Shown: one piece after another, positions 1-64,000 of the stretch | Layout of the letters: every line of letters begins with the position of its first letter | Numbering within the stretch: position 1 is the stretch's first letter | Made by a program: the position numbers and the translations under genes | The notes under the pieces: model-generated | The model's input: the letters and a program-made list of their open reading frames with translations, nothing else | The model's database searches: none | Told to the model about the DNA's origin: nothing | Source: Nitrospina sp. | GTDB taxonomy: Bacteria; Nitrospinota; Nitrospinia; Nitrospinales; JACRGP01 | Length of the DNA stretch: 64,000 bases | NCBI GenBank assembly: GCA_024648695.1 | Contig: JACAVV010000019.1 | Coordinates: forward strand, 1-64,000 | Reading direction: 5' to 3'

Positions 1-240
1 TCAAAAAATCCAGGTTGGGACATGGCAGGGTTCCTTTCAAACAGGGGGGAATGCTGTAAAACGCTTAACATACGTATTTTAATTCATTCAATAACTTTTT
101 GCCCTATTTTTAGAGGCACCCTTAAATTTGGTTTTGATATAAACCATTGCGTTTCTTTCCTGCAAGTTTAGCAGATCCCCCGTTGAATCCTAAAAAACAA
201 AATGTTACGATGGAATTTCCGACTTTATAGCTAATTAATC

Positions 241-1032
241 ATGGCAAAAATTTCTTTTAATATCGCATTACTCAGTTATCTGGGCGCTTCCCTTCAATAT
301 TTCTTTTACCTGGTTTACCGACGCAGGGGTCTGCAATTATTGGCTGGTATCACTGTCGCCGTGGGACTATTGGCGCATACGGCCATCATTGCAATTCGTG
401 CCAGGGAAACGGGTCATGGGCCTTACACAACTTCATTTGAAGTGGCCCTGTTCTGTGCCTGGCTTATCGTTGTGGCCTATGGCATTGCTGAGTGGAAATA
501 CCGGATCAAGGATTTGGGTTCATTTGTCATCCCCCTGGTCTTTCTGATATTGCTTTACGCGGCATTTCTATCTAAAGACGCCGCGATGCCTATTCCGGAG
601 TCGGAGGCGCGGTTCTGGCTCACCATGCATCGAACCTTATCCATACTGGGTTATTCCGCATTTGCAATATCCTTTGCGGTAGGATTGATGTACCTGATTC
701 AGGAGCATCAGGTAAAATCGAAAAAACTGGGAATCATGTATTTTCGCATGCCCTCTCTGGAAGTTCTGGATAATTTGAACTTTCAAATCATCGCTATCGG
801 ATTTCCCCTGTTCACTCTGGGGTTTCTCACTGGAGCGGTGTGGAATGTTAAAATGGACATCCCCATTTTTTCCTGGAAATTGGTAAAAACCTTGCCTATG
901 ATCGCGGTTTGGCTCATTTACGGTTTCGTATTTTTTGGCCGCATGACCACGGGTTTGCGCGGCAAAAAGGCCGCTAAAGCTTCCATGGTCGGTTTTGTAG
1001 CGGTGGTTATCACTTATTTTATGCATACTTGA
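241..1032 (+). CDS. CcsA/HemX-like cytochrome c biogenesis membrane protein
   Basis: 263 aa multi-TM protein immediately upstream of hemA; CcsA-like sequence (SLQYFFYLVYRR..., HRTLSILGYSAFAISFAVGLMYLIQE). Confidence 0.8.
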   Translation: MAKISFNIALLSYLGASLQYFFYLVYRRRGLQLLAGITVAVGLLAHTAIIAIRARETGHGPYTTSFEVALFCAWLIVVAYGIAEWKYRIKDLGSFVIPLVFLILLYAAFLSKDAAMPIPESEARFWLTMHRTLSILGYSAFAISFAVGLMYLIQEHQVKSKKLGIMYFRMPSLEVLDNLNFQIIAIGFPLFTLGFLTGAVWNVKMDIPIFSWKLVKTLPMIAVWLIYGFVFFGRMTTGLRGKKAAKASMVGFVAVVITYFMHT

Positions 1033-1037
1033 AGAAC

Positions 1038-2312
1038 ATGGCAGAACCTAATTTAATAGTCGTAGGGGTCAATCATAAATCCACACCGGTGGAAATTCGT
1101 GAGCGTCTGGCTTTCAACCAGGGCAAAATCGAGGATTCCACAGAGCGTTTGGTGAATTTACCGGATATTTCGGAAAATCTCATTATTTCCACCTGCAACC
1201 GCGTGGAAATTTATGCGCGAGTCAGTGATGTTGAAAAGGGGATCGATTTGCTTAAGGGGTTCATATGCGATACCCACGATATGAAAATTCAGGAGTTGGA
1301 CGAGTTTTTTTATTGCTACCGCAATGAGGAAACGGTTGAACATTTGTTCCGTGTTTCTTCTAGTCTCGATTCGATGGTGGTCGGCGAATCGCAGATATTG
1401 GGTCAGGTAAAGGATGCCTATAATCTGGCTCAAACCCTTCGCTCCACCGGCATGGTGCTCAACCAGTTATTTGAAAAAGCTTTCACTGTTGCCAAAAGGG
1501 TGCGCGAAGAAACTCGCATCGCTGAAAGCGCTGTCTCCATCAGTTCCGCCGCAGTTGAGTTGGCGCGTAAAATTTTTGAGAATCTGGAAGAACACACGGT
1601 CATGTTGGTGGGCACCGGTGAAATGGCGGAACTGGCCGCCAAGCACCTGATCTCTTACGGCGTCAAAACCGTTTACGTTGCCAGCAGAACTTACGAACGC
1701 GCGGCGAATCTGGCCAAAACTTTAAACGGATCGGCTCTTGCTTTCGAAAGCTTTAAAAATGAATTGCATCGGGCGGATATTGTCATCAGTTCTACAGCCG
1801 CGCCTAATTTTATCATAGGCAAAGAGATGGTGGAAAAAGCCATCCACCAAAGAAAATACAGCCCAATGTTCCTCATAGATATCGCGGTTCCCAGGGATAT
1901 TGAACCGGAAGTCAACAATGTCGAGGGTGTCTACCTTTACGATATTGATGACCTGCAATCAGTGGTCTCCGCCAATTTAAAGGAACGTGAAAAGGAAGCG
2001 GAAACGGCCCTGGAAATCATTCGTAACGAGGTCACCAAATTTGAATCCTGGATTGAGTCGCTGGACGCTGTACCGACGATTGTGGAACTGCGAAACCGGG
2101 CCGAAACCATACGAAAGCTGGAAGTTGAAAAAGCGATGACGCGCCTTGGCCACTTGTCGGAGGATGATAAAAACACGATTGAGTATCTCACAACTTCAAT
2201 CGTTAACAAAATCTTACATAAACCAACGGTTAATCTTAAAAAACAAACCCGTATGCAGGAAGGTCATGTTTATTTGAAGGCAATTCGACATCTCTTTCAT
2301 CTGGACGACTGA
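1038..2312 (+). CDS. hemA: Glutamyl-tRNA reductase
   Basis: VGVNHKSTPVEIRERLAF, STCNRVEIYA, GESQILGQVKDAY motifs; ATG at 1038 preferred to the TTG at 1029 in the ORF track. Confidence 0.95.
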   Translation: MAEPNLIVVGVNHKSTPVEIRERLAFNQGKIEDSTERLVNLPDISENLIISTCNRVEIYARVSDVEKGIDLLKGFICDTHDMKIQELDEFFYCYRNEETVEHLFRVSSSLDSMVVGESQILGQVKDAYNLAQTLRSTGMVLNQLFEKAFTVAKRVREETRIAESAVSISSAAVELARKIFENLEEHTVMLVGTGEMAELAAKHLISYGVKTVYVASRTYERAANLAKTLNGSALAFESFKNELHRADIVISSTAAPNFIIGKEMVEKAIHQRKYSPMFLIDIAVPRDIEPEVNNVEGVYLYDIDDLQSVVSANLKEREKEAETALEIIRNEVTKFESWIESLDAVPTIVELRNRAETIRKLEVEKAMTRLGHLSEDDKNTIEYLTTSIVNKILHKPTVNLKKQTRMQEGHVYLKAIRHLFHLDD

Positions 2313-2389
2313 ACGACTCTAAGGAACCTGCTTCTCGGTGTTTCGTTCTTAGCGAATTTAAAATGCAAAAATTTAGAAAAACGACCGAA

Positions 2390-2540
2390 CGTCATTCTGA
2401 ACGAAGTGAAGAATCTCTTGTTGAATATCAACCTTGAATCTAAACTGGGTTACCCTCATATAATAATCTTTCCTGATAATAAAAACGCTTTACTGGTAAA
2501 AATATTTCACCAGAGATCCTTCACTTCGTTCAAGATGACG
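2390..2540. repeat. MITE/REP-like inverted repeat element with 28-bp arms
   Basis: Left arm cgtcattctgaacgaagtgaagaatctc (2390-2417); right arm gagatccttcacttcgttcaagatgacg (2513-2540); 25/28 complementary. Confidence 0.75.
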
Positions 2541-2688
2541 TTCTGGGCTTTTACCGATAGCTTAAATTCATACTATGCTTAAAAAAGTTTATTCCTTAAC
2601 TAACGCGGATAAAGTTATCTGAATTCAAACATTAAATTCACGTGGCAAGGACCTTCATAATATTATTTATGGGGAATTAAATCCACTG

Positions 2689-3654
2689 ATGGGATCAAAC
2701 ATGGAACTGGAAATAGAAGTCATTCGCATTGGAACCCGAAAGAGCCCTTTGGCCCTGTGGCAGGCAAACTGGATTAAATCGCAATTGGAGGAGCTTCACC
2801 CAAATTTGAAGGTTGAGCTTGTTTTGATCACCACAACAGGCGATAAAATTCAGGATGCACCCTTGGCGAAAATTGGCGGCAAAGGTTTGTTCGTCAAGGA
2901 AATTGAAGAGGCGCTCATTCGCAAGGAAATTGATTTGGCCGTGCACAGCATGAAAGATGTTCCTATCAAACTTCCCCAGGGACTTGAAATCGGGGTCATC
3001 ACAGAGCGGGAAGATCCGCATGATGCGCTGATCTCGAAAAACAACATCAAGCTGGCTGATTTGCCCAAGGGGGCGCGTGTGGGTACCGGTAGCCTGCGTC
3101 GTTCCACACAACTCAAGGCCTACCGTCCCGACCTGAAAATCGTTCCTCTACGAGGTAACGTGGATACCCGCCTAAAAAAGCTGGATACCGAAAACCTCGA
3201 CGCCGTTATCCTTGCGAAAGCGGGGCTCATACGATTGGGCAAAGCCGACATCATTTCGGAAACCATTGGTATTGATGTCCTTCTTCCCGCAATGGGACAG
3301 GGTGCCGTTGGAATTGAAACGAGAACCTACGATGTGGAGGTCATGGAAGCCTTGATCCATTTGGACCACGAAGAGACCCACCTGCAACTGGACACAGAAC
3401 GTGCCTTTCTTAAAGTTTTGGGCGGCGGATGCCAGGTCCCTATAGGAGCCCATGCTGTATTGAATGAGGAAGAAATCACTTTTAAAGCATTGGTGTCCAA
3501 CCTGGATGGAAAAACCATCCTTCGATCACAATCCACCGGTTCGAAATGGGAAGCCGAAAAAATAGGCTACAACGTCGGCCAGGATCTTCTAAAACAAGGG
3601 GCGGACAAAATCCTCGAAGAAGTCTATTCCTCCTTAGATGGGGAACACCCCTAA
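2689..3654 (+). CDS. hemC: Hydroxymethylbilane synthase (porphobilinogen deaminase)
   Basis: IRIGTRKSPLALWQA, VHSMKDVP, GTGSLRR, GGGCQVPIGAHA motifs; alternative start at 2701. Confidence 0.95.
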   Translation: MGSNMELEIEVIRIGTRKSPLALWQANWIKSQLEELHPNLKVELVLITTTGDKIQDAPLAKIGGKGLFVKEIEEALIRKEIDLAVHSMKDVPIKLPQGLEIGVITEREDPHDALISKNNIKLADLPKGARVGTGSLRRSTQLKAYRPDLKIVPLRGNVDTRLKKLDTENLDAVILAKAGLIRLGKADIISETIGIDVLLPAMGQGAVGIETRTYDVEVMEALIHLDHEETHLQLDTERAFLKVLGGGCQVPIGAHAVLNEEEITFKALVSNLDGKTILRSQSTGSKWEAEKIGYNVGQDLLKQGADKILEEVYSSLDGEHP

Positions 3655-3787
3655 GCCATAGAAAATGAGCAACCCGGTAAAAAGGGGTTTCAGCTGGATT
3701 TCATTGCCTTTTTTTTCTTTCCTTTTAAGAATAGGAAGCATTGAATATAAAGAAGGCTGTTTTAATGGCATAATGGTTGTATTAACC

Positions 3788-3800
3788 GAGGTTAAACCTC
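3788..3800. promoter_or_regulatory. Palindrome GAGGTT-A-AACCTC, candidate operator
   Basis: Perfect 13-nt inverted repeat 60 bp upstream of the ORF at 3860; its 11-nt core recurs at 8128-8138. Confidence 0.35.
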
Positions 3801-3859
3801 AATTCCAGAGCCAAATCGAATTGAAGCTAAATTTTTAATATCAAATCAGGAGATACATT

Positions 3860-4165
3860 ATGTGGGAATTAGTCCGTAAATCCATGTTGGCCGGTGTTGG
3901 TTTCACTGTTATGGGCAAAGAAAAAGTGGAGGCCATGATCGATCAACTTGTCCAACAGACCGACGTTTCTGAAGAAGAAGGTAAAAAATTTCTGAACGAA
4001 ATGAAGGAGGCCGCCGATGGCGCTCGCCAGGATATGGAAAATAAAATCAAGGATGCCATTCAGGAGCGACTGGAAAAGCTGGAAGTAGCCACAAAGAATG
4101 ATGTGAATGCATTGGCCGCTCGCGTTGAAGCATTGGAAAAGAAACTGGAATCCGGAGGAAACTAA
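3860..4165 (+). CDS. Phasin-like / UbiK-like small helical coiled-coil protein
   Basis: 101 aa, Met start with upstream aggag; C-terminal coiled coil KNDVNALAARVEALEKKLESG; 3 nt upstream of ubiB. Confidence 0.6.
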   Translation: MWELVRKSMLAGVGFTVMGKEKVEAMIDQLVQQTDVSEEEGKKFLNEMKEAADGARQDMENKIKDAIQERLEKLEVATKNDVNALAARVEALEKKLESGGN

Positions 4166-4168
4166 CTT

Positions 4169-5872
4169 TTGTCCTTGCTAAAACTCTGGTTTCTTGAGCG
4201 TCCCTATCGGCATGTCCAGCGATATCGAGATATTTTAGCCGTCCTGTTTCGCTATGGCTTCGCCGATCTGGTGGAAAGTCTGGGTATCGAGAATTATATC
4301 GATGTCGGCTTTAAAGCCATTGCTTTCAACCGTAAAGAAAAGCTGGAAAACTATTCTCGTGCCGAACGGTTTCGCATGGCTTTAGAAGAATTGGGACCCA
4401 CCTTCATTAAGTTTGGCCAAATCCTTTCAACTCGTTCCGACCTGCTTCCCAAAGACTTTATTTTTGAATTAGAAAAATTGCAGGACGACGTTCGCCCCTT
4501 CCCTTTTGCTCAGGTAAAAGAAATCGTCGAAAGAGAGTTGGAATCTTCTATCAGCGACAATTTTCTGGAGTTCGAAGAAACTGCCTTAGCCTCGGCGTCG
4601 CTGGGACAAGTGCACCGGGCCAGATTAAAAGACGGTTTGCAAGTGGCAGTTAAAGTGCAACGTCCGGAAATTCAATTGACGGTTGAAACGGACATGGAAA
4701 TCATGCTCCACATCGCGACTTTGATGGAAGACCACGTAGATTTTCTTGCCCGTTATGGTCCAGTTCGCATCGTCAATGAAATGACCTACACATTGGAGAA
4801 AGAACTCGATTACCAGGTCGAGGCCGCCCATATCAACCGATTCGGCCAACTGTTGAAGAATGAGCCGATCGTTTATATTCCCAGAGTTCACTCCGCATTA
4901 ACTACGGAAAAAGTGCTTACCATGGAGTACATCAGCGGCAAGTCTGCGTCCGATCCGGAAAGCTGGGATTTGAACCAGGAAAACAAAAAGCAACTCGCCG
5001 ACAACCTGTTTGAATTGATCATGAAGCAGGTATTTGAGTTTGGATTTTTTCATGCCGACCTGCATCCGGGAAACATTTTCTTTCTGGAAAAAAATGTAAT
5101 CTGTTTTCTTGATTTCGGAATGATGGGTCGAATTGACCGCAAAACCCGTGAAGATTTCGCCGACCTGGTTATGGCCGTTTCGTCACGCGATGAAGTAGCC
5201 GCGTCCCAGTCACTGATCCGGCTCACGCACACGGATCCTGAAGACGATGAACCCGATCCGATCACACTGCAACGCGACGCGGCCGACTTTATGGACCGGC
5301 ATATCTATCGTCCATTAAAGGAAGTCGATATGGGTTTATTGTTGCAGGATATTATGGGAATGATATCGCGTTACAAATTACGGTTTTCTCCAAGTCTGTA
5401 TACAATGCTTCGGTCAATAAGCGCAGTAGAAACCCTGAGCAAAACCCTCAACCCTGATTTCGATGTGGTTTCCCAGGCCGCACCTTATGTTCAGAAAGTG
5501 CAATTGCAACGGATCAGCCCAAAGCGAATTTATGGTGAGCTGTTTAAATCTGGAATGGATTTTATTCAGCTTTTAAAAGACATCCCTGGTGAAACACGTG
5601 AATTGTTAACCGAAGCAAGACGTGGAAAATTAAAACTCGAATTTAAACATCAGAATCTGGACTCCCTTGTAAACACCTATGATCGAAGCAGTAAAAGGAT
5701 TTCCTTCGCTGTCGTCCTCGCATCCCTTATAGTCGGCTCTGCCCTGATGGTATTGGCAGATGTGCCACCCAAATTTTACGAAATTCCGATCATCGGTTTG
5801 CTCGGTTTTTTGCTTGCCGGCGTGATGGGATTCTGGTTATTGATAGTCATCATACGTCGTGGGGGGATGTAA
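4169..5872 (+). CDS. ubiB: UbiB/AarF/ABC1-family atypical kinase
   Basis: LGPTFIKFGQILSTRSDLLP, ALASASLGQVHRARLKDG, HADLHPGN, LDFGMMG motifs; C-terminal TM helices; TTG start. Confidence 0.9.
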   Translation: MSLLKLWFLERPYRHVQRYRDILAVLFRYGFADLVESLGIENYIDVGFKAIAFNRKEKLENYSRAERFRMALEELGPTFIKFGQILSTRSDLLPKDFIFELEKLQDDVRPFPFAQVKEIVERELESSISDNFLEFEETALASASLGQVHRARLKDGLQVAVKVQRPEIQLTVETDMEIMLHIATLMEDHVDFLARYGPVRIVNEMTYTLEKELDYQVEAAHINRFGQLLKNEPIVYIPRVHSALTTEKVLTMEYISGKSASDPESWDLNQENKKQLADNLFELIMKQVFEFGFFHADLHPGNIFFLEKNVICFLDFGMMGRIDRKTREDFADLVMAVSSRDEVAASQSLIRLTHTDPEDDEPDPITLQRDAADFMDRHIYRPLKEVDMGLLLQDIMGMISRYKLRFSPSLYTMLRSISAVETLSKTLNPDFDVVSQAAPYVQKVQLQRISPKRIYGELFKSGMDFIQLLKDIPGETRELLTEARRGKLKLEFKHQNLDSLVNTYDRSSKRISFAVVLASLIVGSALMVLADVPPKFYEIPIIGLLGFLLAGVMGFWLLIVIIRRGGM

Positions 5873-6042
5873 TCAAATTCTCATTCTTTCACTGTAAAGA
5901 AAATTCAGTTTTGAACGGATATTTGACTATAAAGTTGCCATTGGTCCTATGAGCAATAAAAAAGAAATAAATTGACCTTGGACTTTAAATTTGCGTTTCA
6001 AATAAATATAATGATTTTTTCAAATGATTTTTGGAGTTTACC

Positions 6043-6339
6043 TTGTTCAAAGAGCGCAACAATCAATTTTCAGTAGAATGCCAAACCAAACAGGCCAATA
6101 ACTGTATCCAATTTGGCGAGTATTGCGACAGCGAAGAAGAAGCTATAGATTGGGTAGAAGACGAATGTTGGATCAACTCGGGTGAAGGTTGGATTTGCAT
6201 CCGATGCCATGAATATTTCATGAGCAATCTTTACAAAATCCGGGTTGAAAAAGGAGTAAAAAAAGAAGAGGCTAAAACGAAAAAGAAAGATGACGAAGAC
6301 GGAACCGAATTATTCAAAGGAATAGAAACGGTATTGTAA
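6043..6339 (+). CDS. Hypothetical small Cys-rich protein
   Basis: About 98 aa; TTG start at 6043 preceded by a ttggag SD-like sequence; several Cys including WICIRCHEYF. Confidence 0.5.
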   Translation: MFKERNNQFSVECQTKQANNCIQFGEYCDSEEEAIDWVEDECWINSGEGWICIRCHEYFMSNLYKIRVEKGVKKEEAKTKKKDDEDGTELFKGIETVL

Positions 6340-6554
6340 CCGACTCTTGTCTTTGGAACTGGCAAACTAAAAAGTTTTTTCCGTTGAGTTCAAAAGCCTG
6401 TTGGTAACTTAAAAAGGTTGGAACCCAAAATGAAAGTTGCCATTCCCAGGTGACCTCGTCCTCCGCAAAGGAGTGAAGGCTACGAGAGAAACCCAGAAGC
6501 AAATAGTTGAGGCCTCGAAAGACATCAGCCATTTCCCCCGGCTTGGGAAGGTAG

Positions 6555-6628
6555 TGGCGGTGCAGGGACTTGAACCCCGGACACTACGGATATGAACCGT
6601 ATGCTCTAACCAGCTGAGCTACACCGCC
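6555..6628 (-). tRNA. tRNA-Met (CAT), elongator-type
   Basis: RC GGCGGTGTAGCTCAGCTGGTTAGAGCATACGGTTCATATCCGTAGTGTCCGGGGTTCAAGTCCCTGCACCGCCA folds as a cloverleaf; anticodon CAT; CCA not encoded; tRNA-Ile2 cannot be excluded. Confidence 0.92.
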
Positions 6629-6731
6629 TTATTTGGTTTTTTAGGATTTGTTGCTACAGTACTTCGGCAAGAACCACGAAGTGTACCCTTTCAATAATTC
6701 CCTGTCAATAGTAGAAATACTTCAAAACTCT

Positions 6732-8102
6732 TCAGGCATTTAAACCTGTTTGGTTTTTCCATTTGCGAACGTCTTTCATATATTTTTCCCGATCCATTTC
6801 TTCATTTGCCGGAAATACCTGCATCAAGGGTTGAGGAAACTTTTTGTCCTGGGAAAAGTATTCGTAATGGCCCTGGTCCACCTTGTAGATGTTGTTAAAG
6901 GTGCGAAATTGGGCGGAAGCTCCTACGAAATCCCAGTTGGTGGTTTTGTTGATCAATCCGTACAACTCCGAGCACCCTATCCCCTCGTAAAGATTGAGCC
7001 GTTCTGCCGGTTGTTTTACCACTTTTGGTTCCTGTCCAAAATCGACACTCCAGATTTCTGATCCGTCCTGACCAAAAACTTCCAGTTGGTACCCTAATCG
7101 CCAATGGAACCAGGCGTCGGACAATTCGCATTTTTCCAGTTTTGATGCCAATTCATTTTCAATAAACTCAGTAACGGCCTGCCTTTCTTTATCATGCTGT
7201 TCCGGGTCTTCAGTGAGTGTGCGGATGGAAGGCACTCCAGAAACGGGATTGAACATGGTTCTTTCCTTTTTGTTTTCAACCGTGCGTACAAAATCTGAGG
7301 CCTGAGAGTGAATGTTCGCCCCTTGTGGGGTGATTTCGGCAACGTCTCCCGAAATGAACAAACTCGATTTTACCTCAGGTGCAAACTCTTTCATATCTTT
7401 AAGAAACTGATCCGGTTGGGTGGGAAAAACAAAATGGTTCAGAAATTCAAATTTGTCCACATACCGTTCTCCGGCAGATCCCGGGACAATGAACTTTGGC
7501 CGTAAAGCTCCTACCACCTGAAGAAAGGAGTGGTACTCCTGAAACGGTAGTTGACAGGGTTTATGAAAGGCGTAATGCTGTTCCAGAAGAGGCTGAAACC
7601 GAACATGGGCAAAGTCGAGTTGGCCGTACAAATTGATTATATACTTTACAATTTCCGGGGTCACAATTGTGTCTACCTGATTCCACACGGTCACTTCCCC
7701 GTCATGAATCAATAGCCCATGCTCCGGATAGGAGTCCTGCGTGATGGATGGGGTTGGGGTTAATGTTAAATCCTTAAACTTGATCGGTTCGAAATCCTCA
7801 ACTATTTTTACATTAGTGAATTCCAGTTCCTGCAAACATTCCAGCATCACGTTATCCTTTGGAGCCAGCAATTTTAAATCTTTCGGAAGGGTGGCCAATG
7901 TTCGAATATCAAAATGATCCTGGTGGCGGTGAGAGAGGTACAAGATATCCACTGGTGGCATTTTATCGCGGTCCAGCTCCATGGTCGGGTAATACAAATT
8001 GATATCTTCAAAATGGATATCGAACAAGCAGGGATCGGTTAATAAGGTGGTTTCTTTAGATTGAATCAACAGACAGGCATGGCCGATCAAGGTTATTTTC
8101 AT
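6732..8102 (-). CDS. MBL-fold metallo-hydrolase with extra C-terminal domain
   Basis: MKITLIGHACLLIQ, LLTDPCLF, YLSHRHQDHFD metal-binding motif; 456 aa. Confidence 0.8.
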   Translation of the reverse strand: MKITLIGHACLLIQSKETTLLTDPCLFDIHFEDINLYYPTMELDRDKMPPVDILYLSHRHQDHFDIRTLATLPKDLKLLAPKDNVMLECLQELEFTNVKIVEDFEPIKFKDLTLTPTPSITQDSYPEHGLLIHDGEVTVWNQVDTIVTPEIVKYIINLYGQLDFAHVRFQPLLEQHYAFHKPCQLPFQEYHSFLQVVGALRPKFIVPGSAGERYVDKFEFLNHFVFPTQPDQFLKDMKEFAPEVKSSLFISGDVAEITPQGANIHSQASDFVRTVENKKERTMFNPVSGVPSIRTLTEDPEQHDKERQAVTEFIENELASKLEKCELSDAWFHWRLGYQLEVFGQDGSEIWSVDFGQEPKVVKQPAERLNLYEGIGCSELYGLINKTTNWDFVGASAQFRTFNNIYKVDQGHYEYFSQDKKFPQPLMQVFPANEEMDREKYMKDVRKWKNQTGLNA

Positions 8103-8126
8103 AATAGTATCGCTTTGAAGACAGAG

Positions 8127-8139
8127 CAGGTTAAACCTG
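8127..8139. promoter_or_regulatory. Palindrome CAGGTT-A-AACCTG, candidate operator
   Basis: Perfect 13-nt inverted repeat just upstream of the minus-strand start at 8102; near-copy AGATTAAACCT at 8172-8182. Confidence 0.35.
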
Positions 8140-8201
8140 GAGGAAACACACCTACACCAAAAATATTGGGAAGATTAAACCTGCTGGTAATTTAATAAAA
8201 G

Positions 8202-8290
8202 TATTCTCGGGGCCATGGCCCTTAAATTTAGATCCAACAAGATAAAACAAATTCCCGGGATTGACAATATTTCATTATTCCCCGAGAATA
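8202..8290. repeat. 11-bp inverted repeat tattctcgggg...ccccgagaata enclosing palindrome gggccatggccc
   Basis: Arms 8202-8212 and 8280-8290 are perfectly complementary; internal palindrome at 8210-8221. Confidence 0.5.
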
Positions 8291-8340
8291 AATTAGCCTG
8301 TAAACATATAATAATTATCCAAGAAGGAAACCCAACGACT

Positions 8341-8901
8341 ATGATGGAAGACCACTCAGATTCGAGCAATTTGGAACAAACCGTTACATTTGAAGAAGGC
8401 AAGCCCTGTCCCGTTAAAATCAAAGGACATGGTGGAGGATTGTCCATCTCATCCGGTGGAGACGCCTTATTGATTGGAGCCTTTCCGCACCCTTCGCAAG
8501 CGCAGATAGAGGCATGGACTGGTGAATGGCGGATCAAGTTGTTCAGCGATTCCGAGTTCCCTGCAATTCCCATGTTTGCTGTTGGCAGTGAAGACTGGAT
8601 TCTGGAAACGCCTTGCAACCCTGCCAGTATGGAACAGGAAGCTCCCGGGTTTTCGGAAGCGCTTTATGCACGGGAAGAGGTGGAGATGCTTGCTGTTTTG
8701 GTTGATAGTGAAACGGGAATCGTTAGAAAAATCACTACCGTTCCCCTTTCAGAAATGCTCATTGAGCGACTGGTGATCTCCTGGAATCCATTCCGCTTTG
8801 GAGACCAGTACACAAAAACATATAACGAGGAAGAGTTTGGTCAACGTATTCAGGAAATTTACAAAAAACCCTCAAGAGAATTATGGAACGCTTCCTGGTA
8901 A
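8341..8901 (+). CDS. Hypothetical protein
   Basis: ATGATGGAAGACC start preceded by ccaagaaggaa; 8215 start in the ORF track is less likely because it lies in the inverted repeat region. Confidence 0.6.
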   Translation: MMEDHSDSSNLEQTVTFEEGKPCPVKIKGHGGGLSISSGGDALLIGAFPHPSQAQIEAWTGEWRIKLFSDSEFPAIPMFAVGSEDWILETPCNPASMEQEAPGFSEALYAREEVEMLAVLVDSETGIVRKITTVPLSEMLIERLVISWNPFRFGDQYTKTYNEEEFGQRIQEIYKKPSRELWNASW

Positions 8902-8956
8902 TACGCTCTCATTTCAGTGAGGGGAACCGAACCTCAACCCAATATGGCCAATACCT

Positions 8957-9076
8957 TCAATAAAAATCTTCATAATCCAGGATAAATAGGCCTAAACTTG
9001 GGCCAATCACAACCAAAAAAAATATGATCACAATGGAAACAAATAAAATTATCAAGATATCATTAGAAGAACCCAT
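8957..9076 (-). CDS. Small membrane protein, 39 aa, paralog B of a tandem pair
   Basis: MGSSNDILIILFVSIVIIFFLVVIGPSLGLFILDYEDFY; 21/38 identical to the neighbouring ORF with synonymous codon differences. Confidence 0.75.
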   Translation of the reverse strand: MGSSNDILIILFVSIVIIFFLVVIGPSLGLFILDYEDFY

Positions 9077-9120
9077 TAAACATTAAGTCCCAATAGAATA
9101 ATTACTTTTTCCTATCCTGA

Positions 9121-9237
9121 TCAATAGTCTTCATAATCCTGTATAAATATGCCTAAAGCGGGACCTATGACCAGAAAAAAAAGTAACATTGCAACTAATA
9201 TCAAAAATATAATAAACGCATCATTTGATGATCCCAT
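9121..9237 (-). CDS. Small membrane protein, 38 aa, paralog A of a tandem pair
   Basis: MGSSNDAFIIFLILVAMLLFFLVIGPALGIFIQDYEDY; see 8957-9076. Confidence 0.75.
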   Translation of the reverse strand: MGSSNDAFIIFLILVAMLLFFLVIGPALGIFIQDYEDY

Positions 9238-9291
9238 ACAACCAAATACCTTATAAAACTAACCAGCCTAAGTAATGTATGAAATGATTTC

Positions 9292-9327
9292 GGGCTTTAG
9301 TATCATTTGGTAAAAAGCCCATTTTTT
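9292..9327 (+). terminator. Terminator-like hairpin
   Basis: GGGCTTT (9292-9298) / AAAGCCC (9314-9320) followed by attttttc. Confidence 0.45.
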
Positions 9328-9388
9328 CATGAAAAGGATTAAAAGATTCCCTTAAATTCAAGCGATGGAATCGCTTGGTAATCTCTCC

Positions 9389-10600
9389 TCAATCATCATA
9401 TTCATCATCCTCCAGTTCTTCCTCCTCGATTTCTTCTTCCAGTTCTTCGACATCTTCGAATTCTTCCTCTTCCTCCTCCTCTTCTTCCTCTTCTTCTTCT
9501 CGTTCAAGGACAGGATATTCGAGATTTTCCATGAACTCAGACTCTCTTAATGCGTCAAGGCCATCTTCATCGTATGAATTACCTTCTATATATAGTTTGA
9601 TTAAATTGGCCATGAACTCAGATTCTGCAATGGCGACAAGGCCATCATTTCCCATTTCAGTGTTTTCTATCATTAGAAGGGTCAAATGAGAGAAGGTTTC
9701 AGACCGAGCTATGATTTGCACCCCTTCATCGCCAATTTTATTTCGATCCAAAGAAAGAACTTGCAAATTGGCCATATGGGGAGAATCGGCAAGGTATTTG
9801 ATACCCTGAGCAGTTATATTATTTATCTCCAGATACAAATGGGTAATTTCTTTCATCTCCTCGCTTTCGGAAAGAACTTTTAACTCGAAATCACTTATAT
9901 TTTGATGGCTCAGATCCAGCGTTTTACCCTCATCCTTGATTCGATTTCGAATTTTTCCCAAAACCAAAAACCTGGAAATACATTGTTTACCAACATCGGT
10001 CAAAGGGTTATCAGATAAATCAACCGTTTGCAGTTTTGGAAAGTTTCTGGACTCGGACAGGACTTTCGCACCTTCATCGGTGATTTTGTTTCTGCGTAAA
10101 TCAAGCGACTCCAGTTCGCTCAGGGTCCGTGCCTGCGATATGAGTTTCAAACCTTCATCGGTGATCTCGTTTTCGGATAATGCCAGAGTGGTCAAGAATT
10201 TAAAATTTTCTGAGTTCACCAGGGTCTTAACGCCTTCATCCCCAATTGAATTCCAGGCCAAACGTAATGACTTCAGATTCAGCAAGCCCTCAGATTCGGC
10301 GAGGTATTTAATACCCTCGTCCCCAATCTTGTTTTTGTATAATTTCAAATGCTGTAAGTTGGTCAGCGACTTGGACTCTGCAATCGCTTTCCCTGCCTCC
10401 GGACCCAGCTTGTTATTAGAAAGAATCAATCGTTTCAATTGTTTAATCGACCTTGACTTAGCTAAAGCCTTAACACCTTCATCGCCCAACTTGGTGAAGT
10501 TAAAATCCAGAGTTTCATAATCGCGACTCAATTTGAAACCGTTCCGGATAATTCCTTCAATGTTATAGAATTTCTTTGCTACCATGAACCGCCCCTTCAA
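9389..10600 (-). CDS. Leucine-rich repeat protein (ribonuclease-inhibitor-type LRRs) with C-terminal polyacidic tail
   Basis: Repeats of ~27-28 aa (L.LRLAWNSIGDEGVKTL..S); C-terminus EREEEEEEEEEEEEEEFEDVEELEEEIEEEELEDDEYDD; no signal peptide visible. Confidence 0.85.
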   Translation of the reverse strand: MKGRFMVAKKFYNIEGIIRNGFKLSRDYETLDFNFTKLGDEGVKALAKSRSIKQLKRLILSNNKLGPEAGKAIAESKSLTNLQHLKLYKNKIGDEGIKYLAESEGLLNLKSLRLAWNSIGDEGVKTLVNSENFKFLTTLALSENEITDEGLKLISQARTLSELESLDLRRNKITDEGAKVLSESRNFPKLQTVDLSDNPLTDVGKQCISRFLVLGKIRNRIKDEGKTLDLSHQNISDFELKVLSESEEMKEITHLYLEINNITAQGIKYLADSPHMANLQVLSLDRNKIGDEGVQIIARSETFSHLTLLMIENTEMGNDGLVAIAESEFMANLIKLYIEGNSYDEDGLDALRESEFMENLEYPVLEREEEEEEEEEEEEEFEDVEELEEEIEEEELEDDEYDD

Positions 10601-10651
10601 TAATATTATATAAAATACCTTATAAAACCCATCATAAGGTATTGATTTTAT

Positions 10652-11407
10652 TTATTTTATAGAATCAATAAACTTCTTAAGGCAGGGGAAGTAATCTCTG
10701 GATAACATGATGTCGTTATGCCCTACCCCAGTTAGAATTTCCAGATTTTTATTTTTTGATCCGGCATTAGCAAAATTCATTTCAGCTTCTTTTGGATAAA
10801 TCAACCAATCATCGGCCCCGTGCATAATTAATAAAGGACAAGTCACTTTGCTGATTTTCTGACTATTATTGAACAGCGCGTCTTCTTCGGGAGTGGTTGA
10901 ATCTATTTTCAGGCCTCTCCTCTCAACCAGAGGAATGGGATCGGCATAACCGCTTTCTATTACGCATCCGTCAATCTCCCGGTATTCCGAGCATAATTCA
11001 ATAGCAGATGCACTTCCCAGGGAACGCCCCATAACCACGGCAGTATCCAGCAGTTTACCGCTGTCTTTTAAAAACTTGTAAATTTTGTGAGAATCCGCAA
11101 GGGCTTTTCGCAATGTTGGAATGCCGTTACTTTGCCCATACCCACGATAATCGCAAACGATCAATTCGCAGGAAATCGATGAATACGCCGCTTCCAGATC
11201 ATTGTAATCAGAAACAATTTCTCCATTACCATGAAAATAAACCACGGAAACAGTTGCTGAAGGGGCCGGGTGGCGGCGAATATGGATGTTGATTCTATCA
11301 TCAACTTCTACAAAACTATCTTCTTTTCCGGGTGGGGTGGATCCATAATCAGGGCGAGGGAAAAACAGGTTTTGGTTAAAATCCTGGGAATCAAAAATTG
11401 AATTCAT
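10652..11407 (-). CDS. Alpha/beta hydrolase
   Basis: VVYFHGNGE, GRSLGSASA nucleophile elbow, LLIMHGADDWLIYP, GVGHND motifs. Confidence 0.8.
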   Translation of the reverse strand: MNSIFDSQDFNQNLFFPRPDYGSTPPGKEDSFVEVDDRINIHIRRHPAPSATVSVVYFHGNGEIVSDYNDLEAAYSSISCELIVCDYRGYGQSNGIPTLRKALADSHKIYKFLKDSGKLLDTAVVMGRSLGSASAIELCSEYREIDGCVIESGYADPIPLVERRGLKIDSTTPEEDALFNNSQKISKVTCPLLIMHGADDWLIYPKEAEMNFANAGSKNKNLEILTGVGHNDIMLSRDYFPCLKKFIDSIK

Positions 11408-11739
11408 AAAGATAGTAAATCGGAGGTTTTCCTGAAAAACAAATAAAAAAACAAAAATTCAAGGATTTTTTCAAATCTTTGTGTTAGTTATTGCATTCAT
11501 AATTAAATATTGGCAATATAAACGGCTGATCCTGCCAAAAATGATCCTGAAAGTTGGGTCCTTTAAGAAAGGAATGGGCTTGTTAGGCCCCATTCTTGAG
11601 AAAACCATAACAAAAAACCTCTTAAAAAAAGAGGTTCGATTAATAAATTTGTTTTATTCGTAATATCAGGTAATCATTTCCAAAATATTTTTTCTTATTT
11701 AATCACTATATCACAGTTTTTTTTTATGAGGGGGAATCA

Positions 11740-13992
11740 ATGTTAATAGATGTAGCACCCATTGAAAAATTGTTTGAATCATTGCAGGGATCTTTGGACA
11801 ATGCCCGAAAAAATTTGGGAAGAAAATTGACTCTGGTGGAGAAAATTCTTTTCTCACATATGGAGACATGTGATTTTTCCAAACTGGTTCGAGGCGAATC
11901 TGACATCTTTTTGAATCCGGACCGTGTGGCCATGCAGGATGCAACCGCGCAAATGGCTATTTTACAGTTCATGTCTGCTCAAATGCCGAAAGTGGCCGTA
12001 CCGACCTCGGTGCACTGTGACCATTTGATCCAGGCCTATACCGGGGCTGGAACCGACCTGAAAGCGGCCATTGAAACCAACAAGGAAGTTTACGACTTCC
12101 TGCATTCAGCGGCTATGAAGTATGGAATGGATTTCTGGAAACCTGGTTCCGGTATCATTCATCAGGTGGTTTATGAAAACTATTCCTGTCCCGGAACCAT
12201 GATGATTGGAACCGATTCGCATACGCCAAATGCAGGCGGTATGGGAATGGTTGCCATCGGTGTGGGTGGAGCCGATGCCGTAGATGTTATGACCGGTCAA
12301 GGTTTCATGACCAAGCTTCCAAAGCTGGTTGGAATTAAGCTTAAAGGTAATTTGAGTGGTTGGACGGCCTCCAAGGATATCATTCTTAAAGTGGCTACTA
12401 TGTTGACCGCTAAAGGTGGAACCGGAAAAATTCTTGAGTATTTTGGCGAAGGTGCAGAATCCTTAAGTGCCACCGGTAAAGGCACCGTAACCAATATGGG
12501 TGCGGAAATTGGCGCTACCACTTCTATTTTCAACTATGACGAGAAAATGACTCCTTTTCTCGAGCAAACCGGTCGTGGTGCCCTTGCTGAACTTTGTAAA
12601 AAGTATCGAGAGCACTTGCGCTCGGATGAGGAAGTTTGGGCGAATCCTGAAGAGTATTATGATGAATATCATGAAATTGATCTCTCCACTCTGGAGCCAC
12701 ATGTAGTTGGACCGCACACGCCTGACCTGGGTCGAGAAGTTTCGGATCTTGGTAGCGAAGCAAAGGAAAAAGGTTATCCAATGAACCTGACCGCCGCATT
12801 GATCGGGTCCTGCACCAATTCCAGTTACGAAGACCTGACCCGTGCCGTGAGTCTGGCCCGCCAGGCAAAAAAGGCAGGATTGAAAGTTAAATCACAATTC
12901 CTGGTTACCCCAGGTTCTTCTCAAATTCATGAAACCATCGTTCGCGATGGCATCTTGCAGGATTTTGAAGATGTTGGCGGCATCGTTTTGGCCAATGCCT
13001 GCGGACCGTGTATCGGTCAGTGGAAACGGGACGACATTAAAAAGGGTGACGCCAACAGCATCATTTCCTCCTACAACAGAAATTTTGCCAAAAGAAATGA
13101 TGGTAACCCGGAAACGCTTTCCTTTATCAGTAGCCCGGAAATCGTGGTGGCCATGGCCTTCTCTGGATCTCTGGATTTCAATCCTTTGAAAGATACTTTG
13201 AAGGATAAGGATGGAAACGATTTTAAATTCGAACCGCCTGTAGGGGAAGTTTATCCCTCAAAAGGTTTTATTTCTAAAGACAGTGGTTACGAAGCACCTA
13301 CTCTATCGGGTGAAGTGGTCATTGATCCGAAAAGTGAGCGTTTGTCCTTCCTCGCACCTTTCCCGAAACATGATCCGGTTAATGACTACAAAGACTTGCT
13401 GGTACTCTTCAAAGCCAAAGGGAAATGCACCACAGATCACATTTCCCAGGCGGGTCCCTGGTTGAAGTACCGTGGTCATCTGGACAACATCAGTAACAAC
13501 CTTTTCCTTGGAGCCAATAACTGGTTTAACGATGAAACGGGTTATGGTAACAACCAATTAACCGGTGAAAGTGATGAGTTGAACAAAATTGCCCGGCACT
13601 ACAAAAATCAAAACGTAGGATGGGTGGCTTTTGGCGATGAGAACATCGGTGAAGGATCGAGTCGTGAACACGCGGCTATGGAACCCCGCCATATGGGTGG
13701 ACGAATTTTCGTTTCCAAGTCATATGCCCGAATCTTCGAAGCGAATTTGAAGAAGCAGGGTATTATTCCTTTTACTTTTGCTAATAAGGACGATTATGAG
13801 AAGGTCCAGGAAAAAGACAAAGTATCTTTCCTTGGCCTGGACAAAATCGCTCCAGGCAAACCTGTCGAAATGATATTAGCTCATGAAGATGGGAGTTCAG
13901 ATACGGTCACTGTGAATCATACGATGAACGATGACCAGATCAATTGGTTCTTTGCCGGTTCCGCGCTCAATTATGTGGGATCGCAGAAGTAA
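11740..13992 (+). CDS. acn: Aconitate hydratase (mitochondrial-type)
   Basis: GTDSHTPNAGGMGM, IGSCTNSSYEDL, ANACGPCIGQW, GEGSSREHAAMEPRHMGG motifs. Confidence 0.93.
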   Translation: MLIDVAPIEKLFESLQGSLDNARKNLGRKLTLVEKILFSHMETCDFSKLVRGESDIFLNPDRVAMQDATAQMAILQFMSAQMPKVAVPTSVHCDHLIQAYTGAGTDLKAAIETNKEVYDFLHSAAMKYGMDFWKPGSGIIHQVVYENYSCPGTMMIGTDSHTPNAGGMGMVAIGVGGADAVDVMTGQGFMTKLPKLVGIKLKGNLSGWTASKDIILKVATMLTAKGGTGKILEYFGEGAESLSATGKGTVTNMGAEIGATTSIFNYDEKMTPFLEQTGRGALAELCKKYREHLRSDEEVWANPEEYYDEYHEIDLSTLEPHVVGPHTPDLGREVSDLGSEAKEKGYPMNLTAALIGSCTNSSYEDLTRAVSLARQAKKAGLKVKSQFLVTPGSSQIHETIVRDGILQDFEDVGGIVLANACGPCIGQWKRDDIKKGDANSIISSYNRNFAKRNDGNPETLSFISSPEIVVAMAFSGSLDFNPLKDTLKDKDGNDFKFEPPVGEVYPSKGFISKDSGYEAPTLSGEVVIDPKSERLSFLAPFPKHDPVNDYKDLLVLFKAKGKCTTDHISQAGPWLKYRGHLDNISNNLFLGANNWFNDETGYGNNQLTGESDELNKIARHYKNQNVGWVAFGDENIGEGSSREHAAMEPRHMGGRIFVSKSYARIFEANLKKQGIIPFTFANKDDYEKVQEKDKVSFLGLDKIAPGKPVEMILAHEDGSSDTVTVNHTMNDDQINWFFAGSALNYVGSQK

Positions 13993-14007
13993 GTTTTAGC
14001 AAGACGC

Positions 14008-14046
14008 AAAAAGCCCGGGTACTCCAGAAGTACCCGGGCTTTTTTA
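14008..14046 (+). terminator. Rho-independent terminator after aconitase
   Basis: aaagcccgggtact-ccaga-agtacccgggcttttttatt, long perfect GC-rich stem with T-run. Confidence 0.9.
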
Positions 14047-14071
14047 TTAGATTTTATTTCTTTTTTAAGAT

Positions 14072-14314
14072 CTATTTTTTCTTCGGGACGTATTTCCCAG
14101 TGCGCATGTAATTGTCATTCAACTTTACATGTTCATCAATTTCAATATTTTCGTCCTTGGCTTTTTTTGAGTTATCCTGATCGAATTGTTGCATCATTTT
14201 CGTCCGGGTTTTGGACGAAAGGAGCGTACTCCGGTTTTTTCGGTTTCCAACTTTCTTTTTGCCTCTGTCCTTACGCAGTTTATCTAAATCTTTATGTGAA
14301 ATTCCAATAACCAT
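14072..14314 (-). CDS. Hypothetical basic protein
   Basis: MVIGISHKDLDKLRKDRGKKKVG...; start at 14314 preceded by AAGAGGGA RBS. Confidence 0.6.
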   Translation of the reverse strand: MVIGISHKDLDKLRKDRGKKKVGNRKNRSTLLSSKTRTKMMQQFDQDNSKKAKDENIEIDEHVKLNDNYMRTGKYVPKKK

Positions 14315-14403
14315 AGGTGTCCCTCTTTGTAATCTCATTAGGCGATTGTAAAATTAATTGATATTATAATCCACTCCCAATTAAAAAAATAGAAATTACC
14401 TGC

Positions 14404-15756
14404 ATGGAAATTGAAAAAATAAAAGAACGCCTTGTATCTGAGGAGGTCATTTCCCCGGACCTGATGGATGAAATCAACCAAATGGACTCCTTTGAAGTGG
14501 CCCGTTTTCTCCATTTGCTTTCTGGGACCCTCAAAATGGAATTGTTTCAGGTCCTCGAAGACGATCAAAAAAAGGCCGCCGTTCTTTATGAGACTGACAA
14601 GGAAACCCGCGAAGAAATCATAAATACATTAACGCCCGAAACCGTCGCCCAGATTCTAAAGGGGTTAGAAAACGACGAAGCCACTGACATTTTAAAAGAA
14701 CAGAAGGAGGACCTTCAGGAACAAATCCTTAAAGAAATGGAGCCCGAAGAGGCTCAAACGATCAAGAACCTTATCCGCTTCGATGAGGAAACTGCGGGTG
14801 GGTTAATGAATCCAGAATACAACAGAGTCCTGGAACACCATACTGCCAGCGAAATTCTGATGCGTGTAAAAAATGATCAAAACCCAAACACCCTGTCCTA
14901 TTTTTACGTGGTGACCCGGGACAATATGTTCCTGGGATTTTTCAAGTTGAGGGATTTGTTAAAAGTACCCCCCCAGGCCACAGCCGATACATTTGTCAGA
15001 AAAGAAAAACATTTTGTCCATTTAGAAGATTCCTGCGAAAAAATCGCGGCGCTAATGGATCAGGAACATTTAAGCTCGGTCCCGGTTGTGGATGAAAACC
15101 AGATCATGCACGGTATTATCACTTTTGATGATGTCATTCGTGTCATGGAGGACATGGCCAGTGAAGAAATTTTTACAATGGTGGGAACGGCAAAAGTCGA
15201 CCCTTTTGCGCAGAAAATCGGCAAGAAAGTATCGTCCAGAATCCCCTGGCTTCTGCCCACTTTCTTTGGTGGTTTAATAAGTGCTTATATTTTGCAAAAG
15301 TTCGAATTGTCGATTCAGGAATTCAGCACCGTTCTATTTTTCATTCCGTTCGTTTTAGGTCTGGCGGGAAATGTAGGAATTCAAGGCGCAACCGTCATCG
15401 TGCGTGGGCTCGCTACCGGGGATATTCAGGAGGACAATCTGAAAAACGTGGTATGGAGCGAAATTTGTGTCGGACTTTTAAATGGAATGATATTGGGGAT
15501 TCTTTGCGGAATATTTATTTGTCTTGTTGTTGCCCCATTACTGAATAGTACAGGGACCTTGGGCTTGGCTGTAGGATTGGGGATCATCCTTGCTGTAGCC
15601 GCGGCAGGTTTGTTTGGATCAACAATTCCTATTATATTCCTTCAATTTAAAATCGATCCCGCCATCAGCACAGGTCCCACCATAACGGTGGTGAACGATA
15701 TCATCGGTTTATTTATATATTTAACGACAGCGTCCATTTGCTTTTCTCTGTTTTAA
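14404..15756 (+). CDS. mgtE: MgtE-type magnesium transporter
   Basis: MgtE N domain, CBS pair, C-terminal 5-TM region (GNVGIQGATVIVRGLATGDI). Confidence 0.92.
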   Translation: MEIEKIKERLVSEEVISPDLMDEINQMDSFEVARFLHLLSGTLKMELFQVLEDDQKKAAVLYETDKETREEIINTLTPETVAQILKGLENDEATDILKEQKEDLQEQILKEMEPEEAQTIKNLIRFDEETAGGLMNPEYNRVLEHHTASEILMRVKNDQNPNTLSYFYVVTRDNMFLGFFKLRDLLKVPPQATADTFVRKEKHFVHLEDSCEKIAALMDQEHLSSVPVVDENQIMHGIITFDDVIRVMEDMASEEIFTMVGTAKVDPFAQKIGKKVSSRIPWLLPTFFGGLISAYILQKFELSIQEFSTVLFFIPFVLGLAGNVGIQGATVIVRGLATGDIQEDNLKNVVWSEICVGLLNGMILGILCGIFICLVVAPLLNSTGTLGLAVGLGIILAVAAAGLFGSTIPIIFLQFKIDPAISTGPTITVVNDIIGLFIYLTTASICFSLF

Positions 15757-15768
15757 AAACAGGCGAAC

Positions 15769-16014
15769 CTAATCCTCTTCTTCGATCTCTTCGATTTCTA
15801 AAATCGGTGTATGAGTTTCAACATATTCGTTTTCACCTATGTAAAACTCTTTAACAATTCCGTTGTATTCCGAGCATAAAGTAAAGTAACCCTCGGCGGT
15901 AATTTCGGCTACGGGGGTTCCTTTTTTGACCTTGTCTCCCTGGTTGACCAGAAATTTTTCCACCTTTCCTGAAGTCATGGTTTTATACATAGGCTCCATT
16001 AAAATATACGCCAT
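15769..16014 (-). CDS. Stand-alone biotinyl/lipoyl-like domain protein lacking the modifiable lysine
   Basis: 81 aa; TMTSGKVEKFLVNQGDKVKKGTPVAEI...SEYNGIVKE aligns to E2 lipoyl domains but the DKA motif is replaced (AEGYFTLC). Confidence 0.75.
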   Translation of the reverse strand: MAYILMEPMYKTMTSGKVEKFLVNQGDKVKKGTPVAEITAEGYFTLCSEYNGIVKEFYIGENEYVETHTPILEIEEIEEED

Positions 16015-16126
16015 TCATTCCTCCCAAACTTTCTTATGATAATTATCTTGTTGCCAAGGCTGATTTCATGAATAATAAAAAACTCAAATCTATTTTCAAT
16101 CTAAACAGAAAGCGAACACTTTAACT

Positions 16127-16336
16127 ATGAAACTAAATGTAGGGGACGCCCTTTTCGAACCCCTGTCCGGAAACACAGGAGAAGTACTGGAAATCATCCC
16201 CCACCCCGACGGCAAGCTCGTCAAGGTCCGCTGGCGTGTGGAAGATCATTTGCCCCACGATACGGAACATTTCTACGCCAAAGTCAAAAAAAGCATTCAA
16301 AAGGGTGAAATTCAGCACACTCCTAAAATGCAATGA
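16127..16336 (+). CDS. Hypothetical protein
   Basis: 69 aa, ATG start, compact coding sequence MKLNVGDALFEPLSGNTGEVLEIIPHPDGKLVKVRWRVEDH. Confidence 0.5.
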   Translation: MKLNVGDALFEPLSGNTGEVLEIIPHPDGKLVKVRWRVEDHLPHDTEHFYAKVKKSIQKGEIQHTPKMQ

Positions 16337-16363
16337 CCCAAATGAAAGGATCGCTTCACGAAT

Positions 16364-16654
16364 TTACTGCTTATACACAGTATGTGAAGGACGGCCCGCC
16401 AGAATATTCTTTTCACCCCAGTTAGCCACTTGACGAAATTTGTCGGAATGAATGAAGCCGTTGAACGCATCCTCTGAGCTCCAGTCCGAGACGATCAGGT
16501 AGGAGTTGGCATCATACACATCTTTATACAAAAAGGATTGCGTGTGGCCTTCCATTTCATTCATGACTTCCAGCACTTTTTTAAACGCATCTTCAAAAAC
16601 TGGCCCTTTATCGGGGAGCACTTTATAATTCATTCCAATCGTAACCATATCCAT
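16364..16654 (-). CDS. Antibiotic biosynthesis monooxygenase-like (ABM/dimeric alpha-beta barrel) protein
   Basis: MVTIGMNYKVLPDKGPVFEDAFKKVLEVM...SYLIVSDWSSEDAFNGFIHSDKF. Confidence 0.7.
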   Translation of the reverse strand: MDMVTIGMNYKVLPDKGPVFEDAFKKVLEVMNEMEGHTQSFLYKDVYDANSYLIVSDWSSEDAFNGFIHSDKFRQVANWGEKNILAGRPSHTVYKQ

Positions 16655-16679
16655 ACACCTATTTTCGATTGTTTTATAA

Positions 16680-17693
16680 TCAGGCAACCAATTCGAGTTC
16701 TTCCAAATGCTTGTCTGCTTCGAACCGCACCTCTTCCAGTCCAAATAATTGCTTTAATTTAATAATATTCTCTTTACGGTGGCCCATGAAATTTGAAATG
16801 TTTTTTGACGGCACTCTGAATATCACCCTCTTGTTTACCTGAGGGGTACTTTCAAGGTGCCCCACCATCCGGTCAAAATACAAACGGCTTTCTATCAGAT
16901 ACCTTAACGCAGGATGAAAGGGCCCCGCCACAAAATTTTCCATCAAAGAAGGATCCGGTTGCAATCCCAAACGGATCACCGGAATACCCGCTTTCCCGAG
17001 TTTCACCAATGCTGTTTTCAAGGAGTTAATGGTTTGATCTAAACTCCAGGGCCGGTACTCTCCACTTTCATACAAGCGATGCATTCGGGTTCCCTTTAAA
17101 ACCAGGGAAGGATACAATCGCACGAAATCGGGTTTCCAGCGAATCACCTGATCCACCGATTCCTGAAACCGCAAATCGTCATCACCGGGCAATCCGGGCA
17201 TCAGTTGCAATCCCAGTTTTAAATTCGCCTGTTGAATCCATTTCACTGAGGCAGACATCGTATTCAACGATCCCGGACGACCGGAAAGTTCCAACACCTT
17301 CTCATTTGTAGATTGGATACCCAACTCCACCGTTCGAACGCCTCTTCCCTTCAACCACTCCAGATTGTCAGGATCAATCCAGTCAGGATGCGTAGACAAA
17401 CGAACAGAGGTCACCCACCCGCTTTCAATCCAGGGCTGGACACAGGACAGCAAAAAGGCCTGCCGTTCAATCGGCAATCCGGTAAAGGTACCGCCATAAA
17501 AAGCAACTTCTCTTTTTACGGGCAAATCCCGTTTCGATTGATCACTCAAATACAGATCTAAGGCATTGTCGACTGTCTCGCTATCGGCTTTCTCGCTAAA
17601 TCCGGTTATCTTGTTTTGATTACAAAATACGCAACGATAGGGACAGCCTTCATGAGGAATGTAAACAGGAACGATGAGGTGATCACGAGCCAT
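16680..17693 (-). CDS. Radical SAM protein, Elp3-like
   Basis: VPVYIPHEGCPYRCVFCNQNKITG (CxxxCxxC) and GGTFTGLP; start set to 17693, overlapping the end of rnc. Confidence 0.85.
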   Translation of the reverse strand: MARDHLIVPVYIPHEGCPYRCVFCNQNKITGFSEKADSETVDNALDLYLSDQSKRDLPVKREVAFYGGTFTGLPIERQAFLLSCVQPWIESGWVTSVRLSTHPDWIDPDNLEWLKGRGVRTVELGIQSTNEKVLELSGRPGSLNTMSASVKWIQQANLKLGLQLMPGLPGDDDLRFQESVDQVIRWKPDFVRLYPSLVLKGTRMHRLYESGEYRPWSLDQTINSLKTALVKLGKAGIPVIRLGLQPDPSLMENFVAGPFHPALRYLIESRLYFDRMVGHLESTPQVNKRVIFRVPSKNISNFMGHRKENIIKLKQLFGLEEVRFEADKHLEELELVA

Positions 17694-18414
17694 GATTCTC
17701 ACCCTGTCCGCGAACGTTAAAACGCTCCAGCGCCATCTTCGCCGCGGCCTGTTCGGCCTCCTTTTTGCTCTTTCCTTTGCCCTGCCCTTTGTTTTCATTT
17801 TGAACAAAGACAGCCACTTCAAACCGCTTATCGTGATCGGGCCCGGATTCCCCAACCACTTTATAACTTGGAACACAAACCAGTTTATTTTGAGTGTATT
17901 CCTGCAAATCACTTTTAAAGTCACGAAACTGGCAGGTTTGGGCGTATTTTTCCACGTCGCATTTCAAAATCGGAAAAAACACTCGATTGGCCGTTTCCAG
18001 ATCACTGTCCCGGTAAACAGCGCCAACCAGAGCTTCAAATGTATTTGCCAACAAGGAATTCTTTTTTCGGCCACCGGACAGTTCTTCCCCTTTTCCCAAA
18101 AGGAGATACCGGCCCAGATCAATATTACGGGATAATTGCGCGAGGCAGGACTCATTCACCACCGCCGCCCTGATTTTGGACAGGGCCCCTTCGGTGTATT
18201 GGTCGTAACGCTCCACTAGAAAATCACTAACGATTAAATCCAGTACGGAGTCACCCAAAAACTCAAACCGCTCATTGTGCTTCAAGGTACCTGACCTCTC
18301 ATTCACATAGGACTTGTGAGTGAGAGCCTTGTTGAGCAGGAGTAAATTGTTAAAATGGTAGTTTAGAGTTTTTTGTAGGGGTTCCAGGGAAGCTTTTCGT
18401 TCCTCGGATAACAT
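17683..18414 (-). CDS. rnc: Ribonuclease III
   Basis: NERFEFLGDSVLDLIVSD signature, C-terminal dsRBD. Confidence 0.95.
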   Translation of the reverse strand: MLSEERKASLEPLQKTLNYHFNNLLLLNKALTHKSYVNERSGTLKHNERFEFLGDSVLDLIVSDFLVERYDQYTEGALSKIRAAVVNESCLAQLSRNIDLGRYLLLGKGEELSGGRKKNSLLANTFEALVGAVYRDSDLETANRVFFPILKCDVEKYAQTCQFRDFKSDLQEYTQNKLVCVPSYKVVGESGPDHDKRFEVAVFVQNENKGQGKGKSKKEAEQAAAKMALERFNVRGQGENHGS

Positions 18415-18424
18415 GACTTACCTT

Positions 18425-19663
18425 TTAATTTGAAAACTGCCTGAATACAATCACGGCATTGGTGCCGCCAAAACCAAAGGAATTGGACATCACCATATTC
18501 AATTTCTTTTCTCTAGCCGTATTGGGCACATAATCCAGATCGCACAAAGGATCCGGTTCTTCCAAATTTATGGTGGGAGGGACGACTCCATTTTTGAGAG
18601 CACCCAAGGCATATATGGCCTCTATTCCGCCTGCGGCACCCAGCAAATGGCCGGTCATGGATTTGGTCGAACTGACCCAGAGATTTTTGGCGTGATCTTT
18701 GAATACCCGTTTGATGGCCATCGTTTCCGTAGCATCCGCCGCCGTGGAAGTGCCGTGGGCATTGATGTAATCAATATCTTCGAAATTAATGCTTCCACTA
18801 TTGAGTGCAAGTTCCATACAACGGGCGGCCCCTTCTCCATCAGGAGAGGTGGCTGTCATGTGGTAGGCGTCACTATTCAACCCATAACCCACCAGCTCGG
18901 CATAAATTCGGGCTCCCCGTTTTTTAGCTGATTCCAGTTCTTCCAGAATCACCAAACCACAACCTTCACCCATCACGAAACCATCCCGGTTTTTATCAAA
19001 GGGACGACTCGCTCGTTCGGGTTCGTCATTACGTGTGGAAAGCGCTTTAGCGGCGGCAAATCCCCCCACACCCAATTCGGTGATCACCGATTCAGATCCA
19101 CCGGCAATCATCACATCGGCTTCTCCCTCGCGGATCAACTTTGCGGCATCACCAATGGAATGGGTTCCGGTCGCACACGCCGTCACAACACAGGTATTAG
19201 GTCCTTTAGCACCGGTTAGAATAGAAACCTGTCCGGAAGCCATATTGGCGATGAGCATGGGAATAAAGAAAGGAGTGATCTTTCGAACTCCCTTTTCCTG
19301 ATAGATGTGAAAATTCTTTTCAAGAGCGGGAAGGCCTCCCAAACCAACGCCCACCAGAACGCCTACCCGTTTGGCGTTTTCCTCAGTAATTTCAAAACCG
19401 GAATCCATCAAAGCCATTTTTGCACACACCACCGCATAGTGAATGAATACATCCATCTTTTTAATTTCTTTATGTTCAATGTATTCCGAAGGATCAAAAC
19501 CCTTCACTTCGCCAGCAATTCGAACGGGAAACTTGGAAGCGTCAAACTTTGTGATCATACCGATACCCGATCGGCCTTCACTAACCGCTTTCAAGTTCTC
19601 TTCCAATCCGATTCCCAGAGGGGAAATCGCCGACATTCCGGTTACTACAACCCGTCTAGTCAT
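18425..19663 (-). CDS. fabF: 3-oxoacyl-ACP synthase II
   Basis: [57 protein letters not shown]. Confidence 0.95.
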
Positions 19664-19672
19664 TCACTGTCC

Positions 19673-19906
19673 CTAATTGGTATGGCTTGAGATATAGTCT
19701 ATTGCATTCTGTACGGTACTTATTTTTTCTGCGGCATCATCGGGAATTTCGATATCGAACTCTTCCTCCAAAGCCATCACCAATTCAACGGTGTCCAGTG
19801 AATCGGCTCCCAAGTCTTCGACAAACTTTGCCGTACCGGTCACCTGCTTCTCATCCACACCCAATTGGTCTACGATAATATCCATGACTTTTTTTTCAAT
19901 TGACAT
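19673..19906 (-). CDS. acpP: Acyl carrier protein
   Basis: [35 protein letters not shown]. Confidence 0.97.
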
Positions 19907-19932
19907 TTTATAAACACTCCTTAATGGTAGTA

Positions 19933-20673
19933 TTACATCAACATCCCACCGTTTATATTAATCACTTGTCCAGTAATATACTTCGCCCGTTCCGACACTA
20001 AAAAGCTAACTCCGTATGCAACCTCTTCCGGGGTTCCAAATCGCGTCAGAGGAATTTTTTCCAACAGGTCCTTCTTGATTTGGTCATCCAGTTTATCCGT
20101 CATTTCCGTTTCAATAAAACCAGGCGCTATGGCGTTTACAGTAATGCCACGGGCCGCCACTTCACGGGCCATGGTTTTCGTCAGACCAATCATTCCCGCT
20201 TTCGAGGCAGTGTAATTAGCCTGGCCAAAATTTCCTGATAAACCGACCACCGAAGAAATATTGACTATCGAACCGGATTTTTGCTTGATCATTTGCTTCA
20301 TTGCTAATTGACCACACAAAAACGTTCCCTTCAGGTTCACACGAATCACTTCATCCCAATCCTCTTCCTTCATCCTCATCATCAATCCATCACGGGTAAT
20401 ACCGGCGTTATTAACGAGAATATCGACCGCCTTGTGTTCTTTTGAAAGAGTTTGAAACACCTCCTGAATTTCTTCAGAATTTGAAACGTCCATTCGGATT
20501 GCATGTGCGTCACCACCCTGATCCCGAATAATTTTAGCAGTATCCTCTGCGACCTCCAGACGTGTGCCTGCCAAAAATACTTTAGCACCTTGTCGGGCCA
20601 ATTCCGAGGAAATGGCTTTTCCAATTCCCCTGCCTCCTCCGGTGACCAATGCGAGTTTATCCTTTAACTCCAT
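19933..20673 (-). CDS. fabG: 3-oxoacyl-ACP reductase
   Basis: SDR fold: [38 protein letters not shown]. Confidence 0.95.
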
Positions 20674-20688
20674 AAAACATCAAACCTC

Positions 20689-21624
20689 TTAGGTTAATTC
20701 CGCTACCGTTTTATTCAATGATTCCAAATCGCCGGCCTGGTAACAGTTTATCTTCTTAATAAAACGTCGCATCAATCCGGATAAAACCCGTCCAGGTCCA
20801 ATTTCTATTACCGTATCGACCCCTTCCCGTTCCAAAAGTTCCATGGTTTCGACCCAGCGAACGGTCGAACACACTTGGCTAACCAGGGATTCCCTCGCTT
20901 CAGCCCCCTGCGTTATCAATTTGGCATCCACATTGGTGATAATGGGAGTCGAAAAATCTTCAAACCCCGTTTGTTCTAATTCTTTTTGGAGCTTCACTTC
21001 GGCGGGTTTCATTAAGGAACAGTGAAACGCTGAACTGACTGGGAGCAAAACAGATTTTTTTGCACCGGCCTTCTTGGCTTCCTCAATCACCCGTTCGACA
21101 CATTCTTTATTTCCCGCTATAACGGTTTGTTCAGGACTGTTCAGATTTGCAGGTTGTACAACACCCTTTTGGGAAGATTGCTGTTGGCAAATTTCAAGGA
21201 TTTTATCAACGGGCAATCCGATAATTGCCGCCATGGCCCCTGTCCCTACCGGCACCGCCTCTTGCATAAAGCGGCCTCGCATATGAACTAACCGGACAGC
21301 GTCCAAAAACCGGATCGAACCTGAGGCAACCAATGCAGAATATTCTCCAAGGCTGTGACCCGCATTGACATCGGATTCTATACCATGTTCCCTCAAGGTT
21401 TTCAAGGCTATAATACTATGAGTTAATATAGCAGGTTGCGTGATCTCGGTCAGTTGCAGTTTTTCTTCAGGACCGTTGATACAAATATCTGCCAAATTGA
21501 TCCCAATGGCATGTCCTGCCTGCTCAAACATCTCTCTGCTTTCAGACCGGTTTTCAAAAAAGTCCTTCCCCATGCCAACGGATTGCGACCCTTGCCCCGG
21601 AAATAAAAAACCTATTTTCGCCAT
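20689..21624 (-). CDS. fabD: Malonyl CoA-ACP transacylase
   Basis: FLFPGQGSQSVGMG, AGHSLGEYSALVASG. Confidence 0.95.
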   Translation of the reverse strand: MAKIGFLFPGQGSQSVGMGKDFFENRSESREMFEQAGHAIGINLADICINGPEEKLQLTEITQPAILTHSIIALKTLREHGIESDVNAGHSLGEYSALVASGSIRFLDAVRLVHMRGRFMQEAVPVGTGAMAAIIGLPVDKILEICQQQSSQKGVVQPANLNSPEQTVIAGNKECVERVIEEAKKAGAKKSVLLPVSSAFHCSLMKPAEVKLQKELEQTGFEDFSTPIITNVDAKLITQGAEARESLVSQVCSTVRWVETMELLEREGVDTVIEIGPGRVLSGLMRRFIKKINCYQAGDLESLNKTVAELT

Positions 21625-21656
21625 ATTTTCTTTTCGTCCACTTTAATAAATTTTAC

Positions 21657-22658
21657 TTACCACCGAATCACCACAGCACCCCAGGTAAGCCCTGCGCCCA
21701 AACCCGTAATTAACACCAGGTCGCCTGCCTTCATTTTCCCGCTCGAATTGGCTTCATGCAGGGCTATAGGTATAGCAGCACCCGAAGTGTTGCCATATTT
21801 ATGAATATTGATAAAGGTTTTTTCCTCCGGAAAATCCAGGCGCTCTGCCACCGAATCAATAATTCGCTTGTTTGCCTGGTGAGGCACCATCCAATCAATA
21901 TCTTCAGGGCTCAGACCATTGAACTCAAGAGCTTCCTTTGCAACCTCGACCATTTTTTTAACAGCCATTTTGAAGGTCGTGTTCCCTACCATCTTGATAC
22001 AATATTGTTTCTCGTCAATCGCTTCATGAGTCACGGAAGTTTTGCCGATTCCACCGGGAACACTGATAATATGAGATTGATTGCCATCGGAATAAATATG
22101 TGAAGATAACACCCCACATTCCCTTTCCGCTTCCACCCCTTTAAGAACCGCCGCTCCTGCTCCATCCCCAAACAAAATACAGGTGGTCCGATCGGTCCAA
22201 TCAAGAATCCTGGAATTGACTTCACTGCCGATAATCAGAATATTTTTGTATCGCCCTGATTTAATATATTGTTCCGCGATAGACATGGCGTAAATAAACC
22301 CCGAGCACACGGCGGATACATCATAAGCCGCGGCCTTACCCGCACCAATTTCCTTTTGAACAAAACAGGCCGTCGAAGGGAAAATCACATCCGGTGTAGA
22401 AGTTGCGACAATGATCAAATCGATATCCTGCGCTTCAGTGTTCGCACATTCCAGAGCCATTTTTGCCGCTTCAGCGGCCATTGTGGAAGAACACTCGTCT
22501 TTGGCGGCAATCCGCCGTTCCTGAATTCCGGTTCGCGTTCGAATCCAGGTGTCTGAGGTATCCAGCATTTTTTCCAGATCAAAGTTACTAAGAACTTTTT
22601 CTGGAAGATACGCACCGGTACCGGCTACAACTGCTTTAATGCTTGGGAGTTTGTTCAT
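21657..22658 (-). CDS. fabH: 3-oxoacyl-ACP synthase III
   Basis: GTGAYLPEKVLSN, DVSAVCSGFIYAMS, VPHQANKRI. Confidence 0.95.
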   Translation of the reverse strand: MNKLPSIKAVVAGTGAYLPEKVLSNFDLEKMLDTSDTWIRTRTGIQERRIAAKDECSSTMAAEAAKMALECANTEAQDIDLIIVATSTPDVIFPSTACFVQKEIGAGKAAAYDVSAVCSGFIYAMSIAEQYIKSGRYKNILIIGSEVNSRILDWTDRTTCILFGDGAGAAVLKGVEAERECGVLSSHIYSDGNQSHIISVPGGIGKTSVTHEAIDEKQYCIKMVGNTTFKMAVKKMVEVAKEALEFNGLSPEDIDWMVPHQANKRIIDSVAERLDFPEEKTFINIHKYGNTSGAAIPIALHEANSSGKMKAGDLVLITGLGAGLTWGAVVIRW

Positions 22659-22676
22659 GCAAAGACAGGGAAGGTA

Positions 22677-23855
22677 TTACGTTTTAGGTTCCGTCTCAGT
22701 AGATTCTTCATCTTTAGTGGAAGCTTGAGCTTCCTCAGGAGGATGATCCACTTCTTGTTCTTGATGGTGGTTGTTATTATTATTTTCTTCAGGTTTCGGA
22801 CTGAAGGCTATATCTTTTAACTGCTTCCATAATGCACCCCGAGACCAGATATCCAGATCCTTCAGGTTGGATTCAATATCTTCCATGATATGCTCATTAA
22901 TTTTTTTCTCGATCAATTCCCGTGCCCGGTTAATCGCATTCTTGATTGCTTTGGGATTGGACCTCCCATGCGCAATAATACATACCCCGTTAACACCCAA
23001 CAAGGGGGCACCGCCTGTTTCAGAATAATCTATCGATTTTTTTTCTTTATCCAGATAGGGTTTGATCAAAAGATAACCCAGTTTGCTCAACCAATTCGAT
23101 TTAAAAACTTTCTTCAAATGCCTGGAAATCATTTCCGCCATACTTTGGCTGATCTTTAAAGCAACGTTTCCAGTAAAACCATCACAAACAATCACGTCCG
23201 CATGCCCCCGGTACACTTCCTTAGCCTCCACATTTCCGATAAAATTGATATGGGATTTCTTAAGCATATGAAACACCGTCTTGGTAATCTCATTGCCCTT
23301 TCCATCCTCTTCACCAATACTCAGCAAACCGACCTCGGGGGACTCTTTTTCCAACACAAATTTTGCGAGAACATGACCCATGATTCCAAACTGAAACAAT
23401 TGAAGCGCTTTACAATCGACATTGGCCCCGGCGTCCAGCATTATGGCCGAGCCTTTCGATGTAGGCAATTGCACCGCTATGGCGGGCCGGTCCACTCCTT
23501 TGAGTGGCCTTAATATAACCGTTGAATAGGCTAAAACCGCACCTGTATTTCCTGCACTGACAAAGGCATCGGCTTCACCGGATTTAATGAAGTCGACCCC
23601 CACTTTCATGGACGAATTTTTTTTTTTGCGAAGCGCCTTGGCAGGAACATCATCCATCTCCACCACCTCTTCGGCGTGTTCAACGCGAATCGGCAGATCC
23701 CTCCAGCCCTTGAACTTATCCAATTGGGCAAGAACCACTTCGGATTTACCCGTCAGGATAATTTCGATATTGTACTCCCTGGCAGCAAGTATAGCCCCTT
23801 CCACAATGGCGTGGGGGGCATTGTCACCACCCATGGCATCTACGACAATCCTCAT
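22677..23855 (-). CDS. plsX: Phosphate acyltransferase PlsX
   Basis: MRIVVDAMGGDNAPHAIVEGA, SAGNTGAVLA; unusual long acidic/polar C-terminal tail. Confidence 0.95.
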   Translation of the reverse strand: MRIVVDAMGGDNAPHAIVEGAILAAREYNIEIILTGKSEVVLAQLDKFKGWRDLPIRVEHAEEVVEMDDVPAKALRKKKNSSMKVGVDFIKSGEADAFVSAGNTGAVLAYSTVILRPLKGVDRPAIAVQLPTSKGSAIMLDAGANVDCKALQLFQFGIMGHVLAKFVLEKESPEVGLLSIGEEDGKGNEITKTVFHMLKKSHINFIGNVEAKEVYRGHADVIVCDGFTGNVALKISQSMAEMISRHLKKVFKSNWLSKLGYLLIKPYLDKEKKSIDYSETGGAPLLGVNGVCIIAHGRSNPKAIKNAINRARELIEKKINEHIMEDIESNLKDLDIWSRGALWKQLKDIAFSPKPEENNNNNHHQEQEVDHPPEEAQASTKDEESTETEPKT

Positions 23856-23979
23856 TGTCTTGCAAAACTCCCCAATAAGGTTTTTTTACGTGACAAAATT
23901 TCGATTTGGCAATGAAATGGGACAAAAAGGAAATTTATCAGGATTTCATTCATGTTTCGCAAAAAAAAAACGCAATTCA

Positions 23980-24162
23980 CTAAACGATTTCTACTTCCAT
24001 AACTTCTTTATCTTTGTAATACCCACAATGCGGACAAATATGATGCGGTCTTTTAATTTCGTGACATTGCGGACACTCATTAAAAGCGGGAACTCTTAAA
24101 TGATCGTGAGCTCTACGCATTTTTGAACGCGACCGGGATGTTTTCTTCTTTGGGACTGCCAT
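23980..24162 (-). CDS. rpmF: 50S ribosomal protein L32
   Basis: [20 protein letters not shown] ... [25 protein letters not shown]. Confidence 0.97.
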
Positions 24163-24172
24163 ACTTCCTCCT

Positions 24173-24703
24173 TTACTGCAATCTTTCTTTTAAGTCTTTC
24201 AAACCCGCTAACCGGGGATCGATATCATCTTCCAATAAACACTCACAGGAATCATTATTCAAATTGATACCGCATTGGCCACAGAGACCTTTACAGTCTT
24301 CTGAACATAAACAGATTTGCGGAACCTCCAGCAAAATCTGGTCATGAACCGTCTGCGTCAGATTAATATGATGACCGGTATAACATTCCGTTTCAATCTC
24401 GGAAGAATGGATTTCGCTTTCGGGCTCCCATTCCTGCGTTGGATTTTTTGGAACAAACCGGGCCGAAACCTTGCCTTTAATTTCCTGGCGAACAGGCTCC
24501 AGACATCTCGCACAAAGAACGATTAAAACGGTTTGAACATTTCCGTTCAAATAGATTTCATCTTCCAGTCTGTCCAATCGGCCGGAAACCCTTACCGAAT
24601 CGTCCAAACGGGTATCTTCCTGATCTATTTTGAAGTGGTTCTTATCTTCCTGTAATTCGAATTGCAGACCCTCTTCCGGAATTTCGTCGACGTCAAAAAT
24701 CAT
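24173..24703 (-). CDS. DUF177/YceD family protein
   Basis: CARCLEP ... [17 protein letters not shown]; adjacent to rpmF as is typical. Confidence 0.88.
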
Positions 24704-24849
24704 AATTAAAAGAACCGGTTTGATAGGAATCGATGAATCTTAAATATCTGTATTTTAGGATCCTAACAGGCGGGGGTCATGAGCCTAAAATGTTATCTTT
24801 ATTTAGAATCCCAGTCAAGGAAAATATAAAGTTCTTTGCTTAAGCAAAA

Positions 24850-25728
24850 TTATGCACGAGGATGGAATTGATCGTGAATCTGTTTCATGCGCTCCTGCAA
24901 AATATGAGTGTATATTTGCGTGGTCGATATGTCGGAATGGCCGAGCATTTGTTGCACCGAACGTAAATCGGCGCCCCGCTCCAGCAGATGAGTGGCAAAG
25001 GCGTGCCTTAAAGTATGTGGTGAAATCGGCGTGTGGATATTAGCTTTTAGGGCATATTGTTTCAATAACTTCCAAAACCCCTGACGAGTCATTTTCCTTC
25101 CCAGCCGGGTCACAAATATTTCCGGAACATTATTTCCTTTCAATAACTGAGGGCGCGAAAGATTCAGGTATTCGTTTACTGCGGACCTGGCAACCTCTCC
25201 TATGGGAACAATTCTTTCCTTACTCCCTTTCCCCATCGATCTTAGATAACCTACTTGAAAATTCAAATCGCTTTTTTTTAATGCAATCAGTTCCGAAACA
25301 CGTAAGCCGGAAGCGTACAAAATTTCAAGCATTGCCCGGTCCCTGATTCCCAACACATTTTCCAAATTGGGACTTTTCATAAGGGCATCAATTTCGTCAA
25401 AAGATAACACCCCAGGGACTTTTCTCCATAATTTAGGAGTTTCAATAATTTCGACAGGATTACTTTTAATAAATTTCTCACTTGTTAAAAAACGAAAAAA
25501 AGCTTTTAATGAGGAAATACACCGGGCAATGGAAGCGGCGGATAATTTTTTTTGGTGCAAATCAATCAAAAAAGTCTGAATGTCGCCGGTTTTTATTGAT
25601 TCTAAAGGTTTTTCTTTAAAAAACTGAAAAAACTTGTTAATGTCTCTGCTATATCCATCCACTGTATTCGGGGCGTGCCTTTTTTCCAGGGATAAATAAG
25701 CTAAAAACTCTTTTTGTAAAAATTCCAT
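24850..25728 (-). CDS. xerD: Tyrosine recombinase XerC/XerD family
   Basis: ASGLRVSELIALKKSD, SPHTLRHAFATHLLERGADLRSVQQMLGHSDISTTQIYTH catalytic motifs. Confidence 0.88.
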   Translation of the reverse strand: MEFLQKEFLAYLSLEKRHAPNTVDGYSRDINKFFQFFKEKPLESIKTGDIQTFLIDLHQKKLSAASIARCISSLKAFFRFLTSEKFIKSNPVEIIETPKLWRKVPGVLSFDEIDALMKSPNLENVLGIRDRAMLEILYASGLRVSELIALKKSDLNFQVGYLRSMGKGSKERIVPIGEVARSAVNEYLNLSRPQLLKGNNVPEIFVTRLGRKMTRQGFWKLLKQYALKANIHTPISPHTLRHAFATHLLERGADLRSVQQMLGHSDISTTQIYTHILQERMKQIHDQFHPRA

Positions 25729-25832
25729 CGTATCAACCCCGGCTCTCAGAATAGTTTCATTTCCGTACCATTATTCTACTAAACATATATAAAATCAATA
25801 GCTTAGATACTGTTCTACTCGAAAGACCCATT

Positions 25833-27659
25833 ATGGACCAAAATAAAATTAGAAATATCGGGATCATTGCCCACGTCGACCACGGAAAAACCACTATGGT
25901 GGATTGTCTCCTCAAACAAAGCGGTATGTTCCGTTCCGGCGAACTGGTGGGACAATGCATCATGGACAAAAACGAACTGGAAAAAGAGCGTGGCATCACC
26001 ATTTTTTCCAAAAATGCGGCGATTGAATACAAAAACCACAAAATTAATATCGTCGACACCCCCGGTCATGCGGACTTTGGCGGGGAGGTGGAACGCATTA
26101 TGAAAATGGTAAACGGCGTTCTCCTTTTAGTCGATGCCGCAGAGGGTCCCATGCCTCAAACCCGATTTGTCCTCAAGAAATCACTGGAAATGGGATTGAA
26201 ACCCATAGTCGTCATCAACAAAATCGACCGCACGGGAGCCGATCCCCATCAGGCAGTGGACCAGGTGTTTGACTTGTTTGTCAATTTGGGCGCTAATGAT
26301 GATCAACTGGATTTTCCTGTCATCTACACCTCCGCCAAGGCAGGGTACGCAAAGACCTCTCCAGAGGGTGAGAACCTGGAAATGACCGAGGTTCTGGATC
26401 TCATCATCGACAAGGTGGAACCCCATCAAGGTGACCCGGAAGCTGGGTTTCAAATGTTGGTCACCTCGATCGACTACAATGATTATGTCGGCCGAATCGC
26501 AATCGGAAAAATTGAGCGCGGAAAGGTACAAAATAAAAAAACATATTCTCTGATCCGCAAAAATGGCGAGGTTGATAATTTCTCTATCAACAAACTTCTG
26601 GCCTATGACGGCCTGGGTGAAAAAGAAGTGGCTGAAGGTTTTACTGGAGATATCATCGGTATTGCCGGAATGAAAGATGTCGATATTGGTGAAACCATCA
26701 CGGACGTGGACACTCCGGAACCGCTTCCGGTTATCGTGATTGAGGAACCCACTTTGTCCATCAACTTTATCGCGAACGATTCCCCCTTTGCGGGCCGGGA
26801 GGGAAAGTTTGTAACTGCGCGCCAGATGAAAGATCGCCTGTTTCGTGAAGCAAAGTCGAATGTGGCCTTAAAGGTGGAAGAAACTGATCAGGCTGATACA
26901 ATCAAGGTCTCGGGGCGTGGAGAATTGCATCTGACCATCCTGATCGAAACCATGCGGCGTGAAGGGTACGAATTCGCCATCTCTCGCCCTGAGGTAGTTA
27001 TTAAAAAGATCGATAAGGTTTACCACGAGCCTGAAGAGTTTGTAGTCATCGATATTCAAGACGATTTTACAGGTGCTGTCATTGAGGCAATGGGGGGCCG
27101 AAAGGGAACACTGAAACAAATGGAAACCCTGAACGATGGAACAGTGCGCCTGGAATTCGTGGTTCCTTCACGGGGCTTGTTCGGGTTTCGTTCCGAATTT
27201 CTCACCATGACCAAGGGAACGGGTATACTCAACCGAACCTTTCACAATTACATTCCCCATTGCGGAGACATACCGTCAAGATCCAACGGGGTGTTGATTG
27301 CTTTGGAAAATGGTGCGACCACGGGATACTCTATTTTCAACCTGCAGGAACGCGGCAGAATTTTTGTTGGACCGGGAGTTGATGTGTATCCTGGAATGAT
27401 TGTCGGAGAAAACAGTAAAAATAGCGATTTGATAGTCAACATCTGCAAGCAGAAAAAGTTGACCAACATGAGGGCCTCAGGCTCGGACGAAAACATCCTG
27501 CTAACCCCTCCCCTGAAAATGACTCTTGAGCAAATCCTGGGATTTATCAACGAGGACGAATTTGCCGAAATCACGCCGGAAGACATCCGTCTCAGAAAAA
27601 GGATCCTCGACCCTCATTTGCGCAAGCGCGATTCCAAATCGAGTGCGACTTTCGCCTGA
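25833..27659 (+). CDS. typA: Translational GTPase TypA/BipA
   Basis: [39 protein letters not shown]. Confidence 0.96.
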
Positions 27660-27722
27660 GAATATCTGAGATCAAAGGTTTTTGGGGTGAATTGCAAAAA
27701 ATGAACTGCTAAAATTGCGGAC

Positions 27723-29564
27723 ATGGCTATTAAAAATGCTTTGATCAACATGCCGTTCGGCTTTCATATCTACCCATCCATTCAGTTGGGGACACTGTCG
27801 ACCTTGCTGAAAGCGCATGGTCATGAGGCAAACAATTACTATTTGAACCTGCATTTCGCGCATCAAATCGATCTGAAAGTGTACAAACGTTTGTGCGAGG
27901 AGCGTTTCCTGATTGGCGAATGGTTGTTTTCTCATTTGCTGTTTGGAAACGTTGCACGAAATCAGGAATACCCCGAATTCTTCAAGTCACACCTGCAAAA
28001 CATCAGCCACACCATCGGTCGACCCGAATCGTTTCTGCACGATGTCAAAACCCAAATGGTTCCGGAGTTTTTGCATTGGGCCTCGGAATGTATGGACTGG
28101 GGCCAATTTGACGTGGTTGGGTTCACGTCCACCTTTAATCAAAACCTGGCCAGCGTGAGCCTTGCCAAATTGATTAAGGAAAAATTCCCACAAGTAAAAA
28201 TCATGTTCGGCGGTTCCAATTTCGATTCCGAAATGGGGCTGGAATATTTTCGGGTTTTTGACTGGATCGATTATGTTGTTTCAGGGGAAGCAGAACCTGT
28301 CCTGCCAGCTTTTATGGATGCACTGGAACACGGTAAAGCTGTTCCGCCGGGAGTGGTGCATCGTCAAAACGGGCAAATTGTATTTGAGGAAAATCACGAA
28401 AATTTCAGCGATTTCAAACAATACGGTCCTCCCGATTATCAAGACTATTTTGATCAGGTGCGCGGAATCGATCCCCAATCACCATTGCTCGACAACCCGA
28501 TCATTCTTTACGAAACGGCGCGTGGATGCTGGTGGGGCGAGAAACATCACTGTACCTTTTGTGGCCTAAATGCCTCCACAATGGAGTTTCGTTCGCGACC
28601 CATGGAACAGGTTCGCAGTGAGTTGGCAGACCTTTCAAAACGCTACGACACCTACCGTTTTCGTCTGGTAGACAATATTCTGGAAATTAAATATATCGAC
28701 GGTATATTTGGGCAATTGGCGGAAAACAATTACGATCTCGATTTTTTTATTGAAGTCAAAAGCAACCTGACCAAAACCCAGATCGAAAGGCTGGCCAAAG
28801 GGGGCGTCAAGGTGGTTCAGCCGGGCATCGAAAGTTTCAGCATGAACACCTTGCAGGAAATGGATAAAGGCGTGCGCCCTCTGCAAAATGTGTTTTGCCT
28901 GAAATGGGCCCTGTATTACGGAATGGAAGTCACATGGAGTATATTGACGGGATTTCCACAGGAAACGGATGAAGATTACCGCAAACAAATTGATTTGATC
29001 AAACTGCTAACCCATCTGCAACCTCCCATCTCTGTTGGCGATATCTGGTTGGAACGTTTCAGCCCCTACTATACCCGACCGGATCAATACGGCGTTCGTA
29101 TCACAGGTCCTGGAGTAGCCTACCCTTATGTTTATGACGGAGACACGCTTGATTTAATGAAGGTGGCGTATGACTTCGAATTTGAAACGCAGAAACGAAT
29201 CGATCCCGCTCTGGTGGAGGAGTTACATCAAACCGTTGCGGAGTGGAAAGCACGCCACCAATCGGAAAACTTCCCTTATTTGATTTTCACCAAGTCCATG
29301 GACTTTGTAACGGTTTACGATAACCGAAGGGCCGACGGGTCTATTAAAATAAGATTGGAAGGTGCCGCGGCGGAGATCCTTTTATATTGTAATGAGTCTG
29401 CGCAAACCTTGAAAAAAATTCAGGTACATCTTGAAGAGTTCGGTAAATCTCCCATAAATTCTACTTTGGAAGACGTATTGCAAGATTTGCAGAATAAGGA
29501 ATTGATTTATGAAGAGCGAGGAAAATACCTTAGCCTCCCCTTACCCAACAATTCCAATTTGTAA
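27723..29564 (+). CDS. B12-binding/radical SAM enzyme, RiPP-maturation radical SAM protein 1-like
   Basis: B12-binding-type N-terminus (FDVVGFTSTFNQNLASVSLAKLIKEKFPQVKIMFGGSNFD), radical SAM motif ETARGCWWGEKHHCTFCGLN, C-terminal winged-helix-like region. Confidence 0.8.
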   Translation: MAIKNALINMPFGFHIYPSIQLGTLSTLLKAHGHEANNYYLNLHFAHQIDLKVYKRLCEERFLIGEWLFSHLLFGNVARNQEYPEFFKSHLQNISHTIGRPESFLHDVKTQMVPEFLHWASECMDWGQFDVVGFTSTFNQNLASVSLAKLIKEKFPQVKIMFGGSNFDSEMGLEYFRVFDWIDYVVSGEAEPVLPAFMDALEHGKAVPPGVVHRQNGQIVFEENHENFSDFKQYGPPDYQDYFDQVRGIDPQSPLLDNPIILYETARGCWWGEKHHCTFCGLNASTMEFRSRPMEQVRSELADLSKRYDTYRFRLVDNILEIKYIDGIFGQLAENNYDLDFFIEVKSNLTKTQIERLAKGGVKVVQPGIESFSMNTLQEMDKGVRPLQNVFCLKWALYYGMEVTWSILTGFPQETDEDYRKQIDLIKLLTHLQPPISVGDIWLERFSPYYTRPDQYGVRITGPGVAYPYVYDGDTLDLMKVAYDFEFETQKRIDPALVEELHQTVAEWKARHQSENFPYLIFTKSMDFVTVYDNRRADGSIKIRLEGAAAEILLYCNESAQTLKKIQVHLEEFGKSPINSTLEDVLQDLQNKELIYEERGKYLSLPLPNNSNL

Positions 29565-29701
29565 ATGCGGTTCAAGATCAATTCGTGCGCAAAACTTCTG
29601 GGCTTCCATTTCAATTGTAGAAAAATTTAAAATACGGTAGAATCCCCCGCAAGAAATTTACGGTCCAGAAACTATCCATGTAAAAACAGTTAGGAAGAAT
29701 T

Positions 29702-30703
29702 ATGGAACGAACCACCCTGGTTCAATTTATCAGAGTTCAGGAAAAAAAGGCCGATGGGGCCACAGGTGAATTCACCCGCTTAATGAATGAAATTCTTGTT
29801 GCCGGGAAAATCATTTCTCTTGCTGTCAATAAGGCAGGAATTGGAGAGGATATACTTGGTCTTACCGGTGAGGTCAACGTTCAAGGGGAAGAAGTTCAAA
29901 AGCTTGATGAATACGCCAACAACACTTTATTAAAAATAATTGGTCAATCGGGTTGTGTGAGCGCAATCATTTCTGAAGAGTGCGATGAGGCCATTCAATT
30001 CAAATCCGGGCCGGGCCCGCGAAAATATATTTTTGCGATGGACCCCCTGGACGGTTCCTCCAATATCGATGTGAATGTCAGCATCGGAACCATTTTTTCC
30101 ATTTACCGGGGACCGGAGGGTTCTGACGATGTTGAGGATGATGCCATTTTGCAGGCAGGAATGAATCAGGTGGCCGCCGGATACATTATTTACGGATCCA
30201 GCACCATGTTCGTTTATACCACCGGTCAGGGAGTGCATGGTTTCACACTGGATCCCGAATTGGGCGAATTCTTCCTGTCACATCCCGACATCAAAATTCC
30301 CGACAAGGGCAAACAATACAGCACTAACGAAGGCAACCAGGTAAAGTGGCTTCCAGAGCAAAAAGCCCTGATCAAGTATTTCAAGGAAACCGACCCGGAA
30401 ACAGAAAGGCCGTATTCCCTGAGATACATTGGTTCACTGGTTGCCGATTTTCATCGGACTTTGTTAAAAGGTGGGTTGTTCATGTACCCCGGAGACCAGT
30501 CCAATCCCGAAGGCAAACTGCGTTATGCCTTTGAGGCGGCCCCTCTGAGTTTTATTGTAGAAACCGCCGGGGGACTTGGAAGCACAGGTAAGGAAAGGAT
30601 ATTGGATATCAGACCTACCCATATTCATCAACGGGTTCCTCTGTTCATTGGCAGTCGAGAGGATGTGCTGACCGCGGAAAAAATTCTGCGGGAAAATTCC
30701 TGA
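29702..30703 (+). CDS. fbp: Fructose-1,6-bisphosphatase class I
   Basis: FAMDPLDGSSNIDVNVSIGTIFSIYR, GLGSTGKERILDI. Confidence 0.95.
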   Translation: MERTTLVQFIRVQEKKADGATGEFTRLMNEILVAGKIISLAVNKAGIGEDILGLTGEVNVQGEEVQKLDEYANNTLLKIIGQSGCVSAIISEECDEAIQFKSGPGPRKYIFAMDPLDGSSNIDVNVSIGTIFSIYRGPEGSDDVEDDAILQAGMNQVAAGYIIYGSSTMFVYTTGQGVHGFTLDPELGEFFLSHPDIKIPDKGKQYSTNEGNQVKWLPEQKALIKYFKETDPETERPYSLRYIGSLVADFHRTLLKGGLFMYPGDQSNPEGKLRYAFEAAPLSFIVETAGGLGSTGKERILDIRPTHIHQRVPLFIGSREDVLTAEKILRENS

Positions 30704-30750
30704 TCGGGCTCTTTCCTGTATTAACAAGTTCATTTCACATTCAAAATTAA

Positions 30751-32031
30751 ATGAAAATAAAAAGTATCCGTGGCGTTAAAGATATTCTTCCCGGCGAAAT
30801 AGCCAAATGGCAATGGGTGGAAGGCATGGCTCGCGACGTATTTTCGCGTTACGGTTTTAAAGAAATTCGCGTGCCCATATTTGAAAGCACCTCCCTGTTT
30901 GCCCGCGGCATTGGTGAAACCTCCGACATCGTCGAAAAGGAAATGTATACTTTTGAGGACCGTGGCGGAGAACAAATCACCCTGCGTCCGGAGGGAACCG
31001 CCTCTGTGGTGAGAGCATACATCGAAAACAAAATGCATCATCCGCCTTCCCTCGTGAAGGTGTATTACATGGGACCCATGTTCCGTTACGAGCGCCCGCA
31101 GGCGGGCCGGTTTCGCCAGTTCTACCAGATAGGTGTGGAAGCGATGGGATCGGACAGTCCTTTGGTCGATGCTGAAACGATGGGGATGCTGATCGAATTT
31201 TTCAAGTCGATGGGTTTAAACGACCTCCAACTTGAGATCAACAGTCTGGGTTGTAAAGAATGCCGACCGCAATATCGTGAAACGCTTAAAAACGCCATTC
31301 GTCAACACCTCGACGCCCTGTGCAACAATTGCCAGCAACGCTACGAGAGAAACCCGTTACGCGTTCTCGATTGTAAAGTGGAAGAAGATCGAAAAATCGC
31401 TGAGAGTCTTCCCAAAATGGGTGATTCCTTGTGCGACAACTGCCAGTCACATTTTACGCAGGTTCAGTCGTATTTAACGACCATCAACACGCCCTTTTCA
31501 ATCAATCCCCTGCTGGTGCGCGGACTGGACTATTATTCCCGAACAACATTTGAAGTGACGTCCTCGGGTTTGGGTTCTCAAAACGCCCTGTGCGGTGGTG
31601 GGCGTTACGATGATTTGGTGGAAGAGTTTGATGGACCCAGCACCCCCTGCTTCGGATTCGCTTTGGGCCTTGAGCGGCTTATCTCGGTTCTGCCTGCTGA
31701 AACGGTGGAGTCCATTGAAACGGACCCTGATTTGTTCATCGTTTGTTTAGGGGCGGAAGCAGATGGTGAGTGCTACAGAATTGCCCACGAACTGCGGCGG
31801 AAAGGTCTTAAGGTGGAACGCGATTATGAAGCCAGCAGTATGAAAAGCCAGATGCGCAAAGCCAATAACAAAAACTGTGCTTATGTTCTGATCGTTGGTG
31901 AAAATGAATTAAAGTCCGGAACCCTGCAGTTAAAAAACATGAAAGACGGCCAGCAAAATGACGTTTCCCTGAACTCGGTTACACAGGATATATTAAACAT
32001 TATTCCCTTAAAAAATCAGGCGTCGCTATAG
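30751..32031 (+). CDS. hisS: Histidyl-tRNA synthetase
   Basis: GVKDILPGE, TLRPEGTASVVRAYIE, RGLDYYSRTTFEV. Confidence 0.96.
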   Translation: MKIKSIRGVKDILPGEIAKWQWVEGMARDVFSRYGFKEIRVPIFESTSLFARGIGETSDIVEKEMYTFEDRGGEQITLRPEGTASVVRAYIENKMHHPPSLVKVYYMGPMFRYERPQAGRFRQFYQIGVEAMGSDSPLVDAETMGMLIEFFKSMGLNDLQLEINSLGCKECRPQYRETLKNAIRQHLDALCNNCQQRYERNPLRVLDCKVEEDRKIAESLPKMGDSLCDNCQSHFTQVQSYLTTINTPFSINPLLVRGLDYYSRTTFEVTSSGLGSQNALCGGGRYDDLVEEFDGPSTPCFGFALGLERLISVLPAETVESIETDPDLFIVCLGAEADGECYRIAHELRRKGLKVERDYEASSMKSQMRKANNKNCAYVLIVGENELKSGTLQLKNMKDGQQNDVSLNSVTQDILNIIPLKNQASL

Positions 32032-32104
32032 CTTTTTCGCAACATTGACTCTTAAGAATCAGCATGCTAGAGTAAACAAAAATTTCACATTTTGATGATT
32101 CATT

Positions 32105-32533
32105 ATGGTTTCCAAAGAACAGCAAGTTCTCGAAGATTATATCACCCAAAACAACTTGAAAGTAACGCGTCAACGCCGTGCTGTGTTGAGCGCATTTCTG
32201 GAAAGCGAGGACCATGTAAGCGCCGATGAGTTGTATAAGCTTGTTTCGGAAACCGAACCCAAGATCGGTCTTGCCACCATTTATCGAACTCTCGATTTAT
32301 TGACTCAAAGCGGACTCGCCACGGAACTGGATTTTGGCGACGGCCAAAAACGCTATGAACATAAATACATGCATAGCCACCACGACCACATGATCTGTAC
32401 CGAATGCGGAAAGATTATCGAGTTCAATCATCCCCTGATTGAACAGTTTCAGGAAGAAGTTGCCCAACGCAACGGGTTCAGCATCACGTCTCACAAGCTG
32501 GATATTTTCGGGATTTGCAGTGACTGCAAATAA
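32105..32533 (+). CDS. fur: Fur-family transcriptional regulator
   Basis: KVTRQRRAVLSAFLES, IGLATIYRTLDLLTQSGLA, HHDHMICTECGKIIEF. Confidence 0.9.
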   Translation: MVSKEQQVLEDYITQNNLKVTRQRRAVLSAFLESEDHVSADELYKLVSETEPKIGLATIYRTLDLLTQSGLATELDFGDGQKRYEHKYMHSHHDHMICTECGKIIEFNHPLIEQFQEEVAQRNGFSITSHKLDIFGICSDCK

Positions 32534-32563
32534 CGACCCCAACCTTTTATAAAAGCCCTTTCC

Positions 32564-34351
32564 ATGTCATCTCAAAGCGAGGACGACCGGGACCTTTTTT
32601 TCCTGTTTAGGCCCTTGCCCTGGATCCTGCTTTGCGTCCTTTGTTACAGTTACAATCTGGGAACCGTTCCCCCCTACCATTCTGACGAAAGCTATTACAT
32701 TGAATCCGTGAAGACCATGGTTCAAACCGGGGACTACCTCACCCCGTACTACCATGAGAACAAACGCTTTGCCAAGCCTATCCTGATCTATTGGTTGATG
32801 GCCATACCCTACAAACTGTTTGGAATCAACACGACCTCAGCGCGAAGTGTTTCTGTTTTTTTAGGATTAGCTCATTTGGGCTTAATATACCTTTTAGCAA
32901 AACGCTTGTTCGATTCCAGAGCCGCTCTGATCTGCTTATGGATTCTGCCCGGTACCTATATGCATTTTCAAATTTCACGGTGGGCGACTACAGACATGGC
33001 GTTGAGCTTTTTTATCTTGCTCGCCCTATATTGCTTTGTACGGTTTTATCAAAACCCGGCTAAAGCGCCCTACTCTCTTTATGGATTCTATGTGGCTATG
33101 GGGCTTGGGTTTTTAATCAAGGGTCCGCCAGCACTCCTCATTCCGGTCATCACCATCACCGGTTTTTATTGGGAAAGCGGGCAACTGGTTAAATTCAAGG
33201 AGATGAAATGGGGAATCGGTTGTTTGATTTTAGCTTTGATTAGCCTTCCCTGGTTTATTGCTATGGTGGTTCTTCATGGCGATGAATTCACCAATCACCT
33301 ATTGGGTGCAGAGGTCCGGGACCGGATAGCAAACGACGCGAAGTTCAGTCTTTATTATTTTGGCGTGATAATCAGATATTACTTGCCCTGGTCACTTTTT
33401 TTCTTAAGCGCTTTGGTCCTTTTTCTGGGAATCACCTGGAATGAATCGGTAGAAAACAGTAAGACTGATTCAAAGTGGAAACGGCTTTGGAAAAATATTA
33501 AATACAAAATATCTCAATTAAGGCAGGCGGCAAATCATTCCTTACTTTTTTGCCTGATTTGGCTACTGGGAACGCTGATCCTATTTACACTGTTAAGGAT
33601 CGAACACAGCCGTTATATGCTTCCTTCATCTTCAGCCATTGTGCTCATTTTGGGATACTTTTTTTCAAACTTTAAACCCGATTCTATTTATGCTTCGTCT
33701 TATTTTAAAGTCCCCTTGAGTTTAACCCTTTTATTGTTCCTTGGAATCGCCATAGCCCACTTGATCGGGTTTCCTTTTTTCTTAAATCTGGGTTCCCAAC
33801 ATTTGACAGGTGGATTTAAAAAAATAGCCCTTGTTGGACTTTCCGTTTTCATTATTGTGGCGGTTGTCTGTTGCGGAAAACTTTTTATTAAAAAGCGATT
33901 TCAAAACTTGGTAGCAAGTCTGGCTCTGATTCAATTAATCCTCATGGCCAGCTTGCACGGGGATCTAATTTCATTTTACAAAGGCTATCCACTCCTTAAT
34001 CTGGCCCAATCATTGAATGATAATGGAAACAAAAAGGAAAAAGTCGGTTTATACAAACTGGATTCTTACCGGTCCAAACTGGAAGTGATGACCGCGCATC
34101 CGGTTTTTCAGGTAAACGATCTATCAACCATGAAGATATTCACTGAAAAGGGAAGCACTGTGTATATTCTGATGAGAGTAACGGATTGGAAAACCCGGTT
34201 TCGGGATTGGCCTTTTAAAGCCATCACGCAACAAATCCATTGGAAAAAAATCAGACTGAATTCGAAAATGATTCAATCTATCCGCGAAAATGGAATATCC
34301 AAGGCTTTAGAGCCTTACAGTGAAACCCTTGTCCTACTCAGCAGTCCCTGA
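32564..34351 (+). CDS. ArnT/PMT (GT39-like) integral membrane glycosyltransferase
   Basis: HSDESYYIESVKTMVQTGDYLTPYYHENKRFAKPILIYWLMAIPYKLFG; multi-TM. Confidence 0.85.
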   Translation: MSSQSEDDRDLFFLFRPLPWILLCVLCYSYNLGTVPPYHSDESYYIESVKTMVQTGDYLTPYYHENKRFAKPILIYWLMAIPYKLFGINTTSARSVSVFLGLAHLGLIYLLAKRLFDSRAALICLWILPGTYMHFQISRWATTDMALSFFILLALYCFVRFYQNPAKAPYSLYGFYVAMGLGFLIKGPPALLIPVITITGFYWESGQLVKFKEMKWGIGCLILALISLPWFIAMVVLHGDEFTNHLLGAEVRDRIANDAKFSLYYFGVIIRYYLPWSLFFLSALVLFLGITWNESVENSKTDSKWKRLWKNIKYKISQLRQAANHSLLFCLIWLLGTLILFTLLRIEHSRYMLPSSSAIVLILGYFFSNFKPDSIYASSYFKVPLSLTLLLFLGIAIAHLIGFPFFLNLGSQHLTGGFKKIALVGLSVFIIVAVVCCGKLFIKKRFQNLVASLALIQLILMASLHGDLISFYKGYPLLNLAQSLNDNGNKKEKVGLYKLDSYRSKLEVMTAHPVFQVNDLSTMKIFTEKGSTVYILMRVTDWKTRFRDWPFKAITQQIHWKKIRLNSKMIQSIRENGISKALEPYSETLVLLSSP

Positions 34352-35269
34352 TTCGATGGATTTGGCGCAACGGAATCCGATGTAGTTAAAGATCTCGTTA
34401 ACAATACCGCCATAGGTACTGATTTTGGAATACACCCTGTTTTTGGGATGCACCCAGGTGCGATTGGTTGGCCGCAAGGCTCCGGCAGAGGAGCCGAAGG
34501 AACCACCGCGAATGACCTTGTTTTCCCCCACCACGGGCCCGGTGGGATTCTTCTTGACCTCGGCGGAATAAGTGGGCTCGTACCAGTCTTCGACCCATTC
34601 CCACACGTTACCGGCCATATCGTAAAGCCCGAACTGGTTCGGCGACTTTTGACCGACAGGATGAGTCTCGTCCTTACCATTACCTTCATACCAGGCGAAT
34701 GGGTCTTCCATCATATTGCCCCAGTAATAGCGCGTTGAGGTACCTGCACGCGCAGCATATTCCCATTCCGCTTCGGTAGGCAAGCGGCAAGTACCGTTGG
34801 ACTTCTTGATGAATTTTTGAATATCGTAATAGTTGATCTGCTCAACCGGGCGATCCTTGCCGATGAATTTGGCAGGATTGTATCCCATCACCTTTTCCCA
34901 GCGTTCCTGCGTGACTTCATATCGGTCCATATAAAAATCATCCAGGCACACCTCATGTTCCGGTTGTTCGTCCACTTGCGCGTTTAAGTTCCCCATGTAA
35001 AAACAGCCGCCCTTGATAAACGCCATACCGGGAGGCGCATTATCGGCCTTTTTCTGGTCTTCAGGAGACAATTTTATGGGTTCCACCTTGACGGAAACTT
35101 TTTGATCCGAAAAATCCGGTGGGCTCAGATCCTGTTTTTGAGGGACCAGAGGCGACTCGGCTTGAGGTTTTTCAGTGGTTTCCTGTCCAGACTGTGAACA
35201 GGCGTTGAGACTCAGAAGCAATGTGGATAAAAGCAGGTAAAAGAAGGTTTTCTTAAAACTCATCATCAT
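34334..35269 (-). CDS. SUMF1/formylglycine-generating-enzyme-like lipoprotein
   Basis: Lipobox LLLSLNAC; FGE-sulfatase domain (RLPTEAEWEYAARAG, GLYDMAGNVWEWVEDWY, RGGSFGS, IGFRCAK). Confidence 0.88.
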   Translation of the reverse strand: MMMSFKKTFFYLLLSTLLLSLNACSQSGQETTEKPQAESPLVPQKQDLSPPDFSDQKVSVKVEPIKLSPEDQKKADNAPPGMAFIKGGCFYMGNLNAQVDEQPEHEVCLDDFYMDRYEVTQERWEKVMGYNPAKFIGKDRPVEQINYYDIQKFIKKSNGTCRLPTEAEWEYAARAGTSTRYYWGNMMEDPFAWYEGNGKDETHPVGQKSPNQFGLYDMAGNVWEWVEDWYEPTYSAEVKKNPTGPVVGENKVIRGGSFGSSAGALRPTNRTWVHPKNRVYSKISTYGGIVNEIFNYIGFRCAKSIESGTAE

Positions 35270-35514
35270 TCCAGGGTAATTGGGAAATTGGAAATAATAA
35301 CACTTTGAAAAGGATTTACAAATTGTTTCTTGGAAAATTTAGATTCCTTGAGAAAATGAGATTTTATCGGTTATACACTAACCTAGGTTAATTAAACCTA
35401 AAATAAAAACTTAAAATACCGATAAACTAATACAGAGGCTTAAAACAGCAAAGGGGCAGGACACAAGGAACATAATGCCTTTTTATCTTACATTAATAAA
35501 TAATATTTAACCCC

Positions 35515-38034
35515 ATGAATTTAAAACATAAATTCAATAAGCTTATAGGTAACCGACCTGCTCAAGTGATTTTTATTTTATTCTGCAGTTTGCAGTTAGC
35601 CCAATGCTCACACTGGAAAAGTGACGTTTACAATCTAAAGGCGCAGGATCTTGACACGGTTGTACATCCCATCGAAAAAAAAGATATCAAAAAAGCCAAG
35701 GAAGATGAAGATTTAAAATTTGCGCGCATCCAGTTCAATTATAAGCACTACAATATTGCTGAATTCTATATCAAGAAAGCCCTCATGAACGACCCGGAAA
35801 ACCCGTTTGCCCTGCGACTCCTTCCCTGGGCTTACTTTTTCCAGGGCCGTTATGACCTGGCCATGCGCTCGTTTCAAAAAAGCCAAAGCGTATTCCCGAA
35901 AGATCCCACAACAACTGTTGGTCTGGCCTGGACTCATTTTGCCCTTTTTCAGTACGATGAGGCCCTGGAAGCCTTTAATTGGGCTGAAAAACTGCGTGGG
36001 GATCCATTCCATATTCATAAAGGAAGAGGCTTGACCAACCTAAAACTGGTACATGTTAAAGAGGCTAAAGAAGATCTATCCAAAATTTACACTCAAGAAC
36101 AGATCGACGAATTATTTGAATATTGGGAACGTTGGAAAGGTGAAAAAGGCGACACCCTTTTGCATATCCTGCCATCCATGAACCAGCCATCCATCATGGC
36201 CCTGCCCTTCGAGAAACCAAGGTATAAAAGTTCTTTATTAGCCGAATACCCGGTCAATTTACCCGATCCTTTTGACTTCACACATGAAGTCTTCCCGGAC
36301 GGATATTTTAATAAAAAGCGTGTGGAATCGGGTCACATTCCCAAAAGGCCTGACAAACCCATAGACCTGGACCAAGCCTGGACCTATTATCACAATGAGT
36401 TTTACAAAAAGGCCGTTGATTCGTTTGAAAATCTGCCCACCCGCCAATCCGCTTCCCTGGATGCCAAAAACGGCCTGGCATGGAGCTATCTGGGCACTGG
36501 GGAGATTCAAAAGTCAGAGGAAGAGTTTAAGGAAATACTAAGCCTGTACCCCCGTTTTATCGGTGCACTCAAGGGAATGGAAGCAGTTGAAGAGGCCAAA
36601 TTGAATAAAGCCCAGTATGTGAGCTATTATTTTGGACTTGAGAAATACCGCATTGCCAAAAACAAGGCCGAATTGCTAAAGGATGAGTTTCCAAAATGGT
36701 CGCATGCCTATTACCAGGAAGGACTCATTGGGGTAAAAACCGAAAAATATGGCTGGGCCTGGAACAATTTCACGGAAGGGTTGGAACTTTCTCCGGACAA
36801 TCCTTCTATTTTGCAAGGACTGGAAGCCCTTTTGGCGGAATCGGCTCCGGTATTGTTCGAAGCAGAAACCGCCCGCAAGCAAGGCGACCTGATACAAGCG
36901 GCACAAAAATACTGGGAATATCTCGATTTTCATGGCATGCCGGAACCGACAAATGAATACTTTTCACAAGCCTATCTGGGTTTAGGATTAACCCATTACG
37001 CACAAAGACAGTTCGATCCTGCGATCTGGAGCTTCAATAAGGTGGTCGAACAAAAGGGGTTCCGCTTTAAAGCCGCTGAAGGCATGGGGTTTTGCTTCTA
37101 CGAAAAAGAAAACTTTAAAATGGCGGCCAAATACCTTTCTGCCGCTGACAAAATGAAGCCGCTCCAAAATGAAATTCAATCAAAGCTGGACTGGAGCGTT
37201 TTAAGAAGCGTTCCCGAATCGGAGGCCATTGCTCACTTCAAACAGGCGCTTGAAAAAAATCCAATTAGGGCCTCAGCCTATCTGGGATTGGGATGGATCC
37301 ATTACAAAAACGGCAATCCCGATTTGGGAGTGGAGTACTTTTTAAAATCCATTTCCCTCGATCCCGATTTTCCACAAAGCCAGCAATTCAAGTCCATGCT
37401 GGAACAAGAGCGCTACGGTTGGCAAGTGTACAATCACCTTGGCTGGGCGTATTATTTCAAAAAAGATTATAAAAAAGCTTTAAACATGTTCGAAGTTTCA
37501 TTGGAAGAAAACCCTAAAGGATCGGAGGTTCATAAGGGAGTCGGCTATACTTTATTTAACCTTAAAAAACATAAGCATACGATAGCTTTTTTAAAGCAGG
37601 CCCTAAACCTGAATGCTTCTCCGGAACCTGTTTCCATTTGGGCCGAAGATGAAAAGTCAATCACTCCATTTCCGTTAAAAACCAGCGCCCGAACGGTACT
37701 TGCAAGAAGCTATCTGGCATTAAACCAACCGCAGAAAGCACTTGTGGAATTTAATCATGAGCTAGAGGCTCATCCCCAATGGACGGAGGTGCACGACGGC
37801 CTTGGGTGGACTTATTTGCAATTGAACCGCCCCACCGAAGCCCGGTCGGAATTCCATAAGGCCCTGCAACTCCAGCCTTTAAACTATTCTTCCATCAAAG
37901 GGTTGAATCAAATCAAACGGGGAAAAGTTGACAGTCAGATTGTCCCTGCTCGAAAGAAAACCGTCAGACTGCTAAAAAGCAAAAAGCATAAAATGATTAC
38001 TACCAAATCAACCAAAAAAGCCGTAAGTCATTGA
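35515..38034 (+). CDS. TPR-repeat lipoprotein
   Basis: Lipobox-like LQLAQC; multiple tetratricopeptide-like repeats over 839 aa. Confidence 0.85.
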   Translation: MNLKHKFNKLIGNRPAQVIFILFCSLQLAQCSHWKSDVYNLKAQDLDTVVHPIEKKDIKKAKEDEDLKFARIQFNYKHYNIAEFYIKKALMNDPENPFALRLLPWAYFFQGRYDLAMRSFQKSQSVFPKDPTTTVGLAWTHFALFQYDEALEAFNWAEKLRGDPFHIHKGRGLTNLKLVHVKEAKEDLSKIYTQEQIDELFEYWERWKGEKGDTLLHILPSMNQPSIMALPFEKPRYKSSLLAEYPVNLPDPFDFTHEVFPDGYFNKKRVESGHIPKRPDKPIDLDQAWTYYHNEFYKKAVDSFENLPTRQSASLDAKNGLAWSYLGTGEIQKSEEEFKEILSLYPRFIGALKGMEAVEEAKLNKAQYVSYYFGLEKYRIAKNKAELLKDEFPKWSHAYYQEGLIGVKTEKYGWAWNNFTEGLELSPDNPSILQGLEALLAESAPVLFEAETARKQGDLIQAAQKYWEYLDFHGMPEPTNEYFSQAYLGLGLTHYAQRQFDPAIWSFNKVVEQKGFRFKAAEGMGFCFYEKENFKMAAKYLSAADKMKPLQNEIQSKLDWSVLRSVPESEAIAHFKQALEKNPIRASAYLGLGWIHYKNGNPDLGVEYFLKSISLDPDFPQSQQFKSMLEQERYGWQVYNHLGWAYYFKKDYKKALNMFEVSLEENPKGSEVHKGVGYTLFNLKKHKHTIAFLKQALNLNASPEPVSIWAEDEKSITPFPLKTSARTVLARSYLALNQPQKALVEFNHELEAHPQWTEVHDGLGWTYLQLNRPTEARSEFHKALQLQPLNYSSIKGLNQIKRGKVDSQIVPARKKTVRLLKSKKHKMITTKSTKKAVSH

Positions 38035-38065
38035 AAACTTATAAACTTATGGACACATTTTTTTC

Positions 38066-38094
38066 TTGACAAGTTTGCAAGTCATTATTATAGT
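38066..38094 (+). promoter_or_regulatory. Sigma70 promoter for the intergenic RNA candidate
   Basis: TTGACA-17 nt-TATAGT. Confidence 0.7.
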
Positions 38095-38100
38095 AGGTTC

Positions 38101-38236
38101 TCATCCAAACTGTAAAAGTCAATAGGCCTTCGATATATTTGGGGAGGAAGGGGTACCTTTCTTTTTTCGCTGCTGGAGCGGGAAGTCGTGGAGCTGAACC
38201 AGGAGTTCTCTCCATGATCCCACCCCAAATATCGCC
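38101..38236 (+). ncRNA. Candidate structured small RNA (6S-like architecture possible, family not identified)
   Basis: Long-range stem cgatatatttgggg (38131-38144)/ccccaaatatcg (38223-38234), inner hairpin tcgtggag...ctccatga; no ORF; sits between convergent TPR gene and acs. Confidence 0.5.
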
Positions 38237-38243
38237 CTTGCTC

Positions 38244-40214
38244 TCAGGCGCTGGGATCGTAAGATGCCTTTAGCTGGTCAACTACCGAGGGGTCTGCAAG
38301 TGTTGAAATGTCTCCCAATTGATCGGCTTCATTCGCGGCAATTTTCCTTAATATTCTGCGCATGATTTTACCAGACCGTGTTTTAGGCAGTCCCGGAGCC
38401 CAGTGGATCACATCCGGCGTCGCGATCGGACCAATTTCTCCACGTACATAGGTTTTGAGTTCCTTTTTGAGGCTGTCGCTGTATTCTACACCTTCCATCA
38501 AAGTGACATAGGCGTATATCCCCTGCCCTTTAATATCGTGCGGAAAGCCCACTACAGCCGCTTCTGCTACCTTATCGTGCAGGACCAGGGCAGACTCCAC
38601 CTCTGCTGTCCCCATACGGTGACCTGAAACGTTGATGACATCGTCGACACGCCCTGTGATCCAGTAATACCCATCTTTATCCCGTCTACAACCATCGCCA
38701 GTAAAATAGTATCCCGGATACATTTTAAAATACGTTTCCTCAAAGCGAGCATGGTCGCCGTACACCGTCCGCATTTGCGACGGCCAGGGTTCGGATAACG
38801 CCAGCACTCCGGTCACTCCATTTCCTTCCATCAATTTGCCGCTTTCGGAATCAATGATCACCGGTTTCACACCAAAAAACGGAAGCGTCGCGGATCCCGG
38901 TTTTGCGGGGGTACAGCCAGGAAGTGGTGTTATGAGAATGCCTCCTGTCTCCGTCTGCCACCAGGTATCCACCACGGGACAACGTCCTTTACCAATATTC
39001 TTGTGATACCAACGCCAGGCTTCCGGATTGATGGGTTCCCCAACGGAACCCAGAACCCGCAAAGTGGATAAATCATACTGGGCAGGAGTCTCCTCACCAT
39101 GTGACATCAAAGCCCGAATGGCTGTGGGTGCCGTATAAAATTGCGTGACTTTATGTTTATCCACAACCGCCCAAAATCTACCGGCATCCGGGTAAGTCGG
39201 TATACCTTCAAACATAACGGTAGTGGCCCCATTTGCAAGGGGACCGTATACGATGTAGGAATGGCCGGTTACCCAGCCGATATCTGCCGTACACCACCAG
39301 ATATCTCCATCTTGATAATCGAATATATATTTGTGTGTGAGTGCTGTGAAGATCATGTATCCCGCCACATTGTGCTGAACCCCCTTGGGTTTGCCGGTGG
39401 AGCCGGAAGTATAGAGAATAAATAAGGGATCCTCGGCATCCATCACCTCCGGTTCGCATTCGGGAGAAGCCGACGCCATTTCATCGTGCCACCAAAAATC
39501 ACGACCCGCTTTCATTTCCACATGCGGCCCTTCTTCAATGGCCCTGGCAACTATGCAGGACTTAATTTCGGCCCCCTGTCTGGAGCTAATCTCCATAGCG
39601 TGGTCTGCATTCTTTTTTATACAAACCATTTTTTGACCGCGATAGGCCCCGTCCGTCGTGATCAGGCAAGAGCAGGAAGAGTCCACAATCCGGTCTGCCA
39701 AAGCGGTGGGCGAAAACCCTCCGAATACGATCGAATGGATTGCGCCAATTCGGGCGCAGGCTAGCATGGCGATCATTAGTTCCGGCACCATCGGCATATA
39801 AATGGACACACGGTCGCCTTTCTTCACTCCATGTTTCTTGAGTACATTGGCAAATTTGCAAACCTCCGCCAAAAGTTCTTTGTAGGTAAGCGATTTGCTG
39901 GAATCAGGGTCGTTTCCTTCCCAAATAACAGCGCGTTGATCGCCACGCTCCGCAATGTGTCGGTCCATGCAATTGACAGTGATATTTGTTTTTCCGCCCA
40001 TAAAGAACTTGATATCGATGGGCCCCGCATTCACATCGTAATTGTAGGAGCGTATCTGATCCCATTTTTTGAACCAGGAAAACTGTTCGGCCTGTTCCGT
40101 CCAAAAGCCATCAGGATCATTGATTGACCGTTCATACATCTCCCTGTACTGGTCCATACTCTTGACCCAGGCTCTTGCAGAAGCTTCTTCTGAAGGAGTA
40201 TAAATTTCTTCCAT
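38244..40214 (-). CDS. acs: Acetyl-CoA synthetase
   Basis: [33 protein letters not shown]-terminal [17 protein letters not shown] acetylation-site motif. Confidence 0.97.
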
Positions 40215-40256
40215 TACCCGCTCCTATTTACAGTTCTTTTTCTAAAGATGAAAAAA

Positions 40257-40676
40257 TCATATTGTTCTGACCGCCCGTGCAGACTCTGATAATGTCCAGA
40301 CCCCATCCGGCTGAGAGTATTCCCCGTCGCGCAGATTAAAAACCCAGGTACGATTTCTTCCTGGCACCATTTTGGCAATCAGGGAGAATCCGCATTCCGG
40401 GGCAAAAACCGGGCTGATCTTCAGTTCTTTGCCAAATTTATCTTTTGTAGAGAAGGATTCATCAAACAAAGTTTCCAATTCGTCTTTTTCAGGAAGACGC
40501 CAATCCTCAAAACCAGCAAATTTTTTATCATTCAGACTGCGGGCAAAATCGTCCGCTTCCAGATAATTCACCCATTTTTCCATCAGGTTCATGGTATCTT
40601 CCCGAGTCCACATCAATCCGCATTCGTGGTCGGTGACCGTGCCATCTCCGTTATCAGTAAATCGTTCTGCACTCAT
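40257..40676 (-). CDS. DUF1566/Lcl-domain protein
   Basis: RFTDNGDGTVTDHECGLMWTRED ... GFEDWRLPEKDELETLFD. Confidence 0.8.
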   Translation of the reverse strand: MSAERFTDNGDGTVTDHECGLMWTREDTMNLMEKWVNYLEADDFARSLNDKKFAGFEDWRLPEKDELETLFDESFSTKDKFGKELKISPVFAPECGFSLIAKMVPGRNRTWVFNLRDGEYSQPDGVWTLSESARAVRTI

Positions 40677-40809
40677 GTATTCAATTCAAACCAGTTAAAA
40701 TTGTAAAAAGCCGAAGAGTATCATTTTTACCCAGCAAATTCAAAATCAGGTGTTTTACACAAAGCGAATCATGCTATTTTATACATAAATTAAATCTGGA
40801 AACACCAAA

Positions 40810-41211
40810 ATGAACCAAGCCGCATCACCCAAAATCCTATTGACCCATTTCGACTGGACCCTGAGCCGTTTGCAGGAAATCCTTAATAATGAAAAAACCG
40901 ACTATTTTCGCGACGCCGCGCTGGAACGGTTCGGGTTTACTTATGACATGGCCGTAAAATGCCTGCAGGCCCTTTCTCATACACTGGGTGAACCCTGCGA
41001 GACTCCTGACGAGTGCTTTGCATTTTCTATAAAAATGAAATTGCTGGACCAGGAGGAGAATGGCAGGAGGCTAATAGATGCCTACAAGGCCATTAAACAG
41101 CCCAAGCCCGTACCCGAAGCAGACGGCATTTTTGCCAGCCTTCCTGAGTTCATCGAAATTTTCAAACAGTTGCGTTCCCGGTTTGAAAAACATGTATCAC
41201 CCCTTTCATGA
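40810..41211 (+). CDS. HEPN-like protein, nucleotidyltransferase substrate-binding (HI0074) family
   Basis: FRDAALERFGFTYDMAVKCLQALSHTLG helical pattern. Confidence 0.65.
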   Translation: MNQAASPKILLTHFDWTLSRLQEILNNEKTDYFRDAALERFGFTYDMAVKCLQALSHTLGEPCETPDECFAFSIKMKLLDQEENGRRLIDAYKAIKQPKPVPEADGIFASLPEFIEIFKQLRSRFEKHVSPLS

Positions 41212-41763
41212 TTCCAGAAATTCCCTCAAGGCCTTAAACGCTCGAAAGCGATGAGACATTGAATTTTTCTCTTCGGGTTCCATTTCGCCATAAGTCCTTT
41301 CATGGGATTCGGGAATGAATATGGAATCCCAGCCGAATCCATTGCTCCCCCTTGGAGCAGGCGCAATCCTTCCACACACCTGCCCTGCCACTGACTTTTC
41401 AAAATCGCCGTCCTTGATCGCTACCTGACACAAGGCAATGGCTGACTTGTCTTCGAAGGAATCAAGCATCTGGATCATACCCTCACAACCCACGCTTTTT
41501 TCAAACCATTTTACCAAAGAGCCTGGCAATCCATTCCAGGCAGTAAAAATCAAAGCAGAGTCCTCAACCATGACTGGGCTTTTCCAGTGATCGTAAGCCA
41601 GGTTTAATTTATGCAAAATCAGTTCAGACAAGTCATTCGTCTGGATTTCATAAAGAGCGTCTGAGTCCACTTGTTTAAGCTCCACCCCCAAAATACTTTC
41701 TGCTTCGCGGACTTTATTGTTGTTTCCTGTTACAAAATTACATCGATTTATGCGAAAATGCAT
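41206..41763 (-). CDS. Non-canonical purine NTP pyrophosphatase (RdgB/HAM1 family)
   Basis: FVTGNNNKVREAESIL, VEDSALIFTAWNGLPGSLVKWF, GFGWDSIFIPE. Confidence 0.88.
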   Translation of the reverse strand: MHFRINRCNFVTGNNNKVREAESILGVELKQVDSDALYEIQTNDLSELILHKLNLAYDHWKSPVMVEDSALIFTAWNGLPGSLVKWFEKSVGCEGMIQMLDSFEDKSAIALCQVAIKDGDFEKSVAGQVCGRIAPAPRGSNGFGWDSIFIPESHERTYGEMEPEEKNSMSHRFRAFKALREFLES

Positions 41764-41915
41764 TCCAGCCTCATCATTTCCATGTACAATCAAAAATCCT
41801 GGCCCCAAAATACCAACAGGTCTATTAGAGTCGCTACCAACCTTGCTCGAAATAATCAGCTATGCTATAAGTGGACCTTTTTTTCAACATAATAATTTCC
41901 CATACAAGCAAACTT

Positions 41916-42704
41916 ATGAATTTTGTCAAATCCGTTAAATACATTTTAATCCTGATTGTTCTGCTCTCATCGGTATCTTGCACCCAACTTTTTGAAACCA
42001 CAGAAGACATTCAGGCGCAGACTGCACTGCAAGACCTGATGGAAATTCAAGACAAGTTTTTCCAGGAAAATGGGCGGTACGCCAAAAATCTGGTGGAAAT
42101 AGAAAAATACAATCTGAAATACCATACGGGAATCGTCTATCTCGAAATCTCATCCGCCGGCAAAACCGGATATCGGGCCATTTCTCTGCCTGCCGAATCC
42201 TCTACAGCAAGAGTCTTTGCATTCGATTCCGAAAAAGGGGGATATTATGAAATGGATGAGGAAGAAGTCAGCCACTACGTCCTGGGCTCATTGAATCATA
42301 TTCGCAAACAGCAAAAGGATGCAAAAAAACGGGACATGGTTTCGATTGTTCTAATAGCAGGAATGGTGCTGTTGGGATTTCGATATGCCAGCAAAGCCCG
42401 GCACAAAAACAGGAACATGATATTAGGGGCTTATTTTGCCACTCTGATTGCTTTAGCCTGGTCGCTGGCAGTTCTTAATTATATGAACGAAGATGTCGTT
42501 TTCACACCACTCATCTCAGGTGGCCTTATTGTTGCTTTGGTCATTGCTTTTTTCTCCTTGACCATTAGCGGGTTATCAATGGTTAAGGATTTGGGAAGGG
42601 AAGAAACCGGTTTTATTGTGGGAGTGAATTCCTGCTCCATCATCATTTCCCTTTTTGCCATCTGGGCTACGGTTTATACCTGGATTACTTATTATCCGAA
42701 ATAA
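41916..42704 (+). CDS. Putative lipoprotein with pilin-like N-terminal segment and multi-TM C-terminus
   Basis: Start MNFVKSVKYILILIVLLSSVSC (lipobox); DLMEIQDKFFQENGRYAKNLVEI; four to five predicted TMs. Confidence 0.65.
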   Translation: MNFVKSVKYILILIVLLSSVSCTQLFETTEDIQAQTALQDLMEIQDKFFQENGRYAKNLVEIEKYNLKYHTGIVYLEISSAGKTGYRAISLPAESSTARVFAFDSEKGGYYEMDEEEVSHYVLGSLNHIRKQQKDAKKRDMVSIVLIAGMVLLGFRYASKARHKNRNMILGAYFATLIALAWSLAVLNYMNEDVVFTPLISGGLIVALVIAFFSLTISGLSMVKDLGREETGFIVGVNSCSIIISLFAIWATVYTWITYYPK

Positions 42705-42831
42705 TAACCTGTTTCAAAAATATTCGGGTTCATTATTCTATGGTTTTCAGTTTATTTGAATGTTAAAATAAAGTTGACATGGTAATCGATTGACCTCTCA
42801 AAAGTGCCCTTGACCGGCTAAGGAGGGAATC

Positions 42832-43188
42832 ATGGTAAAATTTCCTGATTTATTTGTTTTACCCTTTGTTGCATTGGTTATCATCCTGTCTTTCAATGAG
42901 CCCGCAGAATCAAAGACTTCATCATTTTTTGCCGATACTTCGGAACAACTTGAGTTTAAATCGACCTCGGATCATTCGGTTATAATCCTGGCACAAGAAA
43001 ATAATGAATCGTTCAGTGACATCGCCGCAAAAGTAAAAGCCCAGTTAAAAGCCAAGGAAAAACGAGATTCAAAAGGCAAAAAAGGTGATCAACCGAAAAA
43101 GGAAAAACCTTCTAACTCCGATGTGAACGACGCCGACCTTTGGAAAGATTTGGCTGAAAAAACCAACAAGAAAATCAATAAAAAGTAA
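42832..43188 (+). CDS. Hypothetical secreted Lys-rich protein
   Basis: N-terminal hydrophobic signal; ggagg RBS upstream; 118 aa. Confidence 0.55.
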   Translation: MVKFPDLFVLPFVALVIILSFNEPAESKTSSFFADTSEQLEFKSTSDHSVIILAQENNESFSDIAAKVKAQLKAKEKRDSKGKKGDQPKKEKPSNSDVNDADLWKDLAEKTNKKINKK

Positions 43189-43231
43189 TAACTTATTGAA
43201 TCCAAACAACCTGTTAACCGGATTGGGGTGA

Positions 43232-43882
43232 ATGAAACCGGATTCTATCGCTTGGCAACTGGCAAAAATTGTACTTGAAGTTGGAGCTGTTCAGTTAAGA
43301 CCCCAGTCCCCTTTCACCTGGGCTTCCGGATATAAAATGCCGGTGTATAATGATAACCGGCTATTACTGGGAAATGCAAATACCCGGCAACTGATCGTGG
43401 ACGGGTTTTGCAAAATCCTTGAGACATTTGACGTGTTGCCAGATGTAATTGCCGGCACCGCCACCGCGGGCATCCCTCATGCCACCTCACTTGCGGACCG
43501 GTTAAAACTACCGCTCGTATACGTTCGCAGTAAGGCAAAAGACCACGGCAAGCAAAGCCAGATTGAAGGCCCATTAATCTCTGGTCAAAATGTGGTGGTT
43601 GTGGAGGATTTGATATCGACCGGAGGAAGTGCCATAAAAGCCATAAACGCGCTCAGGGGACAGGGAGTGGAAGTGTTGGGGTGCTTATCTATATTCAGTT
43701 ATGGTTTTAAGGAATCGGAACAAGCATTTAAAGATGAACAATGTACCCTGCATTGCCTGTTAACCTTTGCGAACCTTTTGGAGTTTATTGAAAAAGAAGG
43801 TGTTATGAGTGAAACGGACCAGGGTTTATTAAAATCCTGGTTTGCCGGGCCCTTCCATTGGAGTCCGCTAGCAGGTTCCTGA
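43232..43882 (+). CDS. pyrE: Orotate phosphoribosyltransferase
   Basis: QLRPQSPFTWASGYKMPVYNDNR, VVVVEDLISTGGSAIKAI PRPP motif. Confidence 0.93.
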   Translation: MKPDSIAWQLAKIVLEVGAVQLRPQSPFTWASGYKMPVYNDNRLLLGNANTRQLIVDGFCKILETFDVLPDVIAGTATAGIPHATSLADRLKLPLVYVRSKAKDHGKQSQIEGPLISGQNVVVVEDLISTGGSAIKAINALRGQGVEVLGCLSIFSYGFKESEQAFKDEQCTLHCLLTFANLLEFIEKEGVMSETDQGLLKSWFAGPFHWSPLAGS

Positions 43883-43948
43883 TCCATCCAGGGAGCTCAA
43901 GCCATTGAAATTTTTAACAAGTTTTTTCCAGCGACATGATATTAAATA

Positions 43949-43977
43949 TTGACAGGGTTAAAAGAAGATAATACTAT
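43949..43977 (+). promoter_or_regulatory. Sigma70 promoter candidate upstream of 44082 ORF
   Basis: TTGACA-17 nt-TACTAT. Confidence 0.5.
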
Positions 43978-44081
43978 CCAAAGCTTTAACTAATAAAATA
44001 TACTCATACATTTTAACATATATAAAAAATCACTTCGATTTATCACTTTCATTACATTTTTAAGATGGAGATTAAACAATA

Positions 44082-44801
44082 ATGCCAAAAATAGAAGTTG
44101 GTCCTATCGGTTTGCTTCCCCCCTCTGCGGCATCCATGGGTGTGTTCCAACCCGAAAAAGGATCCGGTTACCATTTGGTCGAGGGGGAACATGTTAAAGA
44201 AGACGAAGCTCTGAAAAAGCTTGCTATTGCCCTTTTAACAAGGCGTAACCCCACATTGCACCCTGGCCCCATGTTGGTTTGGGGATGGACTGAGTCGACC
44301 AAACAAAAAGCAAAGCTTGCCTTGGAAATAGTCGATGAAGTCCCTGGCATGAATATCATCACCATGCCCGATTACCGGCCCATTTATCCAAAGATCGACC
44401 CTGAATCAGTGATAAACCCCTGTCACCCGAACCTAACCATTCAGCATAATAAAATTGAAGTTTGTGCCTTGGTGGGTGTTCACTGTCATTTCGCAAACAT
44501 CACCCTTAAAATGATTCGCGCCAATACCAATTGTTACACCACTGCCTGGTGTCAATATGATGGTCACGAAGATGCGCTGATTTCAATCAGTGATACAGAC
44601 CTGGTCATGTTGCAAAAAATCAAGGCCGCTGTGATTCAAGCCAAAAAAGATGGTGTTGAACCCTGGGCATTGACTCCTCTGGGTAAGGAAGAGCTGGAAG
44701 AAATCCGGGAACGCAAAGCCCGGCTCAAAGCTCCCGCAAAAGAAGACACCCAGATTTTCATGGGTGAACTCGAAACCGGGTTAGACGAAAACCAGGAATA
44801 A
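44082..44801 (+). CDS. Conserved Cys-containing protein, possibly CODH-beta-family / 2-oxoacid:ferredoxin oxidoreductase accessory
   Basis: MPKIEVGPIGLLPPSAASMGVFQPEKGSGYH...; INPCHPN, CALVGVHCHFANITLKMIRAN; coding clear, function from memory only. Confidence 0.6.
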   Translation: MPKIEVGPIGLLPPSAASMGVFQPEKGSGYHLVEGEHVKEDEALKKLAIALLTRRNPTLHPGPMLVWGWTESTKQKAKLALEIVDEVPGMNIITMPDYRPIYPKIDPESVINPCHPNLTIQHNKIEVCALVGVHCHFANITLKMIRANTNCYTTAWCQYDGHEDALISISDTDLVMLQKIKAAVIQAKKDGVEPWALTPLGKEELEEIRERKARLKAPAKEDTQIFMGELETGLDENQE

Positions 44802-44815
44802 TCCCTAATAAATTA

Positions 44816-44858
44816 AAACCAGTGATAGCCTTGAACCTCAGGCCGTCACTGGTTTTTT
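44816..44858 (+). terminator. Rho-independent terminator
   Basis: AAACCAGTGA (44816-44825)/TCACTGGTTT (44846-44855) followed by T-run. Confidence 0.85.
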
Positions 44859-45017
44859 TATATTTAGCCCCCCTCTATCTATAAGCCACGTTTTTTATCT
44901 TCACAATACTCAATCAAAAAAAATTAAAAAAAACCTTTGTATCTCAGGCTATTTAGATTTACAATTGAATGCATGGAAATTTTATATCTTGAATATTGAG
45001 TAAAAAAGGAGACTTAA

Positions 45018-45389
45018 GTGCGCGCCTTGGTTATAGATGATTCCAGAGCAATCCGATTGATCTTGAAACAAATCCTGAAAGATATCGGCTTTGAGGTTTC
45101 TGATGCCGGAAACGGATTAGAGGCACTCGAAAAGTTAAAAGAGGTTGGTGAAGTGGATTTGGCATTGGTTGATTGGAATATGCCGGAAATGAATGGTTTG
45201 GAGTTTGTGATTGCAGTACGAAAAGAAGATAAATACAACAATATGAAAATGATGATGGTCACCACAGAAACTGAGTTATCCCAGGTTGCAAAGGCCCTGG
45301 AAGCCGGGGCCAATGAGTATGTGATGAAACCGTTTACTAAAGAAATAATTTTGGAAAAAATCACCTTGATGGGAATTGAGCTGAATTAA
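45018..45389 (+). CDS. cheY: CheY-like response regulator
   Basis: VIDDSRAIR, LALVDWNMPEMNG phosphoacceptor, MVTTE, YVMKPFT. Confidence 0.93.
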   Translation: MRALVIDDSRAIRLILKQILKDIGFEVSDAGNGLEALEKLKEVGEVDLALVDWNMPEMNGLEFVIAVRKEDKYNNMKMMMVTTETELSQVAKALEAGANEYVMKPFTKEIILEKITLMGIELN

Positions 45390-45486
45390 CTGATTTTAAA
45401 TCTATCACATTCGTTTGCCATCACTATAAGTCTTAAGGCTTGGCAAAACTAATGGGTCATTATCCAAACCTTTTCTGAAAACCATT

Positions 45487-46314
45487 ATGCCCTTAAATGC
45501 TACAGAATTCGACTTTATTAGAAAACTTGTAAAAGAACAATCTGCCATCGTACTGGAGAATGGCAAGGAATATTTGGTTGAAGCTCGCCTCCATCCTTTG
45601 CTTCAAAAAGAAGGTCTGGCTTCGTTTGAAGAGTTGGTCAGTCACCTTAGATCCAACAAAAGGAATGGATTGGATAAAAAAATAATCGAGGCGATGACAA
45701 CCAATGAGACCTCGTTTTTCAGGGACCTGAACCCGTTTGAGACCTTGAAAAAGACCATTTTGCCGGACATCAAAGAAAAAAGATCTGCTACAAAAGAACT
45801 CAACATTTGGTGTGGCGCAAGCTCCAGTGGTCAGGAACCATATACTTTGGCATTTGTATTAAAAGAGTTTTTTCCCGACCCCACCCCCTGGAAAATAAAT
45901 TTTACTGCCAGTGATATTTCGGTGGAAATGCTTGAGCGATGCCGCAATGGCATTTACAGCCAATTGGAAATCAATCGTGGGCTTCCCGCACCCATGCTAA
46001 TCAAATATTTCGAGCGCTGTGGAGTCGATTGGCAAATCAAGGAACCCATTAGAAAAATGATTCAGTTTCGAGAATTGAATTTATGTAGCTATTGGCCCAT
46101 TATGCCCAAAATGGATATTATTTTCCTTCGCAATGTTTTGATCTATTTTGATGTTGAGACCAAAAAGGAAATTTTTTCCAAGATCAGAAAGCTATTGAAA
46201 CCTGATGGTTACTTGTTTCTTGGGGCGGCGGAAACGACCTTGAATCTGGATGACAACTTTGCTCGAATTGATACCAGCCAGTGTGGATGTTATCAAATTA
46301 AAAATGCTAGCTAA
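45487..46314 (+). CDS. cheR: CheR-type chemotaxis protein methyltransferase
   Basis: TTNETSFFRD, IWCGASSSGQEPYTLAF, FLRNVLIYFD. Confidence 0.93.
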   Translation: MPLNATEFDFIRKLVKEQSAIVLENGKEYLVEARLHPLLQKEGLASFEELVSHLRSNKRNGLDKKIIEAMTTNETSFFRDLNPFETLKKTILPDIKEKRSATKELNIWCGASSSGQEPYTLAFVLKEFFPDPTPWKINFTASDISVEMLERCRNGIYSQLEINRGLPAPMLIKYFERCGVDWQIKEPIRKMIQFRELNLCSYWPIMPKMDIIFLRNVLIYFDVETKKEIFSKIRKLLKPDGYLFLGAAETTLNLDDNFARIDTSQCGCYQIKNAS

Positions 46315-46323
46315 GGGCTTCCT

Positions 46324-46785
46324 ATGCAATTTATTGAACCGGAAATCATAAAATATGTGGAAAACATTTGGTCATCAACCTTGAGTCTGGAAGCCAGGCA
46401 AACGGAAACTTCCTACACGCCTCATGAAGGTGAAGAAAATTTAACAGGCTGTGTTCATATCATGGGTGCATGGAATGGAACAGTATCATTGCAGTGTCCA
46501 AAGGATATGGCAGTGCAGGCGGCATCCATCATGTTCGGCCTTAAATGCGAAGATACAGAAATGGAGGAAATTCAGGATGCGCTGGGTGAATTGGCCAATA
46601 TGACCGGGGGCAACCTGAAAGCCCTGTTACCTGAACCCTGTAGTTTATCGCTTCCTACTGTGGCAATAACGGATTACAATTTTCGAATTCCAAAAACAGA
46701 ATTGATCACTCAGGTAAATTTTGATTGTGGAGGGCAGGTTTTTTCTGTAAGTGTTCATAAAAAAGTCGATAATTCGGATGATTGA
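46324..46785 (+). CDS. CheX/CheC-like chemotaxis phosphatase
   Basis: DALGELANMTGGN matches the (D/S)xxxExxNxxxxN signature. Confidence 0.85.
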   Translation: MQFIEPEIIKYVENIWSSTLSLEARQTETSYTPHEGEENLTGCVHIMGAWNGTVSLQCPKDMAVQAASIMFGLKCEDTEMEEIQDALGELANMTGGNLKALLPEPCSLSLPTVAITDYNFRIPKTELITQVNFDCGGQVFSVSVHKKVDNSDD

Positions 46786-46810
46786 TTTGCATTAAAACGG
46801 GAGACTTTTC

Positions 46811-47263
46811 ATGACGGAAACGACTCAGTTTATGGAAAAAGATGTTTTCCAATTAACTCAAATGATATGGCAATCCACATTTGGTCAGTCCCTGGAAAAG
46901 CCGGATAACATTTTGGCAGATATTGAGGGTTCCGAAGGTTGGGTCCAGATTGCCGGGGCCTGGGACGGAGTCATCCGCATCAAGGTTTCTGATGATCAAC
47001 TGATTTTTGTTACTAAAACAATGTTTTTATTGGAAGATGACCCGGCATCGAAAAATGATTTACAGGAAGCTATGGGGGAATTAACCAATTTAATCGGAGG
47101 GAATATCAAGGCCCTTCTTCCAGCTCCCAGCCAGCTATCCTTGCCTGCCGTTGATTTGGGTGGAAAAAATATAGATTTAAGTGATTATGATCCTATTCTG
47201 GATCTTCCTCTTGAATCGAGGGATGGAATGGTTCAGGTATCTATTTTTAAGCGGATCAAATAA
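46811..47263 (+). CDS. CheX/CheC-like chemotaxis phosphatase, tandem paralog
   Basis: EAMGELTNLIGGNIKALLP, paralogous to 46324-46785. Confidence 0.83.
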   Translation: MTETTQFMEKDVFQLTQMIWQSTFGQSLEKPDNILADIEGSEGWVQIAGAWDGVIRIKVSDDQLIFVTKTMFLLEDDPASKNDLQEAMGELTNLIGGNIKALLPAPSQLSLPAVDLGGKNIDLSDYDPILDLPLESRDGMVQVSIFKRIK

Positions 47264-47276
47264 CCCACGAAGTTTT

Positions 47277-47657
47277 TCAATTCTTCTTTTTTATTCCCAA
47301 GTGCTCACTCAATTCCTGTTCAATCTGCTTTGACCCTTCTTTGGAATTCAACATCACCAGATTCTGCAAATGCTGGTACGATTCCAGGGGAATCTCAGAA
47401 AACTCAATAGCTACCCCATTTCCGAAGCATCGGCTGATAGATCCTTTTACCTGAAAATCCACTGGGGGTTCCACCCCTTCCAAAGAAAGCGTGACCATAC
47501 AATCACCGCTAACGTCCATTTCTTCTTCACAATCGATAAAGATTCCATTCATACTCAAATCACGAGTTTTTCTTGAATCATAGCTAATGTCACCCGTTTG
47601 AAGAGCGGCTTTGATTTTCAAGGGAACACGGGAAAATTCACGGTGATTTTCAGTCAT
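47277..47657 (-). CDS. PilZ domain protein
   Basis: NHREFSRVPLKI ... TRDLSMNGIFIDCEEE, PilZ RxxxR and (D/N)xSxxG motifs. Confidence 0.85.
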   Translation of the reverse strand: MTENHREFSRVPLKIKAALQTGDISYDSRKTRDLSMNGIFIDCEEEMDVSGDCMVTLSLEGVEPPVDFQVKGSISRCFGNGVAIEFSEIPLESYQHLQNLVMLNSKEGSKQIEQELSEHLGIKKKN

Positions 47658-47774
47658 TGCACAACCTCAATAGTTATTTCTTCTATATTACCCAAAAATT
47701 CCATTAAATAAAAGCATTAACTTTAACATTAAGGGTAAATATTTAAAAAAGTACAACTTCCAACCTTCCGGACC

Positions 47775-47803
47775 TTGACACTTCAAAAATAGGGTCTTAT
47801 TAG
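47775..47803 (+). promoter_or_regulatory. Sigma70 promoter candidate upstream of dnaK
   Basis: TTGACA-17 nt-TATTAG. Confidence 0.45.
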
Positions 47804-47869
47804 ATAGGCAACAAATTTTATGCGGATTTCCCGTCTTATGAAATAACCCCAATGGAAAGGACAAATAGT

Positions 47870-49792
47870 ATGGGCAAAATTATCGGGATTGATTTAGGAA
47901 CCACCAATTCCGTGGTTGCGGTCATGGAAGGAAACGAACCTAAAGTTATCGTAAATGAAGAAGGAAGCCAGACCACGCCTTCCGTCGTTGCGTTTACTAA
48001 AGATGGGGAAATTCTTGTTGGCCAGGTTGCAAAACGTCAGGCAATCGCTAACCCGGAAAACACCATCTATTCCGTTAAGCGCTTTATGGGAAGAAGTCAG
48101 GATGAAGTCTCGGAAGAGTTGAAAATGGTCCCCTATAAAGTGGTTAAAGGACCCAAAAATGATGTTTTGATCGAGGCGAATGGTAAAACCTACAGTCCTC
48201 CTGAAATTTCTGCAATGATTCTTCAAAAACTCAAGCGGTCTGCAGAGGCTTATCTGGGAGAAACGGTAACAGAAGCTGTGATCACGGTCCCTGCCTATTT
48301 TAATGATGCGCAAAGGCAGGCCACTAAAGACGCGGGTAAAATTGCCGGACTGGAAGTGAAGAGAATCATCAACGAACCCACCGCATCGGCTCTTGCGTAT
48401 GGACTGGATAAGAAAAAAGATCAAATGATCGCCGTTTACGACTTTGGTGGAGGTACCTTTGATATCTCTATTCTCGAAGTTGGTGACAACGTCGTGGAAG
48501 TTAAATCCACCAATGGTGACACACATTTGGGGGGTGACAACCTTGATCAAAAAATCATCGACTGGATGATCGAGGAATTTAAAAAAGATCAGGGAATCGA
48601 TTTGCGAAAAGACAACATGGCGCTTCAACGGTTGAAAGAAACGGCCGAAAAAGCCAAGATGGAGTTGTCTTCAGTCAACGAAACGGAAATCAATCTTCCT
48701 TTCATCACTGCAGATCAAACTGGACCCAAGCACTTGAATCTTAAACTGAGCCGGTCCAAATTTGAATCTATGGTGGATGATCTGATCGAACGTTCCAAAG
48801 ACCCTTGTGTGAAGGCACTTGCGGATGCTGGATTGAAATCCGCGGACATTAATGAGGCCGTACTGGTGGGTGGGTCAACCCGTGTGCCCAAAGTTCAAAA
48901 TCTCGTTAAAGACCTGTTTGGTAAAGAACCCCATCGAGGGGTGAACCCGGACGAGGTGGTAGCACTTGGCGCGGCTGTTCAGGCGGGTGTGTTGTCTGGA
49001 GATGTAAAAGATATTCTACTTCTCGACGTCACGCCTCTATCTCTTGGAATCGAGACTCTGGGTGGAGTCACGACTCGCTTGATTGAACGCAATACCACGA
49101 TTCCTACGCGCAAGAGTGAAACTTTCTCCACCGCCGCAGACAATCAGCCCAGTGTTGAGATCAACGTTCTCCAGGGAGAGCGTGAGATGGCGCAGGACAA
49201 CCGTTCGCTGGGTAAATTTCATCTCGACGGTATTCCTCCTGCACCGCGTGGTGTTCCACAGGTAGAAGTTACATTTGACATCGATGCCAATGGTATCTTG
49301 AATGTTTCCGCCAAGGACAAGGCAACCGGTAAAGAACAGAAGATTACCATTACCGGTAGCACCGGTCTTGACGAAAAAGATATCGACCAGATGGTCAAGG
49401 ATGCAGAGTCCAATGCTGAAGCGGATAAAGAACGGCGCGAGCTGATTGATGTCCGCAACCAGTTGGATGGTCTTGTCTACAATACCGAAAAAACCATCAA
49501 GGACAATAAAGAGAAGTTGCCCGAAGATGATGTCAAGGAAGCCGAAGATACTATTAAAGCGGCTCGGGACGTTTTGGAAAGCACAACGGCTGAACCGATG
49601 AAGGAACAGATCGAAAAGCTGAACCAGATCGCTCATAAAATTGCCCAGGCTTTGTATAGTCAAACGCAGGGGGCTGATGGAGCCGAGGGTGGTGCCGATC
49701 AGAACCCTGAAGGTTCTACCGGTGGAGATGACAAGAAATCGGAAGATGATGATGTTGTCGATGCCGAGTTTGAAGACATCAGCAAAAAATAG
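47870..49792 (+). CDS. dnaK: Chaperone DnaK
   Basis: [27 protein letters not shown]...; start chosen at 47870. Confidence 0.97.
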
Positions 49793-49923
49793 AACCGGCA
49801 GTACTTTTGACCAGATTAGTAGCTACTTAAGGTAGATAAGGGCATGGAATTGGGTTTCCATGCCTTTTCTGGTTCTACTTCCAATTCAACCCGCCATTTT
49901 TCTATTTTTTTGAGAGTGATCCA

Positions 49924-50526
49924 ATGACCGAAGAAGAAAAACCAACGCAAGAGGGTGAGGCTCCAAAGTTCACGGTAACAGACAAACGACACTGGGTCGA
50001 TGAAGACGAGGATGCCGAGACAAGCGAGCCGGAAGACCGGCTTCCGACCTTTGTGGAACAGCTTAAAAAAGAAGCTGAAGAAAAGGACAAGCGTTTAAGG
50101 GACTACATCGCCGCCTATAAGGCAAAGGGTGCTGAAAACGACGAGTTTCGCCAACGATTGCAGAGGGAAAACGATTCTCGTCTGGACCAGTCCAAGGCAA
50201 ATCTTTTTGGCGCATTGCTCCCCATTCTGGATAATTTGAAGAGGGCCAGCCTGGCTTCCAAAGAGAACAAGGATTTTGACAGTTTGAGTCAGGGCGTAGA
50301 AATGATCATTTCCCAGTTTTCCAAAACCCTGGAAGAAAATGGGGTGAAATCTATCGACACCATAAACCGGGCATTCAACGCCGCAACGGATGAAGTTTTC
50401 CTGACTGAAGAAACCGAGGACCCGGCTATGGATAATTTTATTCTGGAAGAATTGGAGCCGGGTTATATGTATAAAGACAAACTGATCAAACCCACTAAAG
50501 TCAAAGTGGGCAAATTGAAAAATTAA
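49924..50526 (+). CDS. grpE: Nucleotide exchange factor GrpE
   Basis: Coiled-coil N-terminus, NLKRASLASKENKDFDSLSQGVEMI, MYKDKLIKPTKVKVGK. Confidence 0.92.
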   Translation: MTEEEKPTQEGEAPKFTVTDKRHWVDEDEDAETSEPEDRLPTFVEQLKKEAEEKDKRLRDYIAAYKAKGAENDEFRQRLQRENDSRLDQSKANLFGALLPILDNLKRASLASKENKDFDSLSQGVEMIISQFSKTLEENGVKSIDTINRAFNAATDEVFLTEETEDPAMDNFILEELEPGYMYKDKLIKPTKVKVGKLKN

Positions 50527-50610
50527 AGTTGAGGACAATGACTTCATCATCCAAATCATACGCTATTTCAGGCCTCAAAGGGCTTGCCTAAATCATTAAG
50601 GATTCCTATG

Positions 50611-51693
50611 ACCAAACGCGACTACTATGAAATTTTAAACGTCAACCGAAATGCCAGTGAATCCGAAATTAAAAAATCCTACCGCCAACTGGCTTTAAAA
50701 TATCATCCCGATAAAAATCCTGGCGACCACGAAGCCGAGGAAAAATTCAAGGAAGCGTCTGAAGCCTATGAGGTCCTTAGAGACGCTGAGAAAAGGAAAG
50801 TTTACGATCAGTTTGGCCACGAAGGATTGAAGGGTCAGGGTTTTAGCGGGTTCCAGGGATTCGATGATATCTTCTCGCAATTTGGGGATATTTTTGGCGA
50901 TTTTTTTGGCGGCGGCGGACGTCAACGCACAGGTGCCGACTTGCGTTTGGACATTAAGCTAACTTTTACCGAGGCGGCTTTTGGAACACAAAAGGAAGTC
51001 GATGTCAACAAACATGTGGAATGTGGTCACTGCCATGGAAGTGGCTGTAAACCGGGAACCTCCCCCATCACCTGTTCCACCTGTCGAGGAACCGGACAAG
51101 TGGTCCGCACCCAGGGATTTTTTAGCATGAGTAGTCCGTGTCCGCATTGTCATGGAGAAGGACAAACCATTTCCGATCCCTGTAAAGACTGCCGGGGTCA
51201 GGGACGCGTAATCAATAAAAAGCAAATTTCAGTCAATATTCCACCAGGAGTTGATGACGGTTCCCGACTGCGTCTGCGTGGAGAGGGAGAAACCGGCCCG
51301 GGGAATGTACCTCCCGGTGATCTATATGTCTTCCTTCATGTAGAGGCCCACGACTTTTTTCATCGTGACGGATACGATATCTACAGCCGAATGCCCATTT
51401 CGTTTTCGCAGGCGGCTTTAGGTGCAGAGGTGGAAGTTCCCATGCTGGACGGAAAAACGCAAACCATCAACATTCCCCCTGGCACCCAATCCGGGGAGCC
51501 CTACAAAATCCGTGGTGCAGGAATCCCCAATGTCCGAGGACATGGCAGAGGTGATCAAATCATCCAGTTGATTGTTGAAACGCCCAAAAAACTCAACAAA
51601 CGCCAAAAAGAACTCTTCCATGACCTAGCCGATATCGATGGTAAACCAGTGAAGGAAATACTAAAAGGGTTCTTTCAAAAACTGGTACCATAA
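50611..51693 (+). CDS. dnaJ: Chaperone DnaJ
   Basis: [36 protein letters not shown]; Gly/Phe linker and CxxCxGxG zinc repeats; ATG at 50608-50611 region. Confidence 0.95.
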
Positions 51694-51723
51694 CCCTAAT
51701 TAAAGCTTAGAATCTGATTTTAT

Positions 51724-51758
51724 CGTATATTTTAAAAGGTAGCCTTTTAAAATATACG
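51724..51758. repeat. Perfect 16-bp inverted repeat, 3-nt loop, downstream of dnaJ
   Basis: cgtatattttaaaagg-tag-ccttttaaaatatacg. Confidence 0.8.
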
Positions 51759-52133
51759 GATGATTGAAGGAAGTGTCCGTAAAACGTCCTAAAAGCTTTG
51801 GATCGGCAAGCGGCGGTCGCTATTATAGGTTCCCAAGTGAGCAAAACCACTCTTCCTTTAGATATTACCCAAAATTGCGAAACTATATATTTGGATCTGG
51901 AAAGCAGTCAAGACTGTGGAAAGCTACAAAATCCTTCCTTCACAATTTCCCGGATAATCTTTGATGCGAAACTTTGATAAGAATATGAGCCCCGCTATTA
52001 AACAAATGGGTATTCTGGAGAAGTCGAATCGTTTCCTCTCTCAATTTCCCCAAGGGGATTTGTGAATTTCAAATTAATTAAAAACCTAATTCGACTTGTT
52101 CTCTACCGTTATTATTCTTTTCCAATTTTATAG

Positions 52134-53201
52134 ATGGATATATTAAAAGGTTTATTCAGTTTTTTTTCCTTCTTGATTATTTTTGCCACCGTCATGCCCC
52201 TGATACGGGAAACCCATTGGGGTATACGTGTATTTGATTTTCCCAGATTGCAAATAGCCATATCAGGAATCTTTGTTTTTTTGGTTTATTTTGGACTTTT
52301 TAATAACACTGGCTTTGATCTGGCGCTATTGATTGCGGTGTTATCAGCCTCCATTTGGCAACTTTACATTATTCGTCCTTATACCTCACTGGCCTCTAAT
52401 GAAGTAAAGGACACAGTTTCAAAAAGACCGGACAATTTAATCAGTTTGCTGGTCTCCAATGTCTATCAACCTAATAAAAATTATGAAGGGTTATTGAAGA
52501 TCATCCGTGAAGTAAATCCGGATATCATTTTAACCCTTGAAACAAATCAATGGTGGGAACAAAAATTGGCATCACTTGAAAAGGACTATCCTTATAATCT
52601 GAAATGCCCACAGGATAACCTATATGGGATGCATTTATATTCCAGGCTCCCCATCAACAATCCACAAATTCGCTATCTTGTTGAAGACGATATCCCATCA
52701 ATGTTTGCAGAGGTCAAAATGCGAACAGGTCACAAGGTGGACTTGTATTGCTTACATCCGCCACCACCCAGCCCTACGGAAAATGAGTTTTCCGGTGAAC
52801 GGGATGCAGAACTTCTGGTAGTTGGAAAAGCGTCGAAAAAGAATAAAAATTCGGTAATCGTTACAGGAGATTTAAATGATGTAGCATGGTCATCTACCAC
52901 TAGATTATTTAAGAAAATAAGCGGCCTTTTAGATCCTCGAGTGGGTCGTGGAATGTTTAGTACCTTTCACGCCAAATATTGGTTTCTTCGTTGGCCCCTT
53001 GATCATTTATTCCATTCTAATGATTTTACAGTGGCTTCAATGGGCACTCTTCCTTTTTTTGGGTCCGATCATTTTCCCATCCATATCACTTTGTGTCATG
53101 AGCCTAAAATGGAAACCGTTCAAGAACCCGAGAAACCAAACGAAGAGGATAAGAAAAGAGCAGAAAACATCATTCAGGAAGAAAACGCGCAACCTATTTG
53201 A
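52134..53201 (+). CDS. Endonuclease/exonuclease/phosphatase family membrane protein
   Basis: N-terminal TMs, LLVSNVYQPNKNYEGLLKIIREVNPDIILTLET, VTGDLNDVAWS, GSDHFPI. Confidence 0.85.
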   Translation: MDILKGLFSFFSFLIIFATVMPLIRETHWGIRVFDFPRLQIAISGIFVFLVYFGLFNNTGFDLALLIAVLSASIWQLYIIRPYTSLASNEVKDTVSKRPDNLISLLVSNVYQPNKNYEGLLKIIREVNPDIILTLETNQWWEQKLASLEKDYPYNLKCPQDNLYGMHLYSRLPINNPQIRYLVEDDIPSMFAEVKMRTGHKVDLYCLHPPPPSPTENEFSGERDAELLVVGKASKKNKNSVIVTGDLNDVAWSSTTRLFKKISGLLDPRVGRGMFSTFHAKYWFLRWPLDHLFHSNDFTVASMGTLPFFGSDHFPIHITLCHEPKMETVQEPEKPNEEDKKRAENIIQEENAQPI

Positions 53202-53313
53202 ATTGAAAAATAAAAACAACAAACAGAATACAACGGTCAACCAAGATTATTAAAACTACACCTTTTCGTAGGTTTCCAGTTTTAATTTGGCCGAAAACTT
53301 ATTAGGAAAACTT

Positions 53314-54789
53314 TTAAGTCTTCAAAAACTGGCTGTGTGGGAGTAAGGTGCTTCCCATGAGATATTCGTCGACACTGCGAGCGGCTTCCCGGCCTTCCGC
53401 GATGGCCCATACCACTAAGGATTGACCTCGGGTCATATCACCGGCAGTGAAGATGCCTTCAATGTCGGTGCTTTTGCATTCGTCACTCCAGACGTTGCCC
53501 CGTCCATCCAATTTGATACCTAATTGCTCAAGCATACCTTCGTGAATTGGGTGAACGAATCCCATTGCTAGCAAAACCAAGTCGACATCAAGTTCGAAAT
53601 CTGAACTGGGAACGGGTTCCATTTTAGGTCTGCCTGTTTTGGGATCTTTTTCACCAAACTGGATTTTTTGGGCGTGAACCTTTTTGACGTGGCCATTTTC
53701 ACCGGAAAACTTTTTAGTGGAAACACAAAAGTCGCGCACCTCTTTTTCAGCTTCTTCGTGTGAGGAAGAAACACGGTAAATCATGGGCCATTGCGGCCAG
53801 GGATTACTACTGGCCCGTCCTTTCGGAGGCTCTGGAAGTAATTCGAATTGATATACGTTTTTGGCGCCCTGGCGCAGAGACGTGCCCAGACAGTCCGATC
53901 CAGTGTCTCCTCCCCCGATGATCAACACGTTTTTGCCTTTGGCTGAAATCGCGACATCCTCCGGGATGGTATCTCCTTCATTGCGTTTGTTTTGTTGAGG
54001 GAGAAATTCCATGGCGAAATGGATTCCTTCCAAATCCCGACCCTCTACCGTTAGGTCCCTTGGCTTTTGGGATCCGCCACACAAAATCAAGGCATCGTAT
54101 TCTTTACGCAAATCATCGATAGATACGTTTTGTCCCACATGGGCATTGGTCTTGAATTCTACGCCATCTCCTTCCATCACTTTCAAACGGCGTTTGACGA
54201 CTTCCTTTTCCAGCTTGAAATGAGGAATGCCGTACATCAAGAGTCCGCCAATCCGGTCGTCTTTTTCGAACACGGTTACGGAATGCCCTACGCTGTTGAG
54301 TTGATCCGCCGCAGCCAATCCTGCCGGCCCCGATCCCACCACGGCAACTTTCTTTCCCGTACGCTTTTTGGGGGGATTGGGTTGAATCCAACCCATTTCA
54401 AAGCCTTTTTCTGACACCGCTTGCTCAATGTTCATGATTGTAACTGGGGGTTCGGTGATGCCGAGAACACAGGCCCCTTCACATGGAGCGGGACAAATAC
54501 GCCCGGTGAATTCAGGAAAATTATTCGTTTTCAATAAAAGATCAAGAGCGTCTTTCCAGCGGTCGCGAAAAACCATATCATTCCATTCGGGAATGAGGTT
54601 TCCTAAAGGACAGCCCGATTCACTTTGGCAAAAGGGAACGCCGCAATCCATACACCGAGCGCCCTGCTGACGAAATTGCTCGTCAGTAAACGGTTGATAC
54701 ACTTCTTTCTGATCGTTCAATCGATCAGCAACCGGCCGCGGGCTAGGGGTTTCCCGGGGAAATTCCATAAAACCTTTTATCGCACCCAT
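53314..54789 (-). CDS. gltD: Glutamate synthase small subunit
   Basis: ARCMDCGVPFCQSESGCPLGNLIPEWND, VAVVGSGPAGLAAADQL. Confidence 0.95.
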   Translation of the reverse strand: MGAIKGFMEFPRETPSPRPVADRLNDQKEVYQPFTDEQFRQQGARCMDCGVPFCQSESGCPLGNLIPEWNDMVFRDRWKDALDLLLKTNNFPEFTGRICPAPCEGACVLGITEPPVTIMNIEQAVSEKGFEMGWIQPNPPKKRTGKKVAVVGSGPAGLAAADQLNSVGHSVTVFEKDDRIGGLLMYGIPHFKLEKEVVKRRLKVMEGDGVEFKTNAHVGQNVSIDDLRKEYDALILCGGSQKPRDLTVEGRDLEGIHFAMEFLPQQNKRNEGDTIPEDVAISAKGKNVLIIGGGDTGSDCLGTSLRQGAKNVYQFELLPEPPKGRASSNPWPQWPMIYRVSSSHEEAEKEVRDFCVSTKKFSGENGHVKKVHAQKIQFGEKDPKTGRPKMEPVPSSDFELDVDLVLLAMGFVHPIHEGMLEQLGIKLDGRGNVWSDECKSTDIEGIFTAGDMTRGQSLVVWAIAEGREAARSVDEYLMGSTLLPHSQFLKT

Positions 54790-54791
54790 AC

Positions 54792-57700
54792 TTATGCCAC
54801 CTCTTCTAATTGAGCTTTATTATTTTCCAATTTAACCTGAGTTTCCTGACGTTTCTTTTCTTCCTGAACACGTCGATAATCTTTGGGGTAAACTTTCACA
54901 AATTGAGGAAGTGTGATTTCCCACTCATCAAGAACTCGACGAGCTACGGTACTGTGAGTATGAATAAAATGCTCCTCAATGAGGGATTTGAGATGCTTAA
55001 TGTCTTCCTCCTCCTCAACCGGAACCAGGTCCACCAACTGCTTATTGCAATGAACCGGGAATTTGTTTTTCGGGTCAAAAATATAAGCAATGCCTCCACT
55101 CATGCCTGCCGCAAAATTTCTGCCGGTACTTCCCAATACAATGACGGTTCCACCGGTCATATATTCACACCCATGGTCCCCTATCCCTTCGACCACGGCT
55201 TCGACTCCACTGTTGCGGATACCGAACCGCTCGCCGACCTGGCCGCGTAAAAATACTTTTCCCGAGATGGCTCCGTACAACAGAACGTTTCCTGCGATCA
55301 TGTTTTTCTCTGGGATAAAATCCGCGTCCTTGTGCGGAAAGGCCACAATTTTCCCACCGGACAAACCTTTGCCCAAATAGTCATTGGCGTCCCCTTCCAA
55401 CTTGAAGGTAATACCAGGCGCCAAAAAGCCACCAAAGGTTTGACCCGCTGAACCTCTAAAATTGACGACAATAGTATCTGGCGGCAAACCGGTTTCACCG
55501 TGTTTCTTTGACACCTCATAACTCAACATGGCACCGGTCGCTCGATCCGTATTTTGAATTGGCAAATCCAGGCGAACTTGAACCTTCTGATCCAGGGCCT
55601 TTCTGCATTTTCGAATCAGAGTGCGGTCGAGAACATTGATAATATCGTTTCTTAAATCCTGGCTGGTCACGTGATGTCGAGCTACATGAACAGGAACTCC
55701 AGGGTTGTAAAATATTGAAGAAAAATTGAGTCCCAGTGACTTCCAATGTTCGATGGCATCGTCGGTTTCCAGCAAGTCGGTCCTGCCAATCAGGTCATCA
55801 AATTTCCGGAAACCCAGTTCAGCCATCCACTCCCGCACCTCCTCCGCCACAAAACGGAAAAAGTTGACCACACTATCAGCAGATCCCTTGAACTTTTTGC
55901 GAAGTTCCGGATCCTGGGTCGCTATTCCCACTGAGCAGGTGTTGAGATGACATTTACGCATCATGATACAACCCAAAGTAACCAGAGGGATGGTGGAAAA
56001 TCCAAACTCATCCGCACCCAGCAAAGCGCCAATTACTACATCCCGTCCGGTTTTCAATTGTCCATCCACTTGAACACGAATCCTGCCGCGCAGATCGTTG
56101 AGCACCAGTACCTGCTGAGTCTCGGCAAGGCCCAGTTCCCAAGGCAATCCTGCATGTTTAATTGAAGTTTGCGGAGAAGCGCCGGTGCCCCCATCGTGTC
56201 CGCTGATCAACACACCATCCGCATGTGCTTTTGAAACACCGGCGGCGACCGTGCCTACACCGATCTCAGACACCAGTTTCACACTCACACCAGCGGTCGG
56301 ATTGGCATTATGCAAATCGAATATCAGTTGTTGCAAATCTTCAATGGAATAAATGTCGTGGTGTGGAGGTGGAGAAATCAAGCCCACACCTGGGGTCGAA
56401 TGGCGCAGTTTGGCAATGTACTCAGACACCTTGTGCCCCGGCAGTTGACCGCCCTCACCCGGCTTCGCCCCTTGTGCTACCTTGATCTGCATTTCCCGCG
56501 CCTGGCTCAGGTAATAACTGTTCACTCCAAACCGGCCCGATGCCACCTGTTTGATAAAACTGTTACGGGAATCACCATTGGGATCGGGAATATACCGCAC
56601 CTTATCTTCACCGCCTTCTCCTGTATTACTTTTACCGCCAAGCCGATTCATGGCTATCGCCAAGGTCTCATGCGCTTCCCGGGAAATGGAACCGATGGAC
56701 ATCGCTCCTGTGCAAAACCGCTTAGTAATCTCTTCCACCGGCTCAACTTCTTCCAAAGGAATAGGGTCTCCAGATTTTTTGATCTTGAACAACCCCCGAA
56801 ACGTACACTGGCGTGTGGCCTGTTCATCACAAATTGAAGAAAACTTTTTAAAAAGTGAATAGTCGTTACTGTGCACCGCATGCTGAATCATAGCGATAGC
56901 ATTTGGATTGATCATATGCTTTTCTTCACCGCGCCGCCAAAAGTATTGTCCGCCAGGGTCCAGATCGGGACCGACCAAGCGTTCATCTACAAATGCTCTT
57001 CGGTGTCTGGCCATTACCTCTTTAGCCACTTCGTCCAGCCCGATTCCACTCACACGGGAGGGGGTACCGGTGAAATATTTTTCAATCAAATCTGAATTCA
57101 ATCCGACCGCCTCAAAAATCTGAGCGCCACGGTAACTTTGAAGCGTCGAGATGCCCATTTTGGCGATAATTTTCAATAAACCTTTGCGGGTGGATTTTAT
57201 ATAATTCTCCTGACCTTTCGCATAATCAGTTTCCTTGACAAAAACCCCTTTGCTCACCATGTCCTCAATGGTTTGGTAGGCAAGGTAAGGATAAATTGCA
57301 GTGGCACCGTATCCTATCAGCAAGGCAAAATGCATCATTTCGCGAGCTTCCGCAGTTTCGATCACAATTCCCACTTTGGTCCGGCTCAACTCACGCAGAA
57401 GGTGGTGATGCACCCCTGCAACACCCAGTAAGCTGGGAATTGGAGCCATATCCTTATTCGTTCCTTGGTCCGAAAGAACCAAAATCGTTGCGCCCTCCTT
57501 AATGGCTTTCGAAGCATCCAGACACAACTGGGAAAGAGCAGAAGACAACCCGGCCTCACCTTCGTCCACAGGAAACAATAAAGGTAAAGTCACTGTTTTT
57601 AATCCGGGCAGATCCAGGTTGCGGATTTTATCCATTTCCTCAGCATTCAGTACCGGATGCTTGATTTTAAGCTTTCGGCAATGTTCCGGAGTCTCACCCA

Positions 57701-59396
57701 GCAAGTTCAGTTCCTTACCCAGGGTCATCTCAGTTGACATCACCAGTTCTTCTCGAATGGAATCAATGGCCGGATTGGTCACCTGGGCAAACAGTTGTTT
57801 GAAGTAATTGAATAACAACTGCGGTTTTTCAGACCGGACGGCTAATGGAGCATCATTGCCCATCGAGCCTGTGGCCTCCATCCCGGTATCCACCATAGGA
57901 GCCATAATGATTTTGATGTCTTCCGTGGAGTACCCAAAAGCCTTTTGGTGTTGAACCAGGTCCTCCACATGCATTTGAGTGGAATCTTTGCTGAGGGGCA
58001 GGTCCTCCAGATTGACCTGATTTTCCTGCACCCATTTGCCATAAGGTTTTTGAGTTGAAATTTGAGCCTTCAACTCACGATCCGAAATGATTCGACCTTC
58101 TCTCATATCGATCAAAAACATTTTTCCAGGTTGCAAACGGCCTTTGGAGGAAATGTTCGATTCCGGAATGGGAAGCACACCCACTTCCGAAGCCATAACG
58201 ACCAGATTATCTTTCGTAACAATATATCGGGACGGACGGAGTCCATTGCGATCCAGAACCGCGCCAATGACATCTCCATCCGTAAAAGCAATCGATGCGG
58301 GTCCATCCCAGGGTTCCATCATTGAGGCATGGTATTCATAAAACCCTCTTTTATCATCATCCATCGTCTCGTGACCCGTCCAGGGCTCCGGAATCATCAT
58401 CATCATAGCGTGCGGAAGGGACCGGCCCGAAAGCACCAGCATTTCCAGAGCCTGATCGAAATCCGCAGAATCACTTCCCCCCGGAGCAATTACGGGCAGG
58501 ACCTTTTTGATATCCGGAAACAGATCCGATTCGAACAAGGCCTGTCGAGCCCGCATCCAGTTCTGGTTTCCACGAATAGTATTGATTTCGCCATTATGGG
58601 CAATGAAGCGAAAGGGTTGCGCCCGATGCCAGGAAGGGAAAGTATTGGTGCTGTACCGTGAATGACTGAGAGCAATGGCAGAGACCATATCCGAATCCTG
58701 GATATCGAGAAAATAAGTCTCTACCTGCGGGGCCATTAACTGGCCTTTATAAATAAAGGTTTTTGCGGATAAGCTGACGATATAAAACTCTTCATTAGTT
58801 TCATTCAGGCCTTCACCGCGGACCGCCCACGCGATTTGTTTTCTAAGGGAATATAAAATCCTCTCGAACTCAGCAAGGCCCTTAACTTCATGATTTGCCC
58901 CAATAAACACCTGCATAATCAAAGGTTCAACCCTTTTGGCGGTAACACCAATAGTGGAATTATCCACAGGGACCTCACGCCAACCCAGGATACTCATTCC
59001 CGAATTTTTCACAACCTCCTCTACGATTTTCTTACAAATCTGAGCGCGCTTTTCGTTTCGAGGAAGAAAGACCAAACCCGTACCATATCTGCCTGGTGGT
59101 GGAAGCTGAATATCTATTTTCTTACACTGATTCTTGAAAAATTCGTGAGGAATCTGAATCAAAATCCCTGCGCCATCACCTGTCATGGGATCACTGCCAC
59201 AGGCACCCCGGTGTTCCAACTTTTTTAATATTTCCAGTCCTTGGGTAATGATATCGTAGGACTTTTCGCCTTTGATATGGGCAACGAAACCGACACCACA
59301 ACTATCCTTTTCAAATTGTGGATCGTAAAGACCTTGTTTAGAGGGAAAACCAGATTTTCGCATATAATAATTTTCTCGCATTGAGTTTATATTCAA
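54792..59396 (-). CDS. gltB: Glutamate synthase large subunit
   Basis: DSCGVGFVAHIKGEKSYDI N-terminal nucleophile Cys; FMN/GXGXG domains (ISGHDGGTGASP, SGGIAYIFD). Confidence 0.96.
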   Translation of the reverse strand: MNINSMRENYYMRKSGFPSKQGLYDPQFEKDSCGVGFVAHIKGEKSYDIITQGLEILKKLEHRGACGSDPMTGDGAGILIQIPHEFFKNQCKKIDIQLPPPGRYGTGLVFLPRNEKRAQICKKIVEEVVKNSGMSILGWREVPVDNSTIGVTAKRVEPLIMQVFIGANHEVKGLAEFERILYSLRKQIAWAVRGEGLNETNEEFYIVSLSAKTFIYKGQLMAPQVETYFLDIQDSDMVSAIALSHSRYSTNTFPSWHRAQPFRFIAHNGEINTIRGNQNWMRARQALFESDLFPDIKKVLPVIAPGGSDSADFDQALEMLVLSGRSLPHAMMMMIPEPWTGHETMDDDKRGFYEYHASMMEPWDGPASIAFTDGDVIGAVLDRNGLRPSRYIVTKDNLVVMASEVGVLPIPESNISSKGRLQPGKMFLIDMREGRIISDRELKAQISTQKPYGKWVQENQVNLEDLPLSKDSTQMHVEDLVQHQKAFGYSTEDIKIIMAPMVDTGMEATGSMGNDAPLAVRSEKPQLLFNYFKQLFAQVTNPAIDSIREELVMSTEMTLGKELNLLGETPEHCRKLKIKHPVLNAEEMDKIRNLDLPGLKTVTLPLLFPVDEGEAGLSSALSQLCLDASKAIKEGATILVLSDQGTNKDMAPIPSLLGVAGVHHHLLRELSRTKVGIVIETAEAREMMHFALLIGYGATAIYPYLAYQTIEDMVSKGVFVKETDYAKGQENYIKSTRKGLLKIIAKMGISTLQSYRGAQIFEAVGLNSDLIEKYFTGTPSRVSGIGLDEVAKEVMARHRRAFVDERLVGPDLDPGGQYFWRRGEEKHMINPNAIAMIQHAVHSNDYSLFKKFSSICDEQATRQCTFRGLFKIKKSGDPIPLEEVEPVEEITKRFCTGAMSIGSISREAHETLAIAMNRLGGKSNTGEGGEDKVRYIPDPNGDSRNSFIKQVASGRFGVNSYYLSQAREMQIKVAQGAKPGEGGQLPGHKVSEYIAKLRHSTPGVGLISPPPHHDIYSIEDLQQLIFDLHNANPTAGVSVKLVSEIGVGTVAAGVSKAHADGVLISGHDGGTGASPQTSIKHAGLPWELGLAETQQVLVLNDLRGRIRVQVDGQLKTGRDVVIGALLGADEFGFSTIPLVTLGCIMMRKCHLNTCSVGIATQDPELRKKFKGSADSVVNFFRFVAEEVREWMAELGFRKFDDLIGRTDLLETDDAIEHWKSLGLNFSSIFYNPGVPVHVARHHVTSQDLRNDIINVLDRTLIRKCRKALDQKVQVRLDLPIQNTDRATGAMLSYEVSKKHGETGLPPDTIVVNFRGSAGQTFGGFLAPGITFKLEGDANDYLGKGLSGGKIVAFPHKDADFIPEKNMIAGNVLLYGAISGKVFLRGQVGERFGIRNSGVEAVVEGIGDHGCEYMTGGTVIVLGSTGRNFAAGMSGGIAYIFDPKNKFPVHCNKQLVDLVPVEEEEDIKHLKSLIEEHFIHTHSTVARRVLDEWEITLPQFVKVYPKDYRRVQEEKKRQETQVKLENNKAQLEEVA

Positions 59397-59733
59397 CTAA
59401 GATCGACCTTTCTATCCGGGAAAGCAATCCTTGTCAATCAAAGATATTTGGACAAAATGATCCATTAAGATATAAGCAAATTATATGCCTTAAAATAAAT
59501 AATTGATTTTAAAGGAGTTAAACCAAATAATCTTATTTTAAGTAAATAAAGTACATATCTATATATATATTAAATACATAAATTCGATAATTTTCAAGAC
59601 AAAATTGTGTTCATCATTACAAATCAACAAAAGCGGCTGGACGCTAATTTGACGTTTTTAGATAAAAAAATTCTGATATAATATATGAGGGCTTACAAGC
59701 CCTATTAGCGAGAACCATTTCTTAAGGGTCCTT

Positions 59734-60180
59734 ATGCACATTTTAAGTCAGGTACAATTGTTTGAAGGTATAGACGACGATGCACTTTCTTCTTTATACG
59801 CCCTGGCCATACCGCTAAAAGTTGAGCAAGGCCAATATGTTTTTAAAGAAGGCAGTTTGGGGCATCAGTTTTACGTCATTCTAACCGGAAACATCCAGAT
59901 TTCCATAATGAACAGGAGAACGAATCAATCTCCTGAGGAAATTATACTCACGACCCTGGGTTCCAATGAAATTTTTGGAGAATTTTCTATCTTTGACGAA
60001 TCTCCAAGGTCTGCCTCGGCCATTGCCATTGAATCCACAAGCCTTCTGGAATTTCATAAAGCCGATTTGATGGATGCCTTTGAATCCAATATGCAACTTG
60101 AAATATTGATTATGAGGAATTTAGGAAAAATTCTATGTAGCCGATTGAGATCAACCGATGCCATGTTAAAAGACTCATGA
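59734..60180 (+). CDS. Stand-alone cyclic nucleotide-binding domain protein
   Basis: VQLFEGIDDDALSSLYALAIPLKVEQGQYVFKEGSLGHQFYVILTGNIQI...GEFSIFDESPRSASAIA; no HTH. Confidence 0.88.
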   Translation: MHILSQVQLFEGIDDDALSSLYALAIPLKVEQGQYVFKEGSLGHQFYVILTGNIQISIMNRRTNQSPEEIILTTLGSNEIFGEFSIFDESPRSASAIAIESTSLLEFHKADLMDAFESNMQLEILIMRNLGKILCSRLRSTDAMLKDS

Positions 60181-60825
60181 TGGCCAAATAATTTTAAGTA
60201 AATTAGCTTTAAAACGCACTCTTTTTCGTAGCCAAAGCTTTTAGCGTTTCAATCATGTTATTCAAAATATTGACGCCACCCCCCATGCAAAGTTTTTTGT
60301 TCGGACAACTAAACATACCCTCCATTGTTTTATAAAAAGAGTTTTTCGCGTTTCAAGTTATCTTCTAAAGCAAATAGCGCCATCCTAAGGGTCAAAAAGT
60401 AGAAATTTGTCCTAATTTACCAAATCTATTGGAAGCCCAGGTGGATACTTCGGAACTCTGAAGTTAAACCTTTAATTTTTAAGGGATTTTGGTGTCTTCT
60501 AATTATTTTTTTGATACAATATAATAATTAAATAAAAATTATATTATTCCTGGATTTTGCGGTGTTCCAAGTAACATTCAATAATTAGCAACAGGAAAAC
60601 ATTTCTAATGTTTTAATATATTCCAAACGGTAAAGCCCGGTTCAGAATTAATTGCTCTATTAGATCAAAAAAAATATAATAGTTAACAGAGAGGACCAAA
60701 AAGCGACAAATTTTGTCAGCCCCCATGATTAAATAATTAATACTTGAATCGGGGTTTAGTTCATTTTTCTGAAATAAATGGTAATAAATGCTTTAAGGTC
60801 AATGATTTAAGAGAGCGCTCCCGTT

Positions 60826-60842
60826 TTGGCATTATATTTGCT
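60826..60842 (+). promoter_or_regulatory. Sigma54-like -24/-12 promoter candidate
   Basis: TTGGCATTATATTTGCT, GG-N10-GC spacing; upstream of the 61012 ORF. Confidence 0.35.
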
Positions 60843-61011
60843 GTAAATCTAAATATAGTTATTTTATTTCTGGTTAAAGCCAGGAAATTTAAAAACACTT
60901 TAGTTTTACTTCTATTTTAGAGAGCTATCCAGAAAGGTTATTGAAAAGCACCTGAACAAAATAACTAACCCATCTAATTTATTAAAGTTAAATTAATTAA
61001 AGGAAGGCGCT

Positions 61012-62541
61012 ATGAAAATCAAACAATTCTTTATTTTACTTTTGTTTGCATGCTTACTGTATTCTCCAACAGATTCCTTTGCTTATACATGGACAGATAG
61101 TGACGGTGTCGTTCATGAGGGTTCACTTTCCGAGTATCGTGATTGGCGAAGGGCTGAAAGGTTACGGTTGAGGAAACTTAGAGAAGAAGAAAAAACTTCA
61201 ACTACGCAAGAAACCACTACCCCCGAGGAAACCACTACCACGGAAGAATCGACAACTACAGAAGAAACGACTACCACCGAGGAAACTACAACAACGGAAG
61301 AAACCACTACTACAGAAGAATCTACAACCACAGAAGAAACCACGACTACCGAAGAATCGACAACCACGGAAGAAACCACGACTACCGAAGAATCGACAAC
61401 TACAGAAGAAACCACTACTACAGAAGAATCGACAACCACGGAAGAAACCACTTCCACTGAAGAAGCTTCAACTTCGGAAGAGACAACTGAAGAAGCCGCT
61501 GAAGAGACTACTGAAGAGTCTGATGATGGGTTGGAACATGCCAACAGTATCTGGAAGCGACCTATTCCTGATAACGCAACCTACGTGGATGTGCCTGAGT
61601 TGAAGGAACTGTTCGTTGGTCTGACTAATTGGGGTTCTGGTGGAGCCAATGTGGGTGTATACTATGCTACTGAAGCAAGTCCACGCAGAAAAATTTATTA
61701 CAACGTTGATGCCTGGAGAGGTGTGGCCTATTGGGGCTGGAAACGTCATGGTAACAGCCTCTCCACGGAAGCGGAAATCATGGAAAAAGCAAGTTTGATT
61801 TTCCCCCAGGAAAGCAATGTTTATTCCACAACCGTTCCCGAAGGCTGGGACCTTCCAAATGAATTCCATGGCCGAAGCGATGGTTTCCATGATCCCAATC
61901 CATATGTTCCGAATGGTGTCATCCCTTCCGGAGATACCGATGGTCATATGGCCGTCCATCAGCCTAATGGTTGGGTTCTTGAAACCTATGCAACCATAGT
62001 TTTGTCAACTGGCGATATCGTTTGCCTGCAATACAGTTACACCGATCCTACTGCTGATGGCACTGGATGGTGGAATGGCCGAACAGCTTCCTTGCTACCT
62101 AATTACCAGGGAGCTATCCTTGCAAGTGAATTTAAAAATGCCAAAGTTGACCATGCCCTGGCGGTTTTGATTGGGGCAGACTATTTAAAGAAAACCTACA
62201 TTTGGCCCGCATTTGCTTATGATCGAAACCCCCACGATTACACGGGGAATTTACCGATGGGAACCTTGCTGGCAATTCCAAAGGATTTCGATTTAAATTC
62301 GCTTAATTGGACTCCTGAAGGCAGGGCGATCGCTGAAGCCGCTCAAAAATATGGAATCTATATCAATGACCGGGGTGGTCAGGGCGGAATGTCATTTCGG
62401 GTCCAGGAAACCCCGGCAGTACCGTCTTATTCCTGGCCATTAAATTCGGATCTTATTAAAATCGTGTCCAGGCTAAAATGGGTCACAAGCAACAAACCTC
62501 TTCCAGAGGATCATGACATTGACCCCAATGACCCGAGATAA
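61012..62541 (+). CDS. Secreted protein with (TTTEE)n repeat linker and unknown C-terminal domain
   Basis: Signal peptide MKIKQFFILLLFACLLYSPTDSFA; DUF4124-like YTWTDSDGVVHEG; Thr/Glu pentapeptide repeats; large Trp-rich globular domain. Confidence 0.8.
   Translation: MKIKQFFILLLFACLLYSPTDSFAYTWTDSDGVVHEGSLSEYRDWRRAERLRLRKLREEEKTSTTQETTTPEETTTTEESTTTEETTTTEETTTTEETTTTEESTTTEETTTTEESTTTEETTTTEESTTTEETTTTEESTTTEETTSTEEASTSEETTEEAAEETTEESDDGLEHANSIWKRPIPDNATYVDVPELKELFVGLTNWGSGGANVGVYYATEASPRRKIYYNVDAWRGVAYWGWKRHGNSLSTEAEIMEKASLIFPQESNVYSTTVPEGWDLPNEFHGRSDGFHDPNPYVPNGVIPSGDTDGHMAVHQPNGWVLETYATIVLSTGDIVCLQYSYTDPTADGTGWWNGRTASLLPNYQGAILASEFKNAKVDHALAVLIGADYLKKTYIWPAFAYDRNPHDYTGNLPMGTLLAIPKDFDLNSLNWTPEGRAIAEAAQKYGIYINDRGGQGGMSFRVQETPAVPSYSWPLNSDLIKIVSRLKWVTSNKPLPEDHDIDPNDPR
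61200..61510. repeat. In-frame 15-bp minisatellite encoding TTTEE/STTTEE units
   Basis: Repeated actaccgaagaatcgacaaccacggaagaaaccac-type units. Confidence 0.85.
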
Positions 62542-62554
62542 TCTATAAAAACTC

Positions 62555-62592
62555 AGCCCTGGTTCCTACTGTATGGAGCCAGGGCTTTTTTA
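62555..62592. terminator. Rho-independent terminator after the 61012 ORF
   Basis: agccctggttcc (62555-62566)/ggagccagggct (62575-62586) followed by ttttttattttt. Confidence 0.88.
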
Positions 62593-63318
62593 TTTTTCAA
62601 ACACAAATATTTTCTCACCGCGGATTAGACCAAAATCAATTACATCCTGGCCTTCCGATATAATCTCATGCTTTAACTTAAACCCGGCCTTCATTACCCG
62701 ATCTTTAAAGTCCCGACCATAATACCGAAGATGATCCCTCTGGCCAAAATGGACTTCCCGATCTTTTTCGGTAACGATGTCCTTGTTTTCGTAAGTTTGC
62801 TCCCAGGCTTCAATAATTATGGTTGAAGTGATTAGCAGTCCCCCCGGTTTAAGAATTCTGTACACTTCGCCCAATGCCATCTCGTCATTAACATGTTCCA
62901 GCACATGATTAGCGATTACAGTTCCAATGGTGGAGTTTTCAAGATTAATTTTTTCCAGGTTCAATTTCAAGTCAGCTGACGCAAAAAAATCCGCTGTTTT
63001 ATAGTCATTGAATTTTTTCCTGAATAACTTTGAAAGAACTATTTCCGGAGCAAAATGGATAATGGGTTCCTGGAGTTGACCTCCATCTCCCACCAAACCT
63101 TTTTTGGTTTCCAGGTAAAATAACCGGTGTCTTTCAAGGGATTCACATTCGGGGCATTGAGCGTCTAAACGGGGAGGTTTACCAAAGAACCGAAACCAAC
63201 CCTGGAAACCACAAACAGGACATTTACGTTGGGCGATTGGCCGGGTATTGCTATATAAACTACGTAGCTCAATTATTTTTTTTGGAAGGATCTTCTTGAG
63301 TATTTGTTTAGCCGACAT
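62590..63318 (-). CDS. Class I SAM-dependent methyltransferase with N-terminal zinc-ribbon-like motif
   Basis: CPVCGFQGW...CPECESLERHRL; TVIANHVLEHVNDEMALGEVYRILKPGGLLI; start MSAKQIL at about 63318. Confidence 0.82.
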   Translation of the reverse strand: MSAKQILKKILPKKIIELRSLYSNTRPIAQRKCPVCGFQGWFRFFGKPPRLDAQCPECESLERHRLFYLETKKGLVGDGGQLQEPIIHFAPEIVLSKLFRKKFNDYKTADFFASADLKLNLEKINLENSTIGTVIANHVLEHVNDEMALGEVYRILKPGGLLITSTIIIEAWEQTYENKDIVTEKDREVHFGQRDHLRYYGRDFKDRVMKAGFKLKHEIISEGQDVIDFGLIRGEKIFVFEK

Positions 63319-63532
63319 GTGAATTTTATTTATATTTGTCTTATTATGAGAACCAAAATCCGGAAAATAACCTGAACCCAGGATTATCAAAGGAATGGAT
63401 ACCTAAGGACCATAAAAATAAAATTTTACTCCAGCAATTTTTCCCCTCAAAAAACTCTCTTCAAAATTTACCCCGTTCAAAAAATAAATCAAAAAATAAA
63501 TTTTTTCCAGCACCTTTAATTCAAACGGTCAT

Positions 63533-64000
63533 TCACGCAGTAACCTTTACAGGTACCTTTAACAATAAAGGGTTCGCTTTATAATAATAAATTGTAACCG
63601 AAATTAAAGATAAAACAACCAAGCCTAAAATAGCACCCCAGATTTTCAAGTTAATTATCATGAATGGGAAAAGAAAAACCGATACCATTAATTTTGTAAA
63701 TGCCAACGCTGTACATGTCCTGATACCGCCGGAAGCCCGGATCACCTGATCATAAAAATTATTTCTGTATCTCACTGGAAGAATAATAGCCAACAAAAGA
63801 CACAAATACCAAAACTCCTCAATCTTGTAAATTAAAAATCCCAGGACAGCGCTTCCACAAATCATTACGCCCATAATTACAAAAGACAGTTTTTGAATTT
63901 TATTGACCAATTCGCGGGCATGGGCCAACTTATTTTCCACTAACCTGGGATAATTCCCCTGCATCACTGACCAGCCCGGAGTATCGCAGGCGGTCAACAC
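63533..64000 (-). CDS. Polysaccharide-export flippase-like membrane protein (C-terminal part, truncated by window edge)
   Basis: Multi-TM MATE/Wzx-like segment; ORF runs off the window end. Confidence 0.5.
   Translation of the reverse strand: MLTACDTPGWSVMQGNYPRLVENKLAHARELVNKIQKLSFVIMGVMICGSAVLGFLIYKIEEFWYLCLLLAIILPVRYRNNFYDQVIRASGGIRTCTALAFTKLMVSVFLFPFMIINLKIWGAILGLVVLSLISVTIYYYKANPLLLKVPVKVTA

What the first reader, a model, noticed from the sequence alone, without database searches (positions are those of the whole stretch)
8957..9237. Unannotated tandem pair of paralogous 38/39-aa membrane microproteins (MGSSND...VIGPxLGxFIxDYED)
Two minus-strand ORFs missing from the ORF track encode MGSSNDAFIIFLILVAMLLFFLVIGPALGIFIQDYEDY (9237-9121) and MGSSNDILIILFVSIVIIFFLVVIGPSLGLFILDYEDFY (9076-8957). 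They align without gaps over 38 residues with 21 identities. At those 21 positions, 11 codons differ synonymously (for example GGA/GGT, TCA/TCT, GTC/GTG, GGT/GGC, GAC/GAT). Divergence is concentrated in the hydrophobic core, while the polar N-cap, the G-P-x-L-G kink and the acidic DYED tail are fixed. This pattern is hard to explain without selection on the peptide. I recognise no known small-protein family, and they lie downstream of an LRR gene on the same strand.
Basis: seen in the sequence. Interest (0 to 1): 0.85.

Follow-up and report, generated by a model that had tools for sequence, protein, structure and literature searches.

The report
Tandem pair of membrane microprotein genes
Two neighbouring, overlooked bacterial genes each make a 38-39-residue protein that is essentially one membrane-spanning helix with an acidic tail; their codon pattern shows that the proteins are real and under selection, but no relative was found elsewhere and their job is not known.

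Summary
Two minus-strand ORFs (9237-9121, 38 aa; 9076-8957, 39 aa) align without gaps; they share 21/38 residues, 11 of them with different synonymous codons. Differences by codon position are 8/6/21, dN 0.28, dS 1.24; none of 20,000 column shuffles scores as well. DNA similarity is 69% inside the ORFs and background (25-34%) just outside. The coding claim is close to certain, though no expression data exist here. Each peptide is one very hydrophobic helix with no K, R or H, a conserved GPxxG (GxxxG) step and a fixed DYED tail. The genome is Nitrospinota, the only held one of its genus. The pair occurs once in it; no relative was found in the 77 other held genomes of the phylum or in family, structure, phage, plasmid or viral collections. 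The LRR gene and the convergent unknown gene are conserved neighbours; in 15 of 19 relatives only 12-152 bp separate them, and none has the pair. The pair is lineage-specific cargo with no shown tie to the LRR gene. Most likely function (inferred): paired single-pass accessory subunits or regulators of a membrane complex. Main rival: type I toxin-like peptides.

The parts
9121..9237 (-). microprotein 1, 38 aa, MGSSNDAFIIFLILVAMLLFFLVIGPALGIFIQDYEDY
   Evidence: AlphaFold2: one helix 2-37, mean pLDDT 93
8957..9076 (-). microprotein 2, 39 aa, paralogue of microprotein 1 (55% identical)
9077..9120 (-). 44-nt spacer between the two ORFs, no terminator-like site; compatible with a two-gene transcript (inferred)
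8902..9388 (.). 487-bp interval (about 27-34% G+C over the ORFs) that carries the pair; the same junction is 12-152 bp in 15 of 19 relatives
9389..10600 (-). LRR protein with Glu-rich C-terminal tail, conserved neighbour; not part of the pair's system as far as tested
8215..8901 (+). conserved unknown protein, convergent to the pair; matched in 48 of 61 genomes searched (own included)

Best explanation
Two co-directional, probably co-transcribed genes encode paralogous single-pass membrane microproteins. Shown by computation: protein-coding, under purifying selection, well diverged from each other, predicted as one continuous helix, lineage-restricted. Inferred: each peptide inserts in the cytoplasmic membrane as one helix. 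The conserved second half of the helix, with the small-xxx-small step G25-P26-x-x-G29, packs against a partner helix (each other and/or a larger membrane protein), and the acidic DYED tail makes a fixed polar contact at the membrane face. They would act as non-redundant accessory subunits or regulators of a membrane complex, in the way CydX, KdpF or AcrZ do. The partner is not identified; it is not encoded next to them.
For: Coding and purifying selection. Single helix, GRAVY 1.4-1.7, best 19-residue Kyte-Doolittle mean 3.2-3.5. Conserved MGSSND cap, F20-V23-I24-G25-P26-x-L28-G29-x-F31-I32 and DYED, while the first half of the hydrophobic stretch drifts with mostly hydrophobic replacements: fixed ends and one conserved half suggest specific contacts rather than generic membrane disruption. 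dS about 1.2 with both copies intact points to two separately maintained roles. Precedents in papers: CydX is a 37-aa member of the cytochrome bd complex (PMC4325964) and tolerates sequence change (PMC6005532); AcrZ binds AcrB (PMC7267776); two paralogous peptides from one transcript act as a non-redundant pair on respiratory complex III in flies (PMC9681215).
Against: No partner gene is adjacent, whereas such subunits often sit in their complex's operon (general knowledge). Absence from every other held Nitrospinota genome argues against a subunit of a widely shared core complex. Identical residues do not lie on one helical face (moment test p = 0.29). Ribosome-binding signals are weak (-4.0 and -3.9 kcal/mol, within the range of random sites). 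No expression data.
Confidence: 0.42

Rival explanations
1. Type I toxin-like peptides: membrane-active hydrophobic peptides held silent by an antisense or structured RNA, kept as a duplicated locus (as Ldr, Ibs or Zor loci are).
For: Size below 60 aa, one hydrophobic helix, tandem copies in an intergenic, lineage-specific slot. Tandem duplication occurs in the zorO/zorP type I locus (PMC3919570). Fst shows that a type I toxin may carry an acidic C-terminal stretch and depend on a Pro and a Gly in its helix (PMC8309996).
Against: No cationic residue in either peptide; the review names cationic, mostly C-terminal residues as a common feature. Similarity stops at the ORF ends, so no antisense or leader unit was kept in common. 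Promoter-like sites are at chance level, 3 found against 2.8 expected. No unusual leader fold (z -0.86). No match to a toxin model in Pfam or NCBIfam, nor to an Rfam family.
Confidence: 0.2
2. Membrane peptides of a mobile element or phage remnant (holin-like, superinfection or immunity peptides) left in an insertion slot.
For: The LRR/unknown-gene junction holds different cargo in other relatives (gaps of 468, 1862, 1981 and 2705 bp); low G+C of the interval; no orthologue in the phylum.
Against: No phage, plasmid or viral match: best phage hit E = 7, and a viral scan gave no confirmed relative; no recombinase gene beside it and no flanking direct repeats.
Confidence: 0.15
3. A fast-evolving or de novo orphan membrane peptide pair with a lineage-specific role (for example in envelope stress), without a fixed large partner.
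For: No homologue at any level tested; T-rich DNA favours hydrophobic codons; ORF-only similarity.
Against: dS of about 1.2 between copies and the fixed ends show a constrained family that is not recent.
Confidence: 0.18
4. Not genes: chance ORFs or a repeated non-coding element.
For: Short length, weak ribosome-binding signals.
Against: Third-position bias, one favoured frame, 0 of 20,000 column shuffles, similarity bounded by start and stop codons.
Confidence: 0.03

Closest known systems
Single-helix accessory subunits of bacterial membrane complexes (CydX, KdpF, AcrZ)
   Same: Under 50 residues, one helix, often missed by annotation; CydX is known to tolerate sequence change (PMC6005532, PMC4325964)
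   Different: No sequence match to any Pfam or NCBIfam model; no partner gene adjacent; two paralogues in tandem; no basic residues
Type I toxins of the Ldr/Fst, Ibs and Zor kinds
   Same: Short hydrophobic peptides, tandem copies, intergenic
   Different: No cationic residues, ORF-only similarity between copies, no sign of an antisense gene
Sloth1/Sloth2 peptides of Drosophila (PMC9681215)
   Same: Two paralogous small peptides from adjacent reading frames
   Different: Eukaryotic; no sequence relation tested or claimed; analogy of gene arrangement only

Membership tests
Accessory single-helix subunits (CydX / KdpF / AcrZ families) | Match to the family's sequence model | tested here: not met
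   No relevant Pfam or NCBIfam match; no PDB sequence match
Accessory single-helix subunits (CydX / KdpF / AcrZ families) | One transmembrane helix, about 50 aa or fewer | tested here: met
   AlphaFold2 single helix 2-37, pLDDT 93; Kyte-Doolittle 3.2-3.5
Accessory single-helix subunits (CydX / KdpF / AcrZ families) | Gene next to the genes of its complex (common, not universal) | tested here: not met
   Neighbours are an LRR protein and an unknown protein that occur without the pair elsewhere
Accessory single-helix subunits (CydX / KdpF / AcrZ families) | Physical binding to a membrane complex | not testable with these tools
   Needs pull-down or co-purification
Type I toxin-antitoxin systems | Hydrophobic peptide below 60 aa | tested here: met
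Type I toxin-antitoxin systems | Cationic residues, generally C-terminal (common, not universal) | tested here: not met
   0 K/R/H in either peptide; 4 D/E each; feature from PMC8309996
Type I toxin-antitoxin systems | Antisense or divergent small RNA antitoxin | tested here: inconclusive
   Promoter-like sites at chance level, no Rfam match, no shared non-coding flank; RNA-seq would be needed
Type I toxin-antitoxin systems | Toxicity on overexpression | not testable with these tools
   Bench assay needed
   19 relatives keep the LRR next to the same convergent gene, none with the pair

The most novel reading that the evidence does not exclude
A new, well-diverged family of heterodimeric membrane microproteins, acidic-tailed and lacking any basic residue, that modulates a membrane complex in one Nitrospinota lineage and travels as small cargo between conserved genes.
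Probability: 0.25. Interest if true: 0.55.

Novelty: new member of a known kind. Interest (0 to 1): 0.38.

Why it matters
It is a clear case where two short ORFs that gene callers tend to skip can be shown to be genes from one genome alone, because the paralogues test each other. The pair adds an undescribed microprotein family in a phylum that includes the most abundant known marine nitrite oxidisers (PMC10839748), and gives a ready test for whether tandem microproteins act as heterodimers.

Tried and rejected
Further copies in the genome: only two. Relatives by single sequence and by profile: the best hits are stretches of larger reading frames with E = 0.01-0.6 and were rejected as chance hydrophobic matches. 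A simulation shows that the profile would find nearly all orthologues of at least 55% identity and 90% of those at 45%, but few at 35%, so very diverged relatives may be missed. Vibrio phage hit (E = 7, N-terminus of a larger protein): rejected. Weak Pfam hits (Pox_A9 E = 0.034, SMIM5_18_22, S1FA) and NCBIfam HpsC (E = 0.056) are below their cut-offs and taken as hydrophobic-helix noise. Helical-face conservation: not significant. RNA structure and antisense promoters: nothing above chance.

Full report
What is there. Two ORFs on the minus strand, 9237-9121 (38 aa) and 9076-8957 (39 aa), are exactly as described. They are 44 nt apart and lie in a 487-bp interval between the stop of an LRR gene (9389) and the stop of a convergent gene of unknown function (8901). 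Rfam finds nothing in the window but one tRNA.

Are they genes? Yes, as far as sequence can say. The two peptides align without gaps over 38 residues, 21 identical; 11 of the 21 are encoded by different synonymous codons, and differences fall 8/6/21 on codon positions. The in-frame protein score is 121 with no stop, the other five frames score 7 to 77 with 3 to 9 stops, and none of 20,000 shuffles of the alignment columns reaches the observed score; dN is 0.28 and dS 1.24, ratio about 0.22. dS rests on 25 synonymous sites, so its exact value is rough. Of 1,387 nearby same-strand short-ORF pairs in the window the next best scores 39, and 15 random windows never exceed 46. DNA similarity is 79/114 in the ORFs but 15/44 just upstream and 11/44 just downstream: only the reading frame has been kept. 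In-frame stops lie 2 codons (second ORF) and 7 codons (first ORF) upstream of the ATGs, which fixes both starts. Ribosome-binding signals are weak for both, which lowers confidence in strong expression, not in coding.

What the proteins look like. Each is a single, very hydrophobic helix (Kyte-Doolittle maximum 3.2 and 3.5; AlphaFold2 helix 2-37 with mean pLDDT 93, from a two-row alignment). Neither has a Lys, Arg or His; each has four acidic residues. MGSSND at the start and DYED at the end are fixed. Within the hydrophobic stretch, 9 of 13 positions in the second half are identical against 2 of 13 in the first half (p = 0.015). The second half holds G25-P26-x-L28-G29, a GxxxG step, often a helix-dimerisation motif (PMC7549839). 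The identical residues do not fall on one face of an ideal helix (p = 0.29), so the packing idea is an inference.

Where it occurs. The genome (4.2 Mb, 56 contigs) holds only these two copies. Syntenic loci come from records titled Nitrospinaceae and Nitrospirae, so I place the genome in Nitrospinota; it is the only held genome of its genus. Neither a single-sequence search of 60 relatives nor a profile search of the 78 held genomes of the phylum, own included, finds a relative. Simulated orthologues at 45% identity would be found nine times in ten, at 35% about one time in six. There is no match in Pfam, NCBIfam, PHROGs, PADLOC-DB or PDB that passes a cut-off and none that stands in phages, plasmids or viral contigs.

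The neighbourhood. The order alpha/beta-hydrolase, LRR protein, convergent unknown protein, metallo-beta-lactamase-fold protein is conserved across the order. In 15 of the 19 relatives where LRR and unknown gene are both readable side by side, 12-152 bp separate them and there is no strongly hydrophobic short ORF; in four the gap is 468 to 2,705 bp and holds other cargo. In the four same-family genomes held, the unknown gene was found in three, without the LRR gene beside it.

How it most likely works. The fixed ends, the conserved half-helix and two well-diverged, intact copies fit a pair of non-redundant single-pass proteins that pack against each other or against a larger membrane protein, as CydX, KdpF and AcrZ do with theirs. 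This is an inference: the partner is unknown and not adjacent. The main rival is a type I toxin-like peptide pair. Size, hydrophobicity, tandem copies and lineage restriction fit; the absence of any basic residue, the lack of shared non-coding flank and the lack of any antisense or structure signal speak against it. Fst shows that an acidic stretch does not exclude a type I toxin, so the rival stays open. A phage or mobile remnant, or a free-standing orphan peptide pair, cannot be excluded.

Verdict. Real genes of a known general kind (small membrane proteins), of an undescribed family, with function open. Interest is moderate: the coding evidence is clean, the mechanism is not established, and the family could not be extended beyond one genome.

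Noticed in passing
window 8901-9389; L052, L054, L055, L056: The junction between the LRR gene and the convergent unknown gene is a variable insertion slot: 12-152 bp in most relatives, but 468-2705 bp with other cargo in four (by reading only: a YCII-like protein, a sensor histidine kinase, a restriction-endonuclease-like protein with a lipoprotein).
   Followed up: partly
L049:3473-3918: In a same-family genome, two small ORFs that read like a HicB/HicA toxin-antitoxin pair lie beside the 3' end of the unknown gene. Recognised by eye only.
   Followed up: no
window 9389-10600: LRR protein with a long Glu/Asp-rich C-terminal tail, conserved beside an alpha/beta-hydrolase and a convergent unknown gene across the order; the acidic tail is kept in the copies read.
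   Followed up: partly
window 8215-8901: Unknown protein of about 180 conserved residues (the first ~48 aa of the listed ORF are probably upstream of the true start), matched in 48 of 61 genomes searched (own included), no Pfam match, one weak PHROG match (phrog_12389, E = 8e-6).
   Followed up: partly
window 61012-62541: Secreted-looking protein with a long TTTEE(S/T) repeat tract before its C-terminal domain.
   Followed up: no
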